Positions 1 to 64,000 of a DNA stretch of 64,000 bases are shown one piece after another. Source of the stretch: Hyphomonadaceae bacterium (GTDB taxonomy: Bacteria > Pseudomonadota > Alphaproteobacteria > Caulobacterales > Aquidulcibacteraceae); assembly GCA_016791425.1 (NCBI GenBank), contig JAEUMQ010000009.1, positions 1-64,000 of the forward strand, read 5' to 3'. The notes under the pieces were generated by a model. It saw only the letters and a list, made by a program, of their open reading frames with translations. It searched no databases and had not been told where the DNA came from. The position numbers and the translations under genes were made by a program. The first letter of the stretch is position 1. Every line of letters starts with the position of its first letter.

Positions 1-73
1 GATCGCCGCCTGCTTCGTGGTCGCCGCCATCGCCACGCCGATCCTGATGCAAGCCGCGGCCATCGTCGCCTAA
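1..73 (+). CDS. Small hydrophobic peptide, 3' end only
   Basis: The reading frame that starts at base 2 is cut by the window edge and ends at TAA 71-73. The visible 23 residues are almost all hydrophobic and end in PILMQAAAIVA. This matches the C-terminal half of the complete small peptide that follows 24 bases later (PILATAAGIVS), so the two look like tandem paralogues. One membrane-spanning helix is the likely product. Function is unknown. Confidence 0.5.
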   Translation, partial: IAACFVVAAIATPILMQAAAIVA

Positions 74-97
74 CCAGATTTTCCGAGGACACCCGCC

Positions 98-190
98 ATG
101 ACCCGCTTCATCGCTCTTTCGGCAGCCACGTTCGCCTTCGCGATCGTCGCCTTCCCGATCCTCGCTACGGCCGCCGGCATCGTCTCCTGA
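98..190 (+). CDS. Small single-pass membrane peptide, 30 aa
   Basis: ATG at 98, TGA at 188-190. A GAGGA ribosome-binding site lies about 8 bases upstream. After MTR the product is a continuous hydrophobic stretch ending PILATAAGIVS, long enough for one membrane helix. It aligns without gaps to the tail of the preceding peptide (AA, F, PIL, AA and IV shared), so this is a tandem duplicated family. A hairpin terminator follows at 209-250, which supports a short transcript dedicated to these peptides. I do not recognise the family. A small membrane regulator or a type I toxin-like peptide would both fit, and nothing here decides between them. Confidence 0.55.
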   Translation: MTRFIALSAATFAFAIVAFPILATAAGIVS

Positions 191-208
191 CAACGCCTTT
201 GGCTCAAC

Positions 209-250
209 GAGAAGGGCGCGGAGTTGGCTCGCTCCGCGCCCTTTCTCTTG
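209..250 (+). terminator. Rho-independent terminator
   Basis: GAGAAGGGCGCGGAG (209-223) pairs with CTCCGCGCCCTTTCTC (232-247) with one bulged base and an 8-base loop. A T/C-rich run follows. It sits 19 bases after the small-peptide stop codon. The convergent minus-strand gene ends at 268, so it may act in both directions. Confidence 0.7.
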
Positions 251-267
251 TCTTGGTCTCGGATTGA

Positions 268-546
268 TCAGCCCTCGCGGGTGCGGGCCTGCTCGCAGCG
301 GGCGTTGAGCATCTGGCGGAAGATCGGATCGGCGCCGATCTTGGTCCGCGCACGCGAATAGCCTTCCGTCTCCAGCGCCAGCGCGACGCCTTCCCAGCGC
401 GCGAGCAGGCCGCTGTCGGCCAGCTCATAGGCGCGCACGCGCATCTCCTCGAAGGAAGGCTCGGTTTCCGAGCGCCTCAGATAGGCCTCGAAGGTTGCCC
501 GGTCCCGGATGAGCGTCCGGATCGAGCTGCGCCGCAGCGTGTTCAT
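268..546 (-). CDS. Conserved-looking hypothetical protein, 92 aa
   Basis: The start is ATG at 546 and the stop TGA at 268. The product is a soluble, charged, probably all-helical protein with many Arg and Glu residues. It has no signal peptide, membrane segment or recognised catalytic motif. It is convergent with the small-peptide transcript and its promoter would lie between 547 and 617. I do not recognise a function. Confidence 0.55.
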   Translation of the reverse strand: MNTLRRSSIRTLIRDRATFEAYLRRSETEPSFEEMRVRAYELADSGLLARWEGVALALETEGYSRARTKIGADPIFRQMLNARCEQARTREG

Positions 547-617
547 CGCGTCCCCAATCGCAAAGCTGTCGGAGGGGAGTGTACGCGAGTTTGCCTAACG
601 TCTGGTTTGCGAAGGGA

Positions 618-1880
618 TCAGGCGCGGTGGCGCGCCTGGATCAGCCCCTCGCCGTCGTTCGCGGCCCGCCCGGCGTGCAGCGGGATCGGCGCGTGCGGCG
701 CGATCTTTCGGTAGACGTCGAGGATATGCTCGGCGTGGGCGTTGGCCGACACCTCCTCGGCGATCTCGTTGCGCCGATGCAGCGGCAGCGCGACAGGGTT
801 AACCGCGAGCGCCAGCGCCGCCTCGGCGAACATCTCGGCGGAAGCGTCCTTGTGCATGAGCTGCCCGCCGCCCCAGCGCCGATGGATTTCGGAGTGTCCC
901 GCATCGTCGGTGGCGACGTAGGGCACGCCGAGCAGGATGGATTCCACCAGTGTGCGCCCGAACGGTTCGCGCAGGCCCGGCGCCATGAGCACGTCGAGCG
1001 CGGCGATGTTCGCTTCCGCCGGTGCGCGGAAACCCATCATGTGGACGCGCGGCCCGATCCCGAGGCTCTCGGCATGGGATTTCACGTCCTCCAGCGTAAG
1101 CTCGCCCTCGCGGCCGTACACCAGGAAATGCGCGCGCGGCTCGCGGGCCAGGATGTGGCGGGCGCTCTCCAGGAAGAATTGCGGACGCTTGCGGTGCCAG
1201 AGATTGCCGATGAAGCCGAAGAGCGGGCTGTCCGCAGGCGCATCGATCTGCTCGAGCACGCGGCGACGCTCGACGATGACGTTCATCGGTGCGAGCGAGA
1301 AGGGGTTGAGCGCGACCGAGATCCGCTCGGCGGGCGCGAAGTGGAGATTGTCGCGGCAGACGTCCGAGACCGCGACGATCGCGTCCGCGACCCCGAAGGT
1401 CATCCGATTGGGCAGCACGTCGCGGTTGAGCGAGTGATGATGGTAAACCACCGGCATCCCGAGCAGCTTGGCCGGCGGCCCCCATGATTGCAGCGCGCCG
1501 ACGTCGTTGCAGTGCACGATCGGCCGCTGGCGTCGGAAGCCTGCGAGTTTCGCCAGCCGGGCGGGCAATTGTCCCAGATCGTAGAACGGGCTGTGTCGCA
1601 TTCCGGTACGTTCATTGGTGAACGCGCTCTGGATGCCGTAGCGCAGCGCCTCCGCTGCGATCATCGAATAGCGCGAGCAGAGGATGATGCAGGTCGCTCC
1701 GACGACGGTATGAAGGGCCCGCGCAAGCTCGAAGGTGGCGATATGGCTGCCGCCAACGCCGGCCCCCAGGAAGGGCAGGAGGATGAGAGGAGCAGCGGCC
1801 ACGGTTTCCCCTTCGCGCACGTCGCGTTCGCAAGGGCTCATGCAAGCCGCGTGCACTGAGGGGTCTTCCAAAACGCGCAT
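618..1880 (-). CDS. Family 4 glycosyltransferase
   Basis: A 420-residue GT-B fold glycosyltransferase of the Glycos_transf_1/GT4 type, expected to move a sugar from a nucleotide-sugar donor to a cell-surface glycan or lipid. The N-terminal domain begins near residue 30 with a glycine-rich loop (GAGVGGSH). The C-terminal nucleotide-binding domain shows FGFIGNLWHRKRP and the family EX7E signature EPFGRTLVE, followed by GVPYVATDDAG. The start could be ATG 1880 or ATG 1841; neither has a good ribosome-binding site, and I chose the longer. It lies 79 bases downstream of the SGNH/deacetylase gene on the same strand and is probably co-transcribed, which links both to extracellular polysaccharide work. 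Acceptor and donor cannot be read from sequence. Confidence 0.8.
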   Translation of the reverse strand: MRVLEDPSVHAACMSPCERDVREGETVAAAPLILLPFLGAGVGGSHIATFELARALHTVVGATCIILCSRYSMIAAEALRYGIQSAFTNERTGMRHSPFYDLGQLPARLAKLAGFRRQRPIVHCNDVGALQSWGPPAKLLGMPVVYHHHSLNRDVLPNRMTFGVADAIVAVSDVCRDNLHFAPAERISVALNPFSLAPMNVIVERRRVLEQIDAPADSPLFGFIGNLWHRKRPQFFLESARHILAREPRAHFLVYGREGELTLEDVKSHAESLGIGPRVHMMGFRAPAEANIAALDVLMAPGLREPFGRTLVESILLGVPYVATDDAGHSEIHRRWGGGQLMHKDASAEMFAEAALALAVNPVALPLHRRNEIAEEVSANAHAEHILDVYRKIAPHAPIPLHAGRAANDGEGLIQARHRA

Positions 1881-1959
1881 CCCCACGCCCTGGCCCGCAA
1901 TGGGCCGCGCCTCAGGGGTAGCAATTCCTGTTCTGGCGGCGCGTGAGGTTAATTTGCCC

Positions 1960-4059
1960 TTACCGGCACAATCCGTCGAGCGTGTTGGTGAATGAGCGCG
2001 CGGGCGGAGCAGCGACACCGCGCGCCTGCAGGCGCGCCCCCAGCCCAACCGGCTCGGGCGTCGACGCGGGCGAAACATCGCTCGCATAGGCCGGATCGGC
2101 CGAAGCCTGCGCCAGCGGGACGAAGCGGAAGCCATGTTCCCGGTAGAGCGCCAGAAGCCGCGGCAGCATGCGCGCATTGAACGCGCCGACATGCAGCAGC
2201 GCCACATAGGGGATGTCGCGGCCATAGAGTCGCTTGGCGAGGTCGCGGTCGCGCCGGATGCTTTCGCGCGCCGCTTCCAGGTAGAGCCGCTCCAGCTCGC
2301 CGACCGAAGCCTCATCGTTGCGCCCGCGGCAGCGGGCGTAGGGGCCGTTCCAGAGATAGTCGTCGAAGCTCGTCGTGACGGCGGCGATGCGGTAGCCCCG
2401 CTGCGCCAGCGTGCGGCGCACCGCGGCGCGCTTGCCCGCCTCGTCCCCCTCCGCGAGGAATGGATAACGGAACCAGCGCCAGTCCTTTCCCCGCATTCTG
2501 CGCCGCAGCGGCGGCTCGTTGCGGACGATGTCGCCGATATAGGCCTCCGCCGAGACCTCGTTGAGATTGAGGTGCGACCAGCCGTGATTGCCGAGCGGGT
2601 AGCCCGCGCTCCGCCACGCCTCGAGCGTGTCCCCGAGTTCCGGCTCACGCGCGATCGAGGCGGCGTTGACGAATCCATACGCCTCGCCGACGCCCGCCTC
2701 TTTGAGCGCCGCGGCCATGGATCGGATCGCGCCGAGGCGCGTTTCCCCGTCCGGCAGCGGGCCATGCACGGGAATGTCGTCGAAGGTGAGCGCGATGAGC
2801 GGCGTCCAGTGCGCGGCGAAGAGCTCGAGCGGCACGAGGTTCGCCATCGCCTCGTAGCCCGCGAGGGAAGGGTGCAGCCCGTCGCCGGAATCGAGCGCGC
2901 GCCGCATCTTCGTGGGATCGGCCGGATCGCGCAGCGCCGTGTCGAAATCGATGATCGCGTCGAAGCTGCCGGGCGCGCGGATGAACGCGTTGACGGCCTG
3001 CCGGTCCGCCTCGTTCGCGGCGTCGGGATGGTAATAGCTTGAGGCGCCGTAGGGCGGGATCGTTGCGCCGATCGCAACAATGCCGCGGTCGCGTGCGCGC
3101 GCGACCATCTGGCGGAAGCCGCCGATGAGGTTCTCCACCAGCGCCTGGTGCGCTTCGGGGCCGACCGGCGCATCGCGCGTGAGCGTGCCCAGATCGTTCA
3201 CGCCCTCCAGAACGATCATGTACTTCACGCCCGGCTGCGAGAGCACGTCGCGCTCGAAGCGCGCAAGCGCGTTCGGCCCCAGCTCATCCAGGAGCACGCG
3301 GTTGCCGCCGATCCCGACATTGATCACCGCGAGATTCTGCGTGGCGGCGTTGGCCTGCAGCCGCCGCGCGAGATGATCCGGCCAGCGACGATCCGTATCC
3401 GGCTGAACGCCGTAGCCGTCGGTGATGGAATCCCCCAGTACGACGATCGCCGCCGCGTGCGCGTCGCTCTCCGCCTCCACGCGCGAGAGCTGATACCAGT
3501 GCGCGATCGTCTTGGCGCCGGGCAGATCCTCCGCGCCTGCATGGTCGCCGTGCACGAGATGCGAGGTGGCCCGCGAGCCCGGATGGGACGTCTGCCGCGC
3601 CGGCGGTTCGGGCAGATAGAGCGAGACGGCAAGATGCGACATCGCCGGCGCCGCCAGCGCGATCGGATCAGAAACGTACTCCGCACCGGCCGGAATGGTG
3701 ATGCGGTCGCGCCCCCCGAACGTGACGCGCCGCAGGGTTCCCGCCGCCAGCCGCGCGCTCGCCGGAGCGGCCGAAAGCGCCGCCGTAACCGAACGGACCT
3801 CGAGCGGCGCAGTCCCGAACGCGTTGGAAAGCCGGATCCGCAGCCTTGGCCCCCCGAGCGTCAGCGGCACGATCTGCCGCAGCGTTGCATCGCGCAGATC
3901 CTCCTCCGGCAGCGCATTGCGCGGCTCCGGAACCTGCTGCCCGCTCGCCCAGCTGGCGATCCATTGTGGGGGCGCGGTGCGCTCCTCGGCGGCGGCGTGC
4001 GCTCCGATCCAAACCGCGAGCGCCGCGAGCGCGGCGAGCCATGACCGGGCCGATTTCAT
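1960..4059 (-). CDS. Secreted SGNH hydrolase fused to polysaccharide deacetylase
   Basis: This 699-residue product joins two carbohydrate-esterase-type domains. A signal peptide covers about residues 1-24 (cleavage near AHA). The SGNH/GDSL domain shows GDS at 209-211 (catalytic Ser211), GIGGN at 249-253, GVND at 286-289 and DGLHP at 393-397, giving the Asp/His of the triad. A NodB-type polysaccharide deacetylase domain follows with TFDD at 425-428, a histidine motif NHGWSHLN at 491-498, RYPF at 531-534 and a late LLHVG motif. Known members of these families remove acetyl or other ester groups, or N-acetyl groups, from glycans. The protein probably works in the periplasm or outside the cell. 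A LacI-type operator lies 35 bases before the start. The pairing in one chain is unusual and substrates are unknown. Confidence 0.85.
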   Translation of the reverse strand: MKSARSWLAALAALAVWIGAHAAAEERTAPPQWIASWASGQQVPEPRNALPEEDLRDATLRQIVPLTLGGPRLRIRLSNAFGTAPLEVRSVTAALSAAPASARLAAGTLRRVTFGGRDRITIPAGAEYVSDPIALAAPAMSHLAVSLYLPEPPARQTSHPGSRATSHLVHGDHAGAEDLPGAKTIAHWYQLSRVEAESDAHAAAIVVLGDSITDGYGVQPDTDRRWPDHLARRLQANAATQNLAVINVGIGGNRVLLDELGPNALARFERDVLSQPGVKYMIVLEGVNDLGTLTRDAPVGPEAHQALVENLIGGFRQMVARARDRGIVAIGATIPPYGASSYYHPDAANEADRQAVNAFIRAPGSFDAIIDFDTALRDPADPTKMRRALDSGDGLHPSLAGYEAMANLVPLELFAAHWTPLIALTFDDIPVHGPLPDGETRLGAIRSMAAALKEAGVGEAYGFVNAASIAREPELGDTLEAWRSAGYPLGNHGWSHLNLNEVSAEAYIGDIVRNEPPLRRRMRGKDWRWFRYPFLAEGDEAGKRAAVRRTLAQRGYRIAAVTTSFDDYLWNGPYARCRGRNDEASVGELERLYLEAARESIRRDRDLAKRLYGRDIPYVALLHVGAFNARMLPRLLALYREHGFRFVPLAQASADPAYASDVSPASTPEPVGLGARLQARGVAAPPARSFTNTLDGLCR

Positions 4060-4094
4060 GCGCCCCCTCCCTTCGTGCGACGAGCGTCGTTCTT

Positions 4095-4110
4095 ATGGGA
4101 GCGCTACCAT
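4095..4110. promoter_or_regulatory. LacI-family-type operator palindrome
   Basis: ATGGGAGCGCTACCAT is an almost perfect 16-base palindrome with the AGCGCT centre and TGG/CCA arms typical of LacI-family sugar regulators, such as xylose-type boxes in Caulobacter and Xanthomonas. It sits 35 bases upstream of the SGNH/deacetylase ATG and 74 bases before the divergent HAD gene. Sugar-dependent control of the esterase gene is an inference; no LacI gene is in the window. Confidence 0.5.
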
Positions 4111-4184
4111 AATGGCGTCTGGTTCCCAACCGCCATGGCCATTTCGCATGGATTCTTCGCCCGTTTGTGCTTCGCTGCTGCGTG

Positions 4185-4799
4185 ATGCGCTACCGGCTGA
4201 TCATCTTCGACTTCGACGGCACGCTTGCCGACACCGGCGAGTTCGCCCTGAAGGCGCTCAACGAGGCGGCGAAGAAGTTCCGCTTCCGCCAGGTCAGCAG
4301 GCAAGAGGCCGAGACCCTGCGCGACATGGACAACCGCGCGATCGTCAAGGCGCTGGGCGTGCCGATGTGGAAGCTGCCGATGATCGCGGTCTATGTGCGC
4401 AAGCTCGCCGAGGCCGAGGGCGTCGCGCCGCTTTTTCCTGGCGCGGCCGAGGCCCTGGCGCAGCTGCACGCGCGCGGCGTGAGGCTCGCGATCGTCAGCT
4501 CGAACAGCGAGGCGCACATCCGCCGCGCCCTGGGCGAACGGGCCGCCTTGATCGACTTCTACGCCTGCGAGGCGTCCGTGTTCGGCAAGGCCGCGAAGAT
4601 GAAGCAGGTGCTGAAGCGCCTCCGCGTCCGCCCCGAAGAGACCCTCGCGATCGGCGACGAGACGCGCGACATCGAGGCCGCCCGGCGGCTCGGGATCGCG
4701 GCTGGCGCTGTCGCCTGGGGCTATGCGACCGCCGAGCTGCTGGACTCGCGCGGCCCCGATCATCTCTTCCGCGAGGCGTCGCAGATCGCCGCGCTCTGA
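4185..4799 (+). CDS. HAD-superfamily phosphatase, phosphoglycolate-phosphatase-like
   Basis: A 204-residue haloacid dehalogenase-type hydrolase that would remove phosphate from a small phosphorylated metabolite in the cytoplasm. Motif I is DFDGTL near residue 8 with the aspartate nucleophile. Motif II is the Ser in IVSSNSE, motif III a lysine in KAAKMK, and motif IV GDETRD. The helical cap between motifs I and II is of the short beta-phosphoglucomutase/Gph type. I start at ATG 4185, since the longer reading begins with a poor GTG. It is followed 43 bases later by a convergent tRNA gene. Substrate cannot be assigned. Confidence 0.8.
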   Translation: MRYRLIIFDFDGTLADTGEFALKALNEAAKKFRFRQVSRQEAETLRDMDNRAIVKALGVPMWKLPMIAVYVRKLAEAEGVAPLFPGAAEALAQLHARGVRLAIVSSNSEAHIRRALGERAALIDFYACEASVFGKAAKMKQVLKRLRVRPEETLAIGDETRDIEAARRLGIAAGAVAWGYATAELLDSRGPDHLFREASQIAAL

Positions 4800-4842
4800 C
4801 CTGATTTGACGGGGAAGGATCCCGCAGGGCCAACAATAAGCG

Positions 4843-4917
4843 TGGCTCCCCGGGTAGGATTCGAACCTACGACCAACCGGTTAACAGCCGGTTGCTCTAC
4901 CGCTGAGCTACCGAGGA
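4843..4917 (-). tRNA. tRNA-Asn (GTT)
   Basis: A 75-base cloverleaf on the minus strand. The acceptor stem TCCTCGG pairs with CCGGGGA, the D-loop contains AGCTCAGCGGTAGAGC, the anticodon is GTT in CTGTTAA, the T-loop reads GGTTCGAATCC, and the CCA end is encoded. Confidence 0.95.
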
Positions 4918-5243
4918 ACAGCGCGGAGGCTTCTAACAAGAACCGCCGCGCGGGGAAAGTCCGGTTCGTGGGCCGCCCAAAGCCTCGGGAACCCGAGCCC
5001 AAAGAATCTGAGCCCTGCAAAAAGTCTCGGCCCGGCGAATTTTCCGCTGCCGGCCGCCCAGCCTTAGGCCCCCGGAAAGGCCGAAGCGCCATGATGCTCC
5101 CGGGTCGGCCGCGAAGCCCCAACCGGGATCAATCCCGAGGCTTCTTCTCTCCAGATGTCGTCGCTGGACCCGTTCCTGGTTTCTTAGCCCCGGGAGCGGG
5201 TCCAGGGGACGCGCGAGGGGCTGGCGACGCGTTTCCTAGCCCC

Positions 5244-5274
5244 AAAGAAAAACGGGGCCCCTTTCGGGGCCCCG
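5244..5274 (-). terminator. Rho-independent terminator, minus strand
   Basis: CGGGGCCCC (5253-5261) and GGGGCCCCG (5266-5274) form a 9-base GC-only stem with a TTTC loop. Read on the minus strand it is followed by TTTTTCTTT. It lies about 210 bases after tRNA-Cys and about 60 bases after the CtrA box, so it could end the tRNA-Cys transcript or a short independent RNA. Confidence 0.75.
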
Positions 5275-5336
5275 AAGGCGTTGGGTATGGTGGGGTGTCT
5301 CCAAGGGAAGACAGCGATGAATGTGCCTTTAACCCT

Positions 5337-5351
5337 TTAAACAAAGGTTAA
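5337..5351. promoter_or_regulatory. CtrA binding box, TTAA-N7-TTAA(C)
   Basis: TTAAACAAAGGTTAAC matches the full CtrA consensus TTAA-N7-TTAAC of cell-cycle-regulated alphaproteobacterial promoters. An extra TTAA half-site lies at 5329-5332. The same bases form a small hairpin, TTAACC..GGTTAA. No protein gene starts close by on either strand, so the target is unclear. Confidence 0.5.
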
Positions 5352-5486
5352 CGGCCATAAAGGTCTGATCTGCCAGGATCTTAGGGCTCAGCTGAGGCCG
5401 CGACTCACACCCCGAAGAGGCGAATCCGGGCCGGCTTTCACCCCTGAATCGTCCGCGCGGCGCGAGTCGGTGGAATCGGAAGGGCT

Positions 5487-5560
5487 TGGAGGCCTCGCCC
5501 GGAATCGAACCGGGGTGCACGGATTTGCAGTCCGCTGCGTCACCACTCCGCCACGAGGCC
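5487..5560 (-). tRNA. tRNA-Cys (GCA)
   Basis: A 74-base minus-strand cloverleaf. The acceptor stem GGCCTCG pairs with CGAGGCC, the anticodon is GCA in ACTGCAAAT, the T-arm reads GGTTCGATTCC, and the CCA end is encoded. It lies 89 bases after the stop of the acyl-CoA dehydrogenase gene on the same strand. Confidence 0.95.
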
Positions 5561-5648
5561 GTCAAGCCGTCCCCGCCGGGGGCCGTCCTGAGGGGGTCTG
5601 CGATATCGGTCCCTCCCGCCAAGCGCAAGGCGCGCGCGGCCGAAAGCC

Positions 5649-6812
5649 TCAAAGCGTCCGCGCGATCAGCAGCTTCATGATCTCGTTCGTGCCGCCATAG
5701 ATGCGGTTCACGCGCGCGTCCTTGTAGGCCTGCGCGATCGGGTACTCGTTCATGTAGCCGAAGCCGCCGAAGAATTGCAGGCACTCATCGACGATCCGGC
5801 AATGCAGGTCCGTCACCCAATACTTCGCCATCGACGCTGTGGCGCTGTCGAGCGTGCTCGCGACGAGCCGCTCGGTGCAATGGTGGCAGAACACCTGCGC
5901 GATGGTGGCCTCGGTCTTCAGCTCCGCGAGCTTGAACTGCGTGTTCTGGAACTCGAGGATCGGTTTGCCGAACGCCTTGCGCTCCTTGACGTAATCGATC
6001 GTGAGCGAAAGCGCGTACTCGATCGCCGCCATGCTCTGCAGCGCGATCAGCAGGCGCTCCTGCGGCAGCTTCTGCATCAGCTGCGCGAAGCCCATGCCTT
6101 CGCCGCCCCCGAGCAGGTTCGCGGCCGGAACCCGGACGTCGTTGAAGAAGAGCTCTGAGGTATCGGCCAGATCGCGCCCGATTTTGTCGAGGTTGCGCCC
6201 GCGTTCGAAGCCCGCCGCGTCGGCGGTTTCGAGCGCCAGCAGTGAAATGCCCTTGGCGCCGAGGCTGGTGTCGGTCTTGGCGACGACGATGACGAGATCG
6301 GCGTTCTGGCCGTTGGTGATGAAGGTCTTGGCGCCGTTGAGGATGTAGTGATCGCCGTCCTTGCGCGCGGACGTGCGCACGCCCTGAAGGTCTGAGCCGG
6401 CGCCGGGCTCGGTCATCGCGATCGCGGTGATGAGCTCGCCGGTCGCCAGCTTGGGCAGCCAGCGCCGCTTCTGCTCCTCGGTTCCGAAGCTCTCCAGATA
6501 GGGCGCAACGATCGCGTTGTGCAGCGCGATGTCCCAGCCCTCGATGCCGCGCCGGCCAAGCTCGCGGATGAGGATCGCCTCGTGACGGAAATCGCCGCCG
6601 ACGCCGCCATAATCCGCGGACGTCGAAAGCGCGAGGAGGCCGGCTTGTCCGGCCGCGCGCCAAGCGCTCTTCGGAACGATGCCGTCTTCGCGCCACCGCC
6701 CCACCGCCGACGGCGGCGCCTGCTCGTCGAGGAAGCGTCCGACGCTGTCGGCGAAAAGAGTGAATTCCTCGTCCGCCATGAAGGCGGGAACGGGCACATC
6801 GAGCACGCGCAT
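5649..6812 (-). CDS. Acyl-CoA dehydrogenase
   Basis: A 387-residue FAD flavoenzyme that introduces the alpha,beta double bond into an acyl-CoA, passing electrons to ETF. Family signatures are TEPGAGSDLQG (134-144), the FAD region ITNGQNADL, and the C-terminal IYGGTNEI. The position that carries the catalytic Glu in medium-chain enzymes is Gly here (YGGT). As in long-chain and isovaleryl-type members, the base is probably the earlier Glu265 (AAIEYA, just before VKERKAFGKP). The start is ATG 6812; an in-frame ATG at residue 12 is also possible. Its neighbours do not form a beta-oxidation operon, so the acyl substrate is open. Confidence 0.9.
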   Translation of the reverse strand: MRVLDVPVPAFMADEEFTLFADSVGRFLDEQAPPSAVGRWREDGIVPKSAWRAAGQAGLLALSTSADYGGVGGDFRHEAILIRELGRRGIEGWDIALHNAIVAPYLESFGTEEQKRRWLPKLATGELITAIAMTEPGAGSDLQGVRTSARKDGDHYILNGAKTFITNGQNADLVIVVAKTDTSLGAKGISLLALETADAAGFERGRNLDKIGRDLADTSELFFNDVRVPAANLLGGGEGMGFAQLMQKLPQERLLIALQSMAAIEYALSLTIDYVKERKAFGKPILEFQNTQFKLAELKTEATIAQVFCHHCTERLVASTLDSATASMAKYWVTDLHCRIVDECLQFFGGFGYMNEYPIAQAYKDARVNRIYGGTNEIMKLLIARTL

Positions 6813-6874
6813 GCACGTTCTTTAGAGCTTTTCACCGCTCATTGGAATTTCACGCCAGGGAAACCCGAAAAAGC

Positions 6875-7393
6875 TCAGCCGCTGCTGCCGTAGCGGGCCA
6901 TCCGCGCGACGCGCTCCAGCTCGGCCTCGACTTGCGCCTCCACGATCGTGCGGAGGTTCTCGTCGAGCCATTCCTTCAGCATCGGCTTCAAGAGCTCGCG
7001 CACCACCCCTTCGACCGTCTGGCCGGGCGATTCCGCGATGCGCAGCGCGCTGGCGAGCTTGGTGAGCGCGCCCGAAGCGGCCGCGGCGGTGGCGCGCGCG
7101 ACGATCGTCTCGGCCGCTTGCGGAACCGGCGCAGGCGCCGGCGCGGCGGCCATCGGCTGCGCATAAGGCGGCGGCGCTTGCGGAGCGGGCGCGGCGGCGC
7201 GCGGCGCAGGCGGCTGCGGCGCCGGGGCGTCGAACACGAGCAGGTCCTCAGCGCTCTGCTGCGGCTCGGCCTGCTGCGTCAGATCGAGCACTTCCGGCGC
7301 GGGCTCGCTCGATTCCTCTTCCGAGATGATCCGGCGGATCGAGGCCAGGATCTCCTCCATGGAGGGTTCGGGCTGCAATTGCGGCTGTGGCAT
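6875..7393 (-). CDS. popZ: PopZ-type polar organising protein (DUF2497)
   Basis: A 172-residue protein with the PopZ layout. It has a short conserved N-terminal helix (PSMEEILASIRRIISEEE), a long Pro/Ala/Gln-rich disordered middle (about residues 40-110), and C-terminal helices that drive oligomerisation (VVRELLKPMLKEWLDENL). In Caulobacter this protein forms a matrix at cell poles and anchors ParB-parS and cell-cycle kinases. The start MPQPQ at 7393 fits the family; the frame stays open further upstream but without family similarity. The close link to valS is the usual alphaproteobacterial arrangement, though here a Pcm-like gene lies between them. Confidence 0.9.
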   Translation of the reverse strand: MPQPQLQPEPSMEEILASIRRIISEEESSEPAPEVLDLTQQAEPQQSAEDLLVFDAPAPQPPAPRAAAPAPQAPPPYAQPMAAAPAPAPVPQAAETIVARATAAAASGALTKLASALRIAESPGQTVEGVVRELLKPMLKEWLDENLRTIVEAQVEAELERVARMARYGSSG

Positions 7394-7652
7394 TGGCGAA
7401 CGTGCCCCCCAAACTTGGTCCAGCTGTCTGGCCCGACGGCCGCTATGGCCTGACGACCGTCGGACGATCTCGGCGCGAACCTCGGCCCCCCGTGATTCGA
7501 CCTCACGAAAATACCGGTCCGCGGCGCAGCCCGTCCACGCGCCAGCGGACCCTCTATGTGGATTCGCCAGAATCGAACGGCTGCGTGCTGTGGATGCTGC
7601 CGTCACTCCGATAAGGAGGTCTTAACGCCTTGGGTTAAATCCCGGGCCGGCT

Positions 7653-8303
7653 TCAGAAGGCGAAGCCGCGGGCGGCCGCGAGCCCGGGCAGGACCGGCGG
7701 CATGGTGTCGAAGATCTCCCGGTAGGCGGATGCTTCCCCGGTCCGGGTATAGAGCCGCGCGCGCCCGGCGCGCCCGTCGCGGACCACGACCCCGAGCCGG
7801 CCCCCGGGGGCGAGCTGCTCGATCCAGGCCGCCGGCACCATCTCCACAGCGCCGTTCACCAGGATCGAATCATAGGGCGCCTTCGCCGGCCAGCCGGCCG
7901 CGAGCGGCCCCGAAACGGCCTCCACCCCGACGATCCCGGCCCCCTGCAGAGCCGCGCCGGCGGCGAAAGAGAGCTCCGGGTCGAGGTCGAGCGTGGTCGC
8001 CGCCGCCCCGCAGGCCGCCAGGAGCGCGGCCCCGTACCCGGTGGCGCCGCCGATCTCCAGCGCCTTCGTCCCGGCCTTCGGCGCCAGCGCCTGGATCAGT
8101 TTGCCGATGTCCCGCGGCCGGAGCAGGAACCGCCCGGGGGCCACCTCCAGCTCCAGATCGGCATAGGCGAGGGGCTTCAGGTGCGCCGGCGCGAAGCGCT
8201 CCCGCGGCAAGGTCCGCATCGCCCCGACCAGGGCCGGATCGGTCACGTCGGAGGGGCGCACCTGGCTTTCCACCATGGCGTCGCGGGCGCGGGCGAGGTT
8301 CAT
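7653..8303 (-). CDS. Protein-L-isoaspartate O-methyltransferase-like protein
   Basis: A 216-residue class I SAM-dependent methyltransferase of the PCMT family, whose best-known members methylate isoaspartyl residues for repair of aged proteins. It begins ARARDAMVESQVRPSDVTD, typical of the alphaproteobacterial branch, followed by LPRERFAP. The SAM loop is LEIGGATGYGAALLA, where classical enzymes have GTGSGY, so repair activity is less certain. I chose ATG 8303 because residues upstream of it are not family-like. It is divergent from valS across 146 bases. In many relatives a tolC gene stands between pcm and popZ; here there are only 259 bases and no gene. Confidence 0.75.
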   Translation of the reverse strand: MNLARARDAMVESQVRPSDVTDPALVGAMRTLPRERFAPAHLKPLAYADLELEVAPGRFLLRPRDIGKLIQALAPKAGTKALEIGGATGYGAALLAACGAAATTLDLDPELSFAAGAALQGAGIVGVEAVSGPLAAGWPAKAPYDSILVNGAVEMVPAAWIEQLAPGGRLGVVVRDGRAGRARLYTRTGEASAYREIFDTMPPVLPGLAAARGFAF

Positions 8304-8449
8304 GCGCGGGCAGATACGCGCGCCGCGCGGCGCCGACAAGGTCGCCATTGGCCGCGCCCGATCCTGTTTTCCAAACGGGTGTGATAAACACCGCGCGCTT
8401 GCTATAGGACTGCGCCGCCGCGCGTCGGCGGCGTTTTCGTTTCCCGGAT

Positions 8450-11299
<2,850 letters not shown>

Positions 11300-11313
11300 C
11301 ATGAGCCCTTGCA

Positions 11314-11440
11314 CGCTCCCCGGCCGCAGCGTGCGAAGCACGCGCAGAGCGGGGGCCCAACGCGCCGCTTGGCGATCCCGAGTGAGGAGCACGAACCTTC
11401 GTTGGACCCCGGATCGCCGCTGCGCGCCGTCCGGGGAGCG
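11314..11440. repeat. Nested inverted repeat upstream of the epimerase gene
   Basis: The outer arms CGCTCCCCGG (11314-11323) and CCGGGGAGCG (11431-11440) are perfect complements. An inner pair, GGGGGCCCAACG (11351-11362) and CGTTGGACCCC (11400-11410), matches with one mismatch. The element fills the whole gap between valS and the epimerase ATG. It looks like an intergenic palindromic element of a different family from the one in valS, and may fold as a transcript hairpin. Confidence 0.55.
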
Positions 11441-11449
11441 TTCGCCCTG

Positions 11450-12400
11450 ATGCGCATCTTCGTCACCGGCGCATCTGGCTTCGTCGGCGGCGCCGCGACG
11501 CAGAAGCTCGTTTCGCTTGGGCATGACGTGCGCGCGATGTCGCGCTCGGGTGGCTCCGACGCGAAGATCAAGGCGTTGGGCGCAGCGCCCGTGCGCTGCG
11601 ACCTGGAGACCATCGCGCCCGAACATGTCGGCGACGCCGAGATCGTGCTTCACTGCGCGGCCTATGTCGAAGCCTGGGGGCCGCGCGACGCGTGGTACAA
11701 AGGCAACGTGCTCGGCACGCGGAACGTGCTGGCGGCCTCGACGAACGCCAGGCGCTTCATCCATATCGGCACCGAAGCCGCGATCGTGCACGGCCAGCAC
11801 ATCGTCGATGCGGACGAAACGTATCCGCTCGCGCCGAACTCGCCCTTTCCCTATTGCGCGACCAAAGCGCAGGCCGAACAGTTCGTCCGCGATGCACGAG
11901 GCATCGAGACGATCGTCCTGCGCCCGCGTTTCATCTGGGGCCCAGGCGACACCACGCTCCTGCCGATCATCGAAACGATGGCGAAGTCGGGCGGCTGGAT
12001 GTGGGTGGCCGGCGGTCGCGCGCGCACCTCCACCACGCACATCGACAATCTCGTCCACGCGATCGCGCTGGCGTTGAAGGAGGGGAGGTCGCGCGAGGCC
12101 TATTTCATCCTCGACGACGGCGAGCGCACGATGAAGGAGATGATCTCCGGCATGGCCGCCGCGAAGGGCTTCACGCTTCCCGACAGAAGCGTCCCCGCCT
12201 GGCTCGCCGACGCGATCGGCGCCGCCGGCGAGGCCGTGTGGCGGACGTTCAATCTGAAGGGCGCGCCGCCGCTCACCCGCCACGCCGCGATGGTCATGGG
12301 CCGCGACTGCGTGCTGAACGGATCGAAGGCGCGGCGCGAGCTGGGCTATGCGCCGCAGGTCGGCGTCGAGGAGGGCCTTCGGAGATTAACGCAAGCTTGA
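11450..12400 (+). CDS. NAD-dependent epimerase/dehydratase (SDR)
   Basis: A 316-residue extended short-chain dehydrogenase. The nucleotide-binding loop is FVTGASGFVGG at the very N-terminus and the catalytic YxxxK is YCATK. It ends with a helical domain like the 3-beta-hydroxysteroid dehydrogenase/NDP-sugar epimerase group. The start is ATG 11450; the open frame before it is only the palindromic repeat. It lies 150 bases after valS on the same strand. The substrate (NDP-sugar, steroid-like or flavonoid-like) cannot be read from sequence. Confidence 0.85.
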   Translation: MRIFVTGASGFVGGAATQKLVSLGHDVRAMSRSGGSDAKIKALGAAPVRCDLETIAPEHVGDAEIVLHCAAYVEAWGPRDAWYKGNVLGTRNVLAASTNARRFIHIGTEAAIVHGQHIVDADETYPLAPNSPFPYCATKAQAEQFVRDARGIETIVLRPRFIWGPGDTTLLPIIETMAKSGGWMWVAGGRARTSTTHIDNLVHAIALALKEGRSREAYFILDDGERTMKEMISGMAAAKGFTLPDRSVPAWLADAIGAAGEAVWRTFNLKGAPPLTRHAAMVMGRDCVLNGSKARRELGYAPQVGVEEGLRRLTQA

Positions 12401-12423
12401 CGCCGCCGGCCTAAGGTCCCGCG

Positions 12424-12627
12424 ATGCACACGCCGACCCAAGCACAGGCGATCGAAGCGAACCGCGCCGAGCTGCGTCTGGCGCGCAAGAAGCGCTACCG
12501 CAACCTGATCGGGATGGGCCTGGGAGGCGCCGGGCTCGCCGTGGCCTTCGCCGGCCTGCCGATCAGCGTCTCGCTGCTGCTCTGGGCGGCCGGCTTCGTT
12601 GCTTGGGCTCTCTTGAAGAACGCCTGA
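12424..12627 (+). CDS. Small two-helix membrane protein, 67 aa
   Basis: A charged N-terminal part of about 28 residues (ANRAELRLARKKRYRN) is followed by two hydrophobic segments (about 30-47 and 49-64) separated by a short turn. This predicts a hairpin membrane protein with a cytoplasmic N-terminus. It starts 23 bases after the epimerase stop, so the two are probably one transcript, with the hairpin element at 12632 ending or processing it. The family is not recognised. Confidence 0.6.
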   Translation: MHTPTQAQAIEANRAELRLARKKRYRNLIGMGLGGAGLAVAFAGLPISVSLLLWAAGFVAWALLKNA

Positions 12628-12631
12628 ACCT

Positions 12632-12768
12632 TTCCCTCCCCGCTTGCGGGGAGGGTGTCGCCGAAGGCGACGGGTGGGGGCCTCAGTACTCCAGGTTTCG
12701 AGCGATTGTTGCTCACCCCACCCGTCATCGCTGCGCGATGACACCCTCCCCTTTCAGGGGAGGGGGGC
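12632..12768. repeat. Intergenic double-hairpin palindromic element
   Basis: The left arm holds CCCTCCCCGC-TT-GCGGGGAGGG, then TGTCGCC-GAAG-GGCGAC, then GGGTGGGGG. The right arm is its inverted counterpart, with CACCC..GTCATCGC-TGC-GCGATGAC, ACCCTCCCC and GGGGAGGGG. Each arm therefore carries two hairpins and the arms pair with each other. It fills the gap between the small membrane gene and ilvD, and is the most complete copy of the family in this window. Confidence 0.75.
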
Positions 12769-12824
12769 GTGCTGGCCTTCTCCGTCGCGTTCTTCTACAT
12801 CGCAGGAAGCAACAAGGACGGGCC

Positions 12825-14543
12825 ATGCCGCGCTGGGACAAGAGCAAGCTTCCTTCTCGCCACACGACGATGGGGCCCGAGCGCGCGCCGCACCGCTCCT
12901 ATTATTACGCCATGGGCCTCGGCACGCGCGAGATCGAGCAGCCCTTCGTCGGCGTCGCCTCCTGCTGGAACGAGGCCGCCCCGTGCAACACCGCGCTCAT
13001 GCGCCAGGCGCACGCCGCCTCCACGGGCGTGAAGGAGGCCGGCGCCACCCCGCGCGAATTCTGCACCATCACCGTCACCGACGGCATCGCCATGGGCCAC
13101 GAGGGCATGAAGTCCTCGCTCGTCTCGCGCGAAGTGATCGCCGATAGCGTCGAGCTCACCATGCGCGGCCATTGCTACGATGCGCTCGTCGGCATCGCCG
13201 GCTGCGACAAGAGCCTCCCCGGCATGATGATGGCGATGCTGCGCCTCAATGTGCCCAGCGTCTTCCTCTATGGCGGCTCGATCCTGCCGGGCGTCTGGCG
13301 CGGCAAGGAAGTCAACGTCCGCGACATGTTCGAGGGCGTCGGCGCGCACGCGGCCGGGAACATGTCGCTCGAAGACCTCTGCGATTTGGAGAAGCACGCG
13401 TGCCCGGGCGACGGCGCCTGCGGTGGCCAATACACCGCCAACACCATGGCCTGCGTCTCCGAAGCCATCGGGCTTGCGCTGCCGCTCTCCGCCGCGCTCC
13501 CGGCGGTCTTCGAAAGCCGCGACGCCTACGCCGCCGCAAGCGGCAAGGCGGTGGTGGATCTCCTAGAGAGGAACATCCGCCCGCGCGACATCTGCACGCG
13601 CGAGGCCTTCGAGAACGCCGCTATCGTCGTCGCCGCCACCGGCGGCTCCACAAACGCGGGCCTGCACCTGCCGGCGATGGCGCATGAAGCGGGCGTGAAA
13701 TTCACGCTGAAGGACGTCGCCGCCGCCTTCAAGAAGACGCCCTGGCTCGTCGATCTGCAGCCCGGCGGCAAATACGTCGCCAAGCAAATGGGCGAAGCGG
13801 GCGGCGTGCCCGCGCTGCTGCGCGTGCTTTTGGACGCCGGCCTCATCAACGGCGACGTGATGACCGTCACCGGCAGGACGCTGCGCGAAAATCTCACCGG
13901 CGTCTCGCTTCGCACGGACCAGGACGTCATCCGCCCGATGAGCAATCCGCTCACCGAAGATGGCGGCGTCGTGGGCTTGTGGGGCTCGCTCGCGCCCGAC
14001 GGCGCCATCGTCAAGATCGCGGGCTTGAAGGAGATCGCCTTCCGCGGCCCCGCGCGCGTGTTCGATTGCGAGGAGGATTGCTTCGCGGCCGTCTCCAAAC
14101 GTCAGTACAAGGAAGGCGAGGTGCTCGTCATCCGCTACGAGGGCCCGCGCGGCGGCCCCGGCATGCGCGAGATGCTCTCCACCACGGCGGCCCTTTACGG
14201 GCAGGGCATGGGCGACAAGGTCGCGCTCGTCACCGACGGCCGCTTCTCCGGCGCGACCCGCGGCTTCTGCATCGGCCACATCACGCCCGAGGCGCAACTG
14301 GGCGGCCCCGTCGCGCTGGTGCAGGACGGCGACGTCATCGCCATCGACGCCAAGACCGGCCGCATCGACCTTGAAGTTCCCGCCGCCGCGCTTGAGGAGC
14401 GCCGCCGCGCCTGGGCCCCGCGCGACAACGGCTTCGGCTCCGGCGCGCTCTGGAAATACGCGCAAGGCGTCGGCCCCGCGCACCTGGGCGCCGTCACGCA
14501 CCCGGGCGCGGAGAAAGAGCAGCGCCAGTACGCGGACGTGTGA
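12825..14543 (+). CDS. ilvD: Dihydroxy-acid dehydratase
   Basis: A 572-residue Fe-S dehydratase of the IlvD/Edd family that converts 2,3-dihydroxy-isovalerate (or -methylvalerate) to the 2-oxo acid in valine and isoleucine synthesis. Typical motifs are TDGIAMGHEGMKSSL, GCDKSLPGMMMA (cluster Cys), CPGDGACGGQYTANTMA (cluster Cys) and TDGRFSGATRGFCIGH. The start ATG 12825 lies beyond the repeat element; the open frame upstream is repeat sequence. Sugar-acid dehydratases share these motifs, so a catabolic role is not excluded. The next gene starts three bases after its stop, indicating an operon. Confidence 0.9.
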   Translation: MPRWDKSKLPSRHTTMGPERAPHRSYYYAMGLGTREIEQPFVGVASCWNEAAPCNTALMRQAHAASTGVKEAGATPREFCTITVTDGIAMGHEGMKSSLVSREVIADSVELTMRGHCYDALVGIAGCDKSLPGMMMAMLRLNVPSVFLYGGSILPGVWRGKEVNVRDMFEGVGAHAAGNMSLEDLCDLEKHACPGDGACGGQYTANTMACVSEAIGLALPLSAALPAVFESRDAYAAASGKAVVDLLERNIRPRDICTREAFENAAIVVAATGGSTNAGLHLPAMAHEAGVKFTLKDVAAAFKKTPWLVDLQPGGKYVAKQMGEAGGVPALLRVLLDAGLINGDVMTVTGRTLRENLTGVSLRTDQDVIRPMSNPLTEDGGVVGLWGSLAPDGAIVKIAGLKEIAFRGPARVFDCEEDCFAAVSKRQYKEGEVLVIRYEGPRGGPGMREMLSTTAALYGQGMGDKVALVTDGRFSGATRGFCIGHITPEAQLGGPVALVQDGDVIAIDAKTGRIDLEVPAAALEERRRAWAPRDNGFGSGALWKYAQGVGPAHLGAVTHPGAEKEQRQYADV

Positions 14544-14546
14544 GCG

Positions 14547-15500
14547 ATGCGCTTCATCGATCGCGACGAGGTGCGGGCGAAGCTCACCTATGAGCTCTGC
14601 ATCCCGATCGTGCGCGAAGCGATGATTGCGTTCTCGAAGGGCGAAACCAAGCAGACGCTGCGCGAGATCATCCCGCTCTCCGAAGGGCGCCTGTTCGGGA
14701 TCATGCCAGGCGCCATGGGAGGAGACGCCATGGGCCCGCACGGCGTCTTCGGCGCCAAGCTCATCAGCGTCTTCAAGGAGAATTTCGCCAAGGGCGTCCA
14801 GTCGCACCAGGGCCTCGTCGTGCTCTTCGATCCCGAGAGCGGCGCGCCGGTCTGCGTCGCGCACGCCGGCGAGATCACCGCGATCCGCACCGCCGCCGCG
14901 AGCGCCGTCGCGACCGATGCGCTGGCGCGCGAGGACGCGACGCGCCTCGCCATCCTCGGTTACGGCGAACAGGCCGAGACGCACGTCCGCGCCATCGCCA
15001 AGGTGCGTCCGATCGAGCACGTCAATGTCTGGGGCCGCTCGATCGAGCGCGCCCACGCCTTCGCGGCCCGCATGAGCGCCGAGACCGGCCTGCCCATCGC
15101 CGCCGCGAACCATGTCGAGAACGCGATCGCAGAAGCCGACATCGTCAGCACGCTGACGGCCGCGACCGACCCGATCCTCAAGGGCGCGCGCGTGCGGCCC
15201 GGAACGCACGTGAACGTCGTCGGCTCCTCCCATGCCGGCCCAGCGGAAGTCGATAGCGAGCTTGTCGCGATGTCGCGCTTCTTCGTCGATAGCCGCGCCG
15301 GCGTGCTCGCCCAGGGCGGCGAATTCATCCGCGCGAAAGCCGCAGGCCTCGTCGGCGACGATCACATTCTCGGCGAGATCGGTCAGGTGCTCGCCGGAGA
15401 CATTGCCGGCCGCCGATCCGATGCGGAGATCACCGTGTACAAATCCCTCGGGCACATCGTGCAGGATCTGGCCAGCGCCTGGGCGCTCTACCGATGCTGA
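14547..15500 (+). CDS. Ornithine cyclodeaminase/mu-crystallin family protein
   Basis: A 317-residue NAD(P)-binding protein. The N-terminal dimerisation part begins RFIDRDEV and the Rossmann loop is LAILGYGEQAETH, where the family has GxGxQA. HVNVVGSSHAGPAEVD follows. Members include ornithine cyclodeaminase and pyrroline-2-carboxylate or imine reductases, and the exact reaction cannot be decided. It is tightly coupled to ilvD (3 bases) and overlaps the next gene by 7 bases (ATGCTGA), so all three are translated from one message. Confidence 0.85.
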   Translation: MRFIDRDEVRAKLTYELCIPIVREAMIAFSKGETKQTLREIIPLSEGRLFGIMPGAMGGDAMGPHGVFGAKLISVFKENFAKGVQSHQGLVVLFDPESGAPVCVAHAGEITAIRTAAASAVATDALAREDATRLAILGYGEQAETHVRAIAKVRPIEHVNVWGRSIERAHAFAARMSAETGLPIAAANHVENAIAEADIVSTLTAATDPILKGARVRPGTHVNVVGSSHAGPAEVDSELVAMSRFFVDSRAGVLAQGGEFIRAKAAGLVGDDHILGEIGQVLAGDIAGRRSDAEITVYKSLGHIVQDLASAWALYRC

Positions 15501-17077
15501 AGCGCGCGATCCTTGCCGCGGCGCTCGCGCTGGCGGCCTGCGCGCCCGCGCCGGACGCCCGCGTGGAGGCGGCCGAGACGCTCTACGCGGACTATCTCGA
15601 TGCGGCCGGCGCGAAAGACACGATCGAGTCCGGCCTCGTCTCGCAATATGCCGGCGCGGACGGGCCCGCCTGGCGGCAGCGCTACGCCATGCAGCGCGAG
15701 GCGCTCAAGGCGGCCATCGCCCGTATCGACGAAGGCAAGCTCTCGCCGCTGAACCGCCGCGCGCTTGGCGCCATGCGCGCCGGCATCGAGTATCGCGACA
15801 CGCTGTCCCTGGCGCCGACCGGCGATTGCGCCAAGCGCACCGACGCCGCCGGCGATGCGCTGCGCTCCTCGCTCTACGCCTGCTTCTCCAGCATCGGCGA
15901 CGCCATCGCGTTCGAGGGCAAGACGGATCCGCGCACGGCTGCGCTGCAAATGCTCGAGCGCCTTGACGAGCCCGCGCGTCGGCGCGCGCTCTTCTTCGCC
16001 ATGGCGCCGCTTTGGCAGGCCGTGAACGGCGACGGCGGCCTGCAAAGTCCCTATCGCCGCCTCATCAATGAGCGTGCGGCGCGGGCGCAGCTGACGATCA
16101 GGCTGGCCGAAGCCTCGCTGGGGATCGCCCCCGGGGAAGGCGAGCGCTGGCTCGAACGCGCGCTCGACGCTTGGCCGCGCGATGCGCGCGTGGAGCCTTG
16201 GGATTTCCGCCACGGCTACGCGGCCGGCGTCCGCGCTGTGGCGCAATGCGCGCCGGTGGAGAAGCTCAAGGCCACGAACGATCGCTTCTTCGCCGATCTG
16301 GGCGCCGATCTTGCCGCGCTCGGCGTGATGCAGGATGTCGGCAATCGGCCCGGCATGTCGCCGGTCGATTACAGCGACTTCGTGCGCGTCGGCCGCGAAG
16401 TCTCCAGCGCGTATCGCCCCGCGATCGCGCGCGTGTCGGTGATCCTGCAGGAGGGCGGTCTCGGCGGCTCGGCCGAATTGGCCCACGAGCTTGGCCACGC
16501 GGTGCACTTCGCCGCGATCCGCACGCGCCCGTCGCTCGCCTTCACCGATGATCTCACGCTCGCGGGCGAAGCCTTCGCCGACATCACCGCCTGGAGCGTC
16601 TATACGCCCGCATGGCAGCGGAAATATCTCGGCTGCGCCTCCACCGAAGCGGAAGGCCTGCGCGCGCGTCTGGGCGGCGTCGCGCTCGACATGGCGTGGG
16701 GTCTCTTCGAGATCCGCATGAGCCGCGACCCCGCCTTGGACCCGAACGCCGTCTGGACCGACATCACGCAACGCTATCTGGGCGTTGCGGCGCATCCGGA
16801 GCTTTCCTGGTGGGCCGTGCGCGGCCAGCTCGTCGATGATCCCGGCTACATGATCCATTACGCGCTCGGCGCCTTCGCCACCGCCGACATCCGCGCCAGG
16901 ATCGCCGCCGACATCGGCGCTTTCGACGCCGGCAATCCGCGCTGGTACGGTTACGTTTCCGATCGCCTCTTCCGCTTCGGCGGCGAGCGCCCGCCCGCGG
17001 AGCTCCTGCAGAGCTTCCTCGGCCGCCCCGTCTCGCCCGACGCGCTGATCGCCGACCTCCGCCGCGCCGCAGATTAG
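15494..17077 (+). CDS. Lipoprotein zinc metallopeptidase-like protein (HExxH)
   Basis: A 527-residue protein with a lipoprotein signal (LALAAC, lipid Cys near residue 17), so it is probably anchored in the envelope. The zinc-binding signature LAHELGHAVHFAA lies near residues 332-344 and a later Glu is in LAGEAFADITAW. The arrangement resembles the M3/oligoendopeptidase F group, though overall similarity is weak to the eye and the length is shorter than classical M3 enzymes. It overlaps the upstream cyclodeaminase-family gene. Cleavage of periplasmic peptides is the likely role, by inference. Confidence 0.7.
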   Translation: MLKRAILAAALALAACAPAPDARVEAAETLYADYLDAAGAKDTIESGLVSQYAGADGPAWRQRYAMQREALKAAIARIDEGKLSPLNRRALGAMRAGIEYRDTLSLAPTGDCAKRTDAAGDALRSSLYACFSSIGDAIAFEGKTDPRTAALQMLERLDEPARRRALFFAMAPLWQAVNGDGGLQSPYRRLINERAARAQLTIRLAEASLGIAPGEGERWLERALDAWPRDARVEPWDFRHGYAAGVRAVAQCAPVEKLKATNDRFFADLGADLAALGVMQDVGNRPGMSPVDYSDFVRVGREVSSAYRPAIARVSVILQEGGLGGSAELAHELGHAVHFAAIRTRPSLAFTDDLTLAGEAFADITAWSVYTPAWQRKYLGCASTEAEGLRARLGGVALDMAWGLFEIRMSRDPALDPNAVWTDITQRYLGVAAHPELSWWAVRGQLVDDPGYMIHYALGAFATADIRARIAADIGAFDAGNPRWYGYVSDRLFRFGGERPPAELLQSFLGRPVSPDALIADLRRAAD

Positions 17078-17140
17078 CACCCGCACTGCCCGTATTGCCG
17101 CTGTCTGGATGCCGCGCGCGCGCTCTGTTAGGGGAAGAAC

Positions 17141-18427
17141 ATGGCTACCATTGTCGGCGCGATCGCCACCTCCCACACCCCCACGATCGGCTTCGCCTTC
17201 GATGCGAAGAAGCAGCAGGATCCGGTCTGGAAGCCGATCTTCGACGCCTACGAGCCGATCAAGGCCTGGCTCAAGGAGAAGAACCCGGACGTGCTCTTCG
17301 TCGTCTATAACGACCACATCTCCTCGTTCTTCTTCGATCATTATTCGCCGTTCGTGCTCGGCATCGGCGATGAATATCCCGTCGCCGACGAGGGCGGCGG
17401 CAAGCGCAACATCCCGCCGCTTAAGGGCCACGGGCAACTGGCGCGCCACATCGGCCACTCGCTCGTCGCCGACGAGTTCGACATGTCCTTCTTCCAGGAC
17501 AAGGGCCTCGACCACGGCTGCTTTTCGCCGCTCTCCGTGCTGCTCGACCACGACCCCGACTGGCCCATGCCGATCATCCCGCTGCAATGCGGCGTGCTGC
17601 AATTCCCGGTGCCGAGCGCCAAGCGTTTCTACAATCTCGGCAAGGCCGTCCGCCGCGCGATCGAGAGCTTCCCGGAGGATCTGAAGGTCGTGATGGTCGC
17701 CACCGGCGGCCTTTCCCACCAGATCCAGGGCGAGCGCTGCGGCTTCAACAATCCCGCATGGGACAAGGAGCTGGTCGATCGCTACGAGAACGATCCTGAA
17801 TCGCTGCTCGATCTGACGCACGCCGATCACGCCCGCCTCGGCGGCATGGAGAGCTCCGAATTCGTGATGTGGATGCTGGTGCGCGGCGCGCTCTCGGCGA
17901 ACATCACCCAGCGCACGCGCTCGTATTACCTGCCGTCGATGACCGCGATCTGCACCGCGGCCTACGATGATCATTCAACGCCGATGCCCGCCGAGGCCGC
18001 CGCCGCGCAGCGCGCCAAGGCGCTGCACCAGCTGAAAGGCCTGGAGAGCCTGGAGGGCACCTATCCCTTCGATCTCGACCGCAGCGTCGGCCATTATCGC
18101 CTCAACAAGTTCCTGCACGAGCTCGTCGTGCCCGAACACCGCGCCGCGTTCATGAGCGATCCAGAGGCGCTGTTCGAGAAATGGGCGCTCACCGAAGAGG
18201 AGCGCGACATGCTCCGCCGCCGCGATTGGCGCGCGCTCATGCAATACGGCGCGATCTTCTTCGTGCTGGAGAAGATGGCCGCCGTGGTCGGCGTCTCCAA
18301 CCTGCACGTCTACGCCCACATGCGCGGCCAGTCGCTGGAGGATTTCCAGAAGACCAGGAACGCCCAGGTGATCTACGGGGTCGGCGGCAAGGAGACGCAG
18401 CAGAAGGTCGAGACCTCCGCCAACTAA
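17141..18427 (+). CDS. Fused LigB-LigA extradiol dioxygenase, gallate-dioxygenase type
   Basis: A 428-residue class III (LigB-type) ring-cleavage enzyme. The N-terminal 280 residues are the catalytic domain with the Fe(II) ligands His12 (TSHTP), His59 (YNDHIS) and a Glu at 237-240, and active-site His124 and His193. The last 130 residues form a LigA-like helical domain (LNKFLHEL, EERDMLRRRDWRAL). This one-chain layout and length are those of gallate dioxygenases (DesB/GalA), which open gallate to 4-oxalomesaconate; protocatechuate 4,5-dioxygenases usually have two subunits. It lies 63 bases after the metallopeptidase gene. The rest of a gallate pathway is not adjacent. The family is certain, gallate is inferred. 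Confidence 0.85.
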   Translation: MATIVGAIATSHTPTIGFAFDAKKQQDPVWKPIFDAYEPIKAWLKEKNPDVLFVVYNDHISSFFFDHYSPFVLGIGDEYPVADEGGGKRNIPPLKGHGQLARHIGHSLVADEFDMSFFQDKGLDHGCFSPLSVLLDHDPDWPMPIIPLQCGVLQFPVPSAKRFYNLGKAVRRAIESFPEDLKVVMVATGGLSHQIQGERCGFNNPAWDKELVDRYENDPESLLDLTHADHARLGGMESSEFVMWMLVRGALSANITQRTRSYYLPSMTAICTAAYDDHSTPMPAEAAAAQRAKALHQLKGLESLEGTYPFDLDRSVGHYRLNKFLHELVVPEHRAAFMSDPEALFEKWALTEEERDMLRRRDWRALMQYGAIFFVLEKMAAVVGVSNLHVYAHMRGQSLEDFQKTRNAQVIYGVGGKETQQKVETSAN

Positions 18428-18493
18428 AGCAGCGGACTTTTAATTCGACGCGCGTTTGTGGCAGGCGTGGATCGAATTTTGAAGCCTCTGAAG

Positions 18494-18570
18494 CTAAAGC
18501 GTCTTTGTGCGCCAAATGCGACGACCGGGCCGACCCAAAACTTGAGTCGCATTTGGCGCACGACGCTTTA
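18494..18570. repeat. Long inverted repeat, possible bidirectional terminator
   Basis: TAAAGCGTC..GTGCGCCAAATGCGAC (18495-18522) pairs with GTCGCATTTGGCGCAC..GACGCTTTA (18546-18570). All 25 positions match except a 3-base bulge, and the loop is 23 bases. It separates two convergent genes and overlaps the stop of the minus-strand oxygenase gene. It may terminate both transcripts or be a dispersed REP-like element. Confidence 0.65.
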
Positions 18571-19524
18571 GGCGTTCGCGAGCCAATCGGCGCCCAAAGG
18601 CGCCGTCGAAACGCCCGGCGTCATGAAGACATTGATCGGCTTGCTGCGGATCCATTGCGAGAGGATCCATTTCTCGCCGCGCGTGGGCGCCGAGCCTGCG
18701 TGTATGCTGGCCGGGTCCGGCGCGCCGGTCTTGTCGACATTGAGGAAGAGAAGCGCGTCGCCCTTGCGGCCTTTGTAGCGCACGCCGGCGTCTGGAAAGA
18801 CCGTCTCTCCGCCTTCGTAATCGTCGTTGAGATAGAGGAGGAAGGTCGCGGCGCGCTGTCCCCGCGGCCCGATCTCGTGCTCCAGATAATGCGGCGTGAG
18901 CTCGAAATAATCCGCATGCCGCGCGAATTCCTGGCCAGGCTCGTAGTGCAGCAGCTTCATCACCTCGAAGAAGCGCTCATGCGCTCGCGCCGCCGCCGCG
19001 ATCCGGTCGCGCACCAGGCACGTCGCAACGTCGCTTTCGAGGAACGAGAAGTCGGCCTCCGAATTGGTCCGCACCTCCGAGGTGGAGAGCGCCACGTTGC
19101 TCGCATGCACTTGCGCGCGCCGAAGGCCGCCGCGGGCGCGCGCGACGAGCCAGTCGCACTCCGCGGCCGTCGCGAAGCCTTCGAACACCCGCGCGCGCGG
19201 GCTCTCGCTGAGCGTACGCGGGGCAGGCGCCGCAATGAGCGCGCCGAGATCGATGCGCCGACGCAGCGCCCCCCAATCGGACGCGTCCTGCTCGCACGCG
19301 AGCAGCCGCAAGCACCCTTGCGCCGGCGCCCAACCAAGAACGGCGGCTCGCTCCAGAAACGCGAGGCTGCCGGCCAGGTCGCGCGGACAAAGCACGCCCC
19401 ACGCCGCGATGTTCGCCGTCAGCGCCGCCGCGCGCCCGTCCTTGTCCGCCAGCGTCCGCAGAAGCCCGATCGCCTCCGCGCCCCGTCCGGACATCAGCAG
19501 CCGCTCGGCCTCCGCGGTCGTCAT
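18568..19524 (-). CDS. 2OG-Fe(II) oxygenase, prolyl 4-hydroxylase-like
   Basis: A 318-residue protein. About the first 90 residues look like helical Sel1/TPR-type repeats (LLRTLADKDGRAAALTANIA). The P4Hc double-stranded beta-helix domain follows, with the iron ligands HAD in FARHADYFE and a distal His in IHAGSAP, plus a Lys (EKWILSQW) for 2-oxoglutarate. NDDYEGGETVFP is typical of the prolyl hydroxylase group. It would hydroxylate a protein or peptide substrate using O2 and 2-oxoglutarate. No obvious substrate gene is adjacent. Confidence 0.85.
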   Translation of the reverse strand: MTTAEAERLLMSGRGAEAIGLLRTLADKDGRAAALTANIAAWGVLCPRDLAGSLAFLERAAVLGWAPAQGCLRLLACEQDASDWGALRRRIDLGALIAAPAPRTLSESPRARVFEGFATAAECDWLVARARGGLRRAQVHASNVALSTSEVRTNSEADFSFLESDVATCLVRDRIAAAARAHERFFEVMKLLHYEPGQEFARHADYFELTPHYLEHEIGPRGQRAATFLLYLNDDYEGGETVFPDAGVRYKGRKGDALLFLNVDKTGAPDPASIHAGSAPTRGEKWILSQWIRSKPINVFMTPGVSTAPLGADWLANA

Positions 19525-19612
19525 GGTCCCACTCTAGACCAGTTCCCGAAAAGTGCTGCGCGGTATTCGAGATCAAAACGGGATCGGGTCGAGGCTCGCC
19601 CATCCGCAAGCG

Positions 19613-19711
19613 TCAGCGCGAGATGAGCGCCACCCCGCCCAGAACGACGGCGAACACGCCCATCGCGCCAACGACGAGCCAGACGAACGGCGGCATGCCC
19701 AGGATGTCCAT
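19613..19711 (-). CDS. Small single-pass membrane protein, 32 aa
   Basis: ATG at 19711 and TGA at 19613. A GGGAG ribosome-binding site lies 6 bases upstream. The product starts MDILGMPPFVWLVV and is hydrophobic to the end (VALISR), so one membrane helix with a short basic tail is expected. It stands alone between the oxygenase gene and the histidine kinase gene. The good ribosome site and amphipathic design support a real gene; the function is unknown. Confidence 0.5.
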   Translation of the reverse strand: MDILGMPPFVWLVVGAMGVFAVVLGGVALISR

Positions 19712-19886
19712 GCGGTGCTCCCAGAAGTGACGCGCCAAGCTAGATCCCGGCAGGCGCGCGGAATTTGCGCGCGATCAAGCCGGCGGCGGACAGGACGTCG
19801 CAGCCGCGTCCCCGAGGCCTCGCTCTGGTTAACTGTCCGGAAATGCGAACGCGGCGAAACTGGCTTCCGCGTTCCGGGAGGGTGGC

Positions 19887-21146
19887 ATGCGCCCCGAACT
19901 GACGGGCGGTCTCGGTCACGCCGAATTGCTTGATCTCGTGGTCAAGTCCGTCGAGCAATGCGAGACGGGCGTCCTCATCCACGGGGATCCAGCGATCATC
20001 TACGCCAGCGCCAAGGTCGCCGACCTGATCGAAGTCCCACGCGACTTGACGCGCCCTGGCGTTCCGATGGAGCGGCTGCTCGATTATTGCGCGCGCCGCG
20101 GCGATTACGGACCCGGCGTCGCCGGCGCAGAGATCATCGCCCGTTCCTGGGCGACGATCCGCAGCGGCAAAGTGCTCGAGACCGAGCGCACGACGCCGAG
20201 CGGCCGCATCGTCCGGGCGCGGATCGCCGGCCTGCCGGACGGCGGCGCCATCGCCACCTACAACGACGTGAGCGAGCTCGTTCGCGCCAAGCAGGCCGCG
20301 CACGATCTCGCCCGCGATCTGGAGCGTCGCGTGGTCGAGCGCACGCACGAGCTCGCCGAGGCCAAGGACAAGGCCGAGCAAGCCAGTCGCGCCAAGACAC
20401 AATTCCTGGCCAATATGAGCCATGAACTGCGCACGCCCCTGAACGCCGTGATCGGGTTCTCCGAGATCATCCGCGAGGATGTCGCCGCGGGCGAGGTGTC
20501 GGACATCCCCAAGCAGGTTGACCGTGTGCTGAACGCCGCGCGCAGCCTGCTCGGCCTCATCAACAACGTGCTCGACCTCACCAATATCGAGACGGGCGGC
20601 GTGGAGGCGCGCGCCGAGGAGGTGGATGCCGGCAAGGCCGCCGCCGCCGCGGTGGACGCCGTCGCGCATGCGGCCGGCAAGAACGGGGCCTCCTGCCAGG
20701 TCGTCGTGGCGCCGGGCGTGGGCGCCGTCGCCGCCGACCCCGAGCAGCTCGCCAAGTGCCTGGCGAACCTCCTGTCGAACGCTGCGAAATTCAGTCCCGG
20801 CGGACGCGTGACGCTGCAGGTCCGCCCGGATCGAATTGCCGGCCGCGCCGCGATCGCCTTCGAGATCGCCGACGATGGCGTGGGCATTGGCCGCGAGACG
20901 CTCGTGCGTCTGTTTCAGCCCTTCATGCAGGCCGACGAAAGCTTCACGCGCTCGCACGGCGGCGCAGGTCTTGGCCTCTCCATCACGCGCGGCCTCGCCC
21001 GGCTCATGGGCGGCGACGTCATTGTCCAAAGCGAGCTCGGCAAGGGCTCGACGTTCACGCTCCTGTTGCCTGCCTTCGGGTCGGAACCTCCAAGGCGTGA
21101 GCTTAGGCCCCTCGACTCCCGCGTCGCCGCGTTCGGCGGCCGCTGA
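19887..21146 (+). CDS. Soluble PAS sensor histidine kinase
   Basis: A 419-residue hybrid-free histidine kinase with no membrane segment. A PAS-like sensory domain (about 15-135) is followed by a coiled coil (AAHDLARDLERRVVERTHELAEA), the HisKA domain with phospho-acceptor His179 in NMSHELRTPLNAVIGFSE, and the HATPase domain with N box LLSNAAKFSPGG, G1 DDGVGIG and G2 GGAGLGLSI. Output must go to a separate response regulator, none of which is adjacent (orphan kinase). The layout resembles cytosolic cell-cycle and stress kinases of alphaproteobacteria. Confidence 0.9.
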   Translation: MRPELTGGLGHAELLDLVVKSVEQCETGVLIHGDPAIIYASAKVADLIEVPRDLTRPGVPMERLLDYCARRGDYGPGVAGAEIIARSWATIRSGKVLETERTTPSGRIVRARIAGLPDGGAIATYNDVSELVRAKQAAHDLARDLERRVVERTHELAEAKDKAEQASRAKTQFLANMSHELRTPLNAVIGFSEIIREDVAAGEVSDIPKQVDRVLNAARSLLGLINNVLDLTNIETGGVEARAEEVDAGKAAAAAVDAVAHAAGKNGASCQVVVAPGVGAVAADPEQLAKCLANLLSNAAKFSPGGRVTLQVRPDRIAGRAAIAFEIADDGVGIGRETLVRLFQPFMQADESFTRSHGGAGLGLSITRGLARLMGGDVIVQSELGKGSTFTLLLPAFGSEPPRRELRPLDSRVAAFGGR

Positions 21147-21201
21147 CGGGATCTCCATGGCCAGGAAGGCTGACGATCGGCGCGTCGCATCGTCCCGACG
21201 A

Positions 21202-21951
21202 TCATGGTGTCGAGCGCGCGCTTGACGGCTCGTTCGGCGCATCGCGCGATTTGGCCCATTCCATGACCACGAACCAAGGCGCGCGCCGATATGCCTCTGC
21301 GCGCTCGACGGGCGCGTCCGCCGTCGGCGCCGGCTCGTCGAAGAAGGTCAGCCGCAGCCCCAGCTCGATGAGCCGCCGCATGTAGAAGCTGAGCGGACGA
21401 TGATGATTGACGATGCGGATGCCGCGAAAGGCGACGGGGACCGCGCGCGTCTCGAGATAATGGTCGATCGGGAAGTGCAGGCGCGCGCCGCTCGCGTCCC
21501 TGACCCATCCGCGATCTGCGCCGGCCGTGTTGAAGCTCGTAAGGTTGGCGATGAGAAGCGCCCCGCCAGGCTTCAGCACCCGCGCCATTTCCGCCATCGC
21601 CGCGTCGGCGTCCTCGATGTCGATGAGCGAGAGATAGGCGACCACGAGATCGAAGCTCGCGTCGGCGAATGGCAGATCCTCGGCTCGGCCGAGCACGTAG
21701 CGGCCGCTCGGATCTCGCCGCCGCGCTTCCTCGATGAGAGCCGAGGTCGGGTCAAGCCCCGTCGCGCGCACGCCCGAAGCATTGAGCGCGCGACAGAACC
21801 GCCCCTCGCCGCAGCCGACATCGAGCGCCGTCTCCGGCGCGCCCGCGAGCGCGTGGGTGCGCATCACCGGATCGAGCACGAAGCGTCGGGCGAAATCGCC
21901 GTCTTCGCCCATCTCTGCGATCCAGGCCTGCGCGGACTGCTCCCAGCTCAT
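21202..21951 (-). CDS. Class I SAM-dependent methyltransferase
   Basis: A 249-residue Methyltransf_11-type enzyme. The SAM loop is ALDVGCGEGRFC (motif I) and the post-I acidic residue is in GLDPTSALIEEA. DLVVAYLSLIDIEDA (motif II) and LKPGGALLIANL (motif III) follow. Substrate is unknown. Its start lies 9 bases after the exonuclease III stop, so the two are probably co-transcribed. Confidence 0.85.
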   Translation of the reverse strand: MSWEQSAQAWIAEMGEDGDFARRFVLDPVMRTHALAGAPETALDVGCGEGRFCRALNASGVRATGLDPTSALIEEARRRDPSGRYVLGRAEDLPFADASFDLVVAYLSLIDIEDADAAMAEMARVLKPGGALLIANLTSFNTAGADRGWVRDASGARLHFPIDHYLETRAVPVAFRGIRIVNHHRPLSFYMRRLIELGLRLTFFDEPAPTADAPVERAEAYRRAPWFVVMEWAKSRDAPNEPSSARSTP

Positions 21952-21960
21952 CCTCGCGCT

Positions 21961-22749
21961 TCACCAGTCGAACGCGCCGATGATCGGGACGTGGTCGGAG
22001 GGTTTGTCCATCGCGCGCGCATCGCGATGGATCGAGACGCCTGTCAGCCGGTCGGCCGCCTGCGGCGAAGCGAACAGGTGGTCGATGCGGATACCGTGAT
22101 CGCGCCGCCAGGCCCCGGCCTGATAGTCCCAGAACGTGAACTGCCGCGGCCGCCCGTCAGCCTGCATGAAGCACTCCACATAGCCGAGATTGGCCAGCGC
22201 GCGGTACTTGCCGATCGACTCCGGCTGGAAGAGCGCGTCGCCCCTCCATGACGCGGGATCGTCGGCGTCGACGTCGCGCGGGATGATGTTGTAGTCGCCC
22301 GCGATGACGCAGAATTCCTCGAGCGCGAGCAGGCGCTCCGCATGCGCGATGAGCCGGTCGTGCCAGGCGAGCTTGTAGCTGAACTTCTCCGTGCCGACCG
22401 GATTGCCGTTCGGCGCATAGACCGAAGCGACGCGCACCGGTCCGCCGGGCGCGGCGATGACGCATTCCAGATAGCGCGCGTGATCGTCGCCTTCGCCTTC
22501 GGGTAGCCCGGGCGCTTCCTCCTCGATGCGGTGCTTGGAGAGGATCGCGACGCCGTTATAGGTCTTTTGCCCGTGCGTGGCGACATTGTAGCCCATGCTC
22601 TCGATCTCGAGCCGTGGGAAGCGCGCGTCCTCGCACTTGATCTCCTGCAGGCACACGATGTCGGCGTCGACATGCTTCAGGACCGCGAGCGCCGTGGGCA
22701 GGCGCGCGAGGATGGAATTGACGTTCCAGGTGGCGATGGAGAGCGGCAC
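21961..22749 (-). CDS. xth: Exodeoxyribonuclease III
   Basis: A 262-residue AP endonuclease/3' exonuclease of the base excision repair pathway. Canonical ExoIII motifs are WNVNSI at the N-terminus, LQEIKC, YAPNGNP, AGDYNI and the C-terminal SDHVPI catalytic Asp-His. Length is normal for the family. In alphaproteobacteria xth is often close to erpA and dgt, which are found here 2-4 kb away. Confidence 0.95.
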   Translation of the reverse strand: MPLSIATWNVNSILARLPTALAVLKHVDADIVCLQEIKCEDARFPRLEIESMGYNVATHGQKTYNGVAILSKHRIEEEAPGLPEGEGDDHARYLECVIAAPGGPVRVASVYAPNGNPVGTEKFSYKLAWHDRLIAHAERLLALEEFCVIAGDYNIIPRDVDADDPASWRGDALFQPESIGKYRALANLGYVECFMQADGRPRQFTFWDYQAGAWRRDHGIRIDHLFASPQAADRLTGVSIHRDARAMDKPSDHVPIIGAFDW

Positions 22750-22788
22750 GGGGGCCGCTGATAGAGCGCTTTTCCGGAAAGGGGAACC

Positions 22789-22947
22789 TCAGGCGGGCCC
22801 CGTCGCGGCCGCATTGAGCGCATAGAGCGCAAGCAGCCCGAGCGCCACCGCCAGGGTCGAGACCGCCCAGATCACGAACACATGCGTGCCCTTGCCGCCC
22901 TGGCGGGCCTTGTCGGCCTGGATTTCGATGTGCGGTTCCTCGTTCAT
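22789..22947 (-). CDS. Small single-pass membrane protein, 52 aa
   Basis: The start is ATG 22947 and the stop TGA at 22789. A polar N-terminus of about 22 residues (MNEEPHIEIQADKARQGGK) precedes one clear membrane helix (VFVIWAVSTLAVALGLLALYAL). It lies 39 bases upstream of xth on the same strand. No known family is recognised. Confidence 0.6.
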   Translation of the reverse strand: MNEEPHIEIQADKARQGGKGTHVFVIWAVSTLAVALGLLALYALNAAATGPA

Positions 22948-23177
22948 GCCTTTGGAACGCGCCGCCTGAGGCTGAGGTTCCCCTGGCGCGCGGCCGGTGC
23001 AGACCCTGTCACAAGCGTGTGCTAAGCCGCGAGCGGCGCTTGCTGCGCACGCCTTGGCCATCGGAAGGTCGCATTTCGATGCCGGTGAAGGGCGCGCGCG
23101 GGGCATGGCGCGCGGCTTTAATGGGGAACCATCGTGACGGGGCGCGAGCCAGATCGAAGCTGCGGCGCGACCGCGCC

Positions 23178-23495
23178 ATGAGCTGGCGGCTGTTCCTCAT
23201 GTTCATGGGCACGCTTGCGTGCCTTGCGCCGCTCATCGTCGCGCCCGGCTTCATCCGCACCGCCCCGATGCTGCTCAATGTGGAGTTTTCCTCCCTGAAC
23301 GCGCTGCTTGGCTGGGCCTCGGTCCTGGCCACGACGCTGCTCCCGGTTGTGTGCATCGTGAGCATGCTGCGCGGCTGGTTCGCCTGGGCCGGAGGCCCGC
23401 GCGACGAGGCGCTGTCGCGGATGCTGCTGTGGCCGGCGGTGGCGGTGTTCTTCAGCGCCGCGCTCTATCTCGTCGGCCGGCTGATGCAGCTCTAA
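23178..23495 (+). CDS. Small integral membrane protein, 105 aa
   Basis: Three hydrophobic segments are predicted, about residues 4-25, 38-60 and 80-100, with the last near RMLLWPAVAVFFSAAL. I start at ATG 23178 (MSWRLFLMFMG) because the upstream open frame is charged and lacks family character; starts at 23079 or 23124 are possible. The gene ends directly at a triple hairpin repeat. Function is unknown. Confidence 0.55.
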   Translation: MSWRLFLMFMGTLACLAPLIVAPGFIRTAPMLLNVEFSSLNALLGWASVLATTLLPVVCIVSMLRGWFAWAGGPRDEALSRMLLWPAVAVFFSAALYLVGRLMQL

Positions 23496-23664
23496 GAGAG
23501 CGTGATCGGAAAAGTGGAACCCGGTTTTCCGTGAATCACGCGACCAACTAGAGAGAGCGTGATCGGAAAAGTGGAACCCTGTTTTCCGTGAATCACGCGA
23601 CCAGGCTAAAGAGAGCGTGATCGGAAAAGTGGAACCCGGTTTTCCGTGAATCACGCGACCAACT
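23495..23664. repeat. Three tandem REP-like palindromes
   Basis: Three copies of a unit of about 57 bases begin near 23497, 23553 and 23611. Each contains GCGTGAT-CGGAAAA, a GTGGAACCC loop region, then TTTTCCG-TGA-ATCACGC, so each folds into a 14-base-pair interrupted hairpin. The copies differ at only a few bases (CCCGG versus CCCTG; CAACTA versus CAGGCTA). There are no unique spacers. They fill the gap between two convergent genes. Confidence 0.85.
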
Positions 23665-24337
23665 AGAATCCCTCGAAACGCGCGATCTCGTCGAGCGCCG
23701 CGCGATCGGCGCGCAATGTGTTCACCGCCGCGCTTTCATCGGCATAGCCGAGCGCCATGCCGCAATAGACCATCTCTTCGGGCGCGAGCTTGAAGTGCGC
23801 CTTCAGCGTTCCGCGCGCGCGTCCCCACGCTTCCTGCATGCAGCTCGCCAAGCCCTTCTCCACCGCGAGGAGGGCGATCGATTGCAGGAGCATGCCCAGA
23901 TGCGCCCATTGCCCGTGGCCCATGCGCTCCTCGATCACGAAGAAGAGCCCGACCGGCGCGCCGAAGAAGTCGAGATTGCGCGCCACGTGCGCATAGCGCG
24001 CCGGCTTGTCCTCGCGCGGGATGCCGAGCAGCGCGTACATGTCCTCGCCGACCTTGTAGCGCCGCGAGCGGTAAGGCTCCCAGAGGTGGGGCGGATAGAC
24101 CGGCCGCCCCGCTTCATCGCCGGCCGGGTTGGCCAACAGCGCCTGTTTCACCGCCGCGCTCACCGCCTCGCGCGCCGCTCCGGACACCGCGATGATCTTC
24201 CATGGCTGCAGGTTGCCGCCGGACGGCGCATAGCGCGCGACATCGAGAATCTCGCGCACCAGCGCCTCGGGAACCGGATCGGGCTTGAACGCGCGCACCG
24301 AGATGCGCGCCATCATCGCTTCGCTGACGGTCGTCAT
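23663..24337 (-). CDS. Nitroreductase-family flavoprotein
   Basis: A 224-residue FMN-dependent reductase. It opens with ISVRAFKPDPVPEALV, then ILDVARYAPSGGNLQPWKI, the FMN-binding hallmark of the family, and later MVYCGMALGYAD. It would use NAD(P)H to reduce quinones, nitroaromatics or related compounds. The stop TAG lies in the last copy of the REP-like repeat. The start is 8 bases after the Sel1 gene stop, so it is part of the erpA-Sel1-nitroreductase transcript. Confidence 0.9.
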   Translation of the reverse strand: MTTVSEAMMARISVRAFKPDPVPEALVREILDVARYAPSGGNLQPWKIIAVSGAAREAVSAAVKQALLANPAGDEAGRPVYPPHLWEPYRSRRYKVGEDMYALLGIPREDKPARYAHVARNLDFFGAPVGLFFVIEERMGHGQWAHLGMLLQSIALLAVEKGLASCMQEAWGRARGTLKAHFKLAPEEMVYCGMALGYADESAAVNTLRADRAALDEIARFEGF

Positions 24338-24345
24338 GCGCGCCC

Positions 24346-24975
24346 TCAGCGTTTCCGGTGCTGCTTGGCAAGGACGCGCCCGCGCCGCTGCGCCGCCTCG
24401 ATCGCGTCCGCGCGCATCACGCGCGCCAAGGTGAGCGCATCGCGCGTCGCATGCGGCCGCCCCTCGACGCAGGCCGACGCATAAAGCCAGGCGAGGCCTT
24501 CGATCGGATCGAGCGGCCCGCCGAGCCCGGTGGCGAGCGCATGGCCGAAGCCCCGCATCGCCTCCGCGTGCCCGGCCTGGGCGGCGCGCGCCAGGAGCGC
24601 CCGGGCGGTGGCCGGATCGCGGTCGCGGATGAGATCGGCGAGGCGCGTCATCGCCGGAGGATGGTTGGCCTCCGAAGCGCGCAGCAGCCATTTCTCCGCG
24701 TTGATCCGGTCGTGCGGGAAGAGGGCGACGGCGTAAGCGTATTGCGCGTTCGGCGAGCCTGCCTCCGCGCCGCGGCTGAAGAAGGCCGCCGCATGGTCGT
24801 TCGAGGCGGGGACCCCGCGGCCGAACGCGTAGAGCATGCCGAGCTCGAAATAGGCCTCCGCGACGCCTTCCTCGGCGGCGGTTTCCAGCGCCGGGAAGGC
24901 CGCGCCGTAGCGCCGCTCGCGCACCGCCGCCATGCCGAGCTCGAAACTCGGCGCAGAAGTTGGCAGCGCGCTCAT
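24346..24975 (-). CDS. Sel1-repeat protein
   Basis: A 209-residue helical repeat protein. Units of about 36 residues are visible, such as AYFELGMLYAFGRGVPAS, AQYAYAVALF and AMRGFGHALATGLGGPLD. Sel1 repeats mediate protein-protein contacts. There is no signal peptide. It overlaps the ErpA-like gene by one base (TGATG), so translation is coupled. The partner is unknown. Confidence 0.8.
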   Translation of the reverse strand: MSALPTSAPSFELGMAAVRERRYGAAFPALETAAEEGVAEAYFELGMLYAFGRGVPASNDHAAAFFSRGAEAGSPNAQYAYAVALFPHDRINAEKWLLRASEANHPPAMTRLADLIRDRDPATARALLARAAQAGHAEAMRGFGHALATGLGGPLDPIEGLAWLYASACVEGRPHATRDALTLARVMRADAIEAAQRRGRVLAKQHRKR

Positions 24976-25301
24976 CAGACCGAGAAGCTGACCCCGCAGC
25001 CGCAGCTCGTTTTGGCGTTCGGGTTCTTCACCTTGAAGGCCGCGCCGATCAGCTCCTCCACCCAGTCCACTTCGCTGCCGTCGAGGAAGGGGAGGGAGAG
25101 AGGGTCCACGAAGAGCCGCGCGCCGTCGCGCTCGATGATCACGTCCTCCGCCTTGGGGGCCGGAGCGACTGCGATGTCGTACTGGAACCCCGAGCATCCC
25201 CCGCCCTCGACGGCCACCCGCAGGCCCGCCCCGGCGGGCTCGGCGGCGACCACCTGCCTGATCTGGGCGGCTGCGGCGGCGGAAAGGGTGACCTGGTTCA
25301 T
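24975..25301 (-). CDS. erpA: A-type iron-sulfur carrier, ErpA-like
   Basis: A 108-residue HesB/IscA-family protein with the three cluster-binding cysteines in EGGGCSGFQY and SCGCGVSFSV. It delivers Fe-S clusters to apo-enzymes. Adjacency to the divergent dgt gene is the common alphaproteobacterial arrangement for the member annotated ErpA, which is why I use that symbol; IscA or SufA function is not excluded. It heads an operon with the Sel1 and nitroreductase genes. Confidence 0.8.
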   Translation of the reverse strand: MNQVTLSAAAAAQIRQVVAAEPAGAGLRVAVEGGGCSGFQYDIAVAPAPKAEDVIIERDGARLFVDPLSLPFLDGSEVDWVEELIGAAFKVKNPNAKTSCGCGVSFSV

Positions 25302-25435
25302 CTGAGATTCCGTATCGGGCGCCGTCCTTATATGATGCGTCGTCTGATTTGCGCACCCTTGCCGCATGAAGCGCCCCTCGCGGGCCTCACCCCCTTGACC
25401 CGCGCCCTTCGGGGCGGCGGGAGCGGAGCCCCGCT

Positions 25436-26647
25436 TTGAGTGACGGCGAAAAAAGAAAAAGCGAGCCGCATTGGGTCGTGCCGAAGGCGCCCTTTGCGAC
25501 CGACCCCGCCCGCTCGCGCGGCCGGCTGCATCAGGAGCCCGAAAGCGCCCACCGCTCCCCCTTCGAGCGCGACCGGGACCGCATCGTCCATTCCGGCGCG
25601 TTCCGGCGCCTCCGCGGCAAGACCCAGGTGTTCGTCGCCCATTACGGCGACCATTACCGCACCCGGCTCACCCATTCCCTGGAAGTGGCCCAGATCGCGC
25701 GCGCCCTCGCGCGCCGGCTCGGGCTCGACACCGACCTCGCCGAGGCCTGCGCGCTCGCGCACGATCTGGGCCACCCCCCGTTCGGGCACACCGGCGAGGA
25801 CGTGCTGCACGCCTGCATGGCCGAGTATCGCGGCTTCGACCACAACGCCCAGACGCTCCGTGTACTGACGAAGCTGGAGCGCCGCTATCCGGCCTTCGAC
25901 GGCTTGAACCTCGCCTGGGAGATCCTCGAAGGCGTCGTCAAGCACAACGGGCCCCTGATCCGCGACGATGTCGGGCTCGCCGATCTGCCCGCCGCCATCC
26001 AGGAATACAGCGCCGCCCATGATCTGGAGCTGCAAAGCTGGCCTGGCGCGGAGGCCCAGGTCGCCGCCCACGCCGACGACATCGCCTACAACAACCACGA
26101 CATCGACGACGGCCTGCGCGCCGGGCTCTTCACCCTCGCCGAGCTGCGCGAAAGCGTGCCGATGCTGCATGCCGTCGCCGTGAGCGTGGAGCGCGACTAT
26201 CCCGGCCTCGCCGAAGATCGCCTGATCGCCGAGACGGTGCGTCGCTGCATCGGCCGCTGGGTCGATGACCTGGTCGCCGAGACCCAGGCGCGCGCCGCCA
26301 AGCTGAAGCCGAAGAGCGCCGCGGACGTCCGCGCGCTCGGCGCCGCCCTGGTCGGCTTCTCCGAAAGCCTGCGCGCGGAGGAGGCGGTCCTGAAGCGCTT
26401 CCTCATGCAGCGCATGTACCGGCACTGGAAGGTCAACCGCAGCCGCAGCATCGCCAAGCGCCTCCTGAAGGACCTCTTCGGGCTTTTCCTGGCCGAGCCG
26501 GAAACCCTGCCGGTCAATTGGCGGCCGCGGGACCAGGACGATGTCATGCGCACCGCCCGCCGCGTCTGCGACTACATCGCCGGCATGACCGACGACTTCG
26601 CGATCGACGAGCACCGCCGGCTGTTCAGCCTCGACCGGCGCGACTGA
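25436..26647 (+). CDS. dgt: dGTP triphosphohydrolase-like HD protein
   Basis: A 403-residue HD-superfamily enzyme of the bacterial dGTPase type, which hydrolyses dNTPs to nucleoside and tripolyphosphate. It shows SPFERDRDRIVHSGAFRRL, the metal His in RTRLTHSLEV, the HD pair in ALAHDLGHPPFGHTGE and a later Asp in HADDIAYNNHD. The only well-placed start is TTG 25436, preceded by GGGAGCGGAG. It opens the conserved run dgt-(argS)-SPOR-nagZ-scpAB-tatABC-serS; here argS is missing from its usual place. Confidence 0.9.
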   Translation: MSDGEKRKSEPHWVVPKAPFATDPARSRGRLHQEPESAHRSPFERDRDRIVHSGAFRRLRGKTQVFVAHYGDHYRTRLTHSLEVAQIARALARRLGLDTDLAEACALAHDLGHPPFGHTGEDVLHACMAEYRGFDHNAQTLRVLTKLERRYPAFDGLNLAWEILEGVVKHNGPLIRDDVGLADLPAAIQEYSAAHDLELQSWPGAEAQVAAHADDIAYNNHDIDDGLRAGLFTLAELRESVPMLHAVAVSVERDYPGLAEDRLIAETVRRCIGRWVDDLVAETQARAAKLKPKSAADVRALGAALVGFSESLRAEEAVLKRFLMQRMYRHWKVNRSRSIAKRLLKDLFGLFLAEPETLPVNWRPRDQDDVMRTARRVCDYIAGMTDDFAIDEHRRLFSLDRRD

Positions 26648-26767
26648 TTCGCGGCTTGAGCTGCCCTTATTCGTTCCGATTCAACGGTATTTTCATCGTC
26701 CTGGCGCTTTCTTGCGGAACCGATCGTGCGCGATGACGCGCGCGCGGAGTCCAAAGGTTAACGCGCA

Positions 26768-27481
26768 ATGAGCAGGTCAGCGGCGAAAGCCCTGCCCCGT
26801 CAGTCTCAAGCTCCCCGCGGCCAATCGGCCCGCGGGAGCCGCGCTTATGCGCCGCCGCTCAAGCACGGGCCCGGCCGCGGCTATTTCGAGCGCGAAGAAG
26901 AGCGGGAGCGCCGCCGTTCGCCGGTCTTGCTGGTGGGTTTCGTGGTGGTGGCGGCCTTTTCGGGGCTCGTCTGGACCCAGTACGCGGGCGCGACCATTCC
27001 GCGCATCGAGGCCAAGCCCGGCCCCTACAAGGTCCCTCCGCCCGCGGGCGGGGAGCTGACGGCGGATGCGCTGGAAGAGAATGCGCTCTATGACGCGCTG
27101 GAAGGCCGCGCCGCCGCTTCGCCCGCGGCGATGGCCATGTCGAGGCCCGCGCCGGAGGAGCCGCTGCTCTTGCACGCCGAGGAGAGTCCGTCCGAGACGA
27201 GCGCCAACGCGCCGGTCCGCTTCGCCGAGAACGGCGCCTTCGTGGCGCAGGTCGCGGCGTTGCAGTCGGAAGCCGCCATCGCACCGGCCTGGCAGCGCCT
27301 GGCCTCGGCCGCGCCGAGCCTCTTCGCACATGCCGAGCGCGACGTGGAGCGCGCCGATCTCGGCCAGCGCGGCACCTATTATCGCGTCCGCGCCGGCTAT
27401 TTCTTCGACCGCGAGAACGCCGCGCGCTTTTGCGAGCGGGTGAAGTCGCTCGGCCAGGATTGCGTGGTGGCGATCCGATGA
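26768..27481 (+). CDS. SPOR-domain membrane protein
   Basis: A 237-residue single-pass protein. The N-terminus is basic and disordered. One membrane helix follows near residues 53-70 (VLLVGFVVVAAFSGLVW), then a Pro/Ala-rich linker and a C-terminal SPOR domain (AFVAQVAALQSEAAI.. to FCERVKSLGQDCVVAI). SPOR domains bind denuded glycan strands at the division septum, so a role in cell division or peptidoglycan remodelling is expected. NagZ is encoded 25 bases downstream. Confidence 0.85.
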   Translation: MSRSAAKALPRQSQAPRGQSARGSRAYAPPLKHGPGRGYFEREEERERRRSPVLLVGFVVVAAFSGLVWTQYAGATIPRIEAKPGPYKVPPPAGGELTADALEENALYDALEGRAAASPAAMAMSRPAPEEPLLLHAEESPSETSANAPVRFAENGAFVAQVAALQSEAAIAPAWQRLASAAPSLFAHAERDVERADLGQRGTYYRVRAGYFFDRENAARFCERVKSLGQDCVVAIR

Positions 27482-27506
27482 GCGTGCGCCCCATGCGCGT
27501 GCGTCA

Positions 27507-28523
27507 ATGAGCGCGCTTTCGTGCGCGTTCGGCGTGCGCACGCCAGCGATCGACGCCGATTGGCGCGCATTCCTTTCCGAGACCCAGCCATGGGGTCTTA
27601 TCCTCTTCCGCGAAGCGTGCGTGAGCCGCGAGCAGGTGAAGCGCCTGTGCGCCGACGCGCGCGATGCGCTGGGCCGCGACGCGATCATCTGGATCGATCA
27701 GGAAGGCGGCCGCGTCGCGCGGCTGAAGCCGCCCGAATGGCCGGTTTGGCCTGCGCCGGCGCGGTATGGCGCGATCTATGCCGAAGATAAGGCGCGCGGC
27801 CTAGAAGCTTGCACGCTCGGCTATCGCCTCATCGCCGATGAGCTGAAGCGCATCGGCGTCGATGCCGATTTCGCGCCGGTGCTCGATACGCCCGTGAGCG
27901 GCGCCGATCCGATCATCGGCGATCGCGCCTTCGCCATGCAGGCGGACGTGATCGTCGCGCTTGGCCGCGCCGCGCTTGCGGGCCTGCATGCAGGCGGCGT
28001 CGCCGGCTGCATCAAGCACATGCCCGGCCATGGCCGCGCCGAAGCGGATTCGCATTTGGCGCTGCCGCGCGTAGCGGCCGGCGAGGCCGATCTGGTGCGC
28101 GATGTCGCGCCCTTCGCGGCGCTCAAGGACGCCGAAGCGGCGATGACCGCGCACATCGTGTTCGACGCCTGGGATTGCGAGCGTCCCGCGACCTGCTCCG
28201 AACAGGTGATCCGCGAGATCATCCGCGGCGCCATCGGGTTCCGCGGCCTGCTGATGAGCGACGATCTCGACATGAAGGCGCTGGCCTTGACCGGCGACCT
28301 CGCGCACCGCGCGCGCGCCGCGCTGGGCGCCGGCTGCGACATCGTCCTGCAATGCAATGGCGTCCTCGCCGATATGCGCCTGACCGCCGAGGGCTGCAGG
28401 CCGCTGGAAGGCGCGTCCCTGTCGCGCGCCGAAACGGTGGAAGCCTTCGCCAAGGCCGCGCCCGAGCCGTTCGAGCCGGAGGCCGGCTGGCGGCGATTTC
28501 GCGATCTGATCGGCGCACGCTAA
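27507..28523 (+). CDS. nagZ: Beta-N-acetylhexosaminidase
   Basis: A 338-residue GH3-family NagZ, which removes GlcNAc from muropeptides during peptidoglycan recycling in the cytoplasm. It shows IWIDQEGGRVARLKPP, the catalytic-loop motif KHMPGHGRAEADSH with the Asp-His dyad, and the nucleophile Asp in LLMSDDLDMKAL. Length is normal. It follows the SPOR gene and precedes scpA by 11 bases, within one operon. Confidence 0.95.
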   Translation: MSALSCAFGVRTPAIDADWRAFLSETQPWGLILFREACVSREQVKRLCADARDALGRDAIIWIDQEGGRVARLKPPEWPVWPAPARYGAIYAEDKARGLEACTLGYRLIADELKRIGVDADFAPVLDTPVSGADPIIGDRAFAMQADVIVALGRAALAGLHAGGVAGCIKHMPGHGRAEADSHLALPRVAAGEADLVRDVAPFAALKDAEAAMTAHIVFDAWDCERPATCSEQVIREIIRGAIGFRGLLMSDDLDMKALALTGDLAHRARAALGAGCDIVLQCNGVLADMRLTAEGCRPLEGASLSRAETVEAFAKAAPEPFEPEAGWRRFRDLIGAR

Positions 28524-28534
28524 GATCGCTTCCC

Positions 28535-29374
28535 GTGACCGACACCCCAAACGACGCGGCAAACGAAGAGTTTGAGTTCGAGGAGCGCGGCGAGGAAGAG
28601 GCGCTGACGCTGGCGATCGGCGGCTATGAGGGTCCGCTGCACCTGCTGCTCGATCTGGCGCGGGCCAGGAAGGTGGATCTCAAGGTCATCTCGATCGCGG
28701 AGCTGGCCGACCAATACCTCGCCTTCGTCGCCGCGCACCTGAAGCGCCTCGATCTCGCGGCCGATTATCTCGTCATGGCCGCGTGGCTCGCGCTTCTGAA
28801 ATCGCGGCTCATCCTGCCCCAGCCGCAGGCGCCGAGCGAGGAGGCGACGCCCGAAGAGATCGCCGAGGCCCTGCGCCGCAAGCTCCTGCATCTGGAGCAG
28901 GCGCGCGCCGCCGCCAAGAAGCTCATGGGCCTGCCGCAGCTGGGGCAGGATTTCTTCCTCTACGGCGATCCCCATCCCGTGTCGGTGACGCGCGAGACCA
29001 AATGGCGCGCCGACCTCATGGAGATGCTCGACGCCTATTGCCGCGAAGCGACGCGGAAGGTCCGCCGCGTGCACAGGCTGCAGCCGCGGCGGGCCTATTC
29101 CGTCGCTGAAGCCCGCAAGCGCCTGGAGCATCTCTTGCCCGAGTTGCCCGACTGGAAGCCGATCGAGGCGCTGACGCCCGAGCCTCAAACCGGCCCGACC
29201 GCGCCGCCGCCCAGTTCGTACGTGGCCAGCCTGCTGGGCGCGTCGTTGGAATTGGCGCGCGACGGGCGCGTGGAATTGAAGCAGGACGAAGCCTTCGCGC
29301 CGCTCTACCTGAGGGGGCGCCGCGCGCACGAACGGCCGCGAACCGCCGCAAGGAACACCGAAGAGACCCGATGA
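28535..29374 (+). CDS. scpA: Segregation and condensation protein A
   Basis: A 279-residue kleisin that bridges the SMC heads in the chromosome condensation complex. The family N-terminus GYEGPLHLLLDLARARKVDL is followed by LADQYLAF and a helical region (LVMAAWLALLKSRLILP). The start is GTG 28535, 11 bases after nagZ; the frame is open further upstream but that is nagZ in another frame. A 4-base ATGA overlap with scpB couples the pair. Confidence 0.95.
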   Translation: MTDTPNDAANEEFEFEERGEEEALTLAIGGYEGPLHLLLDLARARKVDLKVISIAELADQYLAFVAAHLKRLDLAADYLVMAAWLALLKSRLILPQPQAPSEEATPEEIAEALRRKLLHLEQARAAAKKLMGLPQLGQDFFLYGDPHPVSVTRETKWRADLMEMLDAYCREATRKVRRVHRLQPRRAYSVAEARKRLEHLLPELPDWKPIEALTPEPQTGPTAPPPSSYVASLLGASLELARDGRVELKQDEAFAPLYLRGRRAHERPRTAARNTEETR

Positions 29375-30180
29375 GCGAACCGCCGCGCTCCACCAAGATC
29401 ACGCCGCCGCGGGCCCCCGTCGCCGACGCTTTTCGGCGGCTGGAGGAGGCGTTCGCTCCCGCGGCCGACACTGAACCCGAGACCGCCCACGAGATCGTGG
29501 TCGAAGAAGCGGTCGTGGAAGCGGAGCCGCTGCCGCCGCCGACGCCTGAAGTGGTCCGCGCCGCCGAGGCGCTGCTCTTTGCGTCGGGCCAGGCGCTCAC
29601 CGCGGCGGACATCGCCGAGAAGCTGGGTGAGGGCGTCAACGTCCCGGCCGTGCTGGAGCGGCTGGAGCGCGAATATCACGGTCGCGGCGTGCAACTCGTC
29701 CAGTCTGACGGGGCTTGGCGGTTCCAGACCGCGCCGGACCTCGCCGGTCTCTTCGCCGAGAAGCGCGAGACCCCGAAGAAGCTGCCGCGCGCCGCGCTGG
29801 AGACCCTGGCCGTCATCGCCTATCACCAGCCCGTCACCCGGGCCGAGATCGAGGACATCCGCGGCGTTTCCCTGGCCAAGGGCTCGCTGGATCTGCTTCT
29901 GGAAATCGGTTGGGTGCGACCCCGCGGCCGTCGCCGCAGCCCCGGCAAGCCCCTTACCTTTGGCACGACCGATGCGTTCCTCACTCACTTCAACCTTCCG
30001 AGCCTTGATTCACTGCCGGGGAAGGAAGATTTGAAGGCCATGAGCCTCTTGGATGCTCAGGCCGCGCGGGAGATCGACATCCCCCGCCCGGGCGAGGGAT
30101 TGAGCCCGGACGAAGAGCCGCTGGAGGGCGATCCGGGCTTCTTCGTGGACCATATCGACCCGGAGGACGGCGCCGGCTAA
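29371..30180 (+). CDS. scpB: Segregation and condensation protein B
   Basis: A 269-residue winged-helix protein that binds ScpA. After a disordered N-terminus of about 45 residues, the family sequence runs AAEALLFASGQALTAADIAEKL and ALETLAVIAYHQPVTRAEIEDIRGV. The C-terminal tail is acidic. The start ATG 29371 overlaps the scpA stop. tatA follows after 24 bases. Confidence 0.95.
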   Translation: MSEPPRSTKITPPRAPVADAFRRLEEAFAPAADTEPETAHEIVVEEAVVEAEPLPPPTPEVVRAAEALLFASGQALTAADIAEKLGEGVNVPAVLERLEREYHGRGVQLVQSDGAWRFQTAPDLAGLFAEKRETPKKLPRAALETLAVIAYHQPVTRAEIEDIRGVSLAKGSLDLLLEIGWVRPRGRRRSPGKPLTFGTTDAFLTHFNLPSLDSLPGKEDLKAMSLLDAQAAREIDIPRPGEGLSPDEEPLEGDPGFFVDHIDPEDGAG

Positions 30181-30204
30181 GCCGGCCGTCAGGAGAAGAA
30201 AGAG

Positions 30205-30432
30205 ATGCATTTTCCAGGGCTTGTGCCCCTCATTATCGTCCTGGTGCTGGCCTTCCTGCTGTTTGGCCGCCCGGGCCGGCTGTCCAATCTGATGGAAGAC
30301 CTCGGCAAGGGCATCCGCGGCTTCCGCAAGGGCCTCACCGACCCCGACCAGCCCAAGGCCGCCGAGGAGCCGGCCCGCCAGGTCACGGCCGAGGAGCCCG
30401 CCAAGCGCGAAACAGACCGCACCGGCGCCTGA
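30205..30432 (+). CDS. tatA: Twin-arginine translocase subunit TatA
   Basis: A 75-residue protein with one N-terminal membrane helix (LVPLIIVLVLAFLLF), the FGRPGRLSNL hinge and the amphipathic helix MEDLGKGIRGFRKGL, then a charged tail. TatA rings form the size-variable pore for folded Tat substrates. A ribosome site AGGAG lies 9 bases before the ATG. tatB starts 6 bases after the stop. Confidence 0.95.
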   Translation: MHFPGLVPLIIVLVLAFLLFGRPGRLSNLMEDLGKGIRGFRKGLTDPDQPKAAEEPARQVTAEEPAKRETDRTGA

Positions 30433-30438
30433 TCCAAC

Positions 30439-30861
30439 ATGCTGCCGAGCCTGGGCTTCCAGGAGATCCTGCTCCTCGCCGTGCTGGCGCTGGTGGTGGT
30501 GGGCCCCAAGGACCTGCCGCTCATGCTGCGCAAGCTCGGGCGCTGGACCGCGCGTCTCCGGGCCATGGCTCAGGAATTCCGCTCCGGCTTCGACGAGCTC
30601 GCCCGCCAGGCCGAGCTCGACGAGCTGAAGAAGGAGGTCGAGGCGCTGCGCCGCGACCGCACGCTCACCGACCTGCAGCACGAGATCACCAAGCCCGCGA
30701 TCCTGCCCGGCACGCTTCCGCCGCCGCCGGCCTTGCCGGAGCCGGTGCCGGCCGCCGCGGACAAGCCGCTGGTGGAGGAGGCGAGGAGCGAGGGCCGCGT
30801 TCACGACACGCTGGGTGAGGCGCAGGCCGCCAATCCCTCCGTCCGCACGGCCGCCGAATGA
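30439..30861 (+). CDS. tatB: Twin-arginine translocase subunit TatB
   Basis: A 140-residue protein. The membrane helix near the N-terminus (GFQEILLLAVLALVVVGPKDLP) carries the TatB GPK/LP motif, followed by a long amphipathic helix (LRRLG-type KLGRWTARLRAMAQEF) and a Pro/Ala-rich tail. TatB and TatC form the receptor for twin-arginine signal peptides. The stop overlaps the tatC start by 4 bases. Confidence 0.95.
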   Translation: MLPSLGFQEILLLAVLALVVVGPKDLPLMLRKLGRWTARLRAMAQEFRSGFDELARQAELDELKKEVEALRRDRTLTDLQHEITKPAILPGTLPPPPALPEPVPAAADKPLVEEARSEGRVHDTLGEAQAANPSVRTAAE

Positions 30862-31697
30862 GCGCGAGCCCCGCTCACGAGGAAGACGAGGTCGAGGCCT
30901 CGCGCGCGCCGCTGCTCGAGCATCTGATGGAGCTGCGCAATCGGCTCCTGGTCACGCTGCTGGCCGTGACGGTCGCGTTCGCCGGCTGCTTCTTCGTCTC
31001 CAAGCCGATCTTTGAATTCCTGGTCGAGCCGTTCCTGACGGCGATCAAGGTCGTGCATCCCGACCAGGCCCACGCGAGCGTGGAGCTGGTGAACACGCAC
31101 GCCTTCGGCTTCTTCTTCGTCCAGCTCCAGGTCGCGCTCTTCGCCGCGATCATCCTGGCGTTCCCGGTGATCGCCTGGCAGGCCTATTCCTTCATCGCGC
31201 CCGGGCTTTACAAGCGCGAGCGCGCGGCCGCCTTGCCGTTCCTCATCGCCGCGCCGGTGATGTTCCTGGCCGGCGGCGCGTTCGTGTTTTACGTGGCGAT
31301 GCCGTTCGCGCTGGAATTCTCGCTGCGTCAGGAAATCACCGAGGGGCCCATCCAGGTCCGCTACCTGCCGAAGGTGGACGAATATCTGGGCCTGGTGACG
31401 ACGCTGGTGCTCGCCTTCGGTCTTTGCTTCCAGATGCCGGTGGTGCTCTCGCTGCTGGCCCGCACCGGCATGGTCGGCGCCAGCATGCTGCGCAAGGGCA
31501 GGCGCTACGCGGTCGTCGGCATCGCCGCGCTCGCCGCGATGGTCACGCCCCCGGACGTGATCTCCATGACCATGATGGCGCTGCCGATGTATGCGCTTTA
31601 CGAGATCTCGATCTGGCTCGTCTGGGCGATCGAGAAGTCCCGCGTCCGCCGCGAGGCCGCCGAAGCCGCCGCCGCCGGCGTTCCCTCGCCGCCCTGA
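30858..31697 (+). CDS. tatC: Twin-arginine translocase subunit TatC
   Basis: A 279-residue integral membrane protein with six predicted helices. Family motifs are LLEHLMELRNRLLVTLLA at the N-terminus, FIAPGLYKRER in the second periplasmic region and VTPPDVISMTMMALPMYALYEIS near the C-terminus. It recognises the twin-arginine signal. It completes the tatABC operon downstream of scpB. Confidence 0.97.
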   Translation: MSASPAHEEDEVEASRAPLLEHLMELRNRLLVTLLAVTVAFAGCFFVSKPIFEFLVEPFLTAIKVVHPDQAHASVELVNTHAFGFFFVQLQVALFAAIILAFPVIAWQAYSFIAPGLYKRERAAALPFLIAAPVMFLAGGAFVFYVAMPFALEFSLRQEITEGPIQVRYLPKVDEYLGLVTTLVLAFGLCFQMPVVLSLLARTGMVGASMLRKGRRYAVVGIAALAAMVTPPDVISMTMMALPMYALYEISIWLVWAIEKSRVRREAAEAAAAGVPSPP

Positions 31698-31707
31698 GGC
31701 GGGGCTT

Positions 31708-31733
31708 TCCTCCCTCGTTGAGGGGGAGGGGCG
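31708..31733. repeat. Short hairpin, repeat-family remnant
   Basis: CCTCCCTC-GTT-GAGGGGGAGG between tatC and serS resembles the first hairpin of the double-hairpin element at 12632. No T run follows on either strand, so it is more likely a truncated repeat than a classical terminator. Confidence 0.45.
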
Positions 31734-31768
31734 CGCCATCACTTTCCGTTTGTAGTGCGTGTTGCTAG

Positions 31769-33325
<1,557 letters not shown>

Positions 33326-33487
33326 AGACGGAGTACCCCCATAGACCGCGCCGCTCACAGTGACGACGGCGCTCGCCGCCGCGAGGCTGCGCTCGCTGAC
33401 CAAATCGGCTGGCCTTTCGATGGGAGATCGCGTTTGCTTGGCGCTGGCCGCCGAGCGGGGTTCCGAAGCTTGGACGACAGACAAGAG

Positions 33488-34102
33488 ATGGGCCCAAGCC
33501 AGTCTGAACGTTCAGGTGCGCGTCTTGAGATAACGCCGCTCGACGCCCTCGTCGCGGAGATCCGCGCCTGCCGCGTTTGCGCGCCCGCGCTTCCGCACGC
33601 GCCGCGCCCCGTCGTGCGCGTCAGCGCGGAGGCCCGCATTCTCATCGCCGGCCAGGCGCCTGGCCGCCGCGTCCACGAGACGGGCCTGCCGTTCAACGAC
33701 CCTTCCGGCGATCGCCTGCGCGACTGGATGGGGATCGACCGTGCGACCTTCTACGATCAGGCCAAGATCGCCGTGGCGGCCATGGGCTTCTGCTATCCCG
33801 GAACCGTCAACGGCGCTGATCTGCCGCCGCGCCGCGAATGCGCGCCGCTCTGGCGCGGGCGCCTCCTGCCGCTCTTGAAGAATGTGCGTCTCACGCTGCT
33901 TGTCGGGACTTACGCGATCGCCTGGCATCTGGGAGAGAAGGCGCCGCTCGCCGAGATCGTCGCCGGCTGGCGCAAGCACGGGAACACAATGCCGCTGCCG
34001 CATCCTTCCTGGCGCAATTCCGGCTGGCTGAAGCGCCACCCCTGGTTCGAGCGCGATCTTCTCCCCGATCTCCGCGCCCGCGTCGCCGAGGCCCTGCAAT
34101 GA
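33488..34102 (+). CDS. Uracil-DNA glycosylase superfamily protein
   Basis: A 204-residue protein with the UDG-superfamily motif A in ILIAGQAPGRRVHETGLPF and a C-terminal motif LPHPSWRNSGW. An N-terminal cysteine pair, CRVCAP, recalls the Fe-S-type families 4 and 5, but the full four-Cys set is not obvious. It would remove uracil or another damaged base from DNA, or be a related non-catalytic member. ATG 33488 is my start; a TTG at 33434 would lengthen it. It overlaps the next gene by 4 bases. Confidence 0.75.
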   Translation: MGPSQSERSGARLEITPLDALVAEIRACRVCAPALPHAPRPVVRVSAEARILIAGQAPGRRVHETGLPFNDPSGDRLRDWMGIDRATFYDQAKIAVAAMGFCYPGTVNGADLPPRRECAPLWRGRLLPLLKNVRLTLLVGTYAIAWHLGEKAPLAEIVAGWRKHGNTMPLPHPSWRNSGWLKRHPWFERDLLPDLRARVAEALQ

Positions 34103-35148
34103 CGCAGAAGGAAAAGTCTCCTCAGGAACGCGACCGTCCGTACAAGGATCTGTTCCATCGCCGCGCGCTCCTGACCTCGCTCGCCGCAGCAAGCCTCTCC
34201 GCCTGCGCGCCCACCGTTCTCAAAGCCAACGACCTCGGCTCCATCGCCTCCTTCCAGGGCCCGCGCTTCGAGGGAGACAAATTCTACTCCTTCGACGGCG
34301 CGCCGCTCGGCCTCTCCGCCTGGCTGCCGCCGGCCGGCGAGCCCTGGGCCGTGATCGTCGGCCTGCACGGCATGAACGACTATGCCGAGACCTATTACAT
34401 GGCCGGTCCCTATTGGGCCGAACGCGGCGTCGCGACCTACGCCTACGACGCGCGCGGCCACGGCCGCTCTCCCGACCGCGGCAAATGGGGCGGCGACTAT
34501 CTGCTCACGGAGGATCTCCGCACCGCCTGCGCCGTCGCGCGCCGCCTCCACCCTCGCGCCACGCTCGCCGTCGTCGGCGAATCCATGGGCGCGGCCACCG
34601 CCGCCATCGCCTTCGGCGGCGCCAATCCTCCGGATGCGGATCGTCTCGTGTTGGTCGCGCCCGCGGTCTGGGGCTGGAGCGATCTCCCGAACCTCTACGC
34701 GGCCGTTCTCTGGATGAGCGCGCACACCTTTCCCTGGCGCAACGTCACCCCGCCGCGCGGCTTGAAGATCGTCGTCTCCGACAATACCGAGATGCTCCGC
34801 CGCATCTCCCGCGATCGCAACATGATCTTCGAGACGCGCATCGACGCGCTTTATGGCCTGGTGCGCCTGATGCAGGAGGCCAACGAAGCCTGCGCGCGCC
34901 TCAATCTCCCCACCGCCTTCCTTTACGGCGCGAAGGACCAGGTCATTCCGCGTCCCGCCGCCGAGCGCGCCGCCGCGCGTCTGCCCCGCCGCGATCGCAC
35001 GCTGCTTTATCCCAACGGCTATCACATGCTGCTGCGCGACCTGCAGGCCCCGGTCGTCTTCGAGGATATCCTGGCGTTCCTGCGCGATCCTGCCGCGGCG
35101 TTCCCCTCCGAGGCGCCGCCTTTACGACAAGTCCAAGCGATTCGTTAA
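34099..35148 (+). CDS. Lipoprotein alpha/beta hydrolase, monoacylglycerol-lipase-like
   Basis: A 349-residue serine hydrolase. The N-terminus has a twin-arginine-like stretch and a lipobox (RRALLTSLAAASLSAC), so the mature protein is probably membrane-anchored in the periplasm. The fold shows GLHGMNDYAE (oxyanion), the nucleophile elbow VVGESMGAA, an Asp in LYGAKDQVIPRP and a His in YPNGYHMLLRD. This is the Hydrolase_4 group that includes monoacylglycerol lipases and lysophospholipases. It is translationally coupled to the glycosylase gene (ATGA). Confidence 0.85.
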   Translation: MTQKEKSPQERDRPYKDLFHRRALLTSLAAASLSACAPTVLKANDLGSIASFQGPRFEGDKFYSFDGAPLGLSAWLPPAGEPWAVIVGLHGMNDYAETYYMAGPYWAERGVATYAYDARGHGRSPDRGKWGGDYLLTEDLRTACAVARRLHPRATLAVVGESMGAATAAIAFGGANPPDADRLVLVAPAVWGWSDLPNLYAAVLWMSAHTFPWRNVTPPRGLKIVVSDNTEMLRRISRDRNMIFETRIDALYGLVRLMQEANEACARLNLPTAFLYGAKDQVIPRPAAERAAARLPRRDRTLLYPNGYHMLLRDLQAPVVFEDILAFLRDPAAAFPSEAPPLRQVQAIR

Positions 35149-35234
35149 CGCCGCCGCCCTAAGCTCGCGGATCGCCCGGGTGGCCGTTCGCGGCCGCCTA
35201 CGTATTCTCGGCTGCTGAGTCGCGCGGGGGAAGC

Positions 35235-36209
35235 ATGGCCGGCGTGTTCGCCGCCATTACCGACAAGAAGAAGAGGGCCATGAACATGGCCCGCTTCCGC
35301 GCGTGGTGGGAAGGCGAGGATTTCGACGAGGCCACGGCGCTCGCCGAGCTCGAGCAGGCGGTCGTCGAAGCCGCGGACGGCGCCTCGCCCGCAAGTGCGC
35401 CCAAGACCGCCGACAAGGATGTCGAGGTCGCCGACGCGCTCTTCGATGATCCGCCCACGCCCTCGCCGCCGCGCTTCGCGGCGCTGCAGAAATTCTGGGG
35501 CGAGGGGCGCATCATGCCGGGCGACGTCGCCGCCGACGCCGCGCGCTTGGCGCGTCTGGAGCTGCCGGAGGCCGGCGCGCTCGCCGTCCTCGGGCCAGGC
35601 CTTGCCGCGCCGCTGCGCGCCATCGCCGAAACCTACCCCGGCGAGATGATCGCGCTCGAATGGCGCGCCGATGCGAAGGCGCCGCTCGAAGCGGCGTTGA
35701 AGCGCCTGCCGCGCGATGTTCCGCTGCGCATGATCGATCTCGACGCGTTCGCCGCCGCTGCCGAAGCGTTCGACGGCGTGATCAGCTTCGATGAGTTCAC
35801 CTACGCCGATCCCTCCGCGCTCGTCCCCGCGCTGGCCGCCTGCCTGAAGCCCAATGCCCGTGCGCTGATCGAATTCTACGCCGGCCATCCCCAGCCCGCG
35901 ATCGAGCCCGCCTTCGCCACCGCCTTCGCCGAACCGCGCCTCAGGAGCGCGAGCGATCTTATCGAAGGCCTGACGCATGCGGGCTTCGCCATCGAAGCGG
36001 ACGAGGACCAGACCGCCGAGCATATCGAGCGCGGCCGCGCCGGCTTCCGGCATCTGGAGCGCGCGCTGGCCGAAGCGACCGCCGCCGACATGAACGTCGC
36101 GATCTTGCAGGAGATTGCATGGGAGGCGGCGGCTTGGCGCGCGCGCCTGAAGCTCCTGCAGCAGCGCCGCCTCGAGCGCCGTGTGATTGTTGCGCGCAAG
36201 CAAAGTTAA
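35235..36209 (+). CDS. Unknown protein with degenerate Rossmann-like region
   Basis: A 324-residue soluble protein. The middle (about 110-240) has the secondary-structure rhythm of a class I methyltransferase ([34 protein letters not shown]), but the glycine-rich SAM loop is not canonical. The N-terminus ([20 protein letters not shown]) and the C-terminal helix are highly charged. Ribosome site GGGGGAAGC precedes ATG 35235. I do not recognise a family. Confidence 0.6.
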
Positions 36210-36410
36210 TCGATCGCGCCGGGAACACGCTTTCGTAACGTCTGTTTAATGAATGCGGCAAAAAGCGTGGCTTTGCCGCTACATGGCGCGCGTGCAGCGA
36301 CGAACCTGCGACGATCTTCATTGCGAACGCCTGCGAACAGGCGCTGCCTCACAACAAAGTGACACAAGCGCCGCTCGGGAAGGCGCTCCCAAAATTCGCG
36401 TGAGGCCCTC

Positions 36411-39299
36411 ATGACATCCAAGCATTCTCTGCAGAAGAACCTGTCGCTCGCCGCGCTGCTCGCTACCGCGAACGTTGCGCTCTTCGCCGCCGCGAACGTT
36501 GCGGTTGCGCAAGATGAAGACGCCATCGTCGTCACCGGCTCGCGCATCCGCGTCGATCCGCTGACGCAGACGCAGCCGATCATCCAGCTCGGCCCGGACG
36601 AGATTGCGCGCAGCGGCCTTTCCGCAACGGCAGACGTGCTGCAGCGCTTGCCGATCTCCGGCGGCGGCCTGAACACCAAGTCCAACAATTCCGGCAACAT
36701 CGGCGCGCAGCCGGACGGCAGCGGCGTCGGCGCCGGCGCCGCGGAAGTGGATTTGCGCTTCCTTGGCGGCCGCCGCGTCCTTGTGCTCGTCGATGGTCTC
36801 CGCTGGGTGAACGGCACGGCCGGCTCCGGCGTGCCCGGCTCGGTCGACCTGAACACCATTCCTGCCTCGATGATCCAGCGCATCGAAGTGCTGCAGGAAG
36901 GCGCCTCGCCGATCTACGGCTCCGACGCCATCGCCGGTGTCGTGAACATTGTGACGAAGCAGCGCGAGGAGGGGCTCTCTCTCTCCGCGCAGGCCGGCTC
37001 CTATTATGAGGAGGGCGACGGCTTCACCCAGAATTACAGCGCCACCTTCGGTCTGCGCGGCGGCTCCAACAACATCGTCGTCGGCGCCGATTATCAGAAC
37101 CAGGAACGCGTCTTCTCCGGCGATCGGCCGCTGTCGGCCTTCCCCGCCCCCTACGCTTCAAGCTGCCTCTCCGGGTGCAGCGGCATTCCGCCGACGGGCC
37201 GCTACATTCTCACCTTCAGCGGCCAGGATCTTGACCTCGTCACCGGCAATGTCGGCGCCACGCCGCGCTTCGATCCCTCCAATCCGCATGTGGTGAGCGC
37301 CACGAACACCTTGCGCGACCGCGCCGCCGCGCCCGCCGACCGCTACAATTTCGCGCCGCAGAACTATATCCAGACGCCGTCCGAACGGCTCGGGGTGTTC
37401 AGTTCGTTCACGCACGACTTCTCCGACGATCTCACCTTCCGCCTCGTCGCGACTTACGAGAACCGCCACTCGACCAACCAGGCCGCGGAAGTTCCCCTGC
37501 AGATCGGTCCCGGCGCCGGCACCGGCACCATCGCCGACAACACCGTCGTCGATGTCACCAACCCCTTCAACCCGTTCGGCTTCACGCTGCAGCCAGGCAC
37601 GTATGACGCGATCCTGCGGCGCATGGTCGAATCCGGCCCGCGCCATTTCGAGCAGGACGTCGATACCTTCACCGTCCGCGCTTCGCTCGACGGCGCCTTC
37701 TCCGGCATTGGCGGTAAGGATTGGTATTGGGACGTCAATTACGTCTACGGCAAGAACGAGGCGGCGCAGTCCTTCACCGGCAACATCAATGTCGGCAACC
37801 TGCAGCGCGCGCTCGGTCCCGTCTCGCTCTGCACCGGCGATTGCGTGCCGGTCAACCTGTTCGGCGGCCCGGGCACGATCACCCAGGCGATGCTCAACTA
37901 TATCGGCTACACCGAGGACAATTCCTCAGATCAGATCCTGCACGACTTCACCGCCAACCTGACCGGTGATCTGTTCGACCTTCCCGCCGGTCCGCTGGCC
38001 TTCGCGGTCGGCTACGAATATCGCAAGAACGAAGGCTCCTTCGTGCCCGACCCGGTCACCCAAGCCGGCCTCTCCGCCGACATTCCCGCCGCCGGCTTCA
38101 ACGGCGAGTTCGACGTGAACGAAGTCTACGCCGAACTGAAGATCCCGCTCATCGCCGACACGCCCTTCTTCTACAGCCTGGAAGGCTCCATCGCCGGCCG
38201 CTACTTCGATTATTCGACGTTCGGCGAAGACAGCACCTATCAGGCGGGGCTGCGCTGGCGGCCGGTGGAGGAGATGCTCTTCCGCGCCTCCTTTGGCCAA
38301 GGCTTCCGCGCGCCGTCCATCGGCGAGCTCTTCGGCGCGCCCTCGCGCTTTGACGTCACGCTGACCGATCCCTGCAACGACATTCGCGGCCTGCGCGGCG
38401 GCGAGTTCGGCCGCGGAGTGGGCAACCCCGCGCCGGCCAACGTCATCGCCAACTGCGTCGCCGACGGGGTTCCGACCGGCGGTTCGTATTCCCAATCGAG
38501 CCCGCAGGTCTCCGCCTTCGTCGGCGGCAATGCGAGCCTCGAGCCGGAAACGAGCGAAAGCTGGAACCTCGGTTGGGTTTGGCAGCCGAGCTTCCTCCGG
38601 CAGCAGGCCTGGAGCGACGGCGTGACGGTCGAGATCAATTACGCCGACATCAAGCTCGACAACGCGATCCAGTCCAAGGACGCGATTGCGGTGGTCAATC
38701 TCTGTGCGCAGACGGGAGATCCTGTCGCGTGTGCGGCGGTGGGGCGCTCCTCGGGCGGCTTTATCACCGGCATCACCAACCCTCTCACCAATGTCGGCGG
38801 CATCGACACCCGCGCGATCGATTACAACATCACCTGGACGTCGCCGGCCTGGTCGGTCGGCCAGTTCTCGGTGCGCTCGGCCACCAGCAACCTGCTGGAA
38901 TATTCCGAGCGCGTCGCCGTCGGCTCTGCGGTGGTCGAACGCTCCCTCGAGGGCGTCGAGCGCGGCAGCCCCGCGCAGGGCTTCCCCGAATGGCGCTCCA
39001 CCACGACCATCGATTGGGATCTCGCCAGCTTCGGCGCAACGCTCGGCGCGCGCTACATGTCGAGCCTTGTCGAGATCAACAACGGCGGCACCGAGCTCGA
39101 CGCCATCACCTATTGGGACGCCCAGGTCCGCTGGTCGCCCGGCATGTGGCAGGACAAGGTGATGCTTGCCGTCGGCGTGAACAATCTCTTCGACGAAGAG
39201 ACGCCCGGCTGCTTCAGCTGCGACGTCAACAACATGGACCCGAACCTTTATGACGTTCCCGGACGGTTCGGCTACATCCGCTTCGCCTACAAGCAATAG
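36411..39299 (+). CDS. TonB-dependent outer-membrane receptor 1
   Basis: A 962-residue receptor. The signal peptide covers about 1-34 (cleavage VAVAQ-DE). The plug domain follows ([51 protein letters not shown]), then a 22-strand type barrel ([31 protein letters not shown]), ending with the aromatic C-terminal strand [12 protein letters not shown]. It imports a large or scarce ligand using TonB energy. The VVTGSRI start of the plug is common in receptors of Caulobacterales and Sphingomonadales, many of which take up glycans or aromatics. A strong terminator follows. The ligand is unknown; a ferric ABC transporter gene set lies convergently downstream. Confidence 0.93.
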
Positions 39300-39324
39300 G
39301 GCGCTCCACGCGCGCCCTACCGAA

Positions 39325-39358
39325 ACGCCGGCGGCTCACCCCGCCGGCGTCTTCTTTT
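39325..39358 (+). terminator. Rho-independent terminator after TonB receptor 1
   Basis: ACGCCGGCGG (39325-39334) pairs fully with CCGCCGGCGT (39341-39350) around a 6-base loop. CTTCTTTT follows. It lies 25 bases after the receptor stop. Confidence 0.9.
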
Positions 39359-39380
39359 GCGGCGCAAGATGAGCCTCTTT

Positions 39381-39440
39381 CCTCCCCCGTTTACGGGGGA
39401 GGTGTCGCCCCGGACCTGAGCCGGGGCGACGGTGGGGGCG
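39381..39440. repeat. One arm of the double-hairpin element
   Basis: CCTCCCCCG-TTTA-CGGGGGAGG is followed by TGTCGCCCCGG..CCGGGGCGAC and GGTGGGGGCG. This is the same order of hairpin, hairpin and GGTGGGGG tail as the left arm of the element at 12632. It lies between convergent genes. Confidence 0.7.
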
Positions 39441-39465
39441 CAATGTCCGCGCCGGTGCAGACCAA

Positions 39466-40479
39466 TCACTCGCGGCTGAACACGAACGCGCCCGCCGGAT
39501 CGATCACGACATCCACGCTCGCCCCGATCTCCGGCGCCGCCCGCGCCGGAACGATCGCCCGCCACACGACCCCTTGCGCCTCCACGCGCACCAGGTCCGT
39601 CGCTCCTTGCGGATGCTTGTCGCGCACCAGGGCGCGCGCGCCGAGCTTCAGCCCGATCGCTTCGGCGCGCACCGCCGCGATCGCCTGGGTCCCTTCGCCG
39701 AGCTCCGTCGTCACCGCCCCGAACGGGCTGGCCACGCACGCGCCCGCAACCACGCCCGCATGCGTGTTCACCACCCCGAGCGCCGCGGCTGCATCCACCG
39801 AAACCGGACGATCATAGAGCGTGCGCGGATCGGCCGCCTGCACCAGCTTGCCGCGTTTCAGGATCGCGATCCGGTCGGCCACATAGAGCGCTTCTTCCGC
39901 ATCATGCGTGACGAAGAGGGCGGTCGTCCCCGTCTTCCGCAGCGCAGCCAGCGTCGTCTCCCGCAGCTCCGCGCGCAGCACCGGATCGAGCCCGGAAAAC
40001 GGCTCATCCAGCAGCAGCGCGCGCGGGCGCGGCGCCAGCGCCCGCGCCAGCGCCACGCGCTGCTGCTCGCCGCCGGAGAGCTCGTGCGGATAGGCATCCG
40101 CGCGCGCCGCGAGGCCGACATCCGCGAGCCAGGCCCGCGCCGCCGCCTCCCGCTCCGCGCGCGCAAGCGCCTCGAGGCCGAACGCCACGTTGCCCAGCGC
40201 GTTCATGTGCGGGAAGAGCGCGAAGTCCTGAAACACCATGCCGACACGCCGCGCCTCGGGGGGAATAGTCGCGTGCACGGACGAAACCAGCTCCCCGTCG
40301 AGCCGGATCTCGCCCCCGTCCAGCGACTCCAGTCCCGCGACCATCCGCAGGATCGTGCTCTTTCCGGATCCGGACGGTCCGAGCAGGGCGACGATCTCGC
40401 CTTCGTCCGCGTCGAGCGAAAGCTCGTCCACCGCCGCGGCGCCGCCGAACACGCGCCGTGCCTGCACGATCCGGATCAT
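39466..40479 (-). CDS. fbpC: Ferric iron ABC transporter ATP-binding protein
   Basis: A 337-residue ATPase of the FbpC/CysA/PotA-type family. Walker A is GPSGSGKST, the Q-loop VFQDFALFPH, the signature LSGGEQQRVALARAL, Walker B LLLDEPFSGLD and the switch His is in VTHDAEEAL. A C-terminal regulatory domain of about 100 residues (TOBE-like) follows. It powers the adjacent permease; the start overlaps the permease stop by 4 bases. Iron as substrate is inferred from the binding protein and the Fur-like box. Confidence 0.9.
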   Translation of the reverse strand: MIRIVQARRVFGGAAAVDELSLDADEGEIVALLGPSGSGKSTILRMVAGLESLDGGEIRLDGELVSSVHATIPPEARRVGMVFQDFALFPHMNALGNVAFGLEALARAEREAAARAWLADVGLAARADAYPHELSGGEQQRVALARALAPRPRALLLDEPFSGLDPVLRAELRETTLAALRKTGTTALFVTHDAEEALYVADRIAILKRGKLVQAADPRTLYDRPVSVDAAAALGVVNTHAGVVAGACVASPFGAVTTELGEGTQAIAAVRAEAIGLKLGARALVRDKHPQGATDLVRVEAQGVVWRAIVPARAAPEIGASVDVVIDPAGAFVFSRE

Positions 40480-42131
40480 CGCCCGCCCATTCTGGTTCCG
40501 GGCCTTGCCGTGTCGATGCGCCGCGTGAAGAGGAGGATCGGAACCAGCCCCGCCGCCGTCACCATCAGCGCCGGCGCCGCCGACTGCGCCAGCCGCTCGT
40601 CCGAGGCGTAGGAATACGCGATCACTGCAAGCGTATCGAAGTCGAACGGCCGCAGGATCAGCGTCGCTGGAAGCTCCTTCAGGATCTCCACGAACACGAT
40701 CAGCGCCGCCGCCGCCGCGCTGGGCGCCGCCATCGGCAGATCGATCGCGAGTATGCGCCGCATCCGCCCCGCGCCGAGCAGGCGCGCCGCGCCGGTGTGC
40801 GACGGCGTGATCCGCAGCAGCCCCGCTTCGATCGGCTGCGCGCCCGCCGCCGCGAACCGCGACGCATAGGTCCACACGAGCATGAACACGGCGAGCCCCG
40901 CCGAAAGCCCGCCGACAAGGCCCATCTCCCGCGCCGCTCCGAAGAGCGCCAGCGCCCCCAGCGCGATCGCCGCTCCCGGCGCCGCATAGCCCGCGCTCGC
41001 CGCAAAAAGCGCCGCGCGTCCCGCCTGCGAGGCGCGCGCCGCCGCCGCGATCGCGATCGACACCAGAAGCGTCGCCGCCGCGCCGATCCCCGCCAGCATG
41101 AACGAGTTGAGGAGCTGCCGGCCAAGCTCGTCGAAATCAGACGCCGGCCGCGTGGCCGCCAGCCGCGCCAGCCACCCCAGCGGCGCCGCGAACGCCAGCG
41201 CAATGATCAGCCCACAGAACATCGCCGCCGCCAGCCCCGCCGGCGCCGAGAGCTTCACCTTCGGCGGCGCGCGCCAGGTCCCGCCCGCGATGCGCGCCCG
41301 CCCGCGCATCCACCGCTCCACGAAGAGGAGCCCGAACGCGGCGATGAGCAGGACGCTCGCCAGCCGCAACGCTACGGCCGGCTCCCCATGCGCGTACCAA
41401 GCGCGGAAGAGGCCGGTCGTCACTGTCGTCGCGCCGAAATGCGACGCCGCCCCGAAATCCGCCGCGATCTCCATCGCGATCAGCGCCGCGCCCGCCGCGA
41501 TGCCCGGCCGCGCCAGGGGCAGGGCGACGCCGATCAGCGCCCGCCTCGGGCCCGCGCCGAGCATGCGCGCCGCTTCCAGCGCGCCGGCCGATTGCGTGGC
41601 CAGCGCCGCGCGGGTCGAAAGATACGCATACGGATAGAACGCCAGCGCGTACACGAACGCCGCGCCCGCGATCCCCGTCAGCGGAAGCGGGACCGGTCCG
41701 CCCGCCCAGGTCAGCGACGAATACCCGAACGCCAGCACATAGGCCGGCGCCGCCAGCGGCGCGGCGAGCAGCCACTCGAACACGCCGCGCCCTGGAAACC
41801 TGCAGAGCGAAACGAGGAACGCCGCGCCCGCGCCGATCACGGTCGCAGCCGCGCCTCCGAGCGCAATGAGCGTGATCGTCCCCAGGAGCGCGTCCCCGAG
41901 CAGCTTCCACGCCGTCGCGTCCATCTCGCCCTTTGCGCCGATCGCCATCCCGATCACCGCGAGCCCCGGCGCCGCGCACACCAGCGTCGCCGCCGCCGCC
42001 ACGACGAAAGCAAGCGCTCCCCCGCTCTCCCGCGCCACGGGCCTTCGCTTCGCGGCGGCGCGGCTCCGGCCGCGCGAAGGCGGGGGAGGGGGCAGGGGGT
42101 GGCGGGGTGGGGTATAAGAAGCGGTCGACAC
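40476..42131 (-). CDS. fbpB: Ferric iron ABC transporter permease (fused double domain)
   Basis: A protein of about 550 residues with two homologous permease halves, each of about six membrane helices, the FbpB/HitB layout. EAA loops are visible as LEAARMLGAGPRRALIGVALP and GAARLLGAGRMRRILAIDLP. The first 45 residues are rich in Pro and Arg and are encoded by a repeat element (42017-42112) that overlaps the 5' end. The start is therefore uncertain: GTG 42131 is used here, TTG 42140 is also in frame, and no ATG exists before the first membrane helix. Confidence 0.85.
   Translation of the reverse strand: MSTASYTPPRHPLPPPPPSRGRSRAAAKRRPVARESGGALAFVVAAAATLVCAAPGLAVIGMAIGAKGEMDATAWKLLGDALLGTITLIALGGAAATVIGAGAAFLVSLCRFPGRGVFEWLLAAPLAAPAYVLAFGYSSLTWAGGPVPLPLTGIAGAAFVYALAFYPYAYLSTRAALATQSAGALEAARMLGAGPRRALIGVALPLARPGIAAGAALIAMEIAADFGAASHFGATTVTTGLFRAWYAHGEPAVALRLASVLLIAAFGLLFVERWMRGRARIAGGTWRAPPKVKLSAPAGLAAAMFCGLIIALAFAAPLGWLARLAATRPASDFDELGRQLLNSFMLAGIGAAATLLVSIAIAAAARASQAGRAALFAASAGYAAPGAAIALGALALFGAAREMGLVGGLSAGLAVFMLVWTYASRFAAAGAQPIEAGLLRITPSHTGAARLLGAGRMRRILAIDLPMAAPSAAAAALIVFVEILKELPATLILRPFDFDTLAVIAYSYASDERLAQSAAPALMVTAAGLVPILLFTRRIDTARPGTRMGGR
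42017..42112. repeat. Repeat element overlapping the permease 5' end
   Basis: CTCCCCCGC (42017-42025) and GCGGGGGAGG (42080-42089) pair around a GC-rich loop. GGGGGCAGGGGGTGGCGGGG follows, nearly the same as the GGGGGCAGGGGGTGGGGCG of the copy in valS. In this copy the minus-strand reading encodes the Pro-rich N-terminus of the permease. Confidence 0.6.
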
Positions 42132-42182
42132 GCCACCCAATCCTTACCGCTTTCGATCAGTTGACGGAATGAGCGGCGTACC

Positions 42183-43277
42183 TCACTTCCACCCCGCCTC
42201 TTCGAACACTTTCGCCGCTTCAGGCTGGTTCCGCCCGAGCGCGTCGAACGCGACCTGCTCCTCGCGGAAGCGCCCGAACTCGGCAAGGGTCGGGATAAGC
42301 TCCGCATCCGGACGGACCGGGAATTCCTCGTTGAGTTCCTGGAACGCGCGCTGCGCCTCCGGGGTGAAGAAGAACTCCAGGAGCTGCACCGCCGCCGCCT
42401 TGCGCTTGGCGTAGGTCGAGACCCCGGCGCCGGAGATGTTCACGTGTGCGCCTGCGCCGGCCTGGTCGGGGAAGACCACCCCGACCTCATCCGCGATCGC
42501 GCGCTCTGCGGCGTCGCCCGAGGCCTTCAGCCGCAGGAAGTAATAATGGTTCACGATCGCCGCCTGGCATTCCCCCGCCGCCACCGCCTTGATCTGGTCG
42601 GTGTCCGAGCCCTGCGGATCGCGCGCGAAATTGCCCCTCACCGCGCGCGCCCAAGCGAGCGCCTTGGCCCGGCCGTCGCGCTCGATCCGCGCCGCCAGCA
42701 TGGAGAGATTGTACGTGTTGGAGGATGTGCGCGCGCAGATCTGACGCGCGAAGCGCGGGGTCGTCAGCGCATCCATCGACGCCAGCTCCGCCGGATCCAC
42801 CGCGCCCTTCTTGTACACGATCACGCGATAGCGCTTGGAGAACGCCCACCAGCGTCCCTGCGGATCGTGGAACCGCGCCGGCGCGGCCGCCTCCAGGGTT
42901 GGCGATGTGACGCCCTGCAGCAGGCCAGCTTCGGTCAGTCGCCAGAGCACGCCTGCGTCCACCGTGACGACGAGGTCGGCCTCCGTCGCCTCGCCCTCGG
43001 CCCGCAGCCGCTCGATCAGCTGGTCGCCGTTTGACGCCAGCGCCCGGACCTCGATCCCTGTCCGCTCCTTGAAGAGCGCGTAGATCTGCTTGTCGGCGTC
43101 GTAATGGCGGGCGGTGTAAACATTGACGTGGCCGCCCGCTGCGCCTGCTTTTCCCGCGGTCCTTTGCGCCGGTCCGCAGGCCGCCAGCGCTCCCGCGCCG
43201 AGGAGCACGCCCCGGCGGCTCCAGGTTTGCGGCTCCAAGGCCGCCATCTCCGGCGTCCAATTGCGAATAGTTCTCAT
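42183..43277 (-). CDS. fbpA: Ferric iron ABC transporter substrate-binding protein
   Basis: A 364-residue periplasmic binding protein of the FbpA/FutA family. The signal contains twin arginines and a lipobox (SRRGVLLGAGALAACG), so it may be Tat-exported and lipid-anchored. It has the family start VNVYTARHYDADKQIYALF, the ligand region SSNTYNLSMLAARI and the tyrosine pair NHYYFLRL typical of iron coordination. ATG 43277 lies inside a Fur-like box, so ATG 43247 (MAALEP) may be the real start. It heads the binding protein-permease-ATPase order on the minus strand. Confidence 0.9.
   Translation of the reverse strand: MRTIRNWTPEMAALEPQTWSRRGVLLGAGALAACGPAQRTAGKAGAAGGHVNVYTARHYDADKQIYALFKERTGIEVRALASNGDQLIERLRAEGEATEADLVVTVDAGVLWRLTEAGLLQGVTSPTLEAAAPARFHDPQGRWWAFSKRYRVIVYKKGAVDPAELASMDALTTPRFARQICARTSSNTYNLSMLAARIERDGRAKALAWARAVRGNFARDPQGSDTDQIKAVAAGECQAAIVNHYYFLRLKASGDAAERAIADEVGVVFPDQAGAGAHVNISGAGVSTYAKRKAAAVQLLEFFFTPEAQRAFQELNEEFPVRPDAELIPTLAEFGRFREEQVAFDALGRNQPEAAKVFEEAGWK
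43262..43276 (-). promoter_or_regulatory. Fur-like box at the start of fbpA
   Basis: On the minus strand TGAGAAC-T-ATTCGCA matches the 7-1-7 Fur pattern TGATAAT-n-ATTATCA at 11 of 14 positions, with CAA/TTG flanks extending the symmetry. It overlaps the first possible start codon of the iron-binding protein gene, which fits iron-dependent repression. In this group Fur, Irr or RirA could be the binder. Confidence 0.5.
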
Positions 43278-43349
43278 TTGCCCATCTGCGCAGCCGGCGT
43301 GGAGGCCGTCAAGCGCCCACCAGGACGCACGCGCCGCGTCACGGCGTCC

Positions 43350-43378
43350 TTGACCTTGAGCAAGGCGCGCCCCAAACA
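43350..43378 (+). promoter_or_regulatory. Candidate promoter of tRNA-Val
   Basis: TTGACC (43350-43355) is a good -35. After 17 bases comes CAAACA (43373-43378) as a weak -10. Transcription would begin about 10 bases before the tRNA. Confidence 0.35.
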
Positions 43379-43397
43379 CACGCCTTCCGCAAAAGGC

Positions 43398-43472
43398 GGG
43401 CGCGTAGCTCAGCGGGAGAGCACTTCGTTCACACCGAAGGGGTCACAGGTTCAATCCCTGTCGCGCCCACCA
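43398..43472 (+). tRNA. tRNA-Val (CAC)
   Basis: A 75-base plus-strand cloverleaf. The acceptor GGGCGCG pairs with CGCGCCC, the D-arm is AGCTCAGCGGGAGAGC, the anticodon loop TTCACAC gives CAC, the T-arm is CAGGTTCAATCCCTG, and CCA is encoded. It reads GTG codons. Confidence 0.95.
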
Positions 43473-43663
43473 TATTTCCGAGGGGTTGAGCGAGCAGCGC
43501 TCGCCGCGCTTCCGATGCGGCCCCACGATACCCCGCCCCGGGGTGACTTTCGGCTCGTTTCGCCCACTCGATTGCCGCGCTTCGGCGGGGGCGCAGTCGC
43601 GGACCAATGACTCGTAGGCGTCTCGCGACAACGGGCGCTCACCGCCATTGCCGCGCGCGCGCA

Positions 43664-45853
43664 TCAATCGCGGAAGATCGCCGGATTGAGCTGCAGCGTG
43701 CGCTCGAGGATCGGCGTCGCGGCCGATTGCGACACGGTGAGCCTATAGGCGCCGCCCGCGATGCGCCATTGGTTCGCGGCGGCGTCGAACGAGGCCAGGA
43801 GGCGACGATCCAGCGCGATCGCGACGCGCCGCGACTGCCCTGGTCGAAGCGAGATGCGCTCAAAGCCGAGGAGGCGCTGCATCGGCGCGCCGGCGGCGTC
43901 AACGAGGTAGACTTGCGGCGTCACCGCGCCTTCGCGCGCGCCGGTGTTGCGCACCAAGAAGCTCGCCGTGACGGCGTCTCCCCCGCGCACGGAGAAATCC
44001 GTGATCGCGAAGCTGGTGTAGCTCAGCCCCTGTCCAAACGCGAACGCCGGCGCCACGCCATGTTTGGCGTGCCAGCGATATCCGACGTCGGAGCCTTCGT
44101 CGTAGCGCACCGTAATGCGCTCGCCAGGCGCCGATCCGTGTCCGGGAAGCTCCGGGCGCGGATGGCGTCCAGGTTCCGGGAACGTCATCGGCAGGCGGCC
44201 TGACGGGTTCACCATGCCGAAGAGAATCTCCGCGAGCGCCTGGGCGCCGCCTTGGCCCGGATACCAAGCCTGGACGATTCCGCGCACATTCGCGAGCCAA
44301 GGCATGGCGATGGGGTTTCCGGTCTCGATCACGACGATCGTGTTGGGGTTGGCGGCCGCGACCGCCGCGACGAGCGCGTCCTGCCCGTTCGGCAGCGTGA
44401 GATTGGGCGCGTCGAACCCTTCAAGCTCGTGGCGCGTCACGAAGACGATCGCCACGTCGCTCGCACGCGCCAACGCGGCGGCGTCGGCGGGGTGCATCCC
44501 GGGATCGAAGCGCACGGTCGCTTGCGGCGCGAGCTTGCGGATCTCGGCGATGGGCGCGCTCGGATGGTAATTCTCGCGGCGGAACATGGCCATCATGCCT
44601 TCGCCGCCGATCGGAATGCTCGCCGCGTAACCGCCCGTTGGCGTCACCTGCGCGGAGCCGCCGCCGGAGAGGACGCCGAGGTCGGCGTGGCCGCCGATGA
44701 CCGCGATGCGCTGCGCGCCGCGCGCGAGCGGCAGGATGTTGGCGTCGTTCTTCAAGAGCACGATGCCCTGGCGTGCAGCCTCGAGCGCGACGGCGTGGTG
44801 CGCGGCCTGATCGATTGGGCCGCCGGCCGCAGTGTTCGGCGTACCGACCGCGTACATCGAGCGCAGGATGCGGCGGACCATGTCGGAGAGGCGCGCGCGC
44901 GGGAATTCGCCCGACGCCAGCGCGGCTTTCAGCGGCGCGTCGAACCACACCTGCTGGTCGAGCTGCTGTCCCGATTGCTGATCGAGGCCCGCGAGTGCGT
45001 AGCGCCAGTCGTGCACTGCGCCCCAATCGGACATCACCCAGCCTGGATACTTCCAATCGCGCTTCAGCACGCCGTTGAGGAGCGCATCGTTGCCGCAGGC
45101 GTACGCGCCGTTGACGAGATTGTACGCGCACATGATCGCGCCGGGGCGGCCGCGCTCGACCGCGATCTGGAAGGCGAGCAGGTCGGACTCGCGCAGCGCG
45201 CCTGGATCGATCTGCGCGTCGAAGAAGTGCCGGTTGGTCTCCTGCGCGTTGAGCGCATAATGCTTGAGCGTGGCGATGACGCCTTCGGACTGAATCCCGT
45301 CGGCGACCGCGCCGGCGATGAGGCCCGACAGCAGCGGATCCTCCGAGACGTATTCGAAATTGCGCCCGTTGCGCGGGTCGCGCGCGAGATTGAGCCCCGG
45401 CCCGAGCAGGACGTTGAAGCCCTTCGAGCGCGCCTCCCGGCCGATGATCGCGCCTGCGCGGCGCGCCAGATCGGGGTTGAAGCTTGCGCCGAGCGCGAGG
45501 CCGGCGGGGAACGCGGTCGCGGTGTCGCCCGGGCGGGCGTTGAGCGGATTGGTGACGCCGACGCTGGCGTCGGTCTCGCGCAGCGAGGGCACGCCGAGGC
45601 GCGGAACCCCGGCGATGTAGCCTGCGCCGGGCACCGCCTCGCTGGGCAAGGGCGTCGTCGCGTTGGGAAGCTGCAGCGCCATCGGCCCATGCAGCATGCC
45701 GACGCGCTCTTCGTCGGTCATCGCTTCCTCGGCGAGACGCGCGCGCTCGTCGGGGGAACGCGACGGATCGTTCCACGGCTGCACGCCTTGCGCGTACGCT
45801 GCGCCCAACGTCGCGACAAGCGCCATAAGCGCGCCGAGCCAAGCCTTGCGCAT
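43664..45853 (-). CDS. Glycoside hydrolase family 3 beta-glycosidase
   Basis: A 729-residue secreted enzyme. The signal peptide covers about 1-21 (ATLGAAYAQ). The GH3 N-terminal barrel shows LGPGLNLARDPRNGRNFEY, TLKHYALNAQETNR and the nucleophile Asp276 in VMSDWGAVHD. The second domain (IVLLKNDANILPL, GGGSAQVTP) and a C-terminal fibronectin III-like domain (FGQGLSYTSFAI) complete the usual beta-glucosidase layout. It would cleave beta-glucosides or beta-xylosides in the periplasm. GGGGGGA lies 6 bases before ATG 45853. It is divergent from the tannase-family gene. Confidence 0.93.
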   Translation of the reverse strand: MRKAWLGALMALVATLGAAYAQGVQPWNDPSRSPDERARLAEEAMTDEERVGMLHGPMALQLPNATTPLPSEAVPGAGYIAGVPRLGVPSLRETDASVGVTNPLNARPGDTATAFPAGLALGASFNPDLARRAGAIIGREARSKGFNVLLGPGLNLARDPRNGRNFEYVSEDPLLSGLIAGAVADGIQSEGVIATLKHYALNAQETNRHFFDAQIDPGALRESDLLAFQIAVERGRPGAIMCAYNLVNGAYACGNDALLNGVLKRDWKYPGWVMSDWGAVHDWRYALAGLDQQSGQQLDQQVWFDAPLKAALASGEFPRARLSDMVRRILRSMYAVGTPNTAAGGPIDQAAHHAVALEAARQGIVLLKNDANILPLARGAQRIAVIGGHADLGVLSGGGSAQVTPTGGYAASIPIGGEGMMAMFRRENYHPSAPIAEIRKLAPQATVRFDPGMHPADAAALARASDVAIVFVTRHELEGFDAPNLTLPNGQDALVAAVAAANPNTIVVIETGNPIAMPWLANVRGIVQAWYPGQGGAQALAEILFGMVNPSGRLPMTFPEPGRHPRPELPGHGSAPGERITVRYDEGSDVGYRWHAKHGVAPAFAFGQGLSYTSFAITDFSVRGGDAVTASFLVRNTGAREGAVTPQVYLVDAAGAPMQRLLGFERISLRPGQSRRVAIALDRRLLASFDAAANQWRIAGGAYRLTVSQSAATPILERTLQLNPAIFRD

Positions 45854-46018
45854 CGTGTTCCCCCCGTTTTGCGTGGAGGCTAACGCGTCTGCGCGGCGCG
45901 CGCTCATCGGAAGGGCTGATCGAATGATCGCTGAAGCGGATGAGCAACGCGGCGCGCTTGCGCGGCTCGAACATTCGTGGAGGATTGCGCCGGGAGCGGA
46001 TAAACAATCGGGACGACG

Positions 46019-47623
46019 ATGCGGCTTTTGGCTTCGATCTTTGTTGCGCTTGCGTTCGCTGCGATCGGCGAGGCGCATGCGTCATGCAGCGATCTGCGCG
46101 GCGCCCGCATGGGCAATGCGGAGGTGCGCGCCGTCCAGCGCGTCAATGCCGGCGCCTTCACCGCGCCCAATGCGCAGCCGATCGAGGGCATGCCCGCCTT
46201 CTGCCGTGTCACGTTGACGGCGCGCCCATCGCCGCAATCGAACGTGACGATCGAAGTCTGGCTGCCGGAGCGCGAAGCCTGGAACGGACGCCTGCTCGGG
46301 ACCGGCAATGGCGGCTTCGGCGGATTGATCTGGTTCCACGCGCTGGCCGGCGGCGTGAAGCGTGGCTATGCGACGGCGCACACGGACCTCGGCACGTTTC
46401 CGGCCGGCCTCGTGGAGTCCGGCTACGATGTCGGCATTGGGCAGCCGGAGATGGTGCGCGACTGGGGACGGCGCGCGACGCACGAGATGACGCTGGCGGC
46501 GCGTGCGGTGATCGAGCTCTATTACGCCGCGCCGCCGCGCCGCGCCTATTTCGCCGGCTGCTCGACGGGCGGGCATCAGGCGCTCTCGGAAGCGCAATTC
46601 TTCCCCGAGGACTACGACGCGATCCTGGCGGGCGCGCCCGGCCACAACCGCACGCATCTGCACGCGGAGTTCACGCGGCTCTTTCAGAGCATCGCGCGGG
46701 ATCCGAGCGTGTTCGCCACGCCCGAGCGGGCCGCCATCGTCCGCGAAGCGCTGTTGGCCGCGTGCGGCCGCGGGCGCGACGGCGGCGCCCCCGGCGATGC
46801 GTTCCTCAACAATCCCGGCGCCTGCGCTTTCAGCCCGCGCCGCTTGCTCTGCGCGGCGGGACAGGATCAGGCGACGTGCCTCTCAGGCGCGGAAGTCGCC
46901 GCGCTCGAGGAGGTGTATGCGGGCGCGCGCAACCCGCGCACGAACGAGGTCTTCTATTCGGCGTGGCCGTTCGGCGCGGAGGCGGCGCTGCGCATCAACG
47001 GCACGCCGCGGAGCGATCCGAGCGTGGGGCGCGCGGACGGCCTGCTGCGATGGGTGATGGGCGCACGCTGGGACGCACGCACGTTCGACCGCGACGCCGA
47101 TCTCGCGCGCATCGATGCGGCGCTTGGCCCGGACATCAATGCGCTCAATGCGAACCTCTCCGCGTTCGCTGCGCGCGGCGGCAAGCTCATCCTCTATCAC
47201 GGCTGGGACGATCCGATCGTCAGCGCGCTCGATACGATCGCTTATGTCCATCGGGTTCGCAGCGAGACGCCAAACCCGGACTCGTTCATGCGGCTGTTCA
47301 TGGCGCCGGGCGTCAGCCATTGCGCCGGCGGCCCCGGGCCCGATCTGTTCGGCGGGCAGAACGGCTCGCTCGATCCGAACGATCCCGAGCGCGACGTGCT
47401 CGCCGCGCTCGATCGCTGGGTGGAGAGCGGGCGCGCGCCGGAACGCGTGATCGCGGCCAAGCGTGGTCAGGACGGGGCGGTTACGATGACGCGGCCGCTG
47501 TGCGCCTATCCGCGGGTGGCGCGCTATGTGGGCCGCGGCGATCCGAACGCGGCGGAAAGCTTCACCTGCGTGCGGGCGCGCGAGCCGCGCTTCGCGCCGC
47601 CGGCGCCGCGCTATCTTCAATAA
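46019..47623 (+). CDS. Tannase/feruloyl esterase family hydrolase
   Basis: A 534-residue secreted esterase with a signal peptide of about 22 residues (AIGEAHA-SC). The family CS-D-HC motif is complete: nucleophile Ser182 preceded by Cys181 in FAGCSTGGHQ, Asp in GWDDPIVS (397-398) and His434-Cys435 in VSHCAGG. Known members hydrolyse gallate esters (tannins), feruloyl esters or related aromatic esters; which one cannot be read. The type-B carboxylesterase gene follows after 23 bases, and a gallate-type dioxygenase is encoded 28 kb upstream in the window. Confidence 0.9.
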   Translation: MRLLASIFVALAFAAIGEAHASCSDLRGARMGNAEVRAVQRVNAGAFTAPNAQPIEGMPAFCRVTLTARPSPQSNVTIEVWLPEREAWNGRLLGTGNGGFGGLIWFHALAGGVKRGYATAHTDLGTFPAGLVESGYDVGIGQPEMVRDWGRRATHEMTLAARAVIELYYAAPPRRAYFAGCSTGGHQALSEAQFFPEDYDAILAGAPGHNRTHLHAEFTRLFQSIARDPSVFATPERAAIVREALLAACGRGRDGGAPGDAFLNNPGACAFSPRRLLCAAGQDQATCLSGAEVAALEEVYAGARNPRTNEVFYSAWPFGAEAALRINGTPRSDPSVGRADGLLRWVMGARWDARTFDRDADLARIDAALGPDINALNANLSAFAARGGKLILYHGWDDPIVSALDTIAYVHRVRSETPNPDSFMRLFMAPGVSHCAGGPGPDLFGGQNGSLDPNDPERDVLAALDRWVESGRAPERVIAAKRGQDGAVTMTRPLCAYPRVARYVGRGDPNAAESFTCVRAREPRFAPPAPRYLQ

Positions 47624-47646
47624 CGCAAAGAGAAGAGGGGGATGTG

Positions 47647-49221
47647 ATGCGGGTTCTCGCTTTCGCGATGCTTGCGCTGGCGCTGGCCGGATGTGCGTCA
47701 ACGCCGCGTCCTGCCGACGATCCGACGCTCGTGCGAATCGATACGGGGCTGCTGCACGGCGCGCGCGAAGGCGAGACGATTGCGTTTCGCGGCGTTCCTT
47801 TCGCTGCGCCGCCCGTCGGGGATCTGCGGTGGCGCGCGCCGCAGCCCGCAGCGGCGTGGGAAGGCGTGCGCGAAGCGACGGCCGACGCGAACGACTGCTC
47901 GCAATTGCCCTTCGCGCAGGACGCCGCGCCGGTGCGCGCGCCGACGTCGGAGGATTGTCTCTACCTCAACGTCTGGCGTCCCGCGGCGCCGAGCGCGAGC
48001 CCGCTTCCGGTTATGGTCTGGATCTATGGGGGCGGCCTCACGATCGGGGGGATTTCGCCTGCGGTCTATGGCGGCGCGGCGTTCGCGCGCGACGGCGTCG
48101 TGTTCGTCAGCATGAATTACCGCGTCGGCCGCTTCGGCTTCTTCGCGCATCCCGCTTTGAGCGGCGAGCATCCGGACGAAGTGCACGGCAATTACGGCTA
48201 CGCCGATCAGATCGCAGCCCTGCAATGGGTGCAGAGGAACATCGCCGCGTTCGGCGGCGATCCCGGCAACGTCTCCATCTTCGGAGAATCTGCAGGCGGA
48301 GGATCGGTCGCCGTGATGATGACCTCGCCGCTCGCGCGCGGGCTTTTTCACAAGGCGATGCTGCAGTCCGCGGGGCTGCCGGGCGGGCGGCGTGCGGCGT
48401 TCCCGATGCGCCGATTGTCCGGCGCAGCTTCGGGAGAAGCGATGGGGCTCGAGTACGCGCGCAGCCTCGGGATCGCGGGCGAGGGCGCGGATGCGGCCGC
48501 AGCCCTGCGCGCGTTGCCGGGCGACGTCGTGCGCGCGGGCGTCGGCTTCTTCATGCCGCCCGCACTGGGCGCGCCGGGGCCGATGGTGGACGGCAAGCTC
48601 ATCATCGACGACGCGGAGACCGTCTTCGCGGCCGGCGGTCAGGCCATGGTTCCGACGCTCATCGGCGCCAACGATCTCGACATCGGTTTTGGCCCTGCCC
48701 AGGACAAGGCCGCACTCTTCGCGACGTTCGGCGCCGATGCGGGCCGCGCGCGCGCGCTTTACGATCCGACCGGCGCCGCCGATTTCCGAAGCGTGGCGCA
48801 GGGCGTGTATGCGGATCGCCTGATGGTGGAGCCGGCGCGCCATGTCGCGGACGTGATGGCGAACGCGGGGCAGCCTGCCTTTCACTACCGCTTCTCATAC
48901 GCGGCCGAATCCCTGCGTCCCGGCGTGAACGGCGCGGTGCACGCCAGCGAAATTCCCTACGTGTTCGATACGCTCGACGCCTCGCTCGGGACCGCGCAGA
49001 CGCAAGCGGATCGCGACATCGCCGCGACCGCGCATGCCTACTGGATCGCGTTCGCCAGGAGCGGCGACCCGAACGGAGGGGGGCGGCTGATTTGGCCCCG
49101 CCATACGACGCAGGATCGGCAGCTGATGAACTTCACCAATGCGGGACCTGTCGCGGGCGCCGATCCCTGGCAGGCGCGGCTCGATCTCACCGCGGCGCTG
49201 GCGGAGCGCGCCGGCCAATAG
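47647..49221 (+). CDS. Type-B carboxylesterase, lipoprotein
   Basis: A 524-residue carboxylesterase (COesterase family). The lipobox LALAGCAS makes it a lipoprotein. Signatures are RGVPFAAPPVGDLRW, SEDCLYLNVW, the oxyanion loop IYGGGLTIGG, the nucleophile Ser215 in IFGESAGGGSV and the His region in HASEIPYVF. It hydrolyses an ester of unknown type. ATG 47647 follows GAAGAGGGGGATGTG. It is co-transcribed with the tannase-family gene, so both probably act on related phenolic esters. Confidence 0.9.
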   Translation: MRVLAFAMLALALAGCASTPRPADDPTLVRIDTGLLHGAREGETIAFRGVPFAAPPVGDLRWRAPQPAAAWEGVREATADANDCSQLPFAQDAAPVRAPTSEDCLYLNVWRPAAPSASPLPVMVWIYGGGLTIGGISPAVYGGAAFARDGVVFVSMNYRVGRFGFFAHPALSGEHPDEVHGNYGYADQIAALQWVQRNIAAFGGDPGNVSIFGESAGGGSVAVMMTSPLARGLFHKAMLQSAGLPGGRRAAFPMRRLSGAASGEAMGLEYARSLGIAGEGADAAAALRALPGDVVRAGVGFFMPPALGAPGPMVDGKLIIDDAETVFAAGGQAMVPTLIGANDLDIGFGPAQDKAALFATFGADAGRARALYDPTGAADFRSVAQGVYADRLMVEPARHVADVMANAGQPAFHYRFSYAAESLRPGVNGAVHASEIPYVFDTLDASLGTAQTQADRDIAATAHAYWIAFARSGDPNGGGRLIWPRHTTQDRQLMNFTNAGPVAGADPWQARLDLTAALAERAGQ

Positions 49222-49224
49222 ACG

Positions 49225-50526
49225 TCAGAGCGGGAAGACGCCGAGCGCCACCGCGGCGATCGTCATCACGATGCCGGCGAGCCAGAGATAGAAGAGCGAA
49301 AAGCGCTGGTGGTCGGCGAGGCTCACGCCGGCCAGTCCGATCAGCAGGAAGGTCGCGGGCGTGAGCGGGCTGATGGGAAAGCCGGTGGTCATCTGTCCGA
49401 TCAGCGCGCCTTGCGCGATGTCGTCCGGCGGCAATCCGATCTGGGCGCCAACGCCTGCGACGACGGGCAGGACCCCGAAATAGAACGAGTCCGGATCGAA
49501 CACGACGCTGAGCGGCACGGAAAAAACGCCGATGAGAGCGGGCATGTGCGCGGCGGCGGCGGGCGGAATGAGGCCCGCCCCGGCGCTCGCCATCGCCGTC
49601 AACATGCCGGTGCCCTTCATGATGCCGGTGAACGCGCCGGCCGCGAAGAGCACGCTGGCGAGCATGAGAGCGGCGGGGGCGTGGGCATCGATCCGCGCGG
49701 CTTGGGCGTCCGGCGCCGGATAGTTGACGAGAAGCGCGAGCGCCGCGGCGATCATGAACGCGATCGCGGGATGGACCAGGGGATGACCATCGACCGTGAC
49801 GACCATCGCAACGACGACGCCGATCACGAGCAGGGTGTTCACCAGTGTGCGCCAAAGCGGCGCGGCGGACGCGGGCGTCTCGGCGGCGGCGGCGACCTCG
49901 ATCGGCGCGAGCGCTTTCAAGCGGCGGGCCTCGCGTGCGCCCATCCACCAGGCGCAGGCGAGCGCGAAGGCGAAGCCGATCGCCTGAACCGGCGCCAGCG
50001 GGTTGTAGATGTCGGTGATCGGCGTCTCGAGCGCGCTGGCGGCGCGCATCGTCGGGCCGCCCCACGGAAACATGTTGTTGATGCCCGCGCCGAGCGCGCA
50101 CGTGCAGGCGAGCACGCGGCGATCCATCCTGAGCTCGTCATAGAGCGGGCGCATCGCGGGAATGGTGATGAGGAACGTCACTGCGCCCGCGCCGTCGAGC
50201 TGCACGAGCCCCGCGAGCAGAGTCGTTCCGGCCGCGATGCGCGCCGGCTCGCGCCCGACGATGCGCAGGATGCCGCGTACGAACGGCGCAAAGAGCCCCG
50301 CATCGGCGAGGACGCCGAAGAAGATGATTGCGAACACGTTCATCGCCGCCAGCGGCGCGACCGACTGAATCCCTTCGACCGCGAAGGTGAATGTTCGCCC
50401 CCCGAAGCCCGCCGCCAGCGCCGCCACGATCGGCGCCGCGATCAGCGCCACCAGGGGCGAAACCCGCTTGGACAATATCCCGATCAGCAGCGCTGCGATC
50501 GTCGCGACGCCGAACAGGGCCAGCAT
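49225..50526 (-). CDS. CitMHS-family organic acid transporter
   Basis: A 433-residue membrane protein with about 12 helices. The first is at the extreme N-terminus (LALFGVATIAALLIGIL), FFGVLADAGLFAPFVRGILR and QLDGAGAVTFLITIPAM are typical of CitMHS citrate-metal symporters, and DPDSFYFGVLPVV is conserved. It would import citrate or another di/tricarboxylate with a metal ion or proton. It is the last gene of the CaiB-hydrolase-transporter operon; its ATG overlaps the hydrolase stop (TGATG). Confidence 0.85.
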   Translation of the reverse strand: MLALFGVATIAALLIGILSKRVSPLVALIAAPIVAALAAGFGGRTFTFAVEGIQSVAPLAAMNVFAIIFFGVLADAGLFAPFVRGILRIVGREPARIAAGTTLLAGLVQLDGAGAVTFLITIPAMRPLYDELRMDRRVLACTCALGAGINNMFPWGGPTMRAASALETPITDIYNPLAPVQAIGFAFALACAWWMGAREARRLKALAPIEVAAAAETPASAAPLWRTLVNTLLVIGVVVAMVVTVDGHPLVHPAIAFMIAAALALLVNYPAPDAQAARIDAHAPAALMLASVLFAAGAFTGIMKGTGMLTAMASAGAGLIPPAAAAHMPALIGVFSVPLSVVFDPDSFYFGVLPVVAGVGAQIGLPPDDIAQGALIGQMTTGFPISPLTPATFLLIGLAGVSLADHQRFSLFYLWLAGIVMTIAAVALGVFPL

Positions 50527-51800
50527 CAGGCCTCGCCGATGAGCTTGAGCGCAGGGCCCATGATGGCCTCGCGCAGGCGCAGGCTCAAGGCTTCGAAGCC
50601 GGGCGGCGTCAGCACCTGGGTCATGAAGACGACGATACCATCCGTTTGCGGATCGACCCAGAAATACGTGTTGCCCGAGCCGGACCAGCCGACCGCGCCG
50701 TTGGGGAGCTGCCCTGCCGCCTCGGACGCCGCATCGCCCCGCTGGAAGCCGTAGCCGAACTGGAATGGGCGCGGGCCCATGCCATCGACCGTCGCATGGG
50801 TTGCAAGCGTCTCCGCCATGAGCGCCGGGCTGAGAATGCGCCGCCGCCCGATCGCGCCGCGGCCGGCGACCATGCGCCCGAAGCGGTAATAATCGTCCGC
50901 CGTGCCGGCGAGCGCGCCGCCGCCGTCGAGCAGCCGGTTTAGGTCGCGGTAGTCGGACTGGGCGGGTGTTTCGATCGCCTGCAGGCCGCCGGGCGTCGCG
51001 ACGTAATTGGTCACGAACCGGCCGAGCCTCCCTTCGGTGATGAAGAAGCCGGTGTCCTTCATGCGCAACGGCGCAAAGACGAGGCGGTCGAGCGCGACAT
51101 CGAGCCGCTCTCCGGTGACGCGCTCGATGACCGCCCCGAGCACGGTGGTGGAGTACGAATAGACGAATTGCGCTCCAGGCTGGTGCAGGAGCGGGGCCTG
51201 GCCGATCCGGCGCACGAGCTCGGTGAGATTGGGCGCAGGGGGCGCATCAGTCGGCAGCCGCCCGACGGGCGTGTCGCGCATCACGCCGTGCGCGCGGTAA
51301 TATTGCTGCACCGGGCCGGCCCCGGTAAAATGGTAGATGATGCCGGAACGATGGGTGAGCAGATCGGCGATGGTGATCGAACGCGCCGCCGGAACCGTCT
51401 GCATGTCGGCGAGCCCGCCGCCGGAATAGACGCGCAGATCGGCAAGCTCCGGCAGCGTACGCTCGACCGGATCGTCGAGCTTGAGTTTGCCCTGATCGAC
51501 CAGCGCCATGATTGCGATGCTCGTGATCGGCTTCGACATCGAATAGAAGCGAAAGATCGTGTCGCGCCGCATCGGCGTGCGGGCGGCGACATCCTGCCAG
51601 CCCACGACCGTGTGATGCAGAATCCGCCCGCCCCGACCCACGAGCAGCACCGCGCCGGGGATGCGTCCTTCGTCCACCAGCGTCTGCAACGAGCCGCGAA
51701 GCGCGGCGTGGGGATCGTCCTTTCGCGCCGCGTAGGCAGGAAGCGGCAGCGCCGCGGACGCGAGAAACGCGAGCGCGGCGCGGCGGCTAACGGGCGCCAT
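50526..51800 (-). CDS. Beta-lactamase-fold serine hydrolase (class C/EstB-like)
   Basis: A 424-residue exported protein. The signal RRAALAFLASAALPLPAYA ends near residue 26. The SxxK motif lies in FRFYSMSKPITS and the Tyr motif in VYSYSTTVLG. GWSGSGNTYFW takes the place of the KTG box. This family contains esterases, D-aminopeptidases and transacylases besides beta-lactamases, so an esterase role is more likely than antibiotic resistance. Its start overlaps the CaiB-type gene by 14 bases and its stop overlaps the transporter start. Confidence 0.85.
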   Translation of the reverse strand: MAPVSRRAALAFLASAALPLPAYAARKDDPHAALRGSLQTLVDEGRIPGAVLLVGRGGRILHHTVVGWQDVAARTPMRRDTIFRFYSMSKPITSIAIMALVDQGKLKLDDPVERTLPELADLRVYSGGGLADMQTVPAARSITIADLLTHRSGIIYHFTGAGPVQQYYRAHGVMRDTPVGRLPTDAPPAPNLTELVRRIGQAPLLHQPGAQFVYSYSTTVLGAVIERVTGERLDVALDRLVFAPLRMKDTGFFITEGRLGRFVTNYVATPGGLQAIETPAQSDYRDLNRLLDGGGALAGTADDYYRFGRMVAGRGAIGRRRILSPALMAETLATHATVDGMGPRPFQFGYGFQRGDAASEAAGQLPNGAVGWSGSGNTYFWVDPQTDGIVVFMTQVLTPPGFEALSLRLREAIMGPALKLIGEA

Positions 51801-53010
51801 GCTTGGCGCCTTTGGAAGCCGCTGCTTGCGCCGCGCCGCTTTCGATGAGCAGGCTGATCTCGCCTTCCGAGAAGCCGGCTTCCTCCAGGACGACGCGAGT
51901 GTCTTCCCCCAGGCGCGGCGCGGGCGCGTCCAATTCGCGGGCGCGCCCAATCACATTGAACGGAGACCGCAACACGCGCGTCGCCCCTTCCGTGGGATGA
52001 TCGATGTCCTCGAACATCTCGACTGCCTTCAGATGCTCCTCCTCGAGGAGGTCGGCGAAGGAGTTCACGCGCGAGCACGGGATGTCGGCTGCGTTAAGCA
52101 CGCTCAGCCATTCCCCCGTGGTGCGCGCCGGCATCGCCTCGGCGACCACCTTGTAGAGCTTGTCGATGTTGCGGCTGCGGACGACCGGGTCGCGCACCAG
52201 ATCCAGGCGCGCCATGTCGGCGCGCCCGATCAGCTCCAGAAAGCAGGTCCAGTGCTCGGTGTTGTACGGCAGCACGGCGATGTAGCCGTCCTTGGTGCGG
52301 TGCGGACGCCGATTGGGCGATTGCAGGCGCTCATAGCCGACGCCGCCGATCGGGGGGCGGAACGTGTGCCCGGAAAGCTGCTCGAGCATCAGGAACGAGA
52401 CGACGCTTTCGAACATCGGCGCCTCGATGCAGCAGCCGCGCCCGGTGCGCATCCGCCCGATGACGCCCATGAGCGCCGCGAGCGCGAGGTGCAGGCCTCC
52501 GACCTTGTCGCCGATGATGTTCGGCAGGAAGCGCGGCGCGCCTTCGCTGTCGGCGTTGAGCGCGGCAAGGCCTGAAGCGGCCTGGATCGTGTCGTCATAG
52601 GCGGGCGCGGCGGCGTAAGGGCCGTCCTGCCCGAAGCCCGGAGCGTAGCAATAGACGATGTCGGGGCGCACGGCCTTTGCCTCCGCATACGAGGCGCCGA
52701 TCCGCGCCGCCGAGCTCGGCCGCATATTGTGCATCAGCACGTCCGCCGTCTTGAGGATGGCGTGCAGCGCCTCGCGCCCTTCCTTGCGCGTCAGATCGAG
52801 CGCGACGGAGCGTTTGTTGCGGTTGCAGTTGAGAAAGCCTGCGCCCATGTCCTGATCGCGGCCCGGGCGAACCGTGCGGAAGAGGTCGCCCGTGAGCGGC
52901 TCGATCTTGATCACGTCGGCGCCCATGTCGCCGAGCACCTGCGTCGCGTAGGGGCCGAGCACGATCGTGGTGAGGTCCACCACGCGGATTCCGCTCAACA
53001 GATCATGCAT
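51787..53010 (-). CDS. CaiB/BaiF-family CoA transferase
   Basis: A 407-residue class III CoA transferase that moves CoA between carboxylic acids. Signatures are the N-terminal GIRVVDLTTIVLGPYATQ, LGDMGADVIKIEP, NRNKRSVALDL and the interwoven-dimer C-terminal part. The catalytic Asp lies in the usual middle region (AYDDTIQAASGL). Substrate is unknown; the neighbours suggest a di/tricarboxylate activated after uptake by the CitMHS transporter. The operon is divergent from a LysR gene that probably controls it. Confidence 0.88.
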   Translation of the reverse strand: MHDLLSGIRVVDLTTIVLGPYATQVLGDMGADVIKIEPLTGDLFRTVRPGRDQDMGAGFLNCNRNKRSVALDLTRKEGREALHAILKTADVLMHNMRPSSAARIGASYAEAKAVRPDIVYCYAPGFGQDGPYAAAPAYDDTIQAASGLAALNADSEGAPRFLPNIIGDKVGGLHLALAALMGVIGRMRTGRGCCIEAPMFESVVSFLMLEQLSGHTFRPPIGGVGYERLQSPNRRPHRTKDGYIAVLPYNTEHWTCFLELIGRADMARLDLVRDPVVRSRNIDKLYKVVAEAMPARTTGEWLSVLNAADIPCSRVNSFADLLEEEHLKAVEMFEDIDHPTEGATRVLRSPFNVIGRARELDAPAPRLGEDTRVVLEEAGFSEGEISLLIESGAAQAAASKGAKHGAR

Positions 53011-53045
53011 GGCCGCAACTCGTCATGTTTCGCGCGCCTTCCTTC

Positions 53046-53074
53046 TTCAACAATCCGGCCGTCGCGTATATAGT
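53046..53074 (+). promoter_or_regulatory. Candidate sigma-70 promoter of the LysR gene
   Basis: TTCAAC (53046-53051), a 17-base spacer and TATAGT (53069-53074) match the -35/-10 pattern well. It lies in the 121-base divergent gap between the CaiB-type and LysR genes, so a regulator bound here could affect both. Confidence 0.45.
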
Positions 53075-53131
53075 CGCGCCGGCACGCGCCGTAGAATGCG
53101 CGCGGGGGAAACATCCAGAAGGGGCAGACAT

Positions 53132-54070
53132 TTGGCGTCGGTGACAAATATCCGGCATTTGCGCGCCTTCATTGCGCTGGCCGAACAGCAGCACTTCACC
53201 AAGGCGGCGGAGGCGATCCACCTCTCCCAACCGGCGCTGACGGCGCTCATTCAGCAATTGGAGGCCGACCTCGACGTGCGCCTGATCGAGCGGAGCACGC
53301 GCGGCATGCAGCTTACCGAAGCCGGCCGCGAATTCCTCTTTTCCGCGCGCAAGGTCGTCGCCGATTTCGAGGACGCCCTGAAGAACGTCTCGGACTACAG
53401 CGCGATCAAGCGGGGCTCGGTGCGCATCGCCGCCTTGCCGTCGATCTGCGCCTCCTTGCTGCCGCCGCTCCTCAAGGGGTTCCGCGACGCCTATCCCAAC
53501 ATCGCGCTCAAGGTGCAGGACCTCTCCGGCGAGCGGCTCGCCGACGCGCTGAAGACGCGCGCGGTGGATCTCGGGTTCAATTCCTGGGACAATAATTACG
53601 AGTACGAAGCCTATCCCGTCCTCGCCGACCGGCTGGTCGTGCTCTGTCCGGAAGGCGAGTTGCGCACCGCCACGGTGCGATGGCGGGAGCTGGAGGAGCG
53701 CCCGATCATCGCGATGGCGCCGGGAACCACGATCCGCGGGCTGACGGATGGGGCCGCCGCCGCCGCCAAGGTGCGCCTGAAGATCGTCCTGGAGCCGCAC
53801 CTGATGACGAGTGCGATCGCCTACGCGCAGGCAGGCCTCGGCTGGGCGATCTTGCCATCGACGGCTGCCCCTCCCGGCCGCTTCAAGGCGCTCAAGGCGG
53901 CGCGTCTCTGCGAGCCCGCGGTCGAGAGGACGCTCTGTCTTGTGCATCTGAGGGCTTCTTCGCTCTCTCCGGCCGCCGTGGCGCTGCGTGATCATGTCTT
54001 GGCGATGGGGGGGGCCGCGCCGCCGCGGCCCCCCAATGCGCGCTACAGGTCCAGCGACAAGCGCACATAA
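53132..54070 (+). CDS. LysR-family transcriptional regulator
   Basis: A 312-residue regulator. The N-terminal winged helix-turn-helix reads LRAFIALAEQQHFTKAAEAIHLSQPALTALI in parts typical of LysR. The effector domain starts near residue 90 (GSVRIAALPSICASLLP). I use TTG 53132 because AGAAGGGG stands exactly 7 bases upstream; ATG 53096 is in frame but has no ribosome site. It is divergent from, and probably controls, the CoA-transferase/hydrolase/transporter operon, with a carboxylate as the likely co-inducer. Its 3' end overlaps the convergent TonB receptor gene by 28 bases. Confidence 0.88.
   Translation: MASVTNIRHLRAFIALAEQQHFTKAAEAIHLSQPALTALIQQLEADLDVRLIERSTRGMQLTEAGREFLFSARKVVADFEDALKNVSDYSAIKRGSVRIAALPSICASLLPPLLKGFRDAYPNIALKVQDLSGERLADALKTRAVDLGFNSWDNNYEYEAYPVLADRLVVLCPEGELRTATVRWRELEERPIIAMAPGTTIRGLTDGAAAAAKVRLKIVLEPHLMTSAIAYAQAGLGWAILPSTAAPPGRFKALKAARLCEPAVERTLCLVHLRASSLSPAAVALRDHVLAMGGAAPPRPPNARYRSSDKRT
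54009..54034. terminator. GC-only hairpin in overlapping 3' ends
   Basis: GGGGGGCCGCG (54009-54019) pairs with CGCGGCCCCCC (54024-54034) around a 4-base loop. It lies just past the stop of TonB receptor 2 and within the last codons of the LysR gene. No T run follows on either strand, so termination is plausible but unproven. Confidence 0.4.
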
Positions 54071-56832
54071 GCCTGCCGGCCGAGCGCGTCGTGGATGCTG
54101 GCGTTATAGCCCTTCGCGCCGGCGAGGAGGTTGGCGCGCGAGATGGGCGGCTCGTCGTCGAACACGTTGATGGCGCCGATCGTGGCCCGCACGCGTTCGT
54201 CCTCGCCGAACCCGATCGAGTATTGGACGTCGTAGACGGTCCAGGAATCGATCTCCAGGGTCGGCGTCGCGGTGAGCGCAACGCCCAGATCGTCGAGCAC
54301 GCTGCCGACATAGCGCATCGCGACGTTCGCGTTCTGGCGGCCGTTCTGCCAGCCGAGCGTGAGGTTGTTGCGCCATTGCGGCACGCTGGGGCCGGCATTG
54401 TTGGCGTTGCGACGACCGACGATGTCGAAGGTGGCGCTGCCGACCGTCGGCTGGATCGTGTACGAATTCACCCGCGTCGCGTTGTTGACGATATTGAAGA
54501 CGTTGTCGCCCCAGTCGAACGTGTACTCGGCCCGGAAATCGACGCCGTCCGTCTGCGTGCCGCCGGCGTTGAACGAGCGGACATTGACGGCGATCAAGTT
54601 GCCGGCCCCGTCGCGCACCGGTCCGCCCGGCAGGTTGGCGTCGATGACCGCCTGCTGGCCTTCCTGCGAGATCTGGTCCTCGAACTCGAACTTCCAGTAA
54701 TCGACCGAGAAGCGCAGGTTCTCGATCGGCTCCCAGGTGATTCCGGCATTGTAGTTGGTCGATTGCTCGGGCCCCAGATTGGCATTGGGCACGACATTGA
54801 CCGTCCGGAAAGTGCCCGGATCCGGCGGCGCGCCCACCGGCAGATGCGTGTCGCGCGTTTGGGCCGTGAACGTGGTGACTGCGGTGCTGACCGTCTGCGC
54901 GATGGTCGGCGCGCGGAACGCAGTGCCGTACGTGGCGCGGATTGAGAGGCTCTCAAGCGGTCGCCAATTCACGCCCACTTTGGGATCGGTCGTCGTGAAC
55001 GCGTCGTAGTCCTCGTGGCGCACCGCCATCTGGACGTCGAGCGTGTCCAGGACCGGAAGCTGCAGTTCGACGAATTCCGAAACCACGTCCCGGCTGCCGC
55101 CGCCGGGGATCGCGCGGCCATAGAAGCCGAGGCGCCCGAGCGTGCGCAGGCCGTCATAGCGAACAGCGCCGGATTCTTGGCGCAGGTTGGCGCCGAACGC
55201 GATGCCGACCGGGCCGCCGGGAAGCTGGAAGAGCTCGCCCGTCACGATGCCTTCGAAGATGCCGTACTCGGCCGTCGCGCCGTTGATGATCGGTGTGACC
55301 ATATTGTAGAGCACGTCCGCCGGATTCGTCGCATCGTTGATGGCGAACGGGCTGTACCAGAGGCAGGCGCCGACGCCCGGCGACTGGCCCGCCGCCGGCG
55401 AGCCGTTCGTGTTGATGATGCAGTTCGGCCCGCCGAAGCCGTTGAGGGCGTTCTGCAGCGACAGGAGATCGGTGTCGAAATCCCCAAACGTCTGGTTTTC
55501 GTGCGACCAGGTGTACGACAGATCGTAGTTCCAGCCGGCCGGCAGCATGCCGAGCTCGTCGCGCACGCCGATCACGAAATGCTTGGCGTCGATCTGATCG
55601 CGCTGCATGCGGTAGGGCGAACCGTCGCCGCGCACGCGGAACGTGCTCGTCGGGATGGTCGCCGTGACGCCGAACGGATTGCCGGGATTGTTCGCCGGCA
55701 CCGTGAGGGCGCCCGTGATGCCATAACTGCCGATGCCTTTGCGCAGCGATTCCTGGTGGTAGTAGCGCGCCTCCATGTAGACTTCCGGCCCGCCCTGGAC
55801 TTGGTAGGTCGCGGAGGCATGCACGAGCGCGACTTCCGTTTCCGGGATCAGCGGATTGTCGTCCTGGAAGCTGAAATTGCAGGCGCCCACGGGGAAGGTG
55901 ACCGTGGTCGAGGTGGCCACATAGACGCCGCCGCCTTGCGGCGTGCCGCAATAGGGATCCGCGAACGTGACTGCCGCCGTTCCCGCCGCCGTATAGCGCT
56001 GGGAATAGTTGATCGGGCCGTTCACCCCGTTGTTGATGATCACGTCGGCGCCGCCGGGCCCGACCGGGCGCGCGTTCACCGTGAACCGGCCGGGGTGCGA
56101 GGCGCCCGACGGGTTGTAGAAGCTGCTGATGTCGCGATCGCTGTTCTGCAGCCCCTCCTGATGCTCGAAGCTTGCGGAGATCACCCCGTGGAAGCGGTCA
56201 TCGCCTCCGCCGATCATGGCCTGGATGTTGTAGGCCGGCGCGTCGGCGATATCGATGTATTGGCCCTGCAAGCGCATGCCTGTGAAGCGCTTGTCGGTGA
56301 TGACGTTGATCACGCCGGCGATCGCATCGGAACCGTAGAGCGCCGAGGCGCCGTCGAGCAGCGTCTCGAAACGGTTGACCGCGATGGTGGGAACCAGGCC
56401 GACGAGATTGGTGTAGCCCTCCGCGGAGGCCACGCGTCGCCCATTGAGGAGCACCAGGGTGGACGTTGCGCCGAGGCCGCGCAGGTTCGCCGATCGCGTG
56501 GCGTGGTTGTCGTTGCCGCCTTCGACGAGATCCTGTGCGCCCCCGACGCTGCCGGTGTTGGCGGTGTTGAACACCAGAAGGTCGTCGAGGCCCGCCCGTC
56601 CGGTGCCGGCGATCTGCTCGGCGTTGATCACAGTGACCGGGGCCGCAAGGCGTGCCTGGTCCGTCGAGAGATAAGTGCCGGTGACGACGATCGCCTCGTC
56701 TTCCTCAGCCGGTTGGCTCGCGGGTGCTTGCGCATAGGCGCTGGCGCCCATCGCAAGAACCAGCGCCGCGACGCCGCCGTGCGACGCCAGCAATAGTCTG
56801 CGCGATGGCGCGCGCGTGTTGGCCTTTGTCAT
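54043..56832 (-). CDS. TonB-dependent outer-membrane receptor 2
   Basis: A 929-residue receptor. The signal peptide covers about 1-35 (LVLAMGASAYAQ). The plug shows AIVVTGTYLSTDQ, RGLGATSTLVLLNGRRVA and [18 protein letters not shown]. The barrel has YGTAFRAPTIAQT and SVDYWKFEFED and ends YVRLSLDL. I use ATG 56832 because GGGGGGAG lies 4 bases upstream; the longer open frame has no support. A divergent TetR gene and a perfect inverted repeat at 56911-56937 suggest specific induction. The ligand is unknown; the hydrolase genes nearby suggest a glycoside or phenolic conjugate. Confidence 0.92.
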   Translation of the reverse strand: MTKANTRAPSRRLLLASHGGVAALVLAMGASAYAQAPASQPAEEDEAIVVTGTYLSTDQARLAAPVTVINAEQIAGTGRAGLDDLLVFNTANTGSVGGAQDLVEGGNDNHATRSANLRGLGATSTLVLLNGRRVASAEGYTNLVGLVPTIAVNRFETLLDGASALYGSDAIAGVINVITDKRFTGMRLQGQYIDIADAPAYNIQAMIGGGDDRFHGVISASFEHQEGLQNSDRDISSFYNPSGASHPGRFTVNARPVGPGGADVIINNGVNGPINYSQRYTAAGTAAVTFADPYCGTPQGGGVYVATSTTVTFPVGACNFSFQDDNPLIPETEVALVHASATYQVQGGPEVYMEARYYHQESLRKGIGSYGITGALTVPANNPGNPFGVTATIPTSTFRVRGDGSPYRMQRDQIDAKHFVIGVRDELGMLPAGWNYDLSYTWSHENQTFGDFDTDLLSLQNALNGFGGPNCIINTNGSPAAGQSPGVGACLWYSPFAINDATNPADVLYNMVTPIINGATAEYGIFEGIVTGELFQLPGGPVGIAFGANLRQESGAVRYDGLRTLGRLGFYGRAIPGGGSRDVVSEFVELQLPVLDTLDVQMAVRHEDYDAFTTTDPKVGVNWRPLESLSIRATYGTAFRAPTIAQTVSTAVTTFTAQTRDTHLPVGAPPDPGTFRTVNVVPNANLGPEQSTNYNAGITWEPIENLRFSVDYWKFEFEDQISQEGQQAVIDANLPGGPVRDGAGNLIAVNVRSFNAGGTQTDGVDFRAEYTFDWGDNVFNIVNNATRVNSYTIQPTVGSATFDIVGRRNANNAGPSVPQWRNNLTLGWQNGRQNANVAMRYVGSVLDDLGVALTATPTLEIDSWTVYDVQYSIGFGEDERVRATIGAINVFDDEPPISRANLLAGAKGYNASIHDALGRQAYVRLSLDL

Positions 56833-56910
56833 GAACTCCCCCCGTTTGCGCGGTTGTCTTGCGGCCGCAATCCCGTGTTTTGGGGAGGCTAGTGCGCTGG
56901 ACTTATTCTG

Positions 56911-56937
56911 ATAAATCGATTTCCGGGATCGATTTAT
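56911..56937. promoter_or_regulatory. Perfect 10-base inverted repeat, likely operator
   Basis: ATAAATCGAT and ATCGATTTAT are exact complements separated by 7 bases. The AT-rich sequence stands out from the GC-rich surroundings. It lies 79 bases upstream of the receptor 2 ATG and about 200 bases before the divergent TetR gene, a usual layout for a TetR-type operator controlling both. Confidence 0.6.
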
Positions 56938-57134
56938 TTGCACGGGCGATTACTCTGGCGCGAACCCGATCCCCCGCCGGACCTCTGGTTTGCGGCCCAG
57001 CCGCCCGAGCCCTCGCTGATTATTGACTACCCCCGCCGCCCAGGTCTTCGCGTTGGGCGCTCTGTGCACAGGCCGTGAGTCGCCGATTGCGCAGCAAGCG
57101 TAACGGGAGCATGATTTCGCGAGCAGGCCGATCC

Positions 57135-57815
57135 ATGACCATCCAAGGGTTCAAGAGAGACCCCTCGAGGCCGTATAACGCTCCTGGTCGCGCGTTGGCG
57201 GCGCAGCGACGGAAAGAGAAGATTGCCGACGCGGTGATCGAGGTTATCGCGACGCACGGCGCCCGCGGCATAACCCACCGGCTGATCGATGCCCATCTTG
57301 GGTTCGCCGAAGGCGTGACCTCCTATTACTACCCCCGACGCACAGCGCTCCTCGACGCCGGCTTCACGAGACTCTTCGAGAACGGGATCGCCGAGTTCAA
57401 CCTTTGTTATAAGCCCGTCCTGGAGCGTCTCGAAGCCGGCGAGCCCATCGACATCGACACGATGGCCGTCTGCGCGTTTCGGCACGGGGAATTGCTGGTC
57501 CAGCCGTCGCGGCGCAACTCGACCATCGCCCGCCTGGAATTCTATCTCCTCGCCACGCGCGATCCTGAACTTCGCGCCGCGCAGCTCAGGCTCAGGCGCG
57601 TCCATTTCGACCTCACGGCGGAGATCTTCGCGAACCTCGGATGCCGCAACCCGAAAAGGGCCAGCGCCGAGCTCGCCATCCGCTCGCGCGGGGATTACGT
57701 GACCTTCTTCCTTGCGCCATCGTTCGAAGAGCATCCGCGCAATGTGGCGTACTACACCGCCCTCATTCGGCACATTATCGATGTGAGCAACCTGGCCGCC
57801 GATACCGGCGCCTGA
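57135..57815 (+). CDS. TetR-family transcriptional regulator
   Basis: A 226-residue regulator. The N-terminal helix-turn-helix lies at about residues 24-70 (KIADAVIEVIATHGARGITHRLID.. then VTSYYYPRRTALLDAGF). The C-terminal ligand domain is all-helical and diverged. ATG 57135 follows GCAGG by 7 bases; ATG 57111 is also possible. It is divergent from TonB receptor 2 and probably represses it, and perhaps also the receptor 3 gene that follows on its own strand. Confidence 0.85.
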   Translation: MTIQGFKRDPSRPYNAPGRALAAQRRKEKIADAVIEVIATHGARGITHRLIDAHLGFAEGVTSYYYPRRTALLDAGFTRLFENGIAEFNLCYKPVLERLEAGEPIDIDTMAVCAFRHGELLVQPSRRNSTIARLEFYLLATRDPELRAAQLRLRRVHFDLTAEIFANLGCRNPKRASAELAIRSRGDYVTFFLAPSFEEHPRNVAYYTALIRHIIDVSNLAADTGA

Positions 57816-58292
57816 GCGGCGCTCGCGCTCACGAACAGCCCGGACCGAGTCCAAACCGATTCGCTCAAACCGCCCGGCGCCGCCCCAAGCGCGCGCGCCG
57901 CACGCGCCAAACGCATCGCTAACATCGCTTCCACAAACGTAGAGCCAATAGCCGAATGCGCGCGGCGCGGATCGCGTGCGTACGCGACCGATCGAGCTCT
58001 TAACGCACCTGCCGGCGCGCGCATTGAAGCCTGGAAAACACTGCGCGAAGCGCTGTTCGGGCCTACATGTGTAGAGCAAAATAGTTAGCGCATGGCGGAA
58101 CTTAATTGATTGCAGCGATCGCCGTGCGCACCGTGACTACATCGCAACATCGAGCGGATCGCATATTCGATCGGCTACTTATTCTTGTATAAGATCGTTG
58201 ACATCAGCCGGGTCCGGATGAACCTTCGCGCGAAGGTCGCCGGGCGCCATGCGCAAGGATGAAGAGCGACACTCACGGGTAGGAGAATTCCG
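57816..58292. other. 477-base intergenic region before TonB receptor 3
   Basis: No protein or RNA gene is recognised. Close to the receptor there is an AT-richer part with the small inverted repeat CTTAT-TCTTGT-ATAAG (58178-58193), whose TATAAG could serve as a -10, flanked by CGATC/GATCG. TAGGAGA lies just before the receptor ATG. This suggests a regulated promoter with a 5' leader of about 100 bases. Confidence 0.45.
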
Positions 58293-61232
58293 ATGGCTTT
58301 CGCTCGTACGACGTTCGCGCTCACGAGAACTCTCGTCCTTCTCGCCGGCGCTTCGACGCTCAATCTCGCATCGATCATGACCGCAACCGCGCAGGACGCC
58401 GCGCAGGATCGAACGGCGAGCGAGCAGAGCGACAACGCCATCACGGTCACCGGTACGCGCATCCGCGGCGTAGCCCCCGTCGGATCGTCGCTGATCCAGG
58501 TCGATCGCGAAGAACTCGTCCGCTCAGGCCAAACAAGCACGGCGGACATCCTCTACAATGTGCCCTCGGTGCTCAGCCTCGGCACGGGCGAGCTCCGCAG
58601 CGGCGGTGCCAGCCAGCAAGGCAACGATCTCACCGCGCTCGTCTTCAACAAGTCGGCGAACCTCCGCGGTCTTGGCCCGGGCGCCACGCTCAATCTCGTG
58701 AACGGGCATCGCGCGCCGCACGAGGGCGCCACGATGAGCGCCTTCGACGGCGATAACATCCCCGCCCAATTGTTGCAGCGGGTGGAGATCGTCGCCGACG
58801 GAACCTCCCCGATCTACGGCGCCGACGCGGTGGCGGGCACGGTGAACTTCATCATGCGCGCGCCCGAGACGGCGTTCGAAGTCTACGGTCAGTACGGCTG
58901 GACCGATGGCCGGACGAGCTATCAGGGCACGCTCGTGGGCGGCTACAATTGGGGTAGCGGCGGCGTCATCGCCGCCTACCAGCGCACCCACTTCGACCGG
59001 CTGAGCGCGCTCGACCGCCCGCATCTATACTCGGACGATTTCAGCCCCTTCGGCGGCGCCCCGCCATCCGACCTCTCGGTGCCGGGCAACATCGTCGTCA
59101 ACGGCGTGAATTACGCTATTCCGCGTGGGCAGAACGGAACCGCGCTGACGCTCGCGCAGCTGGGGGCGGCCGGCTCGACGAACCGGGCGAATTCCTGGGT
59201 CGGGTACGACGCGGCGCCGGAATCCGACCGCGACACGTTCGCGGTGAACTTCCGGCAGAACATCACAGATTGGCTCGAACTCTTCGCGGACGGCTTCTCC
59301 AGCGACCGCGACTTCGACATGAACTACATCTCGCAGGGCACGAAGGTCACGGTCGTCGTCCCGAACTCCAACTTCTACAGCCCCTGCAATCACAGCCTGA
59401 CCGGCGCGCCGGCCGCGCTTATCACCGCATGTGGAACCGGCGCCCTGACCGTCAAGTACAACACGCTCTACGATTCAGGCCCCGGACGGCGCTCCGGCTA
59501 CGACAAGGGCTGGAACGTCACGGGCGGCGTGCGCATCGACCTGCCGCTGGAATGGGAGGCGACCGTCTCCTACGGCGTCGGCCAGCACGACGAAAACGCG
59601 ATCACGCGGTACTTCCTCGGCAACGGCCTGCCGAGTTTCCCCGAGCTTGCCGGCGCGACCGCCGCGACGGCGTTCAACGTGTTCTGCGACGCCTCCCAAT
59701 TCGCCTGCAATCCCGCCTCGATGACGAGCCGGATCAGCGGCGTCGATCTCAACACGCTCACGGTTGATCGCATCGAGGATACGCAGGTCAATCTCGACGG
59801 GCCGCTCTTCAGCCTGCCGGGCGGCGAAGTGAAGCTCGCGGTCGGCGTCGAGCGCTATTACGAGGCCTTCATCAACACGAACAATTTCGGATCCACGCCG
59901 AGCAAGCGGCACGTGGAATCCTATTACGGCGAGCTGTTCGTGCCGATCGTCGGGGAGGGCAATCGCGTCCCGCTGATCTACAGCCTCGACCTCAACGTCG
60001 CAGGCCGCGTCGATGATTACGACGATGTTGGCGAGACCCGGAATCCAAAATACGGGATCAATTGGTCGCCGACGCAGGACCTGCGCATGCACGCAAGCTA
60101 CGGCACGTCCTTCCGCGCGCCGGGCCTTATCGACAACAACCCCTTCGCACAGCACGGCTACATTCCGTTCGGGCCCTATCCGGGCAATGTCGTGACGGCG
60201 AGCCTCTGTGGCGGCTGCGCGGCGAAGCCGGGCCTGGCCTTCTATTCCGCGCTCGGCGGCGCGGCCGGCGATCTGCAGCCGGAAGAATCGGAATCCTATT
60301 CGATCGGCGGCGATTGGGCGCCGGAGGGCATCCCCGGCCTCACGCTTTCGGCGAATTACTGGAACATCGAATATACCGGCCAGGTCGGCACGCCGGTCTA
60401 CAACGCCGGGCCGTTCCAGGCGGTGAACCAGCAATACTACAACCAGTACATCGTCTATAACCCGACGCTCTTTCCGCAATTCGCGGCGAACAATCCGGTC
60501 GCGTTCTTCGGCGCGTTCCCGACGGTCAATCTGCAGAACGCCGCCTGCGCGGCGGTGTACGGACAGAAGGTCACGACGCAGGCGCAGTTCAACAACCTGA
60601 TCGCCTGCGTCAATTCCGGCGGCGACGGCGGCCTTTTCGGCCCTCCGTTCGATCCCTCCAACGTCGCGGCGGTCGAGAGCGGACACCGCATCAATGGCGG
60701 TTCGACAAAGGCCGATGGATGGGACCTCTCCGCTGAATACCAGTGGGACAGCTCTTGGGGCCACATGCGCGTCGGCGGCATCGCCGAATACATCACGGCC
60801 TGGGACGTCGCCCCCGTGGCGGGCGCGCCTTCGACGGACCAGAACAACCAGTTCGGCTATCCGCCGCAATTCAAGTTCCGCGGCAATGTCGGTTGGTCGG
60901 ACGATGTCGGGCCCGGCGACCTCTCGGCCAACGTCTTCCTCAACTACACCAACTCGTACCACATCGACGCCAGCTTGCTGCCGGGCGCGGTCGGCGCGCA
61001 ATACACGGAGATTGAATCCTACACCACGACCGATCTGAGCCTGATCTACGAGTTTGGCGACCAAGCCGGCCTCGCGAGCAACGTGCAGATCGCCTTCAGC
61101 GTCCAGAACGTGTTCGACGATCAGCCGCCGCTCGTGCTCAATGCCAGCGGCGTCGGCGGGATCCTGTTCGATCCCTCGAACGCAAGCCCCCTGCAGCGCG
61201 TGTTCCAGCTGCAGGTTGGCAAGAAGTTCTAG
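58293..61232 (+). CDS. TonB-dependent outer-membrane receptor 3
   Basis: A 979-residue receptor. The signal peptide covers about 1-33 (ASIMTATAQ). The plug has AITVTGTRIRGVAPVG, ANLRGLGPGATLNLVNGHRAP and TSPIYGADAVAGTVNFIMR. The barrel contains YGTSFRAPGLIDNNPF and ends LQRVFQLQVGKKF with a terminal Phe. A good ribosome site, AGGAGA, lies 7 bases before ATG 58293, and a strong terminator follows the stop. The ligand is unknown. Its sequence differs clearly from receptors 1 and 2, so this is not a recent duplication. Confidence 0.93.
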   Translation: MAFARTTFALTRTLVLLAGASTLNLASIMTATAQDAAQDRTASEQSDNAITVTGTRIRGVAPVGSSLIQVDREELVRSGQTSTADILYNVPSVLSLGTGELRSGGASQQGNDLTALVFNKSANLRGLGPGATLNLVNGHRAPHEGATMSAFDGDNIPAQLLQRVEIVADGTSPIYGADAVAGTVNFIMRAPETAFEVYGQYGWTDGRTSYQGTLVGGYNWGSGGVIAAYQRTHFDRLSALDRPHLYSDDFSPFGGAPPSDLSVPGNIVVNGVNYAIPRGQNGTALTLAQLGAAGSTNRANSWVGYDAAPESDRDTFAVNFRQNITDWLELFADGFSSDRDFDMNYISQGTKVTVVVPNSNFYSPCNHSLTGAPAALITACGTGALTVKYNTLYDSGPGRRSGYDKGWNVTGGVRIDLPLEWEATVSYGVGQHDENAITRYFLGNGLPSFPELAGATAATAFNVFCDASQFACNPASMTSRISGVDLNTLTVDRIEDTQVNLDGPLFSLPGGEVKLAVGVERYYEAFINTNNFGSTPSKRHVESYYGELFVPIVGEGNRVPLIYSLDLNVAGRVDDYDDVGETRNPKYGINWSPTQDLRMHASYGTSFRAPGLIDNNPFAQHGYIPFGPYPGNVVTASLCGGCAAKPGLAFYSALGGAAGDLQPEESESYSIGGDWAPEGIPGLTLSANYWNIEYTGQVGTPVYNAGPFQAVNQQYYNQYIVYNPTLFPQFAANNPVAFFGAFPTVNLQNAACAAVYGQKVTTQAQFNNLIACVNSGGDGGLFGPPFDPSNVAAVESGHRINGGSTKADGWDLSAEYQWDSSWGHMRVGGIAEYITAWDVAPVAGAPSTDQNNQFGYPPQFKFRGNVGWSDDVGPGDLSANVFLNYTNSYHIDASLLPGAVGAQYTEIESYTTTDLSLIYEFGDQAGLASNVQIAFSVQNVFDDQPPLVLNASGVGGILFDPSNASPLQRVFQLQVGKKF

Positions 61233-61255
61233 CCGCCGCCCCGCGGCAATTCTTT

Positions 61256-61289
61256 GGCCTGCTCGCCTGCGAGCAGGCCATCTTCTTTT
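61256..61289 (+). terminator. Rho-independent terminator after TonB receptor 3
   Basis: GGCCTGCTCG (61256-61265) pairs with CGAGCAGGCC (61270-61279) around CCTG. ATCTTCTTTT follows. It lies 24 bases after the stop and ends where the convergent SnoaL-like gene ends. Confidence 0.92.
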
Positions 61290-62206
61290 CACCACACCCC
61301 GTTGTCGTTCGCTGCCGTTTCGGGCGTAGGCTGCTTCAGGTCCCAGTGCTCGCTGATCTTGCCGTTGGCCACGCGGAAGATGTCGATCAGAGCGATCGGT
61401 CGCGCGTCGCCCGGATAGGTGATCGAGTGGTGAAAGAGGATGAGATCGCCCTCGACCAGGACGCGCTGGGGGCCAAGCTGCGGCTTTTCCGCCGTCGGAT
61501 CGCTGAATTCGCGCTCGAGAAACGCGATGGCGCCGGCTGCGCCGTCCGGAATGGTCGGGCTGTGCTGGCGATAATTGGGCGCAAACCAGAGCTCGACGGC
61601 GGAGCGGACGCCGCCGCGGCCGAACTCCGCGACATAGTTCCCCACGACGCGCCGCGTCTCGTCGCGTGAGGCGCTCGGGTTCGGCAGGCCGCAGGCGGGC
61701 GCGCGCCGAGTGTCCCTGAGTGCGCGCTCCCCGAGCGCGCGCGCGCTTTGATAGGTCTCGCCAACTCCACAAGCCATGCCGTTGGCGTGCTCCGCCGTCC
61801 GCGGAATGTCTTGCGTGACGTTCCAATGCTCGGCGATGCGGCCAGCCTCCACGCGCCAGAGATCGACCGCCACGGCGCCGCGATCGCGCCCGTCGCGGAA
61901 GCCGTGGTGCATCACGGCGAAGAGATCGCCATCGACGATGAGCATATCGACCACGTGAGCGCGCCGTGCAAACCGGCGATGTGTCCTGAAGTAGTCGCGA
62001 TGGGCCTGCAAGCCGTCGCCGATCGCAGGATCGTGCTCCTTGAAGTGTGCCGCCGCGTACATGGCATGGGCGCCCCCTACGTCGCCGCGCGCGAACGCTT
62101 GGTTCAAGAAGGCCGCCGCCACGCCGCGGGTGCGATCGACCGTCTCGGCGCGGCCTTCGGACATGAACGCGAACGCGAACACCGCCGCTAGAAGAATGCG
62201 TCGCAT
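61289..62206 (-). CDS. Exported protein with two SnoaL-like (NTF2-fold) domains
   Basis: A 305-residue protein. The signal peptide covers about 1-21 (LLAAVFAFAFMSEGRAE). Two similar domains follow, each with the SnoaL-like pattern: HFKEHDPAIGDG..LFAVMHHGF..VDLWRVEAGRIAEHWNV and YRQHSPTIPDG..LILFHHSITY..IDIFRVANGKISEHWDL. The repeated RVxxGKIxEHWD ending is the family hallmark. Related proteins are polyketide cyclases, isomerases or ligand binders. ATG 62206 has GGAG at 9 bases; ATG 62215 is an alternative. The duplicated layout may form an internal dimer. Function is unknown. Confidence 0.8.
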   Translation of the reverse strand: MRRILLAAVFAFAFMSEGRAETVDRTRGVAAAFLNQAFARGDVGGAHAMYAAAHFKEHDPAIGDGLQAHRDYFRTHRRFARRAHVVDMLIVDGDLFAVMHHGFRDGRDRGAVAVDLWRVEAGRIAEHWNVTQDIPRTAEHANGMACGVGETYQSARALGERALRDTRRAPACGLPNPSASRDETRRVVGNYVAEFGRGGVRSAVELWFAPNYRQHSPTIPDGAAGAIAFLEREFSDPTAEKPQLGPQRVLVEGDLILFHHSITYPGDARPIALIDIFRVANGKISEHWDLKQPTPETAANDNGVW

Positions 62207-62325
62207 CGTTGCCATCTCCAACAAGGCGCTTATTGCCCAAAGCGCCCGCATCGGCAATCAATCCGAGCGGCGTCGAACGCCTTGTCCTGACTGCGTGTGT
62301 GGTCCCGCCTTTCGCAGCCTATCGG

Positions 62326-63675
62326 TCAGTTAGGGGCGACGGACGGTGCGCTTCGCTTCGGCGCCGTCGCGGCGCCGGCGATCAGCAGCAGGAACGTCAA
62401 CATCGATAATCCGGCGACGGCGGAGAAGAACGCCGAGGGGCCGACGATCTCGACGATCTGGGCGCCGAAAAAGGAGCCGCAAATGGCGCCGACACGTCCG
62501 CTGGTGGCTGCGAACCCGAGGCCGGTGGCGCGCACCGCGTCAGGAAACGTCGCCGCCGCGTGCGCGAAGAGCGACGTCATGACGCCGTTCAACAGGAAGC
62601 CGGCGACGGCGATGGCGCCGTAGAACCGGAAGCTCGCAAGCCCGTCGCCAAGCGCCGCGGGCGAGGCGGGCAGAGCGAACGTCAATGCAGCGATGGCGCA
62701 TGCGGATCCGAGGATGTAGCTCAACGCGATGGGTCGGGTGCCGAAGGCGCTCATGAGCACGCCAGCGACGATGATGCCGGCCATGCCGGACGTCGCGAAG
62801 ACGGAAAGCACGACCCCGGCGAGCGAAGGGGAGAACCCGTTGCGCGTGAACAAGGCCGGCATCCAACCGAAGATGAGGCTGATCGAGATGTACGCAAAGA
62901 AGAAGCCCGCAAAGATCGAGAGGATCTCAATGCTGCGCTCGCTTAGGAGCGCGCCGATGCCGGCCCGTCGCGTCTTTGGGCCCGCGGTCTCCGGGCGCGC
63001 CTCCATCGCAAAGCGCGCCAAAACCCTTTGCAGCTGCTGGCGTCGTTCCGGAAATCTGGCGAGGTAGGTTGGCGATTCCGGGAGCACCGCCAATGCGATG
63101 ATCGCCACGACGAACGGCAGCAGGCCAAATACGAGGTACATGGCGCGCCAGCCAAACGCAGGCAGCATCGCCGCCGCGCTCAGTCCTGCGAGTGCAACCC
63201 CGAGCGGCGCTGTGAGGATCGCGAGCGACACGCCGAGGGGCCGCAGTCGGGCGGGAAGGATCTCGCTGATCAGGGCCAGGGCCGGCGGCAACGTGCCGCC
63301 AAGCCCGATCCCGGCCAAGACGCGGGCGATTGCGATTTCCTCGGGCGTGCGTGCGACGAGAGTCGCGAGCATGAACGTTCCGAACCAAGCGACGCCGAGC
63401 AACATCGTCGGGCGACGTCCAATGACGTCAGCCGCCAGGCCGCCGGTTGCGGCGCCTATCGCCGAGCCCAGGTGCCCAGCCGCCATAGCGGCGCCGAAAG
63501 CCGATAGAGGAAGGCCCCAATCGGCGGCGATCGCCGACACCGTGACGCCCAGCATCTGCACATCGACGCCATCGACCGTAAGGAGAAGAGCGACCACAGC
63601 CACGACGACCGCGTGAGCGGCGGTAAAGTTGCCGCCACCCTTTTCGGCTGGATCCGTCACAGGGGGCGACTGCAT
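62326..63675 (-). CDS. MFS transporter, aromatic-acid:H+ symporter type
   Basis: A 449-residue protein with 12 predicted helices. The DGVDVQMLG motif in helix 1 corresponds to the DGxD motif of the AAHS family (PcaK, BenK), and the GRRPTMLLG loop 2-3 signature is present, as is LPESPTYLAR after helix 6. Such transporters bring benzoate-type or hydroxybenzoate-type acids across the inner membrane. A divergent MarR gene with a palindrome in between suggests induction by the substrate. Gallate or ferulate released by the esterases would be a fitting cargo, but this is inference. Confidence 0.83.
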   Translation of the reverse strand: MQSPPVTDPAEKGGGNFTAAHAVVVAVVALLLTVDGVDVQMLGVTVSAIAADWGLPLSAFGAAMAAGHLGSAIGAATGGLAADVIGRRPTMLLGVAWFGTFMLATLVARTPEEIAIARVLAGIGLGGTLPPALALISEILPARLRPLGVSLAILTAPLGVALAGLSAAAMLPAFGWRAMYLVFGLLPFVVAIIALAVLPESPTYLARFPERRQQLQRVLARFAMEARPETAGPKTRRAGIGALLSERSIEILSIFAGFFFAYISISLIFGWMPALFTRNGFSPSLAGVVLSVFATSGMAGIIVAGVLMSAFGTRPIALSYILGSACAIAALTFALPASPAALGDGLASFRFYGAIAVAGFLLNGVMTSLFAHAAATFPDAVRATGLGFAATSGRVGAICGSFFGAQIVEIVGPSAFFSAVAGLSMLTFLLLIAGAATAPKRSAPSVAPN

Positions 63676-63750
63676 CCGATAACACCCCAGTCTGACGGCG
63701 CGCCCTTGATTAGGGGATCATCGCCTCGATCATCCCTGATTGCGCCGAGT

Positions 63751-63768
63751 TAGGTAGTATGCTACTTA
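63751..63768. promoter_or_regulatory. Candidate MarR operator
   Basis: TAGGTAGTATGCTACTTA is an 18-base imperfect palindrome (TA, GTAG and their complements, 4-base centre) in an AT-rich island of the divergent MarR/MFS gap. It lies 76 bases from the MFS start and 56 bases before the MarR start. Confidence 0.45.
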
Positions 63769-63823
63769 TTATCTGCGGTCAACAAATTCGCGGCGGCGCC
63801 GTTGCGTCCGCGCAGACGGGAAA

Positions 63824-64000
63824 TGAGCGGCATGCCCTTCGTGTTTCATGACGCGCCGGGTTTCTTGATCCGGCGGCTCCATCAGATCTCGGTGTCGGTC
63901 CTCGAGGCGCGGCTCAGCGATGCCGGTCTCGATCTGACGCCGGTGCAAGTGGCGGCGTTGAGCGCGCTCAGCTTATGCCCGGATATCGATCAGGTGACTC
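63824..64000 (+). CDS. MarR-family regulator, 5' part
   Basis: The first 59 residues are visible before the window ends. After MSGMPFVFHDAPGFLIRRLHQ comes the first helical part of a MarR winged helix (VSVLEARLSDAGLDLTPVQVAALSALS), typical of regulators of aromatic catabolism. ATG 63824 is used; ATG 63833 is in frame. It is divergent from the aromatic-acid-type transporter gene, which it probably controls. Confidence 0.75.

What the first reader, a model, noticed from the sequence alone, without database searches (positions are those of the whole stretch)
5244..5351. CtrA box with no gene: possible cell-cycle-controlled small RNA
A consensus TTAA-N7-TTAAC box with an extra half-site lies in a gene-free interval. 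About 60 bases away on the minus strand is a strong GC stem with a T run. A short minus-strand RNA of roughly 70-90 bases between them would be under cell-cycle control. Alternatively the box regulates the tRNA-Asn transcript or is a replication-linked site.
Basis: partly seen in the sequence, partly recalled or inferred. Interest (0 to 1): 0.5.

Follow-up and report, generated by a model that had tools for sequence, protein, structure and literature searches.

The report
Conserved small RNA under CtrA box
Between two tRNA genes lies what looks like a real gene for a tiny regulatory RNA, about 66 letters long, whose switch carries the binding site of the cell-cycle controller CtrA; RNA and switch are kept together in most sampled relatives of Caulobacter, and we know of no function for it.

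Summary
The minus strand of 5351-5247 encodes a compact small RNA: a CtrA-type box (TTAA-N7-TTAA, 5337-5351), a -10-like element, then about 66 nt made of a 5' hairpin, a nearly invariant C-rich strand (ACACCCCACCAUACCC) and a covarying terminator hairpin. A covariance model built in the window's family finds the RNA in 248 of 299 genomes of the order (195 of 239 outside that family) and in 14 sampled genomes outside the order, one doubtful. Of 163 distinct homologous loci, 103 have a perfect TTAA-N7-TTAA and 157 at least 7 of 8 bases, nearly all at the same distance; random stretches of such loci gave 0 perfect in 14,725. The RNA usually sits before tRNA-Asn, but copies with no tRNA nearby, or with tRNA-Asn reversed, keep the box. 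It is homologous, through intermediates, to Caulobacter RNA CC0196 (Rfam RF01519), whose model is too narrow to recognise the window copy. Inferred, not shown: transcription here, activation by CtrA, cell-cycle timing, base-pairing. Targets were sought without a convincing result. Moderate interest: an order-wide CtrA-box RNA with no known function.

The parts
5337..5351 (-). CtrA-type box TTAA-N7-TTAA (read along the RNA strand: TTAACCTTTGTTTAA), at -39 to -25 from the G at 5312
   Evidence: perfect in 103 of 163 distinct homologous loci, at least 7/8 in 157 of 163, nearly all at -38 to -40
5329..5332 (.). extra TTAA half-site, 4 bases from the box on the RNA side
   Evidence: many close relatives have GGTTA at this place (by eye)
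5320..5325 (-). -10-like hexamer CACATT
   Evidence: in 118 divergent promoters the hexamer at -12..-7 has A at its position 2 in 81% and T at its position 6 in 72%; in the window it sits one base further out, as does the box
5247..5313 (-). small RNA of about 65-67 nt (5' end at about 5313/5312; 3' end inferred from the T run)
   Evidence: 85.6 bits; fold z-score -4.48
5296..5313 (-). 5' hairpin UGUCUUC-CCUU-GGAGACA
   Evidence: 91.9% of cells paired in A2, but little covariation because it hardly varies
5275..5295 (-). single-stranded C-rich linker CCCCACCAUACCCAACGCCUU. Together with the end of the hairpin it holds the conserved core: GACACC, then one more C (87 of 92 rows), then CACCA and a T (the other positions 92 of 92)
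5253..5274 (-). terminator hairpin, followed by the T run 5252-5248
   Evidence: 10 of 10 stem pairs of the consensus have changes on both sides across 88 distinct rows
4843..4917 (-). tRNA-Asn (neighbour, downstream, same strand)
   Evidence: co-oriented within 600 nt in 107 of 112 homologous loci with enough flank
5487..5560 (-). tRNA-Cys (neighbour, upstream, same strand)
   Evidence: co-oriented within 600 nt in 61 of 120 homologous loci with enough flank

Best explanation
It is a stand-alone gene for a short trans-acting small RNA, homologous to Caulobacter CC0196, transcribed on the minus strand from a CtrA-dependent promoter. SHOWN by comparison of sequences: RNA, promoter box, their spacing, a -10-like element and the terminator are conserved together. 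INFERRED: phosphorylated CtrA binds the box, which covers the -35 region (-39 to -25), and recruits RNA polymerase. The RNA starts at about 5313/5312 and ends in the T run after the hairpin at 5274-5253. It should therefore rise when CtrA~P is high (swarmer and predivisional cells) and fall in S phase. LESS SURE: the 5' hairpin and terminator protect the RNA, and the invariant strand ACACCCCACCAU base-pairs with G-rich stretches of mRNAs, most likely near ribosome-binding sites, to lower their translation.
For: Homologs in 49 of 60 genomes of the family by DNA, 248 of 299 of the order by RNA model (53 of 60 in the family that supplied the model, 195 of 239 outside it), and 17 of 289 of a class sample, 14 of them outside the order, one doubtful. 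Covariation on 88 distinct rows: 326 cells changed on both sides against 122.8 in shuffles and 29-140 in slid controls. Box: 103 of 163 perfect against 0.16 expected from shuffles; other spacers (N3-N6, N8-N12) give 0-3 perfect. In a hand-chosen set found without promoter DNA, 61 of 61 have at least 7/8 and 45 are perfect. Random windows of the loci: 0 perfect of 14,725, 0.55% with 7/8 or more. Of its five other places with TTAA-N7-TTAAC one lies about 110 nt upstream of mipZ and one about 450 nt past the end of a flagellin-family gene; mipZ is named among CtrA-motif promoters in Caulobacter (PMC4287350, passage seen).
Against: No transcript has been measured in this organism. The box is a sequence match, and CtrA can repress as well as activate. 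51 of 299 genomes of the order gave no match (40 of the 267 of good quality). In the same-genus genome G011, which has the RNA (L011), no CtrA was found at E 1e-60 (an assembly gap is possible). No convincing target: apart from the gene itself a 12-base complement occurs only twice, with one mismatch; the short-complement search hit a dispersed repeat more than genes; the three ctrA leaders printed show no GGTGGGG. CCNA_R0004, which may be CC0196, is scored with one half and no full CtrA site, has low levels (2-13) and no cell-cycle phase assigned, although labelled 'Cell cycle regulated' (PMC5988900).
Confidence: 0.8

Rival explanations
1. The box belongs to tRNA-Asn: the element is the leader or attenuator of a tRNA-Asn transcript, so CtrA tunes tRNA-Asn.
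For: Co-oriented tRNA-Asn follows within 600 nt in 107 of 112 loci, median 167 nt from the RNA 5' end.
Against: A terminator stands between box and tRNA. L050/L145 (0 tRNAs in 8000 bases) and L051 (0 in 701 bases) have RNA and box; L101 and L110 have tRNA-Asn on the opposite strand; in L099, L100, L129 and L239 it lies about 630-1260 nt away (boxes of L050, L051, L099, L100, L101 and L110 printed). The linker is more conserved than a passive leader would need.
Confidence: 0.07
2. CtrA represses rather than activates: the promoter is shut when CtrA~P binds over -35, so the RNA peaks in S phase.
For: A box over -35 is compatible with either sign; activator and repressor groups of CtrA sites are described in Caulobacter (PMC4287350 passage).
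Against: The base profile shows no separate -35 element; the box itself lies there in all 118 divergent promoters, the arrangement usual for CtrA-activated promoters (recalled).
Confidence: 0.18
3. The RNA works by sequestering a protein through its invariant C-rich strand, not by pairing with mRNAs.
For: The core is nearly invariant, and long complementary sites were not found in the genome.
Against: Pairing seeds of small RNAs can be this conserved and need only 7-9 bases (recalled); no protein partner is known to me.
Confidence: 0.2
4. Only a terminator of the tRNA-Cys transcript plus a chance box; no separate RNA gene.
For: tRNA-Cys lies upstream on the same strand in the window and in many relatives.
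Against: Co-oriented tRNA-Cys is not found within 600 nt in 59 of 120 loci; the hairpin and linker before the terminator are the most conserved part.
Confidence: 0.02

Closest known systems
Caulobacter small RNA CC0196 (Rfam RF01519)
   Same: Eight of 12 loci scanned match both my model and RF01519: L105 65.7, L106 61.7, L104 52.4, L109 40.9, L107 40.3, L110 39.1, L101 36.0 bits (cut-off 35) and L108 34.2; the other four (L087, L089, L091, L093, from outside the order) had no RF01519 match at E 0.01. Same layout: hairpin, CACCCCACCAUCAC core, terminator.
   Different: The window copy itself scores only 16.4 bits, and RF01519 does not report it in its own genome even at E 1. The family is far wider than the Rfam model. 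I found no function for CC0196 in the papers held.
CcnA (CCNA_R0094) of Caulobacter crescentus
   Different: CcnA is 182 nt and lies at the replication origin; this RNA is predicted at about 66 nt and lies beside tRNA genes. The two sequences were not compared directly, and the distance of the window to its origin was not tested.
suhB/mmgR small RNA (RF00519)
   Same: Similar plan: 5' hairpin, C-rich strand, terminator.
   Different: 18.4 bits against a cut-off of 41; not a member.

Membership tests
CC0196 / RF01519 | Score at or above the Rfam gathering score (35 bits) for the window copy | tested here: not met
   16.4 bits; not among the three matches of the genome search at E 1
CC0196 / RF01519 | Homology through intermediates: loci that match both my model (with the window) and RF01519 | tested here: met
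   7 loci at or above 35 bits and one at 34.2, of 12 scanned; all 8 also match R2
CC0196 / RF01519 | Same gene place in these loci, beside tRNA-Asn | tested here: met
   tRNA-Asn next to the RNA in L104-L110 and L101, on the opposite strand in L110 and L101
CC0196 / RF01519 | Same gene place as the C. crescentus type locus | not tested
   that genome was not held by name; CCNA_R0004 is described between CCNA_00197 and CCNA_00196, 133 nt, and its identity with CC0196 is my inference
CtrA-regulated promoter | TTAA-N7-TTAA box near -35 | tested here: met
CtrA-regulated promoter | CtrA encoded in the genome | tested here: met
   86% identity over 201 aa in G000; found in 3 of 4 genomes searched, not in G011
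CtrA-regulated promoter | CtrA binding and dependence in vivo | not testable with these tools
   needs ChIP or CtrA depletion
CcnA | RNA of about 182 nt | tested here: not met
   predicted about 66 nt; CcnA length from passages of PMC8959179
CcnA | gene at the replication origin | not tested
   origin of this genome not located
suhB/mmgR RF00519 | Rfam gathering score 41 | tested here: not met
   18.4 bits
base-pairing small RNA | defined mRNA targets | tested here: inconclusive
   searches gave no convincing target

The most novel reading that the evidence does not exclude
A core, ancient output of the CtrA circuit: one short RNA, with its CtrA box at a fixed distance, kept since before Caulobacterales split from Micropepsales-like lineages, giving the cell cycle a conserved post-transcriptional arm through an order-wide invariant seed.
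Probability: 0.5. Interest if true: 0.75.

Novelty: new member of a known kind. Interest (0 to 1): 0.55.

Why it matters
CtrA is a classic bacterial cell-cycle regulator, and its regulon is described mostly as proteins. An RNA kept in most sampled genera of the order together with its CtrA box is a strong, testable candidate for a general RNA branch of that circuit. It also shows that Rfam's CC0196 is a small corner of a much wider family, so the gene is likely to be missing from the annotation of many genomes.

Tried and rejected
Targets by long complement: ATGGTGGGGTGT with up to one mismatch in the own genome gave the gene itself and two others; not pursued.

Targets by short complement before ATG: GGTGGGGT-N0-14-ATG gave 19, 12 and 21 matches in three genomes against 1, 5 and 2 for the pattern read backwards, which looked like enrichment, although the backward pattern (GTA for ATG) is an imperfect control. 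One search printed 49 contexts of these 52 places: one place (G012:C52) was never fetched, L286 was not printed by the script, and L303 stands for two overlapping places. By eye, at least 11 of the 49 lie in one dispersed repeat (CCCCT...GAGGGGAGGGG...GGGTGGGG) and about four more in another (AGGGTG...GACGGGTGGGGT). Many ATGs open only short frames; a few, such as those of L291, L304 and L312, may begin real genes. Whether any recurs between genomes was not tested. Rejected as evidence of targets, not excluded.

A CcnA-like action on ctrA or gcrA: no GGTGGGG in the three ctrA leaders printed; of the four gcrA loci given only one leader (L262) was printed. Not supported, not excluded.

Rfam match to an alphaproteobacterial L2 leader on the plus strand (19.8 bits, cut-off 37.8): below threshold and on the strand opposite the conserved RNA; set aside.

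CC0196 = CCNA_R0004: suggested by name and by the place between CCNA_00197 and CCNA_00196 (PMC6237742, Table 1 passage), but R0004 is given as 133 nt with a start at 210993, while in single-contig chromosomes of genus g23 the RNA lies elsewhere (for example 1.79 Mb of 4.14 Mb; contig starts may be arbitrary). Left open. The 2008 paper that described these RNAs was not held.

First model R1 had no terminator pairs and was replaced by R2. The first family search used DNA that included the promoter, so box counts were repeated on loci found by RNA alone. No match on plasmids.

Full report
THE OBSERVATION. The window has one TTAA-N7-TTAA, at 5337-5351, against none in 100 shuffles, and one terminator-like hairpin in 4000-7000, on the minus strand at 5274-5253 with a T run; the shuffles average 2.9 such hairpins. 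They lie between tRNA-Asn (4843-4917) and tRNA-Cys (5487-5560), both on the minus strand. At gathering thresholds Rfam finds only tRNAs in the window. The own genome (4.36 Mb) has eight matches to TTAA-N7-TTAAC at six places, against one for the pattern read backwards.

CONSERVATION OF AN RNA. A DNA search of the family with 5240-5486 found the region in 49 of 60 genomes. What is shared is not the whole interval but mainly its minus-strand part from 5313 downwards, mostly 81-97% identical in the loci returned and down to 74% in the weakest rows. Oriented sequences show GTCTTC-loop-GGAGAC or GAAGAC, then ACCCCACCATACCC, then a GC-rich hairpin of changing sequence and a T run. From 30 sequences of the family (A1) I built a covariance model with both helices (R2; the first one, R1, lacked the terminator). 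R2 finds the RNA in 248 of 299 genomes drawn from the order and 49 of 54 genera: 53 of 60 in the window's family, 195 of 239 outside it; among good-quality genomes 227 of 267. It finds it in 17 of 289 genomes of a class sample, 14 of them outside the order, of which L102 is a partial, doubtful match, and in 53 of 75 genomes of the genus of G188 (g23). Searches over 40 genomes use stricter filters, so misses are not proof of absence.

NAMES. It includes Aquidulcibacter paucihalophilus TH1-2, a Terricaulis MAG, Candidatus Phycosocius spiralis, Hyphomonas, Hirschia, Ponticaulis, Phenylobacterium, Caulobacter sp. CCUG 60055 and Rhizomicrobium electricum. Genus g23 was never named; I take it for Caulobacter because RF01519 scores highest there (inference). 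NCBI places Aquidulcibacter and Terricaulis in Caulobacterales and Rhizomicrobium in Micropepsales. Two pattern hits in MAGs labelled Opitutaceae and Planctomycetota (L215, L216) are probably binning errors (inference).

STRUCTURE. The window RNA folds at -29.8 kcal/mol, z -4.48, none of 200 shuffles as good. On 92 homologs that I chose by hand from the loci held and aligned to R2 (A2, 88 distinct; an alignment fitted to the structure), 91.2% of cells pair, against 69.1% in shuffles and 46-53% when slid; 326 cells changed on both sides against 122.8; all ten terminator pairs have such changes. On the unfitted MAFFT alignment A1 the excess was smaller: 80.6% paired against 75.0%, 35 cells against 17.7, and the count of pairs with such changes (9) was reached by 61 of 500 shuffles. 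The 5' hairpin hardly varies, so its support is the fold itself. In A2 the positions GACACC, then CACCA and a T, are the same in 92 of 92 rows, and the extra C between them in 87. ATG occurs in 11 of 92 rows and not in the window RNA, so a conserved peptide is unlikely.

THE PROMOTER. One search took every locus then held (from L009 on) whose RNA matched an exact-core regular expression with at least 100 nt upstream: 163 distinct upstream-plus-RNA sequences. 103 have a perfect TTAA-N7-TTAA, 54 have 7 of 8, 6 have 6 of 8. Of the 157, starts fall at -38 (103), -39 (39), -40 (12) and elsewhere (3). Shuffles give 0.16 perfect and 4.1 with 7. Changing the spacer to 3-6 or 8-12 gives at most 3 perfect. 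Among 118 sequences less than 70% alike, 79 are perfect and all 118 have at least 7 of 8. In A2, 91 rows have 60 nt upstream: all have at least 7 of 8, 61 perfect. Restricting A2 to loci found by RNA alone leaves 61: all with at least 7 of 8, 45 perfect. In 14,725 random 60-nt windows of the same loci none was perfect and 0.55% had 7 or more. A -10-like hexamer (A at position 2 in 81%, T at position 6 in 72%) occupies -12 to -7 relative to the G of GUCUUC, which puts the start near that G and the box over -35. In the window box and hexamer are both one base further out.

IS THE MOTIF CtrA HERE? GcrA is found in all four. Of the five other TTAA-N7-TTAAC places, one lies about 110 nt upstream of mipZ (PF09140, E 1.6e-102), one about 80 nt upstream of a GGDEF protein, one about 450 nt past the end of a flagellin-family gene (PF00700), and two inside the mechanical 5' ends of frames for a response regulator and an AIR carboxylase. 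That fits a CtrA regulon in part but does not prove binding.

NEIGHBOURS. Among 172 distinct loci, co-oriented tRNA-Asn follows within 600 nt in 107 of the 112 with enough flank; tRNA-Cys precedes within 600 nt in 61 of 120. The exceptions matter: copies with no tRNA found (L050, whose 8 kb contig piece is L145; L051, 701 bases only), tRNA-Asn reversed (L101, L110), and distant tRNA-Asn (L099, L100, L129, L239) keep the RNA; the boxes of L050, L051, L099, L100, L101 and L110 were printed and score 7 or 8 of 8. L215 also shows no tRNA but may be a contaminant. So the unit is the box plus RNA, not the tRNA.

KNOWN RELATIVE. Eight loci (genera g16, g23, g25, g31) match both R2 and Rfam CC0196 (RF01519), up to 65.7 bits; seven pass the cut-off of 35 and L108 has 34.2; four loci from outside the order do not match at E 0.01. 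The window copy scores 16.4 bits and is not reported by RF01519 in its own genome. I therefore call it a homolog of CC0196 by intermediates, not an RF01519 hit. In the literature held, RF01519 is named in no paper and the first 20 of 102 listings for CC0196 were noise. CCNA_R0004 carries the label 'Cell cycle regulated' but low levels and no assigned phase (PMC5988900, tables read), and was induced 3.7-fold by mitomycin C (PMC6237742, Table 1 passage). It lies between CCNA_00197 and CCNA_00196 and may be CC0196, but its listed 133 nt and its place do not agree neatly with the loci here, so I do not lean on it. That I know of no order-wide description rests only on the searches.

TARGETS. None convincing; see Tried and rejected.

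VERDICT. Existence of the RNA gene: about 0.95. CtrA-type control: about 0.85, activation about 0.75. mRNA base-pairing: about 0.6. The finding turns a speculative note into a concrete, widely conserved gene; it is a wider and better-defined version of a known but, as far as I could see, uncharacterised Caulobacter RNA.

Noticed in passing
window 8450-11299 (about 9820-9980): The valS reading frame carries an in-frame insertion of about 50 residues (PPSPRGEGAGGG...PPSPSSQGEG) that is absent from the valS-like frame of L256 (compared by eye). It resembles the frames of the dispersed GC-rich repeat seen. Borders not mapped.
   Followed up: partly
own genome and G012, loci (e.g. L278, L290, L301, L314): A dispersed repeat with CCCCT...GAGGGGAGGGG...GGGTGGGG recurs; it produces false 'target' hits for the RNA's C-rich core.
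   Followed up: partly
window 6875-7606 (minus), L256:2925-3464: A DUF2497 protein (PF10691) that looks like PopZ (recalled) and a protein-isoaspartate methyltransferase lie near the RNA here; similar frames lie near it in L256 (by eye). The RNA's wider neighbourhood is partly conserved.
   Followed up: partly
L321 (contig filed as viral), 1-1571: A 10 kb contig looks like a prophage end: an integrase-like frame abuts what looks like the 3' part of a tRNA-Cys, followed by the box, this RNA and tRNA-Asn (integrase and tRNA-Cys part judged by eye). The neighbouring tRNA-Cys may be a phage insertion site.
   Followed up: partly
G000:C20:41172-41624 (L266), G011:C37:13955-14377 (L267): A second GcrA-type frame exists in the own genome and in a same-genus genome, each with one stop reported inside the matched stretch.
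   Followed up: no
window 1960-4059 (minus): A single frame joins a GDSL lipase domain to a polysaccharide deacetylase domain.
   Followed up: no
L246, L247, L249, L250, L252, L254, L255: Seven of 13 loci scanned have two tandem tRNA-Asn genes beside the RNA.
   Followed up: no
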